A stretch of 42,186 bases of DNA from contig JALSHZ010000127.1 in the NCBI GenBank assembly GCA_026981985.1, positions 1 to 42,186 of the forward strand, written 5' to 3'. The position numbers were made by a program, and so were the translations under genes. Shown here piece after piece: positions 1 through 42,186 of this stretch (its first letter is position 1; the number at the start of each line of letters is the position of its first letter). The notes under the pieces were generated by a model. That model made no database searches. It was not told the DNA's origin and saw only the letters and a program-made list of their open reading frames with translations. The stretch comes from Gammaproteobacteria bacterium. GTDB taxonomy: Bacteria; Pseudomonadota; Gammaproteobacteria; UWMA-0217.

Positions 1-63
1 TACGAGGGTCTTCTAACGGCGAAAAGTGTTCAATCAAGCAGGCGGTCACGGGAAACTCCTAAT

Positions 64-819
64 GTGGTTTCTCTGTATGATCTCATATCTTGCTGGTTTT
101 ATGGGAGTTTATATGCGCTCGCCCTGACTGGGTTTACCCACCGCGTCTATTTTTCGCCCGGTGATGGTTCACGGGTATTGCATGTGTATATCGATGGTGA
201 TGGTCGCCCCTGGTTGCGTCGTGCAGTGATCAACCTGCGCCCTGAAGTACCCCAGCCACTGATGTTGCAAGCGATGGCGCTTGATGAGCGTCCTGCGCTC
301 TATCTCACCCGCCCTTGTTACCATCAGCAGTTCGATGCTGATAAATGTGAGCCCTGGTATTGGACTCATGGTCGCTATGCGCCAGAGATCGTTGAAAGCA
401 TGGCGGCGGTCGTGCAACGCTGGGTGGCGAATCACGGGCATGCGAAAGTACGCCTCTTCGGTCACAGCGGCGGTGGCAGCATTGCGCTATTGATGGCGCG
501 GGATCTACCCGATATCGAAGCGATCGTCACCGTTGCGGCGAACCTCGACACCGCGGCATGGACGCGGTACCACGGCTACACCGCGCTGCTGGGTTCGCTC
601 AACCCGATAGCCGCAGGGCTCCCTTCTGGTATTGCCCAATTTCACTATCTGGGCAGTGAGGATCGAAATGTCCCACCGGGAATTTTTCCTGCCATTGGCG
701 CAAACCCCAACGTGGCTGTGAGAATTGTTCCCGGACAGGGGCATCGGTGTTGCTGGTTGGATGACTGGCCGACCATACTCCAAGAAACAGATACTTTTAT
801 GATGCAGAAAAATCCATGA
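64..819 (+). CDS. alpha/beta-fold hydrolase
   Basis: Predicted serine hydrolase of the alpha/beta-hydrolase fold; substrate unknown. The nucleophile elbow is GHSGGG at residues 133-138 (Ser135), and a C-terminal His227 in PGQGHR is the likely catalytic histidine. Asp or Glu of the SEDRN stretch near residue 200 could complete the triad. A hydrophobic N-terminal stretch (about residues 8-23) may be a membrane anchor or uncleaved signal. The start is GTG at 64; it lies near the window edge, so a start further upstream cannot be fully excluded. The stop codon overlaps the kinase start by four bases (ATGA), implying translational coupling. Family is fairly sure; specific function is not. Confidence 0.8.
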   Translation: MVSLYDLISCWFYGSLYALALTGFTHRVYFSPGDGSRVLHVYIDGDGRPWLRRAVINLRPEVPQPLMLQAMALDERPALYLTRPCYHQQFDADKCEPWYWTHGRYAPEIVESMAAVVQRWVANHGHAKVRLFGHSGGGSIALLMARDLPDIEAIVTVAANLDTAAWTRYHGYTALLGSLNPIAAGLPSGIAQFHYLGSEDRNVPPGIFPAIGANPNVAVRIVPGQGHRCCWLDDWPTILQETDTFMMQKNP

Positions 820-2021
820 CAGCAGCAGCAACATTTTCTATCCCCGGTTACGACATCGGGGAAAAAATCGGCGAGGGTGGATTTGCGAAAGTGTTTCTGG
901 CGGAGCAGACATCGCTGCAGCGTAACGTGGCGCTCAAAATCGTTGCGCCGGAACTGGTCAGTGATCAGGAATTTTGCGACCGCTTCATCAAGGAAGGGCG
1001 CATTATCGCCAAGCTCAGTGAGCACCCCAATATCATCACCATTCACGATATTGGCTGCCACGACAGCTGTTACTACATGTCGATGGAGTATGTTGCTGGC
1101 GGCACCTTGTCGGAAAAGATCCGGGCAGGTGAAGTGGATACGCCGGCTGCCTATCTTCGTGAGATTGCGAAGGCACTGGCCGAAGCGCACCGGATGTCGT
1201 TTATCCATCGTGACATCAAACCCGCCAATATCCTGTTCAAGGCGGACGGTACGCCAGTATTGACCGACTTCGGCATCGCCAAGTCATTGACCGGTGCCAC
1301 CCAGTTGACGCAGGCGGGTTTCGCAGTCGGTACGCCCGACTACATGAGCCCCGAACAAGCCATGTCCAAGCCGCTGGATGGACGCTCGGACCTGTACAGC
1401 CTCGGCGTCGTGTTCTACGAGATGCTCACCGGTGAAAAGCCGTTTGTGGGCGAAGATGCCTTTTCGGTGGCCGTCAAACACATCAACGAACCACCACCGC
1501 CGCTGCCAACTGCGCAGGCACACTTCCAGCCGATTCTCGATCGCCTGCTGGCCAAGAGCCCCGATGACCGTTATCAGGATGCTGAAGCGCTGATCGCTGA
1601 TCTCGACCGCGTTGCGCCACCGGGCAGCGAAGGCAAGGATGCCGTCTCGGAGACACAATCCGGTCGCGAGCGAAGCCGCAAACCGCTATGGATCGGGACT
1701 GGCGTCGTGGCTGCGCTGGCGGTGTCGATCTCGACCGTCATCGCGCTGGCGCCAGACCAGATGACCCGGCCCGATAAGACCGTGCCGGTGCAGCCCGCCG
1801 TTTCTGACGAGATCTCCGATGAAGATGCCCAGGCGGCATTGCTCGACAAATTCTCGCCCAGGGTGCGGCGGCTGCTGGAGACCGCGATGCTGCACCAGGA
1901 GTTCGGGCGCTTGACCGATCCGCCGGGCAGCAATGCATGTGAAGCCTATCGGCTGGTGCTGGAGAGTGATCCGGATAATGAACTTGCGAACAAGGCGGTA
2001 AAAGAAATTGGCTGCCCCTGA
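816..2021 (+). CDS. PknB-type Ser/Thr protein kinase with C-terminal membrane segment
   Basis: Eukaryotic-like (Hanks-type) kinase expected to phosphorylate Ser/Thr of partner proteins at the inner membrane. The glycine loop GEGGFAKV is at 19-26, the ATP-anchoring Lys41 sits in VALK, Glu60 is the probable helix-C glutamate, HRDIKPAN spans 131-138 with catalytic Asp133, DFG is at 151-153, and a TPDYMSPEQ P+1 loop follows. All residues needed for activity are visible. A single transmembrane helix (about 291-312) follows the kinase domain, so the last ~90 residues should be periplasmic; that tail has no PASTA repeat and is not recognised. The gene overlaps the hydrolase upstream and is followed after 65 bp by the caspase-like lipoprotein, its most obvious candidate partner (inference). 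Confidence 0.93.
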   Translation: MTAAATFSIPGYDIGEKIGEGGFAKVFLAEQTSLQRNVALKIVAPELVSDQEFCDRFIKEGRIIAKLSEHPNIITIHDIGCHDSCYYMSMEYVAGGTLSEKIRAGEVDTPAAYLREIAKALAEAHRMSFIHRDIKPANILFKADGTPVLTDFGIAKSLTGATQLTQAGFAVGTPDYMSPEQAMSKPLDGRSDLYSLGVVFYEMLTGEKPFVGEDAFSVAVKHINEPPPPLPTAQAHFQPILDRLLAKSPDDRYQDAEALIADLDRVAPPGSEGKDAVSETQSGRERSRKPLWIGTGVVAALAVSISTVIALAPDQMTRPDKTVPVQPAVSDEISDEDAQAALLDKFSPRVRRLLETAMLHQEFGRLTDPPGSNACEAYRLVLESDPDNELANKAVKEIGCP

Positions 2022-2086
2022 TTGTCGATTTGCTGCGTATTGAGCGATGGGACGTCACGCTATTTAAGACTGAGGACTGAAGATCC

Positions 2087-4858
2087 ATGAATAACTATGC
2101 AAAACCGGCTAGTCTGCGCGGGCTCCTGATCGCAGGGGTCGTCACTGCGGTAACCATTGCCGCAGGCTGTGCCACCACAGAGCGGGTTACTAGGCCCGAC
2201 AGTGGAGAGACGCAGAATCCTGACCGCCTGCTGGTGGTGGATTGCCTGCTGCCAGCACGTGTCCAGCAGCTGGGGCAGAAGCTTACTTATCTGGCGCCAC
2301 GTCGCCCGATCAAGACCACCCAGTCCGATTGCGAGATCAGAGGGGGCGAATACACCGCCTATGATCGCGCCAACTATGCGACTGCGCTGAAGATCTGGCT
2401 GCCACAGGCCAAGCAGGGAGACCCCGCCGCGCAGACCTATGTGGGCGAGATCTACGAAAAGGGCCTTGGCATCATGGCTGACTATCAAGTGGCTGCGGCC
2501 TGGTATCGTAAGGCAGCGGCCCAGGGCTATTCCCGAGCCATGATCAACCTGGGCTATCTCCATGAGAGTGGTCTCGGGGTCGAGCAAGATCTGGTGCAGG
2601 CAATGAACTGGTATCGCAAGGCTTCAGGTCTGACAGAGGCTGATCTCGAATATGTATCGTCAGTAGAACGTGCGCGCCGCAAGGCCGCAGTCGAGGAGAC
2701 GGCCAGTCTGCGTACTGAAGTTGGCAGCCTGCAGCGGGAACTCGAAGCGGCACGCCTTCAGCTGGCCGAGCGCAAGACGACGCTGGAGGCCGAGCGTCAG
2801 CGTGCGGCAGCACTGCGTGCCCGGTTGGCTGCCGAGCAGAAAAAGCGTGCAGCGGTTGCAAGTGTCGGCGATGGTGCCGAAGCGGCCAGATTGAAAAAAG
2901 AACTGGCCGGGGCGCAGAGCGAAAAAGAAGCGCTCAGTCAGGCGCTGGCACAGCAGAAAGCGGAATTGCAGCGGTTACAGACGAAGCTCTCGTCACGGGA
3001 ACTTGAGATGGCATCAGCCCAACGGGCACTCGATGCCGCGACCGCGAAACTGCAGGCAGCGGGTTCCAATAGTCAGACTTCGACAGCGGAGCTGGCGGCA
3101 ATCCGTGCCGAGCGTGAAGCTCAGGCGAAAAAAGTGGCGACGCTTGAAACGGAATTGAGCACGTTGAAATCCGACTATGCCAGTGAAAAAGAGCGGCTGG
3201 CTGCCGGTTTGGCCCAATCTCGCCAGGAGCAGGCACGCCTGCAAGAAAAACTCGCCGGCGCAGCGTTGGCCAGTAGCCAACGTGAGAAAGAACAGGCGGC
3301 CCAGCTGGAAAAAATGCAGCAGCAGAATGCCGCATTGCAGCAGGCACTGCTCGACAACCAGCAGCGTGAAGCGGCATTGAATCGCCAGCTGGCTGCATCG
3401 GGAAGCCAGGCGAATGACAGCGCCGAGCTGCGCAAGCAATTGGCGGCAGCGCAAAAACGCTCGCAGGATCTGCAACAGCAGCTACAGACGGCCACTGCCG
3501 AGCAAAGCCGCTTGCAGAAAAACCTCATGTCGGCACAAATCGCCAGTGGTCAATCGGCAGGTGAACTGGCCGAATTGCAGAAAAAGCTGGCGGCGTCGGA
3601 AGCTGCTATTGCCCGTTATGAACAGGAAGTGGCGGCTTTGAGCAAGAAAGCCAAACAGTCGACGGTAGCCAAAAAAGAGGTCGCAGCCAACAAGGTGGTC
3701 GCCACTGTCACCGATGGTCCGGCGATCGAAATCATCGACCCGCCAATGGCCGTCACCCGCTCGATTCCGGCGGTGTTTGCCCCGCGCGGGCTGCCCAAGC
3801 TGGAAATCATCGGCAGGGTATCGGCTCCTGATGAGCTGCTGACCTTCAAGGTCAATGGCCGCAAGCTGTCGCTGAATGACAACGGACTATTTCAAGTCGA
3901 AGAGCCTGTCGGCACAAGTGAGAAGAAGGTGCAAATGCTGGCCATCGATCGCAGCGGTAAGAAAACACAGATGCAGTTCATGATCATCCCCAAGGCTGCC
4001 GACGGCGCAGCGACAACACCCGCAAAAAAAGGTGCTGGCTCGGCGCCGACGAGGATCGAATTTGGCAGTTACCATGCACTGGTTATTGGTAACAAGGAGT
4101 ATGACAACCTCACCAACCTGAATACTCCGGTCAATGACGCGCGTGCCATCGAAAAAATCCTGCGCACAAAATACGGCTACAAAACGCAATTATTGCTCAA
4201 TGCCAACCGCTATCAGATTCTTTCTGCACTCAACAAGCTGCGAGAGACCCTGACGGAAGATGACAATCTGCTGATCTACTATGCCGGGCATGGCGAACTC
4301 GATGGGGTCAATCAGCGTGGCTTCTGGCTGCCGGTCGATGCCGAGCCGGACAATAGCGCCAACTGGATCTCCAATGTCGCCATCACCGATATGCTCAATA
4401 TTATGAATGCCAAACACGTCATGGTGGTTGCAGATTCCTGTTACTCCGGGTCGCTGACGCGCGCATCGATCGCCCGTCTGCAGGGCGGCATGTCGTCGAA
4501 GAAAAAGAACAAATGGTACAAGTTGATGGCCAAGGCCCGCACCCGTACCGTGCTCACCTCGGGTGGCGTCAAGCCCGTGCTCGACTCCGGCGGCGGGGAG
4601 CACTCGATTTTTGCGCGCGCTTTTATCGATGTCATCGACGGAAATAGTCAGATCATGGAAGGCTACCAGCTCTATCGTGAGGTGCTCGCGAGGGTCAAGA
4701 AAAACGCCAAACGCCTCAGGGTCGAGCAAAACCCTCAATATGCACCGCTGAAATATGCCGGTCACGAAGCGGGGGAATTTTTCTTTCTGCCCAAGGCACG
4801 GCAGGCCATGAACGAACCATCGCAGAGGTTTCGGCTGGCACTGGCGGCGCGGTATTGA
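2087..4858 (+). CDS. Sel1-repeat / coiled-coil / caspase-like (peptidase C14) lipoprotein
   Basis: A 923-residue envelope protein. The N-terminus has a lipoprotein signal peptide with lipobox AAGC and lipidated Cys28. Two or three Sel1-like repeats follow (about 97-180, with AAAWYRKAAAQGYSRAM-type helices), then a very long Ala/Gln/Glu/Lys-rich coiled coil (about 190-525), an Ig/bacterial-domain-like beta segment (about 545-640), and a caspase-like domain from about 660 to 880. The caspase dyad is intact: His735 in YYAGHG and Cys785 in DSCYSG. Acidic residues next to the Cys suggest cleavage after a basic or acidic side chain, but this cannot be decided by eye. The gene follows the kinase closely on the same strand. 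Domain calls are solid; a role in proteolytic signalling or cell death is inference. Confidence 0.9.
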   Translation: MNNYAKPASLRGLLIAGVVTAVTIAAGCATTERVTRPDSGETQNPDRLLVVDCLLPARVQQLGQKLTYLAPRRPIKTTQSDCEIRGGEYTAYDRANYATALKIWLPQAKQGDPAAQTYVGEIYEKGLGIMADYQVAAAWYRKAAAQGYSRAMINLGYLHESGLGVEQDLVQAMNWYRKASGLTEADLEYVSSVERARRKAAVEETASLRTEVGSLQRELEAARLQLAERKTTLEAERQRAAALRARLAAEQKKRAAVASVGDGAEAARLKKELAGAQSEKEALSQALAQQKAELQRLQTKLSSRELEMASAQRALDAATAKLQAAGSNSQTSTAELAAIRAEREAQAKKVATLETELSTLKSDYASEKERLAAGLAQSRQEQARLQEKLAGAALASSQREKEQAAQLEKMQQQNAALQQALLDNQQREAALNRQLAASGSQANDSAELRKQLAAAQKRSQDLQQQLQTATAEQSRLQKNLMSAQIASGQSAGELAELQKKLAASEAAIARYEQEVAALSKKAKQSTVAKKEVAANKVVATVTDGPAIEIIDPPMAVTRSIPAVFAPRGLPKLEIIGRVSAPDELLTFKVNGRKLSLNDNGLFQVEEPVGTSEKKVQMLAIDRSGKKTQMQFMIIPKAADGAATTPAKKGAGSAPTRIEFGSYHALVIGNKEYDNLTNLNTPVNDARAIEKILRTKYGYKTQLLLNANRYQILSALNKLRETLTEDDNLLIYYAGHGELDGVNQRGFWLPVDAEPDNSANWISNVAITDMLNIMNAKHVMVVADSCYSGSLTRASIARLQGGMSSKKKNKWYKLMAKARTRTVLTSGGVKPVLDSGGGEHSIFARAFIDVIDGNSQIMEGYQLYREVLARVKKNAKRLRVEQNPQYAPLKYAGHEAGEFFFLPKARQAMNEPSQRFRLALAARY

Positions 4859-4920
4859 TCCTGGACGGTTGATGCAGTGCTGGCTTCGGTCCAGCGAAAT
4901 ATTTATTGCCTACCTTAATA

Positions 4921-5019
4921 CTTCCCCTTTTCCCAAAGGGGATTGAGGGGGATTTTCAGGCGCTTGCTGCGGACTCCATACTTGTTGAAATCCCCTTGTT
5001 CCATTTTTGCGAAAGGGGT
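4921..5019. repeat. Dispersed palindromic repeat, family A, copy 1
   Basis: About 100 bp rich in CCCC/GGGG blocks. It starts with CTTCCCCTTTTCCCAAAGGG, continues as GATTGAGGGGGATTTTCAGG and closes with a TTTTTGCGAAAGGGG hairpin arm. The two halves are inverted copies of each other. A better-preserved copy lies at 14868-14972. It resembles REP/BIME-type intergenic elements. The rest of the gap 4859-5149 holds the family B remnant and no gene I can support. Confidence 0.7.
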
Positions 5020-5045
5020 AACGCAACGCTGCATGTTCCATCAAT

Positions 5046-5138
5046 CCGTCAGGACGCTGGAATTCACTGCCAGGGAGGGCAATCCTCGGTTTAGTTCACA
5101 TCCCTGTGACTGGATCTCGGTGTCCAGCGGGGATGGCG
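5046..5138. repeat. Degenerate dispersed repeat, family B
   Basis: This segment looks like a decayed member of the CGTCATTCC...CTGGAA type of imperfect palindrome seen better at 32017-32118 and 41470-41562. Recognisable pieces are CCGTCAGGACGCTGGAATTC at the left and GACTGGATCTCGGTGTCCAG followed by CGGGGATGGCG at the right. The match is loose. Confidence 0.4.
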
Positions 5139-5149
5139 CTGTTGCACCA

Positions 5150-6094
5150 CTATCTGTCCTGCTGCAAAAAGGCCGCAATATTTTCCGCCGTCAGTTCTAT
5201 GATTTTCTGCCGCGCGCTGCGTGCGGCCCAGGCGATGTGCGGCGTGATGATCAGGTTGTCGCGGGGCTGGATCAGCAGTGGATGATCGGCTGGCGGCGGT
5301 TCCTCGGAGAGCACGTCGAGGGCGGCGCCGGCGATGCTGCCGTTGTCGAGCGCATCGGCCAATGCGTTTTCATCCACTAGCCCGCCGCGGGCGGTGTTGA
5401 TCAGCCAGGCGTCGGGGCGCATGGCCTGGAGTACCTGGGCGTCGATGAGATTGGTCGTCTCTGGTGTCAGCGGGCAGTGCAGGCTGATGATGTCGGCTGT
5501 GGTGATCACTTCGTCGAAGCGCAGTCGACCGGGGCGGGGCGTCTGCCCCTTGCGCTCGCTGATCAGTACGCTCATGCCGAATGCCTCGGCAAGCTGGGCG
5601 ACGGCGTGGCCCAGTTCGCCGTAGCCGATGATGCCCAGTGTGAGGCTGGCGAGATCGCTGATGGGATAATCCAGCAGACAGAATTGCTCGCTGCGGCTCC
5701 ATGCACCTGATGCCACTGCGCGCCGGTATTGCGGCTGTTTTCTGACCAGTTGCAGCATCAGCATGAAGACGTGCTGCACCACGGATGATGTGCCGTAGCC
5801 GGTCACATTGGTCACCTGAATACCCAGATCCTGTGCGGCTTCCAGATCAATGTTGTTCATGCCGGTGGCGAGTACGCAGATCAGGCGGATTTCTCGATGC
5901 CGCAGCAGTGTGTTGCGATCGAGCACGACTTTGTTGGTCAGTATGATTTGCGCGTCATCGAGGTGGGTATCGAGCTGCGCTGGTGCAGTCTTGTCGAACA
6001 GCCGCCATTTGAGTGGCAGGTCGAGTAGTGGTTGCAGGTCGAGATCGCCGCGATCAAGGCTGGCCCGGTCGAGCATGACGGCGCGTGATTTCAT
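5150..6094 (-). CDS. D-2-hydroxyacid dehydrogenase (glycerate/hydroxypyruvate reductase type)
   Basis: NAD(P)-dependent reduction of a 2-oxoacid such as hydroxypyruvate or glyoxylate, cytosolic. The 314-residue length is normal for the family. The Rossmann dinucleotide motif GIIGYGELGHAVA lies in the middle third. The catalytic residues are Arg236 in NTARGG, Glu264/265 in SEEPP and His286 in TPHIAW. The substrate loop LATGMNNID near residue 75 is typical of HprA-like glycerate dehydrogenases. It stands alone on the minus strand, with a terminator upstream at 6160-6182 separating it from the small gene. Exact substrate cannot be read from the sequence; hprA or a paralogue is the best guess. 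Confidence 0.9.
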   Translation of the reverse strand: MKSRAVMLDRASLDRGDLDLQPLLDLPLKWRLFDKTAPAQLDTHLDDAQIILTNKVVLDRNTLLRHREIRLICVLATGMNNIDLEAAQDLGIQVTNVTGYGTSSVVQHVFMLMLQLVRKQPQYRRAVASGAWSRSEQFCLLDYPISDLASLTLGIIGYGELGHAVAQLAEAFGMSVLISERKGQTPRPGRLRFDEVITTADIISLHCPLTPETTNLIDAQVLQAMRPDAWLINTARGGLVDENALADALDNGSIAGAALDVLSEEPPPADHPLLIQPRDNLIITPHIAWAARSARQKIIELTAENIAAFLQQDR

Positions 6095-6159
6095 GGATAG
6101 TCGCTCGTGTTCTGGCAGAAATGCTGATTGTAAAGGCCGCGCGGGGTTTTTTCAGACAC

Positions 6160-6182
6160 AAAAAAACCGGCCAGTCGCCGGG
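6160..6182 (-). terminator. Rho-independent terminator of the 6223-6414 gene
   Basis: On the minus strand the hairpin CCGGC-GACTG-GCCGG is followed directly by a run of seven T. It lies between the stop of the small gene and the start of the dehydrogenase. Confidence 0.65.
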
Positions 6183-6222
6183 TATGAAAAGGTCATGCAG
6201 TTAGTGGTTACTGGTTGCTGTT

Positions 6223-6414
6223 CTACTCCAGTTCCGTACAGGCCTCTGCTGCTATGATCGGGGGTGGAGCCTTTTTGTCATCGTTCTTATTTCGTTTCTT
6301 GTTGTTGTCCTGAAGGAACTTGACCTGGTTGCGATGAATCCATTGCGCCTGTGCGGCAATGGTGCCTTTGTCGCCCCGTTGGTTACGGGACATTCTGCGT
6401 AGTGTGCCAAACAT
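6223..6414 (-). CDS. Small basic protein of unknown function (63 aa)
   Basis: Unrecognised short protein, supported by context rather than family. AAGGAG lies seven bases before the ATG at 6414, a near-ideal spacing, and a rho-independent terminator follows the stop by about 40 bp. The N-terminal half is Arg/Gln-rich (MFGTLRRMSRNQRGDKG), the middle is very Lys/Asn-rich (KKRNKNDDKK), and the C-terminus is Pro/Ala-rich and acidic. No membrane segment or cysteine pair is present. An ATG four bases upstream (6418) is in another frame and too close to the AAGGAG. A nucleic-acid-binding role would fit the basic charge but is speculation. Confidence 0.55.
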   Translation of the reverse strand: MFGTLRRMSRNQRGDKGTIAAQAQWIHRNQVKFLQDNNKKRNKNDDKKAPPPIIAAEACTELE

Positions 6415-6460
6415 TCATGTTCTCCTTGGTGTGCTGTTGTGATGTTCGGCGTGACTGTAA

Positions 6461-6503
6461 CCGGCGGAGATGACGGTTTGATGTCAACCTCCATGTCCGC
6501 CGG
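6461..6503. repeat. Inverted repeat upstream of the small gene
   Basis: CCGGCGGA at 6461-6468 and TCCGCCGG at 6496-6503 form a perfect 8-bp dyad with a 27-base loop. A TTGACA-like hexamer on the minus strand (6487-6482) lies in the loop, but no good -10 follows at normal spacing. It could be the end of the cytochrome transcript or an operator for the small gene. Confidence 0.4.
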
Positions 6504-6523
6504 TTTCGGCGCCGTATACCGGG

Positions 6524-8218
6524 TCAGTGTTGCTTTACCACGGGTTGCTCGATGCCGGTGCTTTGTCCGGGATCGACGTTGCGTAATACGTTCTGCATGG
6601 GTTCGATATTGGCGTCACGGCCTTTGATGTAGCTCTGCTCCGAGACCATGGCGCGGTATCCCTTGTTCAATGCCAGTGCGCGTTCCCGGCTGGGTAGCAA
6701 TAGAACACTGATGTCCTGGTGCAGCGCATCGAGCATTTCCTCGCGGGGGTTGCCAGCAGCATCGAAAAAGCGTTGTTGTACTTCGTCGTTGTTGCGGAAT
6801 TCGTTTCCCGAGTGGTTATTCTGCAGGTAGTAACTGTATTCATACTGCTCACCCACGCCAACGTAGCGGGCTTTCGGCTCGGGAATTCCCGTCAGCCCTT
6901 TTTGGCTCCAGTGCTTCCAGCCTTCCAATGGATCGTCAGCACTGTGACCTTCCAGCTTTCGTGCGAATGAAAAGATCGAGTCAGTGGTTGTACCCAGGTG
7001 GCTGTGGCAGCCCATGCAGTAGTATGTTTCCTCTTCGGTCTGAGGGCGCAGCCTGCCGTCGCGATCCTCGATAAAGCCCTGGAGTACCCAGCCGGTGTCG
7101 TTTTTCAACCCGTCTTCAAAATTGCCGCGGAATATGGCGAGTACACCCTGCGTCAGATCGTTGATTTCCGCCTCATAGCGCTCCGCCAGCGCGATTCGCT
7201 GTAGCTCGCTGTAGTTGAACCATTGTTCCTTGCGGGCATAGCGCAGTTCTTTCATGCGCGGGGCCATGTCGACCCTGGCGTTGGGCTCGTCCCAGTCGAG
7301 ATAGCGAACACTGTGGAGAAACTCCGTGCCCTCTGGAAACAGGCCGGCTGCAAGATGCAGTTTATTTTGTGCCAGCAGTTGTCTTGCGCGACCGGCGTAG
7401 TCGAGCTGGGGTTCGTGCCGAAAAACAATGGTGGCCGCCATTGCCAATGATCCGTCGTTGTCCAGATCGATGTCATACCGTGTTTCATCGACTGCTGCTG
7501 GCAGGGCAATATCTTTCTGCTTGACCAGTGCTTCGACGATAGCAAGGTTCAGCTCGTAAGTGTCCAGGTCGAATTGGCCTTGCGTGTTTTCACGGAAAGC
7601 TGCTGGCAGGCGAATCAATACATCGTCCGTCGAGCCGTTCGTGGGCCAGAAGGTGCCAAGCCACGGGTAGTAACGGTAGGCTCGCCAACCGGTATAACCG
7701 CCCGCTGGATCGCGATCAAAACCATCGTTGTCGAATTGGAAGTAACTGTCAGGACGGTATCCCCGCCAATCGGCGGGCAGTGTCGAGGCGAGGTGGATAG
7801 TGCCGCTGCTGTCTTTGTAATTGTCCTGGCGAACATAGTCGAGAATATCGGCGTCACTGATGGCTGCAACGGCAATGCGTCGGTCTTTGAATAGATTGGA
7901 AAACGGGTTTTTCAGCACCGGCTCGGGAAAGCTGTATTCCTTTTGCAAATCTGTGTCGTTGTAATAGTTGGGTGCTTTGCCTTTGCCATGGCAGGCGTAG
8001 CAGGGATTGTGCAGTGAGCCGTCGTCGTCTTGTGTGCGGGTGTAGCACATCGAGGTGATGTAGGCGCCAGCGCTGTGCTGGATGCCCTGGTACTGAATGG
8101 CGTTGTCTGCTTCGATTCTGGCAATATACTCGCGCGTGGTTACCATCTCTGACTGGGGATCGTTACAGGCGCTCAGCAGGCATAGGCTGGCAGTGAGTAG
8201 CATTGCTTGGCTATTCAT
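6524..8218 (-). CDS. Diheme c-type cytochrome lipoprotein of unknown partner
   Basis: A 564-residue periplasmic or outer-membrane-anchored cytochrome. The start chosen is ATG at 8218: it gives a clean lipoprotein signal peptide with lipobox LSAC (Cys18) and has GGAG eight bases upstream. A longer reading from 8326 would bury the signal peptide. Two CxxCH heme sites are visible, CYACH at 73-77 and CMGCH at 401-405, separated by a long region without heme motifs. The stretch between them is rich in Tyr, Trp and Asp and I do not recognise its fold. The gene follows phoX on the same strand after 220 bp that contain a terminator-like hairpin. A role in electron transfer is expected; the donor, acceptor or catalytic activity is unknown. 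Confidence 0.8.
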   Translation of the reverse strand: MNSQAMLLTASLCLLSACNDPQSEMVTTREYIARIEADNAIQYQGIQHSAGAYITSMCYTRTQDDDGSLHNPCYACHGKGKAPNYYNDTDLQKEYSFPEPVLKNPFSNLFKDRRIAVAAISDADILDYVRQDNYKDSSGTIHLASTLPADWRGYRPDSYFQFDNDGFDRDPAGGYTGWRAYRYYPWLGTFWPTNGSTDDVLIRLPAAFRENTQGQFDLDTYELNLAIVEALVKQKDIALPAAVDETRYDIDLDNDGSLAMAATIVFRHEPQLDYAGRARQLLAQNKLHLAAGLFPEGTEFLHSVRYLDWDEPNARVDMAPRMKELRYARKEQWFNYSELQRIALAERYEAEINDLTQGVLAIFRGNFEDGLKNDTGWVLQGFIEDRDGRLRPQTEEETYYCMGCHSHLGTTTDSIFSFARKLEGHSADDPLEGWKHWSQKGLTGIPEPKARYVGVGEQYEYSYYLQNNHSGNEFRNNDEVQQRFFDAAGNPREEMLDALHQDISVLLLPSRERALALNKGYRAMVSEQSYIKGRDANIEPMQNVLRNVDPGQSTGIEQPVVKQH

Positions 8219-8230
8219 CGTGCATGCTCC

Positions 8231-8267
8231 AAAAAAAGAAAGCCGGATCATGCGCTGCATGTCCGGC
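8231..8267 (-). terminator. Terminator-like hairpin just before the cytochrome ribosome binding site
   Basis: On the minus strand GCCGGACATGC pairs with GCATGATCCGGC (one bulged base), followed by TTTCTTTTTTT. The T-run ends right next to the GGAG of the cytochrome gene. It can act as the phoX terminator or as an attenuator in the cytochrome leader. The rest of the 8219-8438 gap shows no further gene or clear promoter. Confidence 0.7.
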
Positions 8268-8438
8268 GAAATATGGTTGGTGCAAGGCGGTGCGTCGCCT
8301 GAGACCATCGGGAGATGCGCTGACATTTCCCGCCCTGCGGAGCCTGCTACCGGTTTATTGTGTGCGAGGTCGGTGCCTTTATGGGCAGGCAGCTAATAGG
8401 TGACGCCGACACTTGTCAGGCAGCTGGCTTGCCAACCA

Positions 8439-10355
8439 CTACTTGCTCAGGACATCTGCAGGAATGCCGTCGATATAGCCAATGAACGCCTTGAGTTGCT
8501 CATCGGTGGCATTTTGCAGTAATGCGGTATTTGGCTTGTCGCCAGCGCGGTTTTTCGGGTTGTCCTTGAAGGGGTGTTGCGCATTGAGAAAAATCACGCC
8601 TTTATCGCCAGAAATACCAATATCGACGCCGGTCACTTCCGCGCCAATCGGCAGTGATGCAATGCGCGTCAGTGTGCCTGTGCCGGTGTTGAAGGCCCAA
8701 GTCATGTTGTTCACGTGCTTGGTCGTATCTTCGCTGATCAGCAGCGTGTTGTGGCCAATATAGGTGATGTTGTCCGGATTCGAGATGCCATCTGGATCGC
8801 AATACCATTGGGCAGCATCGGGATCATCCGCCGCCAGTGTTTTACCCGTTACCAGCCCCTTCAGGATCGTGCCGCTGTAGTTATCATCCAGCGTCATTTC
8901 ATAGACACCACCACATGACTCTTTTGGCAGCTGGATGTGATCGGATTTTTCCTTGCCTTTATAGTTTTCTTCCATGCTCTTTTCGATGGCGCTGATTGCT
9001 ACGTAGAGTACGTTTTTATCCGGGTTGTAGGCCAATCCTTCTTCTTTGCGGAATTCAATGGTGGCACCCAGTACACCGGCGTATTTTCGTGATTCGAGAA
9101 AAGCCGCAGCCGTCTCCATCCCCGGTTTGAGTTTGAGGCATTCGGCGTGACTGTCTTCATACACGTACGAGAATCCGGTGGGGCAGTCATTGTTCGCATC
9201 GGGTGCCTGAATCTCGAAGATATCGGTCAACTTCATGTTGCTGTCGATCAGTGCTTTGATGTCATTGTCGCTGGCGTGTCCCAATTCGACCCAGCTCAAT
9301 GCGAATTGTCCGCCATTGTCCGCAGACTGTTGCAGCACTTTTGCAGCATAGAGTGTACCGGTCCAGTTTTCGGTGAATTGCGCGATGGGCTGGTCAGCGA
9401 CAAATTTCCACAGGCCCTTGGCGGTACCGTCGTCGCTCATGTAGAGCGTTTTCTTGTCTGGCATCATTACAGCCAATTCCGGTGTGTAGGAGCCGGTAAC
9501 GTAATGCTTGGCGCTTTTTGTCGTGCCGTCCGGTTGGGGCTGCACTTCGAGAATGTAGCCATAGTTGTAAGGATGGAAAGTGCTGCCGTTGTAACCGTTG
9601 GTTTTATCGACATCGTTGTCTTTCAGGTATTTGGACTGCTGCTCTACGTAGTTGCAGAAATAATTGAATTCGCCGCTGCTGTCGCTGTTGCTGCCGTCCA
9701 GGGCGCAGTCCACGTAGTAGGGCGAGGCGCTGTCGGCGTAGATCGAATTCAGTGAGTAGTTTTCCTCGCCGCCCAAGTGACTGCCATAGGGCGTTTTGGA
9801 GCTGGCGCAGTTGATGATGGTGCCGCCAACCGCAGCAAGGTCCACTGGCTTGGTGTCGATGGGGGACAGTTCGCCATTGTCGATACTGATGAGAGTGTTC
9901 ATCAGCTGCCCCGGGCGTTCTTCAAGGTGCGTGATCAGGCGGTATTGGTCGCCGACCTTAAAAAAAGAGTTGCCGTCGGGGCCATCCGAGATGTCCTGGG
10001 AGCCATCAGCCTTGATCAGCGGCTGACCATCTTTATCCACCATTACCCCCATGGTGCCGGAGCCGATCGTGTCACCCATCTTGGCAAGCGTTTTGTAGGC
10101 CAGAGGATAGTCGGTGGTCGAGCCGTCAGAATAACTGACAGTCAGTGTGCTGGAGACGCGCATCTGCTGTTTTTCAGTGTCGTTGGCGGACACGGCGAGC
10201 GGCGCGAAAGCAATACCGGAAATGGTCTTGCTTGTGCTGGGTGGCATATTGTTATCGGAGTTAATGCCATCGTTAGAATTACTATCGTTGTTGTCGCCGC
10301 AGGCGGCGATGCCCAAGGCTACCGCGACGGCCATATAGATCAGTGTCTGTTTCAT
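8439..10355 (-). CDS. PhoX-family (DUF839) alkaline phosphatase-like lipoprotein
   Basis: A 638-residue secreted protein of the PhoX/DUF839 type, which in characterised members hydrolyses phosphomonoesters using Ca and Fe. The N-terminus is a lipoprotein signal with lipobox IAAC (Cys19), followed by an Asn/Asp/Ser-rich linker. Family-type segments include CASSKTPYGSHLGGEEN (about residue 190), the equivalent of the PhoX cysteine and acidic metal-site region, and later KEEGLAYNPDKNVLYVAIS and CDPDGISNPDNITYIGHNTLLISED. Classical PhoX uses a Tat signal, while this copy has a lipobox and no twin arginine. A candidate Pho box lies upstream on the minus strand at 10410-10427. Family is likely; the enzymatic activity is inferred. 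Confidence 0.85.
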   Translation of the reverse strand: MKQTLIYMAVAVALGIAACGDNNDSNSNDGINSDNNMPPSTSKTISGIAFAPLAVSANDTEKQQMRVSSTLTVSYSDGSTTDYPLAYKTLAKMGDTIGSGTMGVMVDKDGQPLIKADGSQDISDGPDGNSFFKVGDQYRLITHLEERPGQLMNTLISIDNGELSPIDTKPVDLAAVGGTIINCASSKTPYGSHLGGEENYSLNSIYADSASPYYVDCALDGSNSDSSGEFNYFCNYVEQQSKYLKDNDVDKTNGYNGSTFHPYNYGYILEVQPQPDGTTKSAKHYVTGSYTPELAVMMPDKKTLYMSDDGTAKGLWKFVADQPIAQFTENWTGTLYAAKVLQQSADNGGQFALSWVELGHASDNDIKALIDSNMKLTDIFEIQAPDANNDCPTGFSYVYEDSHAECLKLKPGMETAAAFLESRKYAGVLGATIEFRKEEGLAYNPDKNVLYVAISAIEKSMEENYKGKEKSDHIQLPKESCGGVYEMTLDDNYSGTILKGLVTGKTLAADDPDAAQWYCDPDGISNPDNITYIGHNTLLISEDTTKHVNNMTWAFNTGTGTLTRIASLPIGAEVTGVDIGISGDKGVIFLNAQHPFKDNPKNRAGDKPNTALLQNATDEQLKAFIGYIDGIPADVLSK

Positions 10356-10409
10356 TGCTCTGATTCATCCTGGTTTGGTTGGAAAACAGCGCCACTGTAG
10401 ATGATCCAG

Positions 10410-10427
10410 ATGACAACACCGTTACAA
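10410..10427 (-). promoter_or_regulatory. Candidate weak Pho box upstream of the phoX-like gene
   Basis: On the minus strand TTGTAAC-GGTG-TTGTCAT are two heptamers with 11-bp start spacing; they match CTGTCAT at 4 of 7 and 6 of 7 positions. They lie 54 bp before the phoX-like ATG. Confidence 0.4.
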
Positions 10428-10486
10428 GGTGAGTGGAGATTTGTCGGGCGTTCTAGAAGAAAAATTGGTTTTCTGATATCGGCATT

Positions 10487-10515
10487 CTGTCATTCTTTTG
10501 TCATCTTTCTGTCTC
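10487..10515 (+). promoter_or_regulatory. Pho box (three in-phase PhoB half-sites) before the porin
   Basis: The heptamers CTGTCAT, TTGTCAT and CTGTCTC start at 10487, 10498 and 10509, each separated by a 4-bp T-rich spacer. Heptamers of this type at 11-bp spacing are the known PhoB operator arrangement. The box lies 52 bp before the porin ATG and 131 bp from the divergent phoX-like gene. Phosphate-starvation induction is therefore the strongest regulatory call in the window. Confidence 0.8.
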
Positions 10516-10566
10516 ATTATTCGCACTCCTGTAGTTTTTATCCAACACGAAAGTAGGAGTCTGCTG

Positions 10567-11513
10567 ATGAAAATGAAACTGATTGCCTTATCTGTCGCCG
10601 CTGCGGCGATGATGCCAGCCGTTGTGGGGGCTGATACCACGTTATATGGTAAGGCCCATCTCGCTGTTGAGTCCGAAGGTGCGGGTGAGAGTGTGATCGA
10701 GGTGAAGAGCCATGCGTCTCGCGTCGGCCTGAAAGGGAAAGAGGACCTTGGTAATGGACTAAAGGCTGTTTATAAATTCGAATGGCAGCTTGATATGGCC
10801 GATAAATCCAAAGGTTCCGACGATCACATAAAATCACGCAACCAATACGCCGGGCTGAGTGGCGGATTTGGTACGGTGTTGTTTGGGCGCCATGATACGC
10901 CGCTGAAGATGTCGCAGGAAAGTTTGATCTGTTCGGTGATATCTATGGCGATATCGCCAGACATCTTGCCGGCGAGGCTCGGGCAAACAACGTGGTGGCC
11001 TGGGTTTCACCAAAGTTTGGCGATGCAAAAATCGTTGCCGCCTACGTGCCTGCCGAAAATGCGGATAATGACAAGGTCATATCCATTGCGGCAATGTACG
11101 GTAGCAAGCCCTTGTATCTGGCATTGGCTTACAATGCCTATGATGAAGCTGTCGGCGTAGGTGATTCGCTGTTGCGTGCAACCGTTACCTGGAAGGCTGG
11201 TAATTTCGGTGTTGGCGCCATGTTCCAGCAAGCAGAGCCGACCACGGGTGACAGCACCGCTGCCTATGCAGTGAATGGTTATTTCAAATCGGGTAGCAAT
11301 AAATTCAAGCTGCAATTCCAGAGTGGTGAAGGGCAGGATGTTGGTGTCAAGACAGCCAAGATCAAAGAAGATGCGGCAACCATCAGTGTTGGTTGGGATC
11401 GCAAGATGAGTAAACGCACGAAAATATATCTTGCTGCACACAACACCACTTTTGATGACGACGCCAAAGACGATTTTACCAATATTGGCTTTGGCCTGGT
11501 TCACAAGTTTTGA
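10567..11513 (+). pseudogene. Outer-membrane porin broken by a single-base frameshift
   Basis: A Gram-negative porin (Porin_4-like, trimeric beta-barrel). The start is ATG at 10567 with a GGAGT motif upstream and a signal peptide ending near VVGA-DTTLYGK. The first frame reads through SRVGLKGKEDLGNGLKAVYKF and SRNQYAGLSGGFGTVLFGRHD, then loses sense after SQE (codon at 10918). From 10920 the -1 frame continues the porin as KFDLFGDIYGDIARHLAGEA and runs to the typical terminal phenylalanine (GLVHKF). One A is missing from the run at 10919-10921. The repaired protein would be about 315 residues. A Pho box upstream suggests a phosphate- or anion-selective channel (inference). Real decay, a recent mutation, or a sequencing error are all possible. 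Confidence 0.85.
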
Positions 11514-11538
11514 TGGTTTTTCTGTAGGGGCAGTTTGG

Positions 11539-11568
11539 TGTGGAGCGTGGCGCGATCAGCGCTCCACA
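11539..11568. terminator. Hairpin between the convergent porin and queG
   Basis: TGTGGAGCG (11539-11547) and CGCTCCACA (11560-11568) form a perfect 9-bp stem with a 12-base loop between the two gene ends. No T-run follows directly; a T-rich stretch starts about 18 bases later on the + strand. It probably serves as a shared terminator. Confidence 0.5.
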
Positions 11569-11593
11569 CATGATGTCTGGCAGGTATTTTTTG

Positions 11594-12667
11594 TTACGTG
11601 CTAATGGCGTCTCGATCTTGCAGCTGCATGATTGCCCAATTGATATGTTCCGCCACCACCGGGTCCGGATGGTGGCGCTTTTTTTCCAGTGCCGCGATGG
11701 CCGCCGGTGTGGCTTCACCATTACCCAGTGCAACGGCGATATTGCGCAGCCAGCTCGAGTGGCCGATGCGGCGGATGGGAGAACCTTCGAGGCGCTGGAG
11801 AAATTCTTTTTCCGTCCATCGAAAGAGATCGATGAGGGTTGCGCCGTCGAGCCCGTTACGCACATCGAAATCCGGGATAGTGGTGCTGTTGGCGAATCTG
11901 TTCCATGGACAGACAAGCTGGCAGTCATCACAGCCGTAAATTCGATTACCGATCAGCGGTCGCAGTTCGATGGGTATGGCGCCGCGGTTTTCAATGGTGA
12001 GGTAGGAGATGCACAGTCGTGCATCGACGATGCCGGGTTCGACGATCGCGCGGGTCGGACAGATGTCGATGCAAGCGGTGCAGCGACCGCAGTGGTCGCT
12101 CACGGGGGAATCGGGGGGCAGCGGCAGGCTGGTATAGATCTCGCCGAGAAAAAACCATGAGCCATCGCGAGCGAGAATATTGCTGTGCTTGCCGGTCCAG
12201 CCGATCCCGGCTTTGGCAGCGATGGGTTTTTCCAGCACCGGCGCGCTATCGACGAAGACACGGTAGCCGAAGGGTTCGGTGGCAGCTTCAATTTGTCGGG
12301 CCAGATGTTGCAGGCGCTTACGCATCAGCTTGTGGTAATCGCGGCCAAGGGCATAGCGGGAGACATAGCCGAGGCTGCTGTCGTCGAGTACTGCCCATGG
12401 GTCGCGACTATTGTTCGGGTAGTAGTCCATCCGTGCGCTGATAATGCTGATCGTGCCGGGCTCCAGCTCGGCCGGACGTGTGCGCTTGCTGCCGTGGCGC
12501 GCCATGTAATCCATATCGCCATGAAAGCCTTTGAGCAGCCAGGCGTTGAAGGCCTGCTCGGCTACACTGAGATTGGTGTCACTGATGCGGATGTCGCGAA
12601 AGCCGAGTGCATTGCCCCACTGGCGGATGTCTTCTACGAGCCGGGTCAGGTCAGGGGCTGTGGTCAT
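11594..12667 (-). CDS. queG: Epoxyqueuosine reductase QueG
   Basis: Cobalamin- and iron-sulfur-dependent enzyme that reduces epoxyqueuosine to queuosine in the anticodon of tRNAs with GUN anticodons; cytosolic. Two ferredoxin-like cysteine clusters are intact: C193-x2-C196-x2-C199-x3-C203 followed by Pro, and C246-x2-C249-x3-C253-Pro. The N-terminal half has the family segments DYMARHGSKRTRPAEL and YALGRDYHKLMRKRL, and the central VFVDSAPVLEKPIAAKAGIG. The start at 12667 gives 357 residues, normal for QueG; a reading from 12799 would run into nnr and add an unrelated 44-residue head. It is divergent from nnr across 60 bp. Confidence 0.95.
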   Translation of the reverse strand: MTTAPDLTRLVEDIRQWGNALGFRDIRISDTNLSVAEQAFNAWLLKGFHGDMDYMARHGSKRTRPAELEPGTISIISARMDYYPNNSRDPWAVLDDSSLGYVSRYALGRDYHKLMRKRLQHLARQIEAATEPFGYRVFVDSAPVLEKPIAAKAGIGWTGKHSNILARDGSWFFLGEIYTSLPLPPDSPVSDHCGRCTACIDICPTRAIVEPGIVDARLCISYLTIENRGAIPIELRPLIGNRIYGCDDCQLVCPWNRFANSTTIPDFDVRNGLDGATLIDLFRWTEKEFLQRLEGSPIRRIGHSSWLRNIAVALGNGEATPAAIAALEKKRHHPDPVVAEHINWAIMQLQDRDAIST

Positions 12668-12715
12668 CAGTCGTTGAGGTTCGTTTATTGAGCTGAGGCG
12701 GTTGGGGAATCGCAG

Positions 12716-12721
12716 TATAAT
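12716..12721 (+). promoter_or_regulatory. -10 box abutting the nnr start codon
   Basis: A perfect TATAAT is followed by CCGCGC and then the ATG of nnr at 12728, so transcription would begin at or next to the start codon. No good -35 is seen at 16-18 bp. There is no Shine-Dalgarno sequence between box and start. Confidence 0.45.
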
Positions 12722-12727
12722 CCGCGC

Positions 12728-14206
12728 ATGAAACTCTTGTCCCGACGTCTCTACACCGCCGCCCAGATTCGTAGCATCGAGCGTGAAGCTATCGATCACC
12801 TGGGGATTTCCGGTTTTACCTTGATGCAGCGTGCCGGCCAGGCCGTGTTCGAGCAGGTTGCCGCGCTGGCCGAACCCGATAGCAGTGTGCTGGTGGTGTG
12901 TGGGCCGGGCAACAATGGCGGCGACGGCTATGTGACCGCGACATTGTTATTGCAAGCGGGTTATGAGGTCGAGCTGGTGACGCTGGCGGATACCGAGGCG
13001 TTGCGGGGCGATGCCCGCCGCGCCTATCAGGCGTGGGTCGAGGCGGGCGGCAAGGTCAAGCAGTTCGATGGAACGTTCGATAGCGGCCATGCGGTCATCG
13101 TCGATGCGATTTTCGGTACCGGGCTGCAACGTCCGCTGGAGGGCAAGTATCTGTTGGCGGTGCAGCTCATCAACGAGGCCCGTATGCCGGTTGTCGCTGT
13201 CGATATTCCCAGTGGGCTTTCCAGTGAAACCGGTAACCCGATCGGGGGCGCGGTGGTGGCGGTTGAGACGGTCACCTTTATCGGTTTGAAGATCGGTCTG
13301 TTCGCCGGGCGCGCGGCCGATTTCTGCGGTACGGTTGTGCTCGACGATCTCGACTGTCCCGATGCGGCTTATGAGAAGGTGCAACCCGCGATGCTGCGGT
13401 TGCTGACGGAAGATCTTGGCAACTGGCTGCATCCGCGACCAGCGGTGTGTCACAAAGGTAATTTTGGGCGCGTGCTGGTGCTGGGTGGTGACCTCGGCAT
13501 GAGCGGTGCCGCGCGAATGGCAGCGGAAGCGGCGTTGCGTTGTGGTGCCGGGCTGGTTTCGGTTGGTACGCATCCTGATCATGCGTCGATGCTGAATGCT
13601 GGCAGGCCCGAGCTAATGGTGCGCGGCATCGACAGCGCGGCAACGCAGCGCAAACTGACCGAGCGTGCGACCGTAATCGCTGTCGGGCCGGGCATGCAGC
13701 AGGGTGCCTGGTCGCACAATTGCTGGTTACGCGCCAGCGCTGCCGATCAGCCGATGGTGGTCGATGCCGGTGCGCTCGATCATCTCGCCGCGGCGCCCGA
13801 TCGGCGTCATCATCGGGTGTTGACGCCGCATCCCGGAGAAGCGGCCAGATTGCTGGGTATTGAGACCGGTGAAGTACAACGTGACCGGCTGTGGGCAGCA
13901 AAAGAGCTGCGCATGCAGTATGGCGGTGTGATCGTGTTGAAAGGTGCGGGGACGATGATTGTCGGGCCAGGCGGCTTCTATCTTTGTGATGCGGGCAATC
14001 CCGGCATGGCCACGGGCGGTATGGGGGATGTGTTGACGGGTATCATCGCCGGCTTGCTGGCGCAGGGCTTCGATGCCGAGCTGGCCGCATGTCTCGGGGT
14101 GGTGATTCATGCCGCTGCGGGTGATCGTGCTGCTGCCGATGCGCCACGGGGGCTGCTGGCCACCGATCTCATGCCGCATATCCGCCAGCTGGTGAACCCG
14201 AAATGA
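12728..14206 (+). CDS. nnr: Bifunctional NAD(P)HX epimerase/dehydratase
   Basis: Metabolite repair enzyme: the N-terminal YjeF_N (NnrE) domain epimerises damaged NADHX/NADPHX and the C-terminal ribokinase-like (NnrD) domain dehydrates it using ADP. The epimerase domain shows CGPGNNGGDGYV (about 59-70) and VDAIFGTGL. The dehydratase domain shows HKGNFGRVLVLGGD, LTPHPGEAARLLG and NPGMATGGMGDVLTGIIAGL, all typical. The 492-residue length matches full-length fused bacterial proteins. It starts the housekeeping block and overlaps tsaE by four bases (ATGA), the same order as yjeF-yjeE of E. coli. Confidence 0.96.
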   Translation: MKLLSRRLYTAAQIRSIEREAIDHLGISGFTLMQRAGQAVFEQVAALAEPDSSVLVVCGPGNNGGDGYVTATLLLQAGYEVELVTLADTEALRGDARRAYQAWVEAGGKVKQFDGTFDSGHAVIVDAIFGTGLQRPLEGKYLLAVQLINEARMPVVAVDIPSGLSSETGNPIGGAVVAVETVTFIGLKIGLFAGRAADFCGTVVLDDLDCPDAAYEKVQPAMLRLLTEDLGNWLHPRPAVCHKGNFGRVLVLGGDLGMSGAARMAAEAALRCGAGLVSVGTHPDHASMLNAGRPELMVRGIDSAATQRKLTERATVIAVGPGMQQGAWSHNCWLRASAADQPMVVDAGALDHLAAAPDRRHHRVLTPHPGEAARLLGIETGEVQRDRLWAAKELRMQYGGVIVLKGAGTMIVGPGGFYLCDAGNPGMATGGMGDVLTGIIAGLLAQGFDAELAACLGVVIHAAAGDRAAADAPRGLLATDLMPHIRQLVNPK

Positions 14207-14652
14207 GGGTGGGACTGCCAAATGAAGCGGCCACCATCGCGCTGGCGCAGCGCCTGGTGCCACTGATCGAGCGCCTGAATATCGTCTATCTTCAGGGTGA
14301 TCTCGGCGCGGGGAAAACCACATTCACGCGGGCGCTGCTGCGGGCAATGGGGCATGAAGGTGCGGTCAAGAGTCCGACCTATACATTGGTTGAGCCATAC
14401 GAGATTGGCGGGCGGCCAGTCTATCATTTCGATCTCTATCGGCTGGCCGATCCTGAAGAGATGGAGTTCCTGGGGTTTGAAGACTATCTCGGTTCTGGGG
14501 CCTTGTGCCTGATAGAATGGCCGATCCGCGGAGCGGGCATGTTGCCACCCGCCGACCTCGACATTGCCCTGTTTCACGAGGCGGACGGGCGGCGCGCCGA
14601 ACTGAAGCTGGCCGATGCGTGGCAGGGAACAGCGGGGTTTACGCTCGCGTAA
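14203..14652 (+). CDS. tsaE: tRNA threonylcarbamoyladenosine biosynthesis ATPase TsaE
   Basis: ATPase that works with TsaB and TsaD to form t6A37 in ANN-decoding tRNAs. The Walker A motif GDLGAGKTT is at 32-40, followed by the family signature SPTYTLVEPYE and the HFDLYRL and LIEWP segments. The 149-residue length is normal. The start overlaps the end of nnr (ATGA), so it is translationally coupled. A 393-bp gap with a dispersed repeat separates it from amiC. Confidence 0.96.
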   Translation: MRVGLPNEAATIALAQRLVPLIERLNIVYLQGDLGAGKTTFTRALLRAMGHEGAVKSPTYTLVEPYEIGGRPVYHFDLYRLADPEEMEFLGFEDYLGSGALCLIEWPIRGAGMLPPADLDIALFHEADGRRAELKLADAWQGTAGFTLA

Positions 14653-14867
14653 ATGATGAGCGCGTAATCGTCGTCTGGCATTTGCTGGTGCCAAATGGCG
14701 GGATAACTCGAAGTTCGTCACCTATGTAGCTAAAAATCAAGAGAAAAGCTTGCTTTATTTCTCGTTGGGGCTAACATTGGAAAATAGCGCGTGCCGTGGT
14801 GGTGGCGCGGAAGAACTAAAGTTTCAGTGTTCATCATGGTTGAGGCTGCTGCTATCGCCTCTGATAG

Positions 14868-14972
14868 CTTCCCCCTTTGTCAAAGGGGGATTGAGGGGGA
14901 TTTTCAGGGGCTTGCTGTGAATGCATGGCCGTTCCAATCCCCCCTAACCCCCCTTTGCGAAAGGGGGGAATT
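14868..14972. repeat. Dispersed palindromic repeat, family A, copy 2
   Basis: About 105 bp: CTTCCCCCTTTGTCAAAGGG, then GATTGAGGGGGATTTTCAGG, a 30-bp centre, then AATCCCCCCTAACCCCCCTT and TGCGAAAGGGGGGAA. The outer halves are inverted copies of each other and each half contains its own CCCCCTTT/AAAGGGGG hairpin. It is the better copy of the element at 4921-5019. The remainder of the 14653-15045 gap holds an imperfect AT-rich hairpin near 14738-14762 and no gene. Confidence 0.8.
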
Positions 14973-15045
14973 GGCTGATGTGCAAATCTGAACGCCGAAA
15001 CTTGAGTTTTAGAACAGTAATAAACCGGATAACACGAATACCGCA

Positions 15046-16410
15046 GTGACCATGCAACGACTCAATACTCGAAGAATCTTTCTCCGCCGTTTGGCGGCCG
15101 CCATCGGGGCGGTGACCGTGGGCGAGGCGCCGTTGGCGTTTGCCGGCGCGAAGAACAGTATTCGCGATGTACGGCTCGAACGCACGGACAAGTCGCTTCG
15201 TGTTGTTTTCGACCTGGCTGGCAGTGCAAAACACAAGCTGTTTCATCTCAGCAACCCGAGCCGGGTGGTGCTCGACTTCCCCGGCACCACGCTGCCTGCC
15301 GGCAAACGGCTGGCTATCGAGCCTTCACCGTTGGTGAAAGGGCTGCGATATGGCAAAAGGAATAAAGACGACCTGCGCGTTGTTCTCGATCTCGACCAGC
15401 AGATGCAAACCAGTACCTGGGTGCGTCGAAGCGGTTCCCGCTATCAGCTGATTGTCGAGTTTGACCAGCCACCGGTTGTCAGCGCCGCAGCGCCGGCCAA
15501 ACGCAAGCCGGTTAAGACAGTCGAAAAGAAGAGACCGAAAAAACTACGTGATCTCGTCATTGCCATCGATGCTGGCCATGGCGGCAAGGATCCGGGTGCG
15601 CTGGGTAAGCGTGGCACGCATGAGAAGAAAGTTGTGCTTCAGGTAGCGCGCCGATTGGCGAAGCTGCTGGAGCGTGAGCCCGGTTACAAGCCGGTGTTGA
15701 TTCGCAATAGCGATGTCTTCCTGCCACTGCGTGAACGCATCAACAAGGCGCGCGCGGCCAAGGCTGACTTGTTCATCTCCATTCATGCCGACGCCTCGCC
15801 GAATCCGAAGGCACAGGGTTCATCGGTCTATGTGCTGTCGGAAAACGGGGCTTCCAGTGAAGCGGCGCGTTTTCTGGCGCAGCAGGAAAATGCAGTCGAC
15901 CTGATCGGCGGCGTCAGTCTCGATAATCGTGACCAGATGCTGGCGTCGGTGCTGCTCGATTTGTCGCAGCGCCACACCATCGAAACCAGCCAGAAAGCTG
16001 CCCAGCAACTGCTGGCTGAGCTGAACAAGGTGGGTAAGGTTCACAGTCCCCGGGTGGAGAAGGCGGCGTTCGTGGTGCTCAAGTCTCCCGATGTGCCGTC
16101 GGTACTGGTCGAGACCGCATTCATCTCCAACCCGCGTGAGGAAAAGCGCCTGCGAACCCGCGAGCATCAGCAGAAGCTGGCGCGCTCGATGGTCAAGGGT
16201 ATCAAGAAGTATTTTGCCGAACACGCACCGGACGATTCGCTGGTGGCGCGGATGCGGACCCAGGAGCATGTCATCCAGCGCGGCGACACACTCTCTGGCA
16301 TCGCCCACCAGTACCGTGTGCCGGTGGATCACCTGCGTAGCGTCAACGGCTTGGCTTCGGACAAGCTGCTGGTAGGCAAGAAGCTGAAGATTCCGGTTGC
16401 CGAAACGTAA
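15046..16410 (+). CDS. amiC: N-acetylmuramoyl-L-alanine amidase AmiC-type, Tat-exported
   Basis: Periplasmic zinc amidase that splits peptidoglycan between daughter cells. The N-terminus is a twin-arginine signal ([16 protein letters not shown]) ending near AFAGA, as in E. coli AmiC. An AMIN domain (about 38-140) targets the septum. The Amidase_3 catalytic domain (about 165-385) starts with [16 protein letters not shown], whose His is a zinc ligand, and contains [12 protein letters not shown] and [15 protein letters not shown] LysM domain (about 405-450, [16 protein letters not shown]) binds glycan. The start is GTG at 15046 or ATG at 15052; neither has a strong ribosome binding site. The gene ends at a terminator directly before mutL. 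Confidence 0.94.
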
Positions 16411-16452
16411 CTCGATCTGCCCTCGCCATCTGGCGCTATTTTCCCGATAATG

Positions 16453-16480
16453 GCTCGGATACTTTCTATCCGGGCTTTTT
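16453..16480 (+). terminator. Rho-independent terminator ending one base before mutL
   Basis: GCTCGGATA-CTTTC-TATCCGGGC forms a 9-bp stem (one G-T pair), followed by TTTTT at 16476-16480. The mutL ATG begins at 16482, so the hairpin occupies the place where a ribosome binding site would be. Confidence 0.8.
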
Positions 16481-16481
16481 C

Positions 16482-18302
16482 ATGACGATCCGTCAACTCC
16501 CTCCTCAACTCATTAATCAGATCGCTGCCGGTGAGGTGATTGAGCGCCCGGCGTCGGTGGCGAAGGAGCTGCTGGAAAACAGTCTCGATGCCGGCGCGCG
16601 CGCGATCTCGATCGATGTCGAGCAGGGCGGGGTCAAGCGCATCCGCATTCGCGACGATGGTGTCGGCATTCCGCTGGAGGAGATGTCGTTGGCGTTTGCG
16701 CGCCATGCCACCAGCAAGATCGGTAGCCTGGAGGATCTGGAGCATATTCGCAGTCTCGGTTTTCGGGGGGAAGCCTTGCCCAGCATTGCGTCCGTTGCGC
16801 GAATCACCATGACCTCGGCGGTTGCCGGTGCCGATTCCGGCTGGCGTTATGCGCTCGATGGCGGCAGCGTGCTGGGCGAGCCAGAGCCTTGTCCGCACCC
16901 TGTCGGCACGACCATCGATGTGCGTGATCTTTTCTATAATGTCCCCGCGCGGCGCAAGTTTCTGCGCACCGAGAAAACCGAGTTTGGTCATCTGGAACAG
17001 CTTGTGCGGCGTCTGGCGCTCAGTCATTTCGAAGTGAGTTTCGAGTTGTCGCACAATCAGCGGCAATCACTGCGGTTGCCACCGGCGACCAGCGATGACA
17101 TTCGCAGCCGCCGTGTCGGCGAAGTATTTGGCAGTGCGTTTCTGGAGCAATCGGTTTTTTTCGATGAAAGCGGCGCGGGATTGCGGTTGTGGGGCTGGCT
17201 CGGCTTGCCGACCTTTTCGCGCAGCCAGGCGGACATGCAGTATTTCTACGTCAACCAGCGCATGATTCGCGACAAGCTGGTCACCCATGCAGTGCGGCAG
17301 GGTTATCAGGATGTGCTTTATCATGGTCGCCATCCCGCCTATATCCTGTTTCTCGAACTCGATCCGGCGTTGGTCGATGTCAATGCCCACCCCACCAAGC
17401 ATGAGGTGAGGTTTCGTGAGTCGCGCCTGGTGCATGACTTTATCTTTCGTACCTTGAAACGGGTGATTGCAGATCTGCGTCCTGGGGAGGCGGCAGTGGC
17501 GCCTGCGGCGACGGCGACTGATGGGGATCAAGCCGAGGTGTCGGCACCGCAACAGCAGTCCGCGCCACTCATGCCGGCCGCACAAGATGGCGGCCAGTGG
17601 CGCGATGCGATGCCAGCCGGCGCTCAGATCGCCGAGCAGATGGCCAACTATGGGCAGATGGCGGCGGCTGCCGCGTCGCTGCCAGCGCATGTGATCGACG
17701 AAGCGGCAGCGACCGAAGCGCCGCCGCTGGGGTATGCGCTGGCGCAGCTGCATGGCATCTATGTGTTGGCGCAGAATGCCGCTGGTCTGGTGGTCGTAGA
17801 CATGCACGCAGCCCACGAGCGCATTACCTATGAGCAGTTGAAGAATTCGTATCAGAGTGATGGCTTGCGCATGCAGCCGTTGCTGCTGCCCTTGACGATC
17901 CGCGTCAGCCGGCGCGAGGCCGATTTGGTCGAGTCATCCACCGAGCTGTTGGCGACCTTGGGCATGGAGCTGGATCGCAGTGGTGACGAGTCGATTGTCG
18001 TGCGGGCGGTGCCGACGCTATTGCATGATGCCGATATCGAACAGCTGGTGCGTGACGTGCTGGCCGATCTGGTGGCGAAGGGCAGTAGCTCCCGTGTCGA
18101 GGAGGCGATGAATGAACTGCTCTCGACCATGGCCTGTCATGGGTCGGTGCGTGCCAACCGGCAGCTGACAATCCCCGAAATGAATGCGCTGCTGCGTGAC
18201 ATGGAGCGCACCGAACGCAGCGGCCAGTGCAATCATGGTCGTCCGACCTGGATGCAGTTTACCATCGACCAGCTGGACAAGCTGTTTCAGCGTGGTCAGT
18301 AG
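16482..18302 (+). CDS. mutL: DNA mismatch repair protein MutL (endonuclease type)
   Basis: Mismatch repair matchmaker ATPase acting after MutS. GHKL motifs are intact: [11 protein letters not shown] (with the Mg-binding Asn), IRDDGVGI and [16 protein letters not shown] Pro/Ala/Gln linker (about 330-400) separates the ATPase from the C-terminal dimerisation domain. The latter contains [12 protein letters not shown] at 440-451, matching the DQHAx2Ex4E metal-binding motif of endonuclease-active MutL as in Pseudomonas; E. coli MutL lacks it. This suggests a MutH-independent pathway. No Shine-Dalgarno precedes the ATG because a terminator hairpin lies there. The 3' end overlaps miaA by 11 bp. Confidence 0.96.
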
Positions 18303-19245
18303 CAGCGACAAGCTACCGCTGTTCTGCCTGATGGGGCCGACGGCCAGCGGCAAGACCGAGCTGGCTGCGGCACTGGTGGAGGCTTTGCCGGTGGAGATCA
18401 TCAGTGTCGATTCGGCGCTTGTGTATCGTGGCATGGATATCGGCACCGCCAAGCCGGAGGCTGCACTGCTTGAACGTGCGCCGCATCGCCTGATCGATAT
18501 CTGTGAGCCGGATGAAATCTATTCGGCGGCGCGCTTTCGCGACGATGCACTGATGCATATCGATGACATTCACCGCGCAGGCAAGGTGCCGTTGCTGGTG
18601 GGTGGCACGATGCTCTATTTTCGCGCCTTGCTGGAGGGGTTGTCGGCGCTGCCGCCAGCTGATCCGGCAATCCGGCAGCGACTAGAAGCGGAAGCGACGG
18701 CGCAGGGGTGGGAGGTGTTGCATCGCCGCCTGGAGCAGGTCGATCCCGAGGCTGCTACCCGTATTCACCCTAATGATCCGCAGCGCTTGCAACGGGCGCT
18801 GGAGGTCTGGGAGCTCACCGGCAAGCCCATATCCAAATTGCAGGAAGTGCGCGATGGGGCGCTGAATACGCGTTTTCGGGTGGCATCTGTTGCGCTGATA
18901 CCGCAGGATCGCGCTGTTCTGCATCAACGAATCGAAAAGCGATTCGATCAGATGCTGGCCGCCGGTTTTGTCGACGAAGTCGAGGTGTTGCGCCGCCACG
19001 GCAATCTTAGTCTTGAACTTCCTTCCATAAAATCAGTGGGATACCGGCAGGTCTGGCAATATCTCGATGGCGAGTTCGACTTCGAAGAGATGCGCGAGAA
19101 GGGCGTTGTCGCCACGCGGCAGCTGGCGAAGCGGCAATTGACCTGGCTGCGGGGTAACGGGGAGCTTGAACGGATCGATCCTCTCAATTTAGAATGGTCG
19201 GAATTGCGCAGCGGACTTGTGTCGCTCTTTCAATCATTTTTATAA
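18292..19245 (+). CDS. miaA: tRNA dimethylallyltransferase MiaA
   Basis: Transfers dimethylallyl from DMAPP to A37 of tRNAs reading UNN codons. The P-loop GPTASGKT is at 15-22, followed by [16 protein letters not shown] (substrate-binding Asp) and the [17 protein letters not shown] core. The start chosen is GTG at 18292, which gives 317 residues, almost the length of E. coli MiaA (316); earlier ATG codons in this frame lie deep inside mutL. The 11-bp overlap with mutL implies coupled translation. The order mutL-miaA-hfq is conserved in gammaproteobacteria. Confidence 0.96.
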
Positions 19246-19254
19246 AGACTGTGC

Positions 19255-19260
19255 TATATT
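19255..19260 (+). promoter_or_regulatory. Possible hfq promoter -10
   Basis: TATATT directly after TGTGC lies just past the miaA stop, 52 bp before the hfq ATG. The -35 at the expected distance is poor. hfq is known to have its own promoters in this position in E. coli. Confidence 0.35.
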
Positions 19261-19311
19261 GCACTGACTGAAATAGAAATTTCCAAACTCTATTAAAAAC
19301 TAGGTGGCAAG

Positions 19312-19551
19312 ATGTCTAAAGGGCAGACTTTACAAGAACCCTTCCTCAACGCGTTGCGAAAGGAGCGCGTGCCAGTTGCGATTTATCTGGTGAATGGAAT
19401 CAAACTCACTGGTCAGATCGATTCGTTCGACCAGTTCGTTGTGCTGCTGCGCAACAGTGTCAACCAGATGGTCTACAAGCATGCCATCTCAACCATTGTT
19501 CCTTCCAAGCCAGTTCGGCTGCCCTATGCCGATGACGAGGGCAATGAGTAA
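19312..19551 (+). CDS. hfq: RNA chaperone Hfq
   Basis: Hexameric Sm-like protein that pairs small RNAs with mRNAs. The Sm1 motif covers about residues 8-50 ([32 protein letters not shown]) and the Sm2 motif [11 protein letters not shown] with the Hfq-specific YKH is present. The protein is only 79 residues, with a short acidic tail (YADDEGNE) instead of the longer disordered tail of E. coli Hfq. An AGGTGG ribosome binding site lies seven bases upstream of the ATG. hflX follows after 22 bp. Confidence 0.98.
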
Positions 19552-19573
19552 CAGCGGGGTAATCTGACCCGGC

Positions 19574-20890
19574 GTGTTTGAACGTCCTCAGCAGGGTGAG
19601 CGGGCCGTCCTGGTCCACATCCGGTTTCAGCGGGAGCAGCAGGGGGCATCGCCAGAGGAGCAACTGGCGGAATTCGCCGAACTCGTGGCCTCCACCGGCG
19701 CCAAGCAGGTTGGTCTTGTCACCGGTAAGAAGGTGGCACCCGACCCACGCCTGTTCGTTGGTTCGGGCAAGGCTGAGGAAGTTCGCGACCTGGTCAAGGC
19801 CAGCGAGGCTGATGTCGTCATTTTCGATCACGCCCTGAGTCCCAGTCAGGAACGCAATCTCGAATCCTTTCTCCAGTGCCGTGTGCTCGATCGCACCGGG
19901 CTGATTCTGGACATCTTTGCCCAGCGCGCCCGCTCCCATGAGGGCAAGCTGCAGGTCGAGCTGGCGCAGCTGCAACACCTGTCGACCCGCCTGGTGCGCG
20001 GCTGGACCCACCTCGAACGGCAGAAGGGTGGGATCGGTATGCGTGGTCCGGGCGAGAAGCAGCTGGAGACCGACCGCCGCCTGCTCGCCGAGCGCATCAA
20101 ATCCATTCGCAAACGCCTCGAACGCGTGAAGCAGCAGCGTGAGCAGGGGCGTCAGCTACGCAAGAAAGCCAATATTCCCACGATATCGCTGGTGGGTTAT
20201 ACCAATGCCGGCAAGTCGACGTTGTTCAACGCGCTCAGTGGTGCCTCGGTCTATGCGGCTGATCAGCTGTTCGCGACACTCGATCCCACATTGCGGCGGG
20301 TGATCCTGCCAGACAATCAGTCCGTGGTGCTGGCGGACACGGTGGGTTTCATCCGTCAGCTGCCGCATGACCTCGTTGCCGCTTTTCGCGCCACGTTGCA
20401 GGAAACCGAAGAAGCCGATTTGCTGCTGCATGTCATCGACGCCAGTGATCCCGAACGCAATAGCTATATCGATCAGGTCAACAATGTGCTGGAGGAGATC
20501 GGCGCGGCGGACAGCCCACAGGTTCTGGTCTACAACAAAATCGATCTGACCGATGCGCAGGCCCGTTCGCTGCCGGCTCAGGACGGCCTGCCGGCGCGGG
20601 TGTGGGTGTCGGCAAAAACCGGTGCCGGGCTGTCTGAGCTGCTTGAAGTGATCGCGCAGCAGTTCGCCCGGGATACGATGCGGGGCAGATTGCTGTTGCC
20701 CATGGATGCTGGCCAGCTTCGAGCTGAACTGTTCGAACGTGGTGCGGTACTGCATGAAGAGCTGACGCCGGAAGGGCAGTGGGCGCTGGATGTGTCGCTG
20801 TCCCGGCGCAGTTTCGGGCAGCTGGCAGGGCGTTTCAAGGCTGTCGATTTCGATGTGCTGACGCGCTTGGCGTGTGAGGCGGAGCCCTGA
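19574..20890 (+). CDS. hflX: Ribosome-splitting GTPase HflX
   Basis: GTPase that dissociates stalled 70S ribosomes, for example after heat stress. The N-terminal HflX domain has the signature SPSQERNLE and a helical linker with RTGLILDIFAQRARSHEGKL and GGIGMRGPGEKQLETDRR. The G domain shows GYTNAGKST (about 207-215), DTVGFIRQLP and YNKID. The start is GTG at 19574, giving a normal 438 residues; no strong ribosome binding site is seen. It is part of the miaA-hfq-hflX run. Confidence 0.95.
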   Translation: MFERPQQGERAVLVHIRFQREQQGASPEEQLAEFAELVASTGAKQVGLVTGKKVAPDPRLFVGSGKAEEVRDLVKASEADVVIFDHALSPSQERNLESFLQCRVLDRTGLILDIFAQRARSHEGKLQVELAQLQHLSTRLVRGWTHLERQKGGIGMRGPGEKQLETDRRLLAERIKSIRKRLERVKQQREQGRQLRKKANIPTISLVGYTNAGKSTLFNALSGASVYAADQLFATLDPTLRRVILPDNQSVVLADTVGFIRQLPHDLVAAFRATLQETEEADLLLHVIDASDPERNSYIDQVNNVLEEIGAADSPQVLVYNKIDLTDAQARSLPAQDGLPARVWVSAKTGAGLSELLEVIAQQFARDTMRGRLLLPMDAGQLRAELFERGAVLHEELTPEGQWALDVSLSRRSFGQLAGRFKAVDFDVLTRLACEAEP

Positions 20891-21126
20891 TAAAACCTTT
20901 CAAATTCGTTTCTGATTCGTTTCTGATTGAGTTTTACTACCCACCCCCATAAAATCACGAACCTTGTGTGCAACGCCTGTTGATGTGATGTTTTGTCAGT
21001 GGGCGCGGCGCTCGGGTGAATGTGCGTAAAGAATTCGACTGTTGCGGCAGCGGGTATACGATGCCCCATGCCGGCAGACTGTCTGGCTGACCAGACGTTT
21101 ATTATTTTGTATTTTGGAGATCATTG

Positions 21127-22278
21127 ATGCCTTGGAATCAACCAGGTGGAGACAACAAGGATCCGTGGGGCGGTGGCAACCGGAACAATCAGGGGCCTCC
21201 TGATCTCGACGAGCTGTTGAAGAAGATCACCGGCAAATTGGGAAGCTTCGGTGGTGGCGGTAAGGGCAAAGGCGGAGGCCATGCTGGCTCAGTCGGGCTT
21301 ATTGGCATCCTGCTGCTGGGTGCAATTCTGTGGCTGGCTTCTGGCTTCTATATCGTCAGTGAGGGTGAGCGTGGCCTCGTGCTGCGTTTTGGCGCTTACC
21401 AGTATGAAACTGGTCCCGGGCCGCATTGGCATCTGCCGTCGCCGATCGAGAAGGTCGAGGTCGTCAATATTGATCAGGTGCGTAGCTATCAGCATCGTTC
21501 CAGTATGCTCACCCAGGATGAGAATATCGTCGATATCGAGCTGGCTGCCCAGTATCGTGTCAACGACGCCAAGGCATACACCTTCAATGTTCGCAATCCT
21601 GACATGACGCTGAATCAGGCAGTGGAAAGTGCGCTGCGTGAGGCAGTGGGCAAGAGCAAGATGGATTTTGTGCTCAATGAAGGGCGCCCGCAGATTGCAT
21701 CGCTCAGCAAGGAGCTGACCCAGGCGATGCTGGATGCCTATGGCACTGGCATGGAAATCACCACCATGAACTTGCAACAGTCACAACCGCCGGAACAGGT
21801 TCAGGACGCCTTCAACGATGCCATCAAGGCACGTGAGGACAATGTTCGCTTCGTCAATGAGGCGGAAGCCTACGCCAACAGCGTTGTACCGATTGCGCGT
21901 GGTGAATCGGCCCGTGTGATCGAGGAGGCCAAGGCCTACAAGGAGCAGGTGGTGTCGCGTGCCGAAGGTGAAACGGATCGTTTCAGCAAGCTGCTGGCGG
22001 CCTATCGTCTGGCGCCCGATGTCACCCGTGAGCGCCTCTATCTGGAAACCGTTGAAGCCGTATTGTCGCGCACCAGCAAGGTGGTCATGGATACAAAGAA
22101 TGGCAACAGCATGATGTATCTGCCGCTCGACAAGCTGATCGATCGCGCCGCCGGCACCTTACCAGCGCCGATGCCGATGCCAGAAATCAATATTCCATCC
22201 GCGCCGGGTAATACGGTGAGGATTCCGCGTGAGCAGTCGCGACCTGCTGGCAGGACAACGAGGGAGAGCCGTCGATGA
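21127..22278 (+). CDS. hflK: FtsH protease modulator HflK
   Basis: SPFH/band-7 membrane protein that forms a large cage with HflC around FtsH at the inner membrane. The N-terminal cytosolic segment is Gly-rich (PWNQPGGDNKDPWGGGN), one transmembrane helix follows at about 57-77 (VGLIGILLLGAILWLASGF), and the rest is the periplasmic band-7 domain and long helix. The ATG at 21127 has GGAG seven bases upstream, better than TTG at 21124. The 236-bp gap after hflX contains no gene and no clear promoter. The end overlaps hflC by four bases. Confidence 0.96.
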   Translation: MPWNQPGGDNKDPWGGGNRNNQGPPDLDELLKKITGKLGSFGGGGKGKGGGHAGSVGLIGILLLGAILWLASGFYIVSEGERGLVLRFGAYQYETGPGPHWHLPSPIEKVEVVNIDQVRSYQHRSSMLTQDENIVDIELAAQYRVNDAKAYTFNVRNPDMTLNQAVESALREAVGKSKMDFVLNEGRPQIASLSKELTQAMLDAYGTGMEITTMNLQQSQPPEQVQDAFNDAIKAREDNVRFVNEAEAYANSVVPIARGESARVIEEAKAYKEQVVSRAEGETDRFSKLLAAYRLAPDVTRERLYLETVEAVLSRTSKVVMDTKNGNSMMYLPLDKLIDRAAGTLPAPMPMPEINIPSAPGNTVRIPREQSRPAGRTTRESRR

Positions 22279-23138
22279 GTAAGTATCTGATAGGTATTCT
22301 GGTGGCGGTCGGCGTATTGTTGTCGATGTCGGCCTATACGATCGATGAGCGCGACAAGGCGCTGCTGTTCAGTCTTGGTGAGATCAAGGACGCTGAACTA
22401 GAGCCTGGTCTGCATTTCAAAATGCCGCTGGTCAACAACGTGAAGAAGTTCGACGCGCGTATTTTGACACTGGATGCGCGTCCTGAGCGTTTTCTCACCG
22501 TCGAGAAGAAAAACGTAACGGTCGATTTCTTCGTCAAGTGGCGCATCGAGGATGTGGCGCGCTACTACCGGGCGACCCGTGGCCAGGAGCGTTTGGCGCA
22601 AAGCCGTCTGGCGCAGATCATCAAGGATGGCTTGCGTAACGAATTCGCCAAACGCACGATTCAGCAGGTGGTGTCCGGTGAGCGTGCCGAAATCATGGCT
22701 TCCATCAGTACCACGTCGAAGCAGTTGGCGAAGGAGCTGGGGATTGGTGTGGTCGATGTTCGTATCAGCCAGATCGATCTGCCGGCGGAGGTCAGCGAGT
22801 CGGTCTACGATCGTATGCGCGCCGAGCGTGCGCGTATTGCCAAGGAGCTGCGTGCCCAGGGCCAGGAAGCTGCTGAGAGGCTACGAGCGGCAGCAGACAG
22901 AGAGCGCACGGTGTTGCTGGCAACCGCCTACAAGGAATCGCAGATTCTGCGTGGTGAAGGTGACGCCCAGGCCGCTGAAATCTATGCCAAGGCCTACAGT
23001 GCTGATCCGGACTTTTACTCATTCCATCGCAGCATGGAGTCCTATCGCGGCGCGTTCCGAAACAAGAGCGATCTGATGGTGCTGGAGCCGGAGTCGGAGT
23101 TCTTCCGTTTCTTCAAGAGCCCGAAGGGTCTGAAATAA
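22275..23138 (+). CDS. hflC: FtsH protease modulator HflC
   Basis: Partner of HflK in the HflKC-FtsH complex. An N-terminal membrane helix (about 3-22, LIGILVAVGVLLSMSAY) precedes a band-7 domain with the family phrases DERDKALLFSLGEI and GLHFKMPLV, and the helical RAERARIAKELRAQGQEAAE. The 287-residue length is somewhat under E. coli HflC (334). It starts within the hflK stop (ATGA) and is followed 12 bp later by the DUF2065 gene. Confidence 0.96.
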   Translation: MSKYLIGILVAVGVLLSMSAYTIDERDKALLFSLGEIKDAELEPGLHFKMPLVNNVKKFDARILTLDARPERFLTVEKKNVTVDFFVKWRIEDVARYYRATRGQERLAQSRLAQIIKDGLRNEFAKRTIQQVVSGERAEIMASISTTSKQLAKELGIGVVDVRISQIDLPAEVSESVYDRMRAERARIAKELRAQGQEAAERLRAAADRERTVLLATAYKESQILRGEGDAQAAEIYAKAYSADPDFYSFHRSMESYRGAFRNKSDLMVLEPESEFFRFFKSPKGLK

Positions 23139-23150
23139 GTTGACCAGAGC

Positions 23151-23335
23151 ATGACTGATCTGTGGGTCGCGCTCGCGCTGGTGTTGGTGCTGGAGGGTTT
23201 GATGCCCTTTCTGTCGCCACGCGGATACCGGGAAACCGTGAAAAAACTCGCGGAAATCCCGGATCGTGAGCTGCGCATCTTCGGGCTGATCAGCATGGTG
23301 TTGGGTGTGGTCTTCCTGTATCTCGTGAGGGGCTG

Positions 23336-23336
<1 letters not shown>
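23151..23336 (+). CDS. DUF2065 (YjeT-like) small membrane protein
   Basis: A 61-residue protein with two hydrophobic helices (about 4-20 and 42-59) joined by a charged loop (RGYRETVKKLAEIPDRELR). Length, sequence pattern (LEGLMPFLSPRGYR) and position right after hflC match the DUF2065/YjeT family, whose function is unknown. Its stop overlaps the first codon of hisZ by one base. Confidence 0.9.
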
Positions 23337-25821
<2,485 letters not shown>

Positions 25822-25881
25822 ACGGCTATTTGAACTGACTCGCTACGATGCTCTAGCCATCCGGCGGGATATCGCAATGGG

Positions 25882-26082
25882 TCAGTGTGTAAGAATTAGC
25901 TTGATGACTTCCTTGGCCCCGAAGCTGACAAACCCCAGGCCAAGACCGATGAAAAGAATGAACATGCCGAATTTGCCGGCTTTCGACTCCTTTCCCAGTT
26001 TGTAGATGATGAACAGCATATAGCCGATCAGAATGGTGAAGCAGACTTTCAGGGAGATGTCTGCAAATTGTGCTTCGGTCAT
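25882..26082 (-). CDS. DUF2788-like small membrane protein
   Basis: A 66-residue integral membrane protein of unknown function. It begins MTEAQFADISLKVC, has a first transmembrane helix at about 13-28 (FTILIGYMLFIIYKL), a Lys/Gly loop (GKESKAGKFG) and a second helix at about 40-60. Size, topology and opening resemble DUF2788. The start at 26082 is ATG; a longer reading from TTG at 26139 adds 19 poorly conserved residues. No Shine-Dalgarno is seen at either start. Confidence 0.7.
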   Translation of the reverse strand: MTEAQFADISLKVCFTILIGYMLFIIYKLGKESKAGKFGMFILFIGLGLGFVSFGAKEVIKLILTH

Positions 26083-26202
26083 GTGGGAAGGGATTTGAAA
26101 AAAGGCGAGCGTACCAGCAGTGGGCGTCAATGCGAACAAACCCGTTGCCCTGTTGGGGGCAAGCGGGTGTGTCGCAGGTTTTAGTTGCGTCCGGGCAGGA
26201 AC

Positions 26203-26631
26203 TCAGGCGGCTTCGCGAATCTTGCGAACCATCGGATAGAGGCGTTCGGTTTCCATTTCAATTCTTTCGAGCACCAGACGGAACATGTCTTCGGTATCGC
26301 TCATGAACTGCTCATGGCTACCGATGCGCAGTTTCTTGTTGCGGCACCATTTGCGCACGTATTTATCGAATACGCGTTTGATTTCTGCTGATCCCGACAG
26401 GAAATCGTTGGCAGTGTTAACCGCATCCTTGTCATGATGCTGCAACAGCACTGTAATGAGGTGCTTGTTTTCAAAGTCGAAATGTTTCTTCACCGATTCG
26501 ACATAGCGGAAGAAGAGTTCTGAGGTCACCGGATTGTCGCAGAGGGCGCGTTCGCACATCAGCTGTGTCAACACATTGGAAAGTTCGGTGATTTCATGGT
26601 TCTGTTGATGGAGTTCTTCAAATTGGATCAT
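26203..26631 (-). CDS. Hemerythrin-like domain protein
   Basis: A 142-residue four-helix-bundle protein that probably binds a diiron centre and senses or carries O2 or NO. Candidate ligands are His in LHQQNHEITE (about residues 8-12), HFDFENKHL (about 50-58, the HxxxE-like pair) and HEQF near 105. The ATG at 26631 has AGAGG seven bases upstream; a reading from 26781 would add an unlikely 50-residue leader. No signalling domain is attached. It is transcribed away from the acyltransferase gene. Ligand assignment by eye is tentative. Confidence 0.75.
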   Translation of the reverse strand: MIQFEELHQQNHEITELSNVLTQLMCERALCDNPVTSELFFRYVESVKKHFDFENKHLITVLLQHHDKDAVNTANDFLSGSAEIKRVFDKYVRKWCRNKKLRIGSHEQFMSDTEDMFRLVLERIEMETERLYPMVRKIREAA

Positions 26632-26950
26632 TGCAAACCTCTTGAAAATTAGCAGGGATGCACTGTTGTAATTGCAGATGACGCGAGTGCTGTTTTCCTG
26701 GAAACATGGGCGCAGGGACGAATCCACAACGCTGTTTTTAGAATTGCCTGAAGGATAGGTGGGGGCTGCTATGGGCGTCAATAAACAAAGCAGCCATGGA
26801 ATATCGTTAGATTCTAATATGTTACAAATAATCTATTGGAAACAAAGGGATAACCCGAGGGCTTGCAGGCTTGGGGTAACAGCTTAACAGGATGATTTCC
26901 CGGTTTTCTGTCGGTAAGAAGAGAACTGGGCCGTAAAAAGGAACAGAACG
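26632..26950. other. Divergent intergenic region, hemerythrin / acyltransferase
   Basis: This gap of about 320 bp contains no gene I can support. It has an AT-rich centre around 26808-26835 with the near-palindrome TTAGATTCTAA, suitable for promoters in both directions, and a weak hairpin CCCGAG/CTTGGG near 26855-26875. No strong operator is recognisable. Confidence 0.4.
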
Positions 26951-28087
26951 ATGGGATTGGGTTTTTTCAGGCTGGTACTGTCGATATGGGTCATTGACCA
27001 TCACTTTGGCTGGTCACGAACCTATATCGAGCCGCGTCTTGTTGAGCGTCTCGGGGTGGAGAATTTTGGCTATCTTGGCATTGGCCATATTGCAGTGATG
27101 GCGTTCTTTGTCCTCAGTGGTTACGTGATTACCTGGGTGATGAACAACAAGTACCCGTCCACCGTCACTGGCGCCAAAGCCTTTCTGATGGGGCGGTTCA
27201 TCCGCATCTACCCCCTGTACTGGACCATCATCACGATCATTGCCATTGTCTTCTACTTCACTACTGCGCCGGGTGTCGAGCGGCCACAGCTGGAGATTGA
27301 GCGGATAATTGGCGATTACCTGTTGATTCCCTACGGCATTATCGGTTTCTTCTGGTTCTTCAACCGCTTCGCCTACGGCATGATCGACGTGCCGGCATGG
27401 ACGCTGCCATACGACATGGTGTTCTATCTGATCGCGCCCTGGGTGGTCATGCGCAAGGGGATACTGGTACTGATCATCGTGCTGGAGCTGGTTTATGTGG
27501 CAGCGGTCAGTCAGCTGGGCCCGCAGCATTTCGATGGCTGGCATGAGGCCTATTTCACCACCGGCCACGCGACGTTACTGGCATTCTGTGTCGGCGCGCT
27601 AGCGTACTACTATAGAAATATCGAGATCCCGCAGAGCGTGATCGTGGCGGCAACCCTCGGCCTGCTGTATTTTGCTTTCGCGCCATACGGCCTGACGAGC
27701 CTCTATCTGAATCATGTGCTAGTCATTGCAGTGTCGGTGGTTCTGGTTGTGGCGCTGAAAAAGCGCAGCCCGCTCGATAACCTGTTTTCAGAGCTGACCT
27801 ATTCGACCTACCTGCTGCATCTGCCGGTTTACGACGTACTGCTCTGGTACGGAGTACCCTACGCCAGTGCTGTGGCGCTGATCGGCACCTATGTGCTGTC
27901 GTTCGCTACAGTGAAATATTTTGAAGCACCGTTGGAGGCGCGGCGTGCTGCGCTCACCAAGGCTATGCTGCAAGGGCAGGATAATGCTGCGACCCCCTTG
28001 CCGGGTGCCAAGCTGGTGATTGGTGGCTTTCTGGCGCTGATTGTGGTCTCGGGGATTAGCAATCTCTGGCAGTTCTCTCTGCTGTAG
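26951..28087 (+). CDS. Acyltransferase family 3 (OafA-like) membrane protein
   Basis: Polytopic inner-membrane O-acyltransferase of the AT3 fold that would transfer acetyl or another acyl group to a sugar or glycolipid. Conserved features are the N-terminal helix with VIDHHFG (catalytic His pair, about 15-19), FFVLSGYVITW, and FLMGRFIRIYPLYW (Arg-x10-His-like second motif without the His). About ten hydrophobic helices follow, with YSTYLLHLPVYD near 282. No SGNH domain is fused, but a separate PKD-SGNH lipoprotein gene follows 142 bp downstream, mirroring the fused AT3-SGNH enzymes (inference). A GAACAG precedes the ATG; the ribosome binding site is weak. Confidence 0.9.
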   Translation: MGLGFFRLVLSIWVIDHHFGWSRTYIEPRLVERLGVENFGYLGIGHIAVMAFFVLSGYVITWVMNNKYPSTVTGAKAFLMGRFIRIYPLYWTIITIIAIVFYFTTAPGVERPQLEIERIIGDYLLIPYGIIGFFWFFNRFAYGMIDVPAWTLPYDMVFYLIAPWVVMRKGILVLIIVLELVYVAAVSQLGPQHFDGWHEAYFTTGHATLLAFCVGALAYYYRNIEIPQSVIVAATLGLLYFAFAPYGLTSLYLNHVLVIAVSVVLVVALKKRSPLDNLFSELTYSTYLLHLPVYDVLLWYGVPYASAVALIGTYVLSFATVKYFEAPLEARRAALTKAMLQGQDNAATPLPGAKLVIGGFLALIVVSGISNLWQFSLL

Positions 28088-28180
28088 CCGGTTGCGCAGC
28101 TCATTGCTGCCGCCAACGGATTCCTGATGCTACTCACAAAACGGGGATTACCCAATTTCCGCCGGATGGCCGCTGCGCTA

Positions 28181-28204
28181 CACTTTGTCACTTTGTCACT
28201 TTGT
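28181..28204 (+). repeat. Octanucleotide tandem repeat, three copies
   Basis: CACTTTGT is repeated three times without interruption, 26 bp before the SGNH gene start. It lies in the likely promoter or leader region. Confidence 0.75.
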
Positions 28205-28229
28205 TTGGCTGAGTAATCGGGTTCCCTGC

Positions 28230-29528
28230 ATGTCATCTTTCCTGCGCAAATACGTTGTCGTTCTCTTTCCTTTGCTGCTGACCGCCTGTGGCGGCGGTGG
28301 GGACGGATCTTCTTCAGGGCCTGATCTGATCGCCTGTAATGACAGCACGGGGATCGGCGGACAGACGGTTTCGGTGAGCTGTAGCGCCAGAACCAGTACA
28401 CCTCTCACGCTGCAATGGGTGGTCGCTGATGCGCAAGGCAGCGCGGTTCCTGTGTCTGCGAATGGGCTGACGGCTTCGTTTGTCCCGGCATCAGTCGGCA
28501 ACTTCAAGGTCAAACTGACAGCCACAGCGGGTACTGACTCGGAAACTGAAACTTTTACGGTGGTGGTCACCAATCCGCCCCCGGAAGTGTCATGCCCCAA
28601 TCCGGTTGCAGCCAAGGCGGGTAGAGAAGTGAAAATCGATTGCAGCAGCAGCGATTTTTCCGGTAGGGCTTTGACCTACGCTTGGCAGCTGACGCCACCC
28701 ACATCCAGCACCGACACGCTGACGACAGTGAATGCCGAGGATGCGGTGTTCACGCCCTCACAGACAGGCAACTATCTGTTGGCGCTGACGGTGACTGCAC
28801 CGGATGGACAGCAACAGACTGCTAACGTAACCGTGAACGTGTCGCCTGCCGAACCATGGAAAATCGTCGCCATCGGCGATTCGATCACGCAGTCGAATCT
28901 TGATCATCCCAGTTACCGCTACCGATTGTGGAAAAAACTGATTGATGGGGGTTATAGTTTTGATCTCATCGGTTCCCAGCATGTGAATTCGAATCAGACT
29001 GCCGGCACACAGACATTGAGCGGCCCTCAGGTAGGCCAGGATGACTACAAGGGCAAAACGTTCGACCCCGACCATGAGGGCTATTGGGGGGCGACGGCGG
29101 GGGAGGTGCTAGTGAACTTGCAGACATCGCTGCTGAGCCTGGATGCACCTGATATTGCGTTGGTTCACCTGGGTACTAACGATATACGCGCTCCCGGTGC
29201 TATTGACCAAAAAGTTCAGGGGGCGATCAGTGCGCTGGAAGATATTATCGACGAGCTGAGAAGTCATAACCCGTCGGTACACGTTCTTGTTGCCAAGGTG
29301 ATTCCGTATACACCCAATCCGGGTGAGGTCACGCCGCTGAATGATGTCATCGATACGCTGGATGAAGCAATGAGTACGAGCACATCGCCGGTTGTTGTTG
29401 TCGATCAGTATTTGAACTTCAATCCTGCGGTTGGTGTGGATACCTTCGATGGTATACACCCGAATGACAGTGGTGAAGAAAAGATCGCACAAAAGTTCTT
29501 TGAGGAGCTTCAGAACATCATGAAATAG
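28230..29528 (+). CDS. PKD/Ig-like plus SGNH (GDSL) hydrolase lipoprotein
   Basis: A 432-residue secreted esterase or deacylase. Start at 28230 yields a lipoprotein signal with lipobox LTAC (Cys20) and a Gly/Ser linker; a reading from TTG at 28185 would hide it. Two Ig/PKD-like beta domains (about 30-115 and 118-205) precede the SGNH domain. Catalytic features are GDSIT (Ser218), the block III LGTNDIR, and DGIHPND (Asp407, His410). GYWGATAGE provides the block II glycine. It might remove or transfer acyl groups on surface polysaccharide, consistent with the upstream acyltransferase. A strong terminator follows at 29577-29600. Confidence 0.9.
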   Translation: MSSFLRKYVVVLFPLLLTACGGGGDGSSSGPDLIACNDSTGIGGQTVSVSCSARTSTPLTLQWVVADAQGSAVPVSANGLTASFVPASVGNFKVKLTATAGTDSETETFTVVVTNPPPEVSCPNPVAAKAGREVKIDCSSSDFSGRALTYAWQLTPPTSSTDTLTTVNAEDAVFTPSQTGNYLLALTVTAPDGQQQTANVTVNVSPAEPWKIVAIGDSITQSNLDHPSYRYRLWKKLIDGGYSFDLIGSQHVNSNQTAGTQTLSGPQVGQDDYKGKTFDPDHEGYWGATAGEVLVNLQTSLLSLDAPDIALVHLGTNDIRAPGAIDQKVQGAISALEDIIDELRSHNPSVHVLVAKVIPYTPNPGEVTPLNDVIDTLDEAMSTSTSPVVVVDQYLNFNPAVGVDTFDGIHPNDSGEEKIAQKFFEELQNIMK

Positions 29529-29576
29529 CGCTGGTAAGCACACTTTCGAGTTTGCCTGCTGGTACTGTTGTCCCTC

Positions 29577-29600
29577 AGCCCCGCTTATGCGGGGCTTTTT
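29577..29600 (+). terminator. Rho-independent terminator after the SGNH gene
   Basis: AGCCCCGC-TTAT-GCGGGGCT is a perfect 8-bp stem followed by TTTT. Confidence 0.9.
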
Positions 29601-29708
29601 GGTGCAGCAATATGAAGAAAGACTGCAACTACTCAGCATAGTCCCGTAACTGCGATCAGATCCGATCCAACAACAGCACCGAACCACCCGCCATCGTCCA
29701 CCCTCTGC

Positions 29709-29714
29709 TACAAT
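29709..29714 (+). promoter_or_regulatory. -10-like box abutting the aroC start codon
   Basis: TACAAT followed by CCGCGCC and the ATG of aroC at 29722. The same layout occurs before nnr and before the decayed gene at 41604. No -35 consensus and no ribosome binding site are visible. Confidence 0.4.
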
Positions 29715-29721
29715 CCGCGCC

Positions 29722-30813
29722 ATGTCTGGAAATACCATTGGAACACTGTTTACGGTCACCAGTTTTGGTGAGAGTCACGGCCCTGCGATCGGCTGCATCG
29801 TCGATGGCTGTCCGCCGGGGATGCAGCTCTCCGAGGCGGATCTGCAAGGTGATCTGGAGCGACGCCGGCCCGGCAAGTCGCGCCACACCACGCAGCGTCG
29901 TGAGATGGATCAGGTGAAGATCCTATCCGGTGTGTTCGATGGGGTGACCACCGGCACGCCGATCGCGCTGCTGATCGAGAACACCGATCAGCGTTCCAAG
30001 GACTATTCCACCATCATGGACCGGTTCCGCCCCGGTCATGCCGACTACACCTATTACAAGAAATACGGCCTGCGGGATTACCGCGGTGGCGGGCGTTCAT
30101 CGGCGCGGGAGACGGCGATGCGCGTTGCCGCTGGCGCGATCGCGAAGAAGTATCTCCATGAGCGGTATGGCATCACCATTCGCGGCTATCTGGCCGAGCT
30201 GGGGCCGATTCGCTATGAAAACTTCGACTGGGACGAGGTGGAGCGCAACCCGTTTTTCTGTCCCGATGCCGCCAAGGTGGCAGAGATGGAAGCCTATATG
30301 GACGCGCTGCGCAAAGAGGGTAACTCCGTCGGGGCGCGCATCAATACCGTGGCCGAAGGGGTGCCGCCGGGTTGGGGTGAGCCAATTTTTGCGCGGCTCG
30401 ATGCCGATATCGCCCATGCGATGATGAGCATCAACGCCGTCAAGGGGGTCGAGATCGGTGCAGGTTTCGATAGCGTGGCGCAGAAGGGCACAGAACACCG
30501 TGACGAGATCACGCCGGATGGCTTTCAGTCGAACCACGCGGGCGGCGTGCTCGGTGGCATCTCCAGCGGGCAACCGATTACCGTCAGCATCGCGCTCAAA
30601 CCGACATCGAGCATTCGCATTCCCGGGCGCACGGTCAACTTGCAGGGTGAGCCGGTGGAGGTGATCACCCAGGGGCGTCACGATCCCTGTGTTGGTATTC
30701 GTGCCACGCCCATTGCCGAGGCGATGCTGGCGATTGTGCTGATGGATCACGCGCTGCGGCATCGCGCCCAGAACGCTGATGTGACCACCGACCTGCCCGA
30801 TATTCCGGGCTGA
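29722..30813 (+). CDS. aroC: Chorismate synthase AroC
   Basis: Converts EPSP to chorismate with reduced FMN, last step of the shikimate pathway. Signature 1 is [18 protein letters not shown] (from residue 16), with the conserved His19 of GESHG. Signature 2 is in the region [20 protein letters not shown], and the C-terminal [17 protein letters not shown] is typical. The 363-residue length is normal. An MFS transporter gene follows after 22 bp, so the two are probably co-transcribed. Confidence 0.97.
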
Positions 30814-30835
30814 ACCAGCGCCGGAGGGCAACCGT

Positions 30836-31987
30836 GTGGGACAGGGAATCCCGTATTACCGGCTGTCCGCCTTCTATCTGTTCTACTTCGCCAGTATTGG
30901 CATTTTCATGCCGTACTGGAGCGTCTATCTCCAATCGCTGAACTTCACGCCGGCGCAGATCGGTGAGCTGTTTGCCATTCCGCTGGCGACGAAAATCTAC
31001 GCGCCCTACCTCTGGGGTTGGCTGGCCGACCGGTACGGCAAGCATCTGGAGATCATCCGCTGGACCACCTTTGCCGCGCTGGTGGCGTTTGGCTTCGTTG
31101 TCACTGCCCGCTCGTTCTGGGGACTGGCGTTGACACTGAGCATCTACAGTTTCTTCTGGCATGCCGCTTTGCCCCAGTTCGAGGCCGTCACGATCAACCA
31201 TCTTGGGGAGCGGCGTGAACGCTACAGTCGCATCCGACTTTGGGGTTCGATCGGCTTCATTATTTCGGTTGCCGGGCTCGGGTATTGGTTGGAGCATCGC
31301 GGCATCGGCATTCTACCGGGTGTGCTGCTGGTGGCGCTGGTGGGCATCTGGCTGACTTCTTTAGTGATTCCGCCAGTGCAGGATGCCGCTCAAGGGCATC
31401 AGCATGTTTCGGCCATGCGGCAGCTGCGTCGTCCTGCGGTGTGGGGGTTTCTGCTAGCCTGTTTTCTGATGCAGGCCAGTCATGGGCCTTACTATACGTT
31501 TCTCAGTATCTACCTGAAGGATCACGGCTACACCGCCACCGCCATCGGCCAGCTCTGGGCTCTGGGCGTTGTCGCTGAAATCGGCGTCTTCCTGCTGGTA
31601 CACGACTGGCTACTGAAACGCGGGCCGGTACGACTGTTCCAGCTCGCCATCCTCATCACCGCCGTCCGCTGGGTGCTGCTGGCCGAATTCGTCGATTCGC
31701 TGCCCGTGCTGCTACTGACCCAGACCCTCCACGCCGCCAGTTATGGCCTGTTCCACGCTGCCGCCATCGAACTGGTCAACCGCTTCTTCCCTGGCAAGCT
31801 GCAAGGACGCGGCCAGGCACTCTACGCCAGCCTCAGCTTCGGCCTCGGCAACGCCGTTGGCAGTCTCGCCAGCGGCTACCTCTGGACCGCGACCAGCCCC
31901 GAGGCCACCTACCTCATCGCCGCCGTGGTCTGCCTTGCGGGGTTTGCGGTGACGCTGGTGCTTCTGCCGGTGCGCAAGGCAATGTGA
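30836..31987 (+). CDS. MFS transporter, PPP/HcaT-like family
   Basis: Twelve-helix inner-membrane transporter of 383 residues. It opens with PYYRLSAFYLFYFASIGIFM, then PYWSVYLQSL, and carries the loop motif GWLADRYGKHLE; these resemble the MFS_1-like family that includes the putative 3-phenylpropionate transporter HcaT. Later segments GPYYTFLSIYLKDHGYTATA and FGLGNAVGSLASGYLW support the call. Start is GTG at 30836 with GGAGG ten bases upstream. Substrate unknown. The end is followed by a repeat-rich gap and no strong terminator until a hairpin at 32253. Confidence 0.85.
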   Translation: MGQGIPYYRLSAFYLFYFASIGIFMPYWSVYLQSLNFTPAQIGELFAIPLATKIYAPYLWGWLADRYGKHLEIIRWTTFAALVAFGFVVTARSFWGLALTLSIYSFFWHAALPQFEAVTINHLGERRERYSRIRLWGSIGFIISVAGLGYWLEHRGIGILPGVLLVALVGIWLTSLVIPPVQDAAQGHQHVSAMRQLRRPAVWGFLLACFLMQASHGPYYTFLSIYLKDHGYTATAIGQLWALGVVAEIGVFLLVHDWLLKRGPVRLFQLAILITAVRWVLLAEFVDSLPVLLLTQTLHAASYGLFHAAAIELVNRFFPGKLQGRGQALYASLSFGLGNAVGSLASGYLWTATSPEATYLIAAVVCLAGFAVTLVLLPVRKAM

Positions 31988-32016
31988 TCCTCCGTGGTGT
32001 TTGTATCCCACCACTT

Positions 32017-32180
32017 CGTCATCCTCGCAGGAAGTGGGGAACCAGTTACAGGGATGTATGCCATCACTGGTGGAAGCCATCCATGGCACTGGATTCCTGC
32101 ATCCCGGCAGGAATGACGGGCATACTTTGTCATCCTCGCAGGAAGCGGGGAACCAGTTACAAGGACGTATGCCACCGCAG
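32017..32180. repeat. Dispersed repeat, family B, with partial tandem copy
   Basis: From 32017 to 32118 an imperfect palindrome runs from CGTCATCCTCGCAGGAAG to CCCGGCAGGAATGACG. Its left half is then repeated from 32128 (GTCATCCTCGCAGGAAG...GGGGAACCAGTTACA...GTATGCCA), at a period of 111 bp and with few differences. It fills most of the 379-bp gap between the transporter and the PKD protein, where I see no gene. Confidence 0.75.
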
Positions 32181-32252
32181 GCGGGAGCCTCTCCTGATTC
32201 GCCAACCACCCATGCTTTCAACCTTCTTGCTACGTTGCTTGGCAAAACTGTG

Positions 32253-32271
32253 AACCGATCCGTGATCGGTT
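32253..32271. terminator. Perfect hairpin upstream of the PKD protein
   Basis: AACCGATC-CGT-GATCGGTT is an 8-bp perfect stem with a 3-base loop, followed by TCT only. It may end the aroC-transporter transcript, or be a leader structure or operator for the downstream gene. Confidence 0.4.
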
Positions 32272-32366
32272 TCTAGGGAATGTGTAATAGTTGCGCGAAT
32301 CGGTAGCGATGTCAGACAAGGTTCTGTATTGCTAGATGTCGGTATAGCCAAGAGTCTCCTGCCACC

Positions 32367-35333
32367 ATGAATCAATCATTGTTTCGATCCCTGTTCCAGT
32401 TTTTCGTGTTAATCGTATTGCTGGTTGCTAACTCAGCAGTGTTTGCTGCAATCCAGGTTTCTGTTACGCCTCAAACTCCAACCGTAAACGAAGGAGACGA
32501 TCCGGTCAGTCTGACTCTGTCGGCAACTGGAGCCACTGGCGTTGTCAATTATACATTGACGGCAAAACCTCCTACGGCTGACACGAGTCTCCTTAGTGGC
32601 ACGGTATTTAGCGGTACAGCGCCAACTGTAGATTTCAATACGCCACTTTCCGTAACGACAGATACTACATACACCTATACAGTCACTGGTGAGGATACAA
32701 GCGGGGCGACTGATTCGGTTGATATCACCATCACAGTCAAGGATCTCACCTTAACGGCTAATGCGGGTACGGATCAGTTGTCAGTGGTTTTCGGTAGCAC
32801 CGTTACTTTAGATGGCAGTGGTTCGACTGGGCCGATCACGGGCTGGGTGTGGACTCAGGAGTCCAAGGATGTGGCATCTTCTCCGGATATCAATCCGGCA
32901 GATGTGGAGAAGCCGACGTTCACGGCGCCCACGGTTACAGCGGATACAACCTATGTTTTCAAGTTGAGCGTCAACGGCGCAGCAGGGACGACACCCGATA
33001 CGGATACGGTAACGATCAAGGTTCTGAAGCCAGTCGCACTGGGTGCCGAAGCGGGGCCGAACCAGTTGTCGGTTGTCGGTGGCAGCACCGTCGCGTTGGA
33101 TGGTAGCAGTTCGACTGGGCCGATCACGGGCTGGGTGTGGACTCAGGAGTCCAAGGATGTGGCATCTTCTCCGGATATCAATCCGGCAGATGTGGAGAAG
33201 CCGACGTTTACGGCGCCCACGGTCACAGCGGATACAACCTATGTTTTCAAGTTGAGCGTCAGCGGCGCAGCAGGGACGACACCGGATACGGACACGGTAA
33301 CGATCAAGGTTCTGAAGCCAGTCACATTGGTTGCCAAAGCGGGGCCGGATCAGTTGTCGGTGGTCGGTGGCAGCACTGTCACGTTGGATGGAAGCGGCTC
33401 CACAGGACCGATAACGACGTATGCTTGGACACTGGAGTCCAAAACGCCTGCGACAGCGCCAGCGGTTGCGCTAACGGATGCGGACAAAAACAAGGCAACA
33501 TTTACGGCCCCGACGGTCACAGCGGATACAACCTATGTATTCAAGTTGAGCGTCAGTGGTGCAGCAGGGACGACACCCGATACGGATACGGTAACAATCA
33601 CGGTGACAAATGCCCCGCCCGTCGCCAATGCTGGCCCGGATCAGACGGATGTTGAGGAGGGAGAGACGGTCACACTCGATGGCAGTGCTTCCACTGACCC
33701 TGAGGGAGAACCGCTTACCTATGAATGGGTGTCGGTCACTGATCCAGCAATCGTCCTGGTGTTGACGGACCCTGAAAAGCCCACGTTCACTGCTCCTCGT
33801 GTTGGCGAGGCAGGGAAGACGCTGGAATTTTCTTTGCAAGTGACTGATGACAAGGGTGTAAAGAGTGCGATTGACACCGTCACAATCACGGTAAAGAACA
33901 CCAAGAATGACCCGCCGGAAGCAGCGATCAAGCCATTCAACGATGCAGTGGAGCCTGGAGTCGAGTTCTCGCTGGATGGCTCGATCAGCACCGATCCTGA
34001 TGGCAATGACACGATCAAGACTTTTCAATGGACGCAGGCTGAAAATGATCCGCTGCCGATCACGATTATCAAGGGCGATGTCGCCATTGGCCAGTTCCGT
34101 GCACCCGCCATCAACGAGACGGTTCAGTTGACGTTGATCCTGACCGTGACCGACGAGGAAGGCAAAACTTCCGAGGCCCAGCAGTCTGTTCTCATTACGC
34201 TCGATGAAACACTGAAAACACCGCAGGCCAAGGCTGGGAAGGATGATATTGCCGAAACTGGCAGGGTTGTGACATTGGATGGTTCGAAGTCTCGTGACAC
34301 CAATGAAGATGGCTCGATCACCAGCTATGAGTGGAAGCAGGTGAGCGGTGTGCTGGTGACGTTGACGGATGCTGACAAGGCACAGGCAAGCTTTACCGCA
34401 CCCGCTGGCATACAAGAGTTGGAGTTTGAACTCAAGGTGACCGACAACAACAATCTGTTTGCAACCGATACGGTGTCGGTGTTTGTTGGCCCCAAAACCA
34501 GCCTGCAGGTGGATGCCGGACAGGATCAGATCGATGTCGAGGAGGGCAGTACCGTGACGCTTTCGGGTTCCGTACTCAATGGTACGGGAACGGAACAGGA
34601 GTTGCGTTGGCGGCAGGTTGATGCGACAGGTACAGGTGTGATTCTCTCTGAAATCGATGCGGCGAATGTGCATTTTGTCACCCCGCCCGTCAATGGTGGC
34701 AAGGATGCGCTGCCGTTGAGCTTCGAGTTTGTGTCATGGGATAGCAGCAAGGGTGTCGGCATTGACAGCGTCGATATCACCGTCAAAGACAACGGTGTTC
34801 CCAACGTGCCTGATCAGTTTGTCCCAGTCCTCGCCGCAATCGATGGCGTGGCGGGAGTCGGTTTCGATATTCAGAGCGGCAATTTGATCAAACTGAATCC
34901 GCGCAAAGCGCCATTGAATGAGCGCGCCACCCAGACGAACCGGCCCAAGAGTATTCCCTATGGGTTGTTCGATTTTGATTTGAAGGTAGAGAATCCTGGT
35001 GATTCAGTGACCCTCCGTGTCTGGTTTCCTGAAAACATGAGCAGTGGCTACGACTGGTTCAAATACGATAGCGAAACGGAGACCTGGACGCCTTACGAAA
35101 ATGTCGTATTCCAGGGGAACGAGGTATTGATTACGATGACCGACGGTGGCCCAGGTGATGATGATGGCAAGGCAGACGGCGTCATTCGCGATCCATCGGG
35201 CCCAGGATCAAAAGTTGCGACGACAAAGACCAAAATTGAAGGTTCTTCTGGTGGTGGTGCCATGGTCTGGGGCTTGACGCTGCTCGTCGCGGGGGCTGGC
35301 CTACGGCGCAAGCGAACAGCGAAAGCAGCATGA
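32367..35333 (+). CDS. Tandem PKD-like domain surface protein with GlyGly-CTERM-like tail
   Basis: A 988-residue secreted adhesin- or scaffold-like protein. A Sec signal ends near AVFAAIQV. An N-terminal beta domain (about 30-128) is followed by seven PKD/REJ-like domains of about 96 residues with the recurring pattern AGxDQ...GSTVTLDGSxST...TFTAP...DTVTI. A further C-terminal domain (about 815-950) with IPYGLFDFDLKVENPGDSVT and a DDDG calcium-like motif resembles the choice-of-anchor U domain. The end has SSGGGAMVWG, a hydrophobic helix, then RRKR, the tripartite layout of GlyGly-CTERM proteins processed by a rhombosortase. Pentapeptide cell-wall or heme motifs are absent. The stop overlaps an upstream ATG of the barrel gene, implying coupling. 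Function unknown. Confidence 0.85.
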   Translation: MNQSLFRSLFQFFVLIVLLVANSAVFAAIQVSVTPQTPTVNEGDDPVSLTLSATGATGVVNYTLTAKPPTADTSLLSGTVFSGTAPTVDFNTPLSVTTDTTYTYTVTGEDTSGATDSVDITITVKDLTLTANAGTDQLSVVFGSTVTLDGSGSTGPITGWVWTQESKDVASSPDINPADVEKPTFTAPTVTADTTYVFKLSVNGAAGTTPDTDTVTIKVLKPVALGAEAGPNQLSVVGGSTVALDGSSSTGPITGWVWTQESKDVASSPDINPADVEKPTFTAPTVTADTTYVFKLSVSGAAGTTPDTDTVTIKVLKPVTLVAKAGPDQLSVVGGSTVTLDGSGSTGPITTYAWTLESKTPATAPAVALTDADKNKATFTAPTVTADTTYVFKLSVSGAAGTTPDTDTVTITVTNAPPVANAGPDQTDVEEGETVTLDGSASTDPEGEPLTYEWVSVTDPAIVLVLTDPEKPTFTAPRVGEAGKTLEFSLQVTDDKGVKSAIDTVTITVKNTKNDPPEAAIKPFNDAVEPGVEFSLDGSISTDPDGNDTIKTFQWTQAENDPLPITIIKGDVAIGQFRAPAINETVQLTLILTVTDEEGKTSEAQQSVLITLDETLKTPQAKAGKDDIAETGRVVTLDGSKSRDTNEDGSITSYEWKQVSGVLVTLTDADKAQASFTAPAGIQELEFELKVTDNNNLFATDTVSVFVGPKTSLQVDAGQDQIDVEEGSTVTLSGSVLNGTGTEQELRWRQVDATGTGVILSEIDAANVHFVTPPVNGGKDALPLSFEFVSWDSSKGVGIDSVDITVKDNGVPNVPDQFVPVLAAIDGVAGVGFDIQSGNLIKLNPRKAPLNERATQTNRPKSIPYGLFDFDLKVENPGDSVTLRVWFPENMSSGYDWFKYDSETETWTPYENVVFQGNEVLITMTDGGPGDDDGKADGVIRDPSGPGSKVATTKTKIEGSSGGGAMVWGLTLLVAGAGLRRKRTAKAA
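32757..33623 (+). repeat. Near-identical 288-bp coding tandem repeats inside the PKD gene
   Basis: Units start at 32757, 33045 and 33333, exactly 288 bp (96 codons) apart. Units 1 and 2 are almost identical at the DNA level through the WVWTQESKDVASSPDINPAD segment; unit 3 keeps the ends but has a different centre. Later domains are divergent, so the first three result from recent duplication or gene conversion. Confidence 0.9.
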
Positions 35334-35359
35334 ATTCAAGAAAAAGCTTAGAGGATAGT

Positions 35360-35992
35360 ATGTTGGCAAGGAAACTACTGATTATACCGGCGCTGTTGCT
35401 GGCCACCACCACGGTCCAGGCGTGGGAGTTGCAATACTACGCCGGCTTCGGCATGGGGCAGGGCTTCTACACCAAGGATGCCGCTGGCGTGGAGCGTGAA
35501 CTCGCTCGGCGTAACTGGCCGAACCCGGAAGTGACGATGAAAGACAGCACGACGGTATGGAAAGCCTACGTTGGTGCCTATTTCACCCCTTTTCTTGGCT
35601 TGCAGGCCGGGTATGCAAACCTCGGTAATGCCGATGTCAATGCCTCGGCCAGTGTCAACCCGGGTGAAGAACGGGCGTTTGTCAAAGATATGGCTGAGTC
35701 GCAGCCTGATCTCGGCAAAGGCTTTCAGTTGTCGGTAACCGGCCGTTTCCCGGTATCGGAGAACATCACCATCCATGACTGGCTGGGCGTGTTCGTGTGG
35801 GAGAACGAATCTTCAGCGACACTGGATGGCAGAAAAGTGACTGAAACCACCAAGGGCACGAACTTCGTGCTGGGCGCTGCTGCCGAATATCGCCTGAACT
35901 ATGAGCTTGGATTGCGCCTTGAGTTCGAGCGCTTCAACCAGAGCGGTGATGCAGTGAATGTGTTTGGAGCGAGCGTCGCTTACTACTTCTGA
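35360..35992 (+). CDS. Small outer-membrane beta-barrel protein
   Basis: A 210-residue OmpA-like eight-strand barrel candidate. A signal peptide (MLARKLLIIPALLLATTTVQA) precedes alternating aromatic strands such as ELQYYAGFGMG, WKAYVGAYFTPFLGLQAGYA and FVLGAAAEYRLNYELGLRLE, and the last residue is Phe in SVAYYF, the usual assembly signal. The ATG at 35360 has AGAGG seven bases upstream; an ATG at 35330 overlaps the previous stop but would add ten residues before the signal. It is coupled to the PKD protein and may anchor or export it (inference). A terminator follows at 36073. Confidence 0.8.
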   Translation: MLARKLLIIPALLLATTTVQAWELQYYAGFGMGQGFYTKDAAGVERELARRNWPNPEVTMKDSTTVWKAYVGAYFTPFLGLQAGYANLGNADVNASASVNPGEERAFVKDMAESQPDLGKGFQLSVTGRFPVSENITIHDWLGVFVWENESSATLDGRKVTETTKGTNFVLGAAAEYRLNYELGLRLEFERFNQSGDAVNVFGASVAYYF

Positions 35993-36072
35993 TCAATACG
36001 GAAATTGCGTAGTCCTGAACGAATTATCTCACCATACCGTAGTAGTGAGCAGGGAGGTTCAGGCAAACCAAT

Positions 36073-36097
36073 AGAGGGGGCTTCGGCCCCCTCTTTC
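36073..36097 (+). terminator. Rho-independent terminator after the barrel gene
   Basis: AGAGGGGGC-TTCG-GCCCCCTCT is a perfect 9-bp stem with a stable TTCG tetraloop followed by TT. It lies 80 bp after the barrel stop. Confidence 0.85.
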
Positions 36098-36195
36098 AGT
36101 TTGCCGCTTTTGTTTATGGCCGGACTAAAGGGAGCAAGGGCTGGAGCGATCATCGAAACAGCAGGGTGAGCGTGCCACAAGCGTGCTCACCATCG

Positions 36196-36783
36196 CTACG
36201 TACTGGTGGATGCGCTATCGAGGAGCCGGTGTGGGCGCTTGCGTTGCAGCCAGTCCTCAAGTGGTTGAATCTCTGGTGGCTGGCCATTGTCGTGATACCA
36301 GGCATCGACGGCGAACTGTTTGCTGTTTTCCATATTTTCGATGACGGCGGTCCAATGACCATCGATAAGGAAGCGGCTGCGGTAGCGCCGATCCAATGGC
36401 TGGTGCCAGCGCAGCAGGCCGAGCTGTTTCAGTAGCCGCAGGTAGCTGGTGGTGTTGCGGGATTCGTCGATGCAGTCGAGCTGGTAGCGCTGCGGGTAGC
36501 TTCGGTTGGGATCGAAGTTACCGCCGATGTCGGCATCGGTGCCCACCGCTTTGCCGACATGGCGTTCCAGGTAGGCGATGGCACGGGCGATCTGCTCGCG
36601 CTCCTGTGCCGCAGTGGTGGCGACCGGTTGGAACAGGCGGCCCAGCATCTCGGCTAGTGCATCGTCAACAACCATCGTCGCCTGCTGTTTGCAGCCAAAA
36701 CCGTAGCAGATGTCGATGGCGTGATCGGTGGCCCAGCTGTGGCTAGCGACAGCCAGTAGCGTGATGATGCTGAGGTATTTCAT
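36196..36783 (-). CDS. Hypothetical secreted protein
   Basis: I do not recognise the family. The 195-residue product has a Sec signal peptide (MKYLSIITLLAVASHSWA-TDHA). The mature part begins with two cysteines in DICYGFGCKQQ, has a helical stretch rich in Ala and Glu, a third Cys in YQLDCIDES, and an aromatic HWTAVIENMENSKQFAVDAW motif near residue 150. The C-terminus is basic. Start is ATG at 36783 (nine bases upstream another ATG gives MLA-). No good ribosome binding site. It is divergent from the Uma2 gene across 79 bp. Confidence 0.65.
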   Translation of the reverse strand: MKYLSIITLLAVASHSWATDHAIDICYGFGCKQQATMVVDDALAEMLGRLFQPVATTAAQEREQIARAIAYLERHVGKAVGTDADIGGNFDPNRSYPQRYQLDCIDESRNTTSYLRLLKQLGLLRWHQPLDRRYRSRFLIDGHWTAVIENMENSKQFAVDAWYHDNGQPPEIQPLEDWLQRKRPHRLLDSASTST

Positions 36784-36862
36784 CGCTAGCAACTTGGGGC
36801 TTTGGAAAGCACCGGGGTGTTATACTTGGTATTCATGCATATTCCATCTGGATAGCAGTGTC

Positions 36863-37399
36863 ATGCCGCTGACATACCACGAACACTATACCGTAGAAGA
36901 TTACCAGCAATGGCAGGGCGACTGGGAGTTGGTGCAAGGGGTGGCCTATGCCATGACGCCATCGCCAGCGGTTTCCCATCAACGTGTCGGTGCCAGCATC
37001 ACGCGGCAGCTCGGTGAAAGGCTTGACGCCTGTGAGCAGTGTGAGGTGCTGTATGAAATTGACTGGTATATCTCGGCAGATACTGTCGTCAGGCCTGACG
37101 TGCTGGTGATCTGTTACGAGCCGGAAGAGAAAATCACCAAGGCGCCCGAGCTGATCTTCGAAGTCATCTCGCCATCGACGGCGAGGCGCGATGAGCAGCT
37201 GAAATTCGAACTCTACCAGCGTGAAGGCGTGCGCCACTATGTACTCGTCTATCCCGAGCAGAAAACTGCACGGGTTTATACGCTGGATGGCGGGGCGTAT
37301 CGCAAGGTGGGTGACTTCATCAATGAATCGACGTCATTCACCTTGCCGGATTGCCAGTTTGATTTCGATTTTGCTGGTATCTGGAAAGCATTACGCTAA
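36863..37399 (+). CDS. Uma2-family (DUF820) PD-(D/E)XK nuclease-like protein
   Basis: A 178-residue protein of the Uma2 family, widespread and often multi-copy in cyanobacteria, with predicted restriction-endonuclease-like fold but unproven role. Typical elements are the N-terminal YTVEDYQQWQGDWELVQGVAYAM, VVRPDVLVIC (active-site Asp), PELIFEVISPST (active-site Glu) and the HYVLVYPEQKTARVYTLDG strand. The ATG at 36863 begins exactly at the family start; an earlier ATG at 36836 meets a stop within seven codons. The 3' end overlaps the convergent Rossmann gene by 9 bp. It may be accessory or transferred. Confidence 0.88.
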   Translation: MPLTYHEHYTVEDYQQWQGDWELVQGVAYAMTPSPAVSHQRVGASITRQLGERLDACEQCEVLYEIDWYISADTVVRPDVLVICYEPEEKITKAPELIFEVISPSTARRDEQLKFELYQREGVRHYVLVYPEQKTARVYTLDGGAYRKVGDFINESTSFTLPDCQFDFDFAGIWKALR

Positions 37400-38164
37400 C
37401 CCTGATTTCTCAGCGATGCGCCGCAGTGTCGGAACCTCCAGCCCACCTTCATCAGCGATCTTCAGGGCTCGTTCCAGTCTTGCCGGGGCGCTGCGGCCCA
37501 TGCAGCCATGTTGTGGGTCACCCTCGAATGCGGCAACCATGGCATCGATCAGTTTCTCCTCATCGAGTGCCTCGCCGGTCAGCCAGGCCTGAATGCTGAG
37601 TACGTCTTTGGCGACAGCGCGGGCGAGGTCGCCGTGTTCGTGCCAGAGTTCGCTGACATTGCCGCCCACCTCCAGCCCCGCAATATTGGTAGTGAGAATA
37701 TAGAGGTTCTTGCGCACCAGCTCGAACAGCAATTCCTCCGGGCTGTTGAGCCTATAGGCAGGCAATCCCACGGCGTCGAGTGTCGCAATGACTGTTTGCG
37801 CATGTGGCCCGAAGACGGGGGAGGGCACGACCATTTTCGCGTCCATGCCCGGCTTTTTCTCGAACCAGACGGAGATGACGGTTGGCTTGTCGATACCGTG
37901 TTGTTGCCAGTCATGGGGCAGCAGCTCATTCTGGATCAGCACCAGGCGGTCGCGCCACGAAGCAGGAATCGTCTCCAGCGTAGGGTGCAGATCCTTCTCG
38001 CCGACGGCAACCAGCACCAGCTCAGGTGCCTCGACCTCGGCCGCGACTTCTGAGGCCGTTGTCTGACGGGTGACCGGGTAGACGGGGTGGCCCAGCTTGA
38101 GCAAGCCGCGGGCGAAGACGCCGCCAATTTCTCCGATGCCGATGATGACGACGGGTTGTTTCAT
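37391..38164 (-). CDS. NAD(P)-binding Rossmann protein (ketopantoate-reductase-like fold)
   Basis: A 257-residue cytosolic protein with an N-terminal dinucleotide-binding motif, VVIIGIGEIGGVFARGLLK (GxGxxG at about 8-13), followed by PVYPVTRQT. The C-terminal half is helical with FELVRKNLYILTTNIAGLEV, similar to the helical domain of ketopantoate-reductase-like or 6-phosphogluconate-like enzymes, but the catalytic Lys cannot be assigned with certainty. It overlaps the M23 gene start-to-stop by four bases on the same strand, so the two form an operon. Substrate unknown. Confidence 0.7.
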   Translation of the reverse strand: MKQPVVIIGIGEIGGVFARGLLKLGHPVYPVTRQTTASEVAAEVEAPELVLVAVGEKDLHPTLETIPASWRDRLVLIQNELLPHDWQQHGIDKPTVISVWFEKKPGMDAKMVVPSPVFGPHAQTVIATLDAVGLPAYRLNSPEELLFELVRKNLYILTTNIAGLEVGGNVSELWHEHGDLARAVAKDVLSIQAWLTGEALDEEKLIDAMVAAFEGDPQHGCMGRSAPARLERALKIADEGGLEVPTLRRIAEKSGLA

Positions 38165-38796
38165 CTTTTACTCCTGACGCGAAAAGGTTGATGGTCGCTC
38201 GGCAGCAGCGCCTGGCAGTCGTGCCAGATGCCGTTGTCCAGTGTTTCGTAGTGCGCGAACACGAATGGCACGGGTTGATCCGGATTGTCTGCCGCCGGGT
38301 TGGTGATATGGAAATGCAGATGCGGCAGCAGGCTGATGCCGGAATTGCCGACCTGCGCCAGCACCTCGCCCGCATGCACCGTTTGCCCGCTGACGACGCG
38401 GGCGGAGGATTTCTTCAGATGGGCGAACAGCATATGGTGGCCGCTGTTCGTTGCCATGATGATGTGGTTGCCCAGATGCTTGCCGGCATCGTCCCCCGCG
38501 CAACGCGCATCCAGCCGCCGGCCAATGCCGTCACGGATGATATTCACTTGACCGTGGTCATCGTAATCCTGCGACACATGCAGAATCTTCCCATCGAGCG
38601 GCGCCAGCACCCGTTGCCCCCAGCTTGGCAGCTTGGCGACATCGAGCAGTCCGAAGACATAGCGCAGGCGCAAGGCCACCGGCAAGGCGCGAAACCTGAA
38701 ATTCAGCGCCAGAAAATCCTTCGAATAGGGGTGATGCCCCCGCGGGGTGAACAGCTTCCAGACATCTTCGACGGGCGCGTGAATCGTGATCGGCAT
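38161..38796 (-). CDS. M23-family (LytM-like) peptidase domain protein without signal peptide
   Basis: A 211-residue protein. The M23 fold is recognisable from GNHIIMATNSGHHMLFAHLK, GQTVHAGEVLAQVGNSG and LLPHLHFHI; the HLHFH is the family's HxH zinc motif, and the first His of GNHI or GHHM is in the expected place. The family is usually secreted, yet no signal peptide or membrane helix is visible at the N-terminus (MPITIHAPVEDVWKLFTPRG). Stop/start overlap with the Rossmann gene suggests a shared, possibly cytosolic role. An alternative is that export uses an unrecognised route. Confidence 0.75.
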   Translation of the reverse strand: MPITIHAPVEDVWKLFTPRGHHPYSKDFLALNFRFRALPVALRLRYVFGLLDVAKLPSWGQRVLAPLDGKILHVSQDYDDHGQVNIIRDGIGRRLDARCAGDDAGKHLGNHIIMATNSGHHMLFAHLKKSSARVVSGQTVHAGEVLAQVGNSGISLLPHLHFHITNPAADNPDQPVPFVFAHYETLDNGIWHDCQALLPSDHQPFRVRSKR

Positions 38797-38828
38797 GGTG
38801 CTTACGGTGAAAAATGACAGCGCAAGTT

Positions 38829-38949
38829 GTAACTGCTCAGCTTACCCCCTTATTTGCGCCAACTCTGCGTTGGAAGTGCTCATTTACATTTGTAAACTCC
38901 GCGCTTCCGCCTTGATTTGACGCAAAACGGGGACAATCTGAGCAGTTAC
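38829..38949. mobile_element. 121-bp palindromic MITE-like element
   Basis: Perfect 12-bp terminal inverted repeats GTAACTGCTCAG (38829-38840) and CTGAGCAGTTAC (38938-38949) enclose further matching inner blocks: CCCC/GGGG, TTTGCG/CGCAAA, GGAAG/CTTCC and a central TTTACA-TT-TGTAAA. Both arms align almost end to end with few mismatches. It has no coding capacity. No target-site duplication is obvious. Shape and size suggest a non-autonomous transposable element or a structured RNA. Confidence 0.65.
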
Positions 38950-39019
38950 GGGACTGTGCTCGGTAGTTACCGCAAGTTTACCGTCTCGCCGACGGAAGTT
39001 ACATCCAACGCCTTTGGAT

Positions 39020-39045
39020 TTGACCCGGGTTTCTCACCGGGTCAA
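39020..39045 (-). terminator. Hairpin after metE
   Basis: TTGACCCGG (39020-39028) pairs with CCGGGTCAA (39037-39045), a perfect 9-bp stem with an 8-base loop, 11 bp past the metE stop. No T-run follows on the minus strand, so it may be a weak or Rho-assisted terminator. Confidence 0.5.
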
Positions 39046-39055
39046 CCGCTTGCCA

Positions 39056-41353
39056 TCACCCCGCCGCAGCCTTGGCGTGACGTTGCCGCAGGATTTGCGC
39101 GGCGGCCACCATGTTCTCCAGTGCTGCGCTGACTTCGGGCCAGCCACGGGTTTTCAGGCCGCAGTCGGGGTTGACCCAGAGCCGTTCGGCGGGGATCAGG
39201 TGGGCGGCTTTTTCCAGCAGCGCCATCATCGCCTCGACCTTGGGGACATTGGGCGAGTGGATGTCATACACGCCCGGGCCGATTTCGTTGGGGTATTCGA
39301 AATCGACGAAGGCATCGAGCAGTTCCATGTCGGAGCGTGAGGTTTCGATGGTGATCACATCGCTGTCCATGGCGGCGATGGCTTCGATGATGTCGTTGAA
39401 TTCCGAATAGCACATGTGGGTGTGAATCTGCGTGGCGTCATCGACGCCGCTGCTGCACAGACGGAAGGCGCGCACGGTCCAGTCAAGATAGTGCTGCCAG
39501 GCAGCCTTGCGCAGCGGCAGTTTCTCCCGCAACGCAGCTTCGTCGATCTGAATGATCGCAATGCCAGCCGCTTCCAGGTCGGCCACCTCGTCGCGAATCG
39601 CCAGCGCCAGCTGCAAGGCGGTGGTCTCGCGTGGCTGGTCGTCGCGCACGAAGGACCAGTTGAGCATCGTCACCGGGCCGGTGAGCATGCCTTTGACCGG
39701 CTGGCTGGTGAGCGATTGGGCATGGCGGGCCCACGCCACCGTCATGGGCCGGGGGCGGCGGATGTCGCCATAAAGAATCGGCGGTTTGACGCAGCGCGAG
39801 CCGTAGGACTGCACCCAGCCGTGGCGTGTGAAGGCGTAGCCATCGAGTTGTTCGCCGAAGTATTCGACCATGTCGTTGCGCTCCGGCTCGCCATGAACCA
39901 GCACATCGAGGCCAATCCGTGTCTGCTGTTCGATACAGTGGGCGATCTCGGTCTGCATCGCGCTGATGTAGCGTGCCTCGCCCAGTTCCCCTGCCTTGAA
40001 GTCGCGCCGGATCTTGCGAATATCGCCGGTCTGCGGGAAAGAGCCGATGGTGGTAGTGGGAAACAGCGGCAGTTTGAGGCGCGCATGTTGCAGCCTACGG
40101 CGTTCGGCGTAAGGGTGTTTGCGGTGCAGCATAATGTCACTGATCGCACTGACCCGCTTTTGTACCACTGGATTGTGGATGCGCGGCGAAGCCTTGCGGC
40201 GCTCCGCGGCACCGCTGGATTCGGCCAACGGCCCGCTGATGGTGTCGCGGTCTTCGTCGAGCGCCCGCCCCAGCAGCGCCAGTTCATCCAGTTTCTGCAC
40301 CGCGAACGCCAGCCACTGCCGAATCTCGTCGTCGAGCGCGCTTTCCTGCGCCAGATCTACCGGCACATGCAGCAGCGAGCAGGAGGGTGCCAGCCATAGC
40401 CGTTCACCGAGGCGCGCATGCAGCGGCTCGAGCCAGTCGAGCAGAGCGCCCAGATCACTGCGCCAGATATTGCGGCCATCGACCACGCCCAGTGAGAGCA
40501 CCTTGTAGGCCGGGCTGTGGCTCACCAGCAGATCCACCTGCTCCGGCGCCGTGACTGCGTCGATATGGATGCCCGCCACCGGCAACGTGCAGGCCAGGGT
40601 GAGATTGTCCTCCAAACCGCCGAAATAGGTCGCCAGCAGCAGTTTGAGCTGGCGCTGCTGTAAGCGGTGATAAGCCTGCTCGAAAGCCTGTTTCCAGCGC
40701 AGCGGCAGGTCGAGCACCAGAATCGGCTCGTCGATCTGCACCCACTCCACGCCCATCGCCGCGAGCCGGTTGAGGATCTCGCCATAGACCGGGATCACCT
40801 CCTCCAGCAGGTCAAGACGATCGAAACCCGCCTCCTTCGACTTGCCCAGCCACAGCCAGCTCAACGGCCCCAGCAGCACCGGCTTCGGCTTGTGACCCAG
40901 CGCCTGTGCCTCGCGCACCTGGTCGAACAGTGCCTCGCTGCTCAGCGCCAGCCGGGTGTCGGCATGAAACTCGGGGACGATGTAGTGATAATTGGTATCG
41001 AACCACTTGGTCATCTCGCAGGCAGAGGCCGGCTCACCGCTGGGCGCACGGCCACGCGCCATGCGGAACATCGTATCCACATCCACCGCGCCACCGGCAT
41101 GACCGAACCGAGACGGTACACAACCCAGCATCACCGACGTGTCCAGCACCTGATCGTAGAGCGAAAAATCACCCACCGGCAGCCATTCCACCCCCGCCTG
41201 CGCCTGACGCTGCCAGTGCTCACGCCGCAGCGCCGCCGCCGTCTGCGCCAGCGCCGCGCGATCTGCCTCGCCGCGCCAGTAGCGCTCAAGTGCAAACTTC
41301 AATTCGCGCCGCGCGCCGATCCGTGGAAAGCCCAAATTGTGAATGGTCGTCAT
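39056..41353 (-). CDS. metE: Cobalamin-independent methionine synthase MetE
   Basis: Transfers the methyl group of methyltetrahydropteroyl-polyglutamate directly to homocysteine. The zinc ligands are visible: His646 and Cys648 in THMCYSEF and Cys731 in [11 protein letters not shown]. The N-terminal domain starts [22 protein letters not shown], and the catalytic half has [20 protein letters not shown]. Length 765 matches E. coli MetE. Start ATG at 41353 has AGGGG six bases upstream, a better spacing than ATG at 41359. No cobalamin riboswitch is evident upstream, so it is not obviously B12-repressed; queG in the same window does need B12. Confidence 0.97.
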
Positions 41354-41386
41354 CCTCATCCCCTGTTTTGATTCGAGTACGGGGAG

Positions 41387-41414
41387 TTTGAAGATGAATA
41401 ATTATCAATTCAAA
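41387..41414 (-). promoter_or_regulatory. Possible operator upstream of metE
   Basis: An AT-rich dyad TTTGAA-N16-TTCAAA lies 34-61 bp before the metE ATG. It does not match the MetJ octamers or a clean MetR site, and no -10/-35 pair is convincing. Confidence 0.25.
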
Positions 41415-41469
41415 TGATCATATCTCGTATATGTATGAAAAGTATTCATTCTTGTGTCGTTGCCGCTGC

Positions 41470-41562
41470 GCCGTCGTTCCGGCAAGGACGCTGGAACCCA
41501 GCGCCCGGGAAGGCTGCCAGCAGCGGAGGTCCACACCCCGTGTCCTGCGGGGATGACGATGT
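41470..41562. repeat. Dispersed repeat, family B
   Basis: An imperfect palindrome opening CCGTCGTTCCGGCAAGGACG and closing with CGTGTCCTGCGGGGATGACG. It shares CGTC-TTCC-GCA-GGA ends and the CTGGAA-CCAG core with 32017-32118. It occupies much of the 250-bp gap between metE and the decayed gene. Confidence 0.65.
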
Positions 41563-41603
41563 GCCGTCGGGTTATTGCCGCGGGATCGACTATAATCCGC
41601 ACC

Positions 41604-41824
41604 ATGTTCCCTTCCATGCAACAACCCCATCTGTTTGCCGCCTTGCGCGCGCTCCAGACGCGCCGCTAGCTAGCGCTGCTGTTTCTGCTGGCGCTGGTGG
41701 TTCAGGTGGCGATCCGGTGCTGCATGACGAGGCGCAGGCGGAATGTATGGTCTGTCTGGTGGCCGATGGCGGTTAGCCGTTGCCGGCGGCGGAGGCCGCC
41801 AGACTGCGCAGAAACACAGAGTAA
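41604..41824 (+). pseudogene. Decayed short membrane protein gene (DUF2946-like)
   Basis: Reading from ATG at 41604 gives MFPSMQQPHLFAALRALQTR, then a stop TAG at 41667. The same frame continues with a hydrophobic segment LALLFLLALVVQVAI. A frameshift near 41712 then gives VLHDEAQAECMVCLVADGG, a second TAG, and PLPAAEAARLRRNTE to TAA at 41822. Hydrophobic helix plus His-Asp-Glu...Cys-x2-Cys tail is the same plan as the intact protein at 41834. A TATAAT box (41591-41596) still sits just before the ATG. The interpretation is by eye. Confidence 0.55.
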
Positions 41825-41833
41825 ATCGCATAA

Positions 41834-42112
41834 ATGATCAATCGAAAGCACATTTATATTCGTATTGCACTGATGAGCATACTTTTGCTTATCGGTCAGA
41901 TTGGTGTGCTTGTTCACTCTGTGGAGCATCCCTTTCATGCTGAGGATCAATCGTGTCAGCTATTTTTGCAATGCGAGACATCAGGCAATGGGCTTGTTGC
42001 ACACGCTTTACCGCTCCCCGTTTTTACTGGTTATAGAATCCTCTCTACCCAGGTAGTCACTACTCAAGTTTCGGAGTTCACTTTCAGCACAAAAATCCCT
42101 ATAAGGCATTGA
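41834..42112 (+). CDS. Short membrane-anchored His/Cys protein (DUF2946-like)
   Basis: A 92-residue protein with one N-terminal hydrophobic helix (about 8-26, IYIRIALMSILLLIGQIGVL), then HSVEHPFHAEDQSCQLFLQC. This His/Cys cluster, two Cys spaced by six, and a Ser/Thr/Val-rich tail resemble small proteins found near metal or TonB uptake genes. A metal-related role is inference. ATG at 41834 begins ten bases after the end of the decayed relative; no ribosome binding site is seen. Gene neighbours to the right lie outside the window. Confidence 0.55.
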   Translation: MINRKHIYIRIALMSILLLIGQIGVLVHSVEHPFHAEDQSCQLFLQCETSGNGLVAHALPLPVFTGYRILSTQVVTTQVSEFTFSTKIPIRH

Positions 42113-42127
42113 AATAGCAACAAAAAA

Positions 42128-42186
42128 GGCCTTGCGCGTGATAAAATGTTGATTCTCAAATCCCAACATCAAAATCACGGAAGGCC
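42128..42186 (-). terminator. Nested dyad at the window edge, probable terminator
   Basis: Three nested inverted pairs, GGCCTT/AAGGCC (42128/42181), CGTGAT/ATCACG (42137/42174) and ATGTTG/CAACAT (42146/42164), form a long imperfect hairpin. On the minus strand it is followed by six T (42127-42122), as expected for a terminator of a minus-strand gene coming from the right. The structure ends exactly at the window border, so it may be longer. Confidence 0.5.

Follow-up and report, generated by a model that had tools for sequence, protein, structure and literature searches.

The locus and its features

Near one end of a gammaproteobacterial contig, three consecutive genes encode an alpha/beta hydrolase, a Hanks-type Ser/Thr kinase and a caspase-like lipoprotein, a combination that raises the question of whether the three products act together and, if so, in which compartment and on what. 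The window analysed here, 42,186 nucleotides long, is one entire contig (C127 of 149), so that the initial annotation could not take in the half of the neighbourhood lying upstream. Mechanical ORF calling reproduced the coordinates given there for the three genes (64-819, 816-2021 and 2087-4858), as well as the 4-base overlap between hydrolase and kinase and the 65-bp gap between kinase and caspase. The features discussed below are as follows.

1-126, minus strand: left end of an insertion sequence (IS) with about 17 copies, recognized by a sharp 126/127 boundary, its presence at many contig ends, partner right ends and 10-bp duplications
within 1-126, minus strand: would-be start of the IS's own gene, VTACLIEHFSPLEDPR...
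64-126, plus strand: first 21 codons of the hydrolase ORF as initially annotated, consisting of IS DNA; at other IS sites this prefix runs into unrelated sequence
127-136, no strand: 10-bp target-site duplication ACTGGGTTTA, whose second copy on contig C36 borders the right end of the IS
127-819, plus strand: remaining 3' part of the IS-interrupted gene for an alpha/beta hydrolase lipoprotein, based on an AlphaFold model, orthologue alignment and rejoined flanks
466-468 (Ser), 661-663 (Asp) and 742-744 (His), plus strand: hydrolase catalytic triad, from alignment
816-2021, plus strand: Hanks-type Ser/Thr kinase with a 90-residue periplasmic tail; membrane segment at about 1692-1748
2087-4858, plus strand: exported caspase-like lipoprotein; lipobox Cys at 2168-2170
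4064-4801, plus strand: caspase catalytic domain; His735 at 4289-4291, Cys785 at 4439-4441

The window contains no Rfam families, and a scan for promoters and terminators performed no better than chance. Elsewhere in the window, a porin gene (10498-11540) carries a single frameshift near position 10,910 that places its halves in different frames, reflecting either a pseudogene or an assembly error. A secreted protein encoded at 32367-35330 has about seven PKD repeats, of which some are nearly identical; its C-terminal tail looks like a GlyGly-CTERM sorting signal.

An insertion sequence splits the hydrolase gene

The sequence of window positions 1-126 is found 16 more times in the genome, nearly always at a contig end, and the copies diverge at the identical base. 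A related right end, TGATTTATATGCGCTCGCCCTG, is present at 15 further contig ends. The left and right junctions could be matched into 12 pairs having exactly 10 bp in common, and none with 11, so that the shared bases represent target-site duplications of a mobile element present in about 17 copies; terminal inverted repeats likewise mark it as mobile. The exact overlap of 126 bases fits an assembly k-mer of 127. Together, the copies explain about 30 contig ends of this genome, and the body of the element is absent from the assembly, which is why the ISAs1 transposase family (NF033564) has no match in the genome. Neither the IS end nor its C-terminal peptide found a match among plasmids, and the short terminal peptides matched nothing in Pfam or NCBIfam, so that an ISAs1-like affiliation of the element is tentative.

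At this site the mate of the window is contig C36. The native hydrolase start, MPFLWHGGRAGSLAVACLLIVVLLLLSACAST..., lies on C36 and encodes a lipoprotein signal peptide (LLSAC), and rejoining the flanks of C36 and the window restores a single frame, MPFLWHGGRAGSLAVACLLIVVLLLLSACASTSHINDRFAASHGWEIRALEG followed directly by TGFTHRVYF... Consistently, orthologues match the ORF of the window only from about codon 22, and most of them have a lipoprotein signal and lipobox. The GTG start initially assigned at position 64 thus falls within the IS, and what had been annotated as a whole gene is a truncated one. The gene is single-copy, with no second full copy in the genome; nor was an intact hydrolase gene with a lipoprotein signal found there, the signal peptide (C36) being separated from the core (window). 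The insertion thus divides the hydrolase gene of this genome in two and deprives its core of the export signal; the kinase and the caspase are intact. The split is read from the assembly, and the population may be mixed.

The remaining hydrolase core, encoded by 127-816, gives only weak Pfam matches to alpha/beta hydrolases, and AlphaFold predicts for it a complete fold (pLDDT 95). The nearest structures found with Foldseek are esterases, lipases and monoacylglycerol lipases, at 11-17% identity, and the Ser-Asp-His triad is invariant in all 37 sequences aligned. The insertion would therefore leave a foldable catalytic core without an export signal, which, if translated, would probably stay in the cytoplasm. 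With start and lipoprotein signal both lost to the IS, the role of effector that the initial annotation had proposed for the hydrolase is a poor fit in this genome. The case also illustrates that a gene truncated at a contig edge can pass for the first gene of an operon.

An exported caspase homologue and a transmembrane kinase

The caspase-like protein combines a lipobox, a conserved Cys-bearing region, two Sel1 repeats (Pfam, 2e-18), a coiled coil, an Ig-like domain and the caspase domain (Peptidase_C14, 2e-25). Its lipidation, proposed initially, is supported by lipobox Cys28, which the first six aligned orthologues share. More broadly, an export signal is present in all 74 readable caspase N-termini, and about 60 of these also show a lipobox, as judged by pattern and by eye; those without one, mainly from a Lysobacter/Xanthomonad-like group, have an ordinary signal peptide. 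The protein scored 70.6 bits against the NCBIfam model of the EACC1-associated caspase type, below its curated cut-off of 140.

In the structural model (pLDDT 82) the Ig-like domain precedes the caspase domain, and the closest structures retrieved by Foldseek are MALT1 paracaspase and metacaspases (E-value of about 1e-11). The catalytic His735 and Cys785, together with Asp783 and Asp684, are invariant (66/66). In MALT1, Asp462 lies two residues before the catalytic Cys464. Asp783, two residues ahead of Cys785, matches the position of Asp462, and Asp684 matches Asp365 by alignment. In MALT1, the S1 pocket is lined by acidic Asp365, Asp462 and Glu500 (PMC4357240). Because Asp783 precedes the catalytic Cys by two residues, as does Asp462 of MALT1, a preference of the caspase for a basic P1 residue (Arg/Lys) is likely, judging from sequence.

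The kinase matches Pfam Pkinase (1.2e-49) and its motifs are complete (K41, H131-R-D133, D151-F-G153). The domain assignments of the initial annotation thus stand, as does its view that the catalytic residues of all three proteins are intact. The signalling from kinase tail to caspase suggested in the initial annotation is conjectural; the C-terminal membrane segment is kept in 37 of 43 kinases neighbouring caspase genes, many with a similar periplasmic tail, and a tail motif around PPGSNA is common to many of them (20/47 by strict match). Direct phosphorylation of the caspase by the kinase is unlikely, since the kinase domain is cytoplasmic and the caspase lies across the inner membrane.

The caspase recurs with a small set of partners

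The initial annotation had pointed to neighbourhood conservation as the check on its proposal, and the gene set does recur, in dozens of loci and in a genome survey. Scanning 84,980 species genomes with the caspase alignment yielded 311 relatives, of which the best 80 were kept and dereplicated to 60 loci, mostly gammaproteobacterial. Cultured, non-pathogenic carriers include Methylomicrobium sp. wino1, Marinobacterium rhizophilum DSM 18822 and Parahaliea mediterranea. Within these 60 loci an autotransporter neighbours the caspase in 41, the hydrolase in 28, the kinase in 28 and PP2C in 13; no other family recurs as broadly as these four. Hydrolase and kinase occur together in 17 of the 60 loci and all three main partners accompany the caspase in 13, while 10 loci, some on short contigs, have none of the three. 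The association suggested for the trio thus holds as recurring linkage, but the trio was drawn too narrowly: the commonest partner is the autotransporter, followed by PP2C and FHA proteins.

Gene order and strand are shuffled: most neighbouring hydrolases are divergent, and most neighbouring kinases lie downstream in the same orientation. The compact hydrolase-kinase-caspase order was found at this locus only and in none of the other caspase loci compared. Locus L116 has a nearly full version of the reconstructed set, including FHA, PP2C and cytochrome. Caspase and kinase are spaced by 10-18 bp on the same strand in L149, L116, L141, L144 and L146, gaps compatible with co-transcription, and the hydrolase gene overlaps by 4 bp in L119 and L163.

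For an unbiased view, high-scoring hydrolase genes were compared with full caspases across 369 genomes of the same class. The hydrolase is present in 20 of 26 caspase genomes and in 5 of the remaining 343 (Fisher p=2e-23, a value that ignores kinship and uses thresholds set post hoc), so that five genomes of the survey carry the hydrolase and no full caspase. Of the 20 pairs, 14 lie on one contig, with gaps from 123 bp to 4.1 kb, and in eight of these the genes are no more than 300 bp apart. Among the four relatives searched from the window's own family, only G003 has the caspase.

C36 extends the neighbourhood on the far side of the insertion: it encodes an uncharacterised protein of 348 aa, an autotransporter (PF03797, 1e-40), PP2C and multihaem cytochromes, as well as a divergent SulP-FHA protein and a protein with two FHA domains. 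In a single ORF on C36 (L089:16641-18374), an FHA domain is joined to a multihaem cytochrome c, near the SulP transporter with FHA (L089 3621-5702) and a PP2C-FHA pair, a cluster that suggests phospho-controlled electron or anion transport. A multihaem protein resembling cytochrome c554 (CYT1) recurs in L133, L135, L136, L155, L116 and L089 (7619-8968), where it lies near kinase, PP2C, autotransporter and caspase genes in unrelated families. A set resembling type I secretion, composed of a cNMP-binding ABC transporter of C39 type, HlyD, PpiC, an FHA protein and an outer-membrane efflux protein, adjoins the caspase in L031 (2191-12464), L138 and L150.

Some autotransporter passengers are small and helical, others Ig-like or very large. 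The barrel is kept while passengers are swapped (L095:6114-8792, L133:7243-9942); Thiodiazotropha passengers have ASH/HYDIN Ig-like domains, and those of Lysobacter-type genomes are very long. The passenger sequences are too diverse to reveal a common cleavage site. A conserved Arg in the linker was considered as a cleavage site and set aside, because an Arg-bearing linker ahead of the barrel appears to be a general feature of autotransporters.

Possible function and alternative explanations

The conserved gene module itself is well supported. The gene set and its linkage, the export signals, the intact catalytic residues and the splitting of the hydrolase gene by the IS were observed directly, and from them we infer mechanism, specificity, substrate and direction of signalling. 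Three of the four core products reside in or past the periplasm and the kinase crosses the inner membrane; given these compartments, the simplest account is that the phospho-arm reads the envelope and the exported protease acts on a surface partner. We therefore favour, with a probability of roughly 0.4, the reading that the locus is one instance, damaged in this genome, of a recurring and mainly gammaproteobacterial envelope module in which a kinase system controls caspase-autotransporter processing.

The module comprises an exported caspase homologue, usually a lipoprotein of outer-membrane type with Sel1, coiled-coil, Ig-like and paracaspase-like regions; a membrane-spanning Ser/Thr kinase that carries a periplasmic tail and is frequently accompanied by PP2C and FHA proteins; an alpha/beta hydrolase lipoprotein; and an outer-membrane autotransporter with a variable passenger. 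In the mechanism that we consider most likely, the kinase/phosphatase/FHA arm would sense the state of the envelope through the kinase tail, the caspase would cut after basic residues and thereby process or shed the passenger, and the hydrolase would be an accessory ester-cutting lipoprotein in the compartment of the caspase. More tentatively, the module may constitute an undescribed envelope pathway, with an exported paracaspase that cuts a surface autotransporter under the control of a kinase-phosphatase-FHA arm, the hydrolase being a fourth core part; in this specific form it is a possibility we would not yet bet on.

The components also occur separately, and linkage falls short of functional proof. 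Eukaryote-like signalling genes might simply gather in the same regions without joint function, as the shuffled order and orientation and the nearby cNMP-binding, FHA, sigma-54 activator and multihaem cytochrome genes would suggest. We regard this as doubtful: broad recurrence is limited to four families, hydrolase and caspase go together across whole genomes and not just locally, and the tight spacing and 4-bp overlaps speak against it. The caspase could also mature or turn over envelope proteins other than the autotransporter, such as the hydrolase or a secreted substrate. Such candidates share its compartment, the hydrolase is at times its sole partner, and type I secretion genes adjoin in G003, L138 and L150; with the autotransporter the most frequent partner (41/60), this seems unlikely.

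Two further explanations borrow from described systems. Caspase homologues and Hanks kinases serve in bacterial defence, so the kinase could sense damage and the caspase and hydrolase kill the cell, as a cell-death or anti-phage module. PADLOC kinase models (PD-T4-6) match the kinase strongly and a caspase model matches weakly, but the kinase matches are scattered over 35 generic kinase models and the hydrolase matches none. In addition, nuclease, CBASS and restriction genes are not recurrent in caspase neighbourhoods, and the caspase and hydrolase are exported lipoproteins rather than cytosolic effectors, with an autotransporter as the conserved partner; such a role is improbable. Assignment to a known anti-phage system was rejected: the PADLOC matches were generic ones for the kinase and a single weak one for the caspase, with no system-specific gene set. 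Alternatively, kinase, PP2C and FHA proteins could be the PpkA/PppA/Fha pathway of a type VI secretion system (T6SS), tuned by the caspase. T6SS genes (TssJ, TssK, TssL, TssM, FHA) do adjoin the module in 9 of the 60 loci, including L140, L142, L149 and L169; most caspase loci, however, have no such linkage, and the sheath gene VipB is absent from the genome studied here (G000) and from G003, G039 and G078, all caspase carriers. These four genomes without T6SS largely refute an accessory role as a general account, and we consider it very improbable.

Should control of caspase-autotransporter processing by the kinase system prove right, phospho-signalling would be coupled to extracytoplasmic caspase proteolysis. 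Bacterial caspase homologues tend to be treated as cytosolic proteases of cell death. An exported class that is large, conserved and tied to fixed partners in signalling and at the cell surface offers a concrete role outside cell death that can be tested, together with a defined list of candidate substrates.

Comparison with known systems

Open-access literature yielded no description of such a caspase with an autotransporter, a kinase, T6SS or this gene neighbourhood. With prokaryotic caspase homologues (orthocaspases and bacterial metacaspases, C14) the caspase of the window shares the caspase fold and the His-Cys dyad. In a survey of prokaryotic caspases, Sel1 is among the commonest accessory domains, being present in 40 sequences, and some of the surveyed genes lie in operons, including Xanthomonas trmE, Myxococcus sigma-factor and others (PMC3501461). 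The operon section of that survey contains no operon matching the caspase-autotransporter-hydrolase-kinase set, and the present class differs in regular export, in its Sel1-coiled coil-Ig architecture and in its partners (PMC3501461).

MALT1, with its caspase and Ig3 domains, is the closest solved fold and has an Ig-like domain next to the caspase domain and an acidic residue two positions before the Cys. Here, by contrast, the Ig-like domain lies ahead of the caspase domain, and the protein is bacterial, extracytoplasmic and devoid of a death domain, its basic specificity being a prediction. The T6SS PpkA/PppA/Fha pathway likewise combines a Ser/Thr kinase bearing a membrane segment with PP2C and FHA proteins, here sometimes beside T6SS genes, but the genome studied has no T6SS, and caspase, hydrolase and autotransporter are foreign to that pathway. 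The surface lipoprotein proteases SphB1 and NalP and the periplasmic LapG offer the parallel of an exported protease possibly releasing a surface passenger or adhesin; they are subtilisin-type or transglutaminase-like proteases rather than caspases, and have no Ser/Thr kinase arm.
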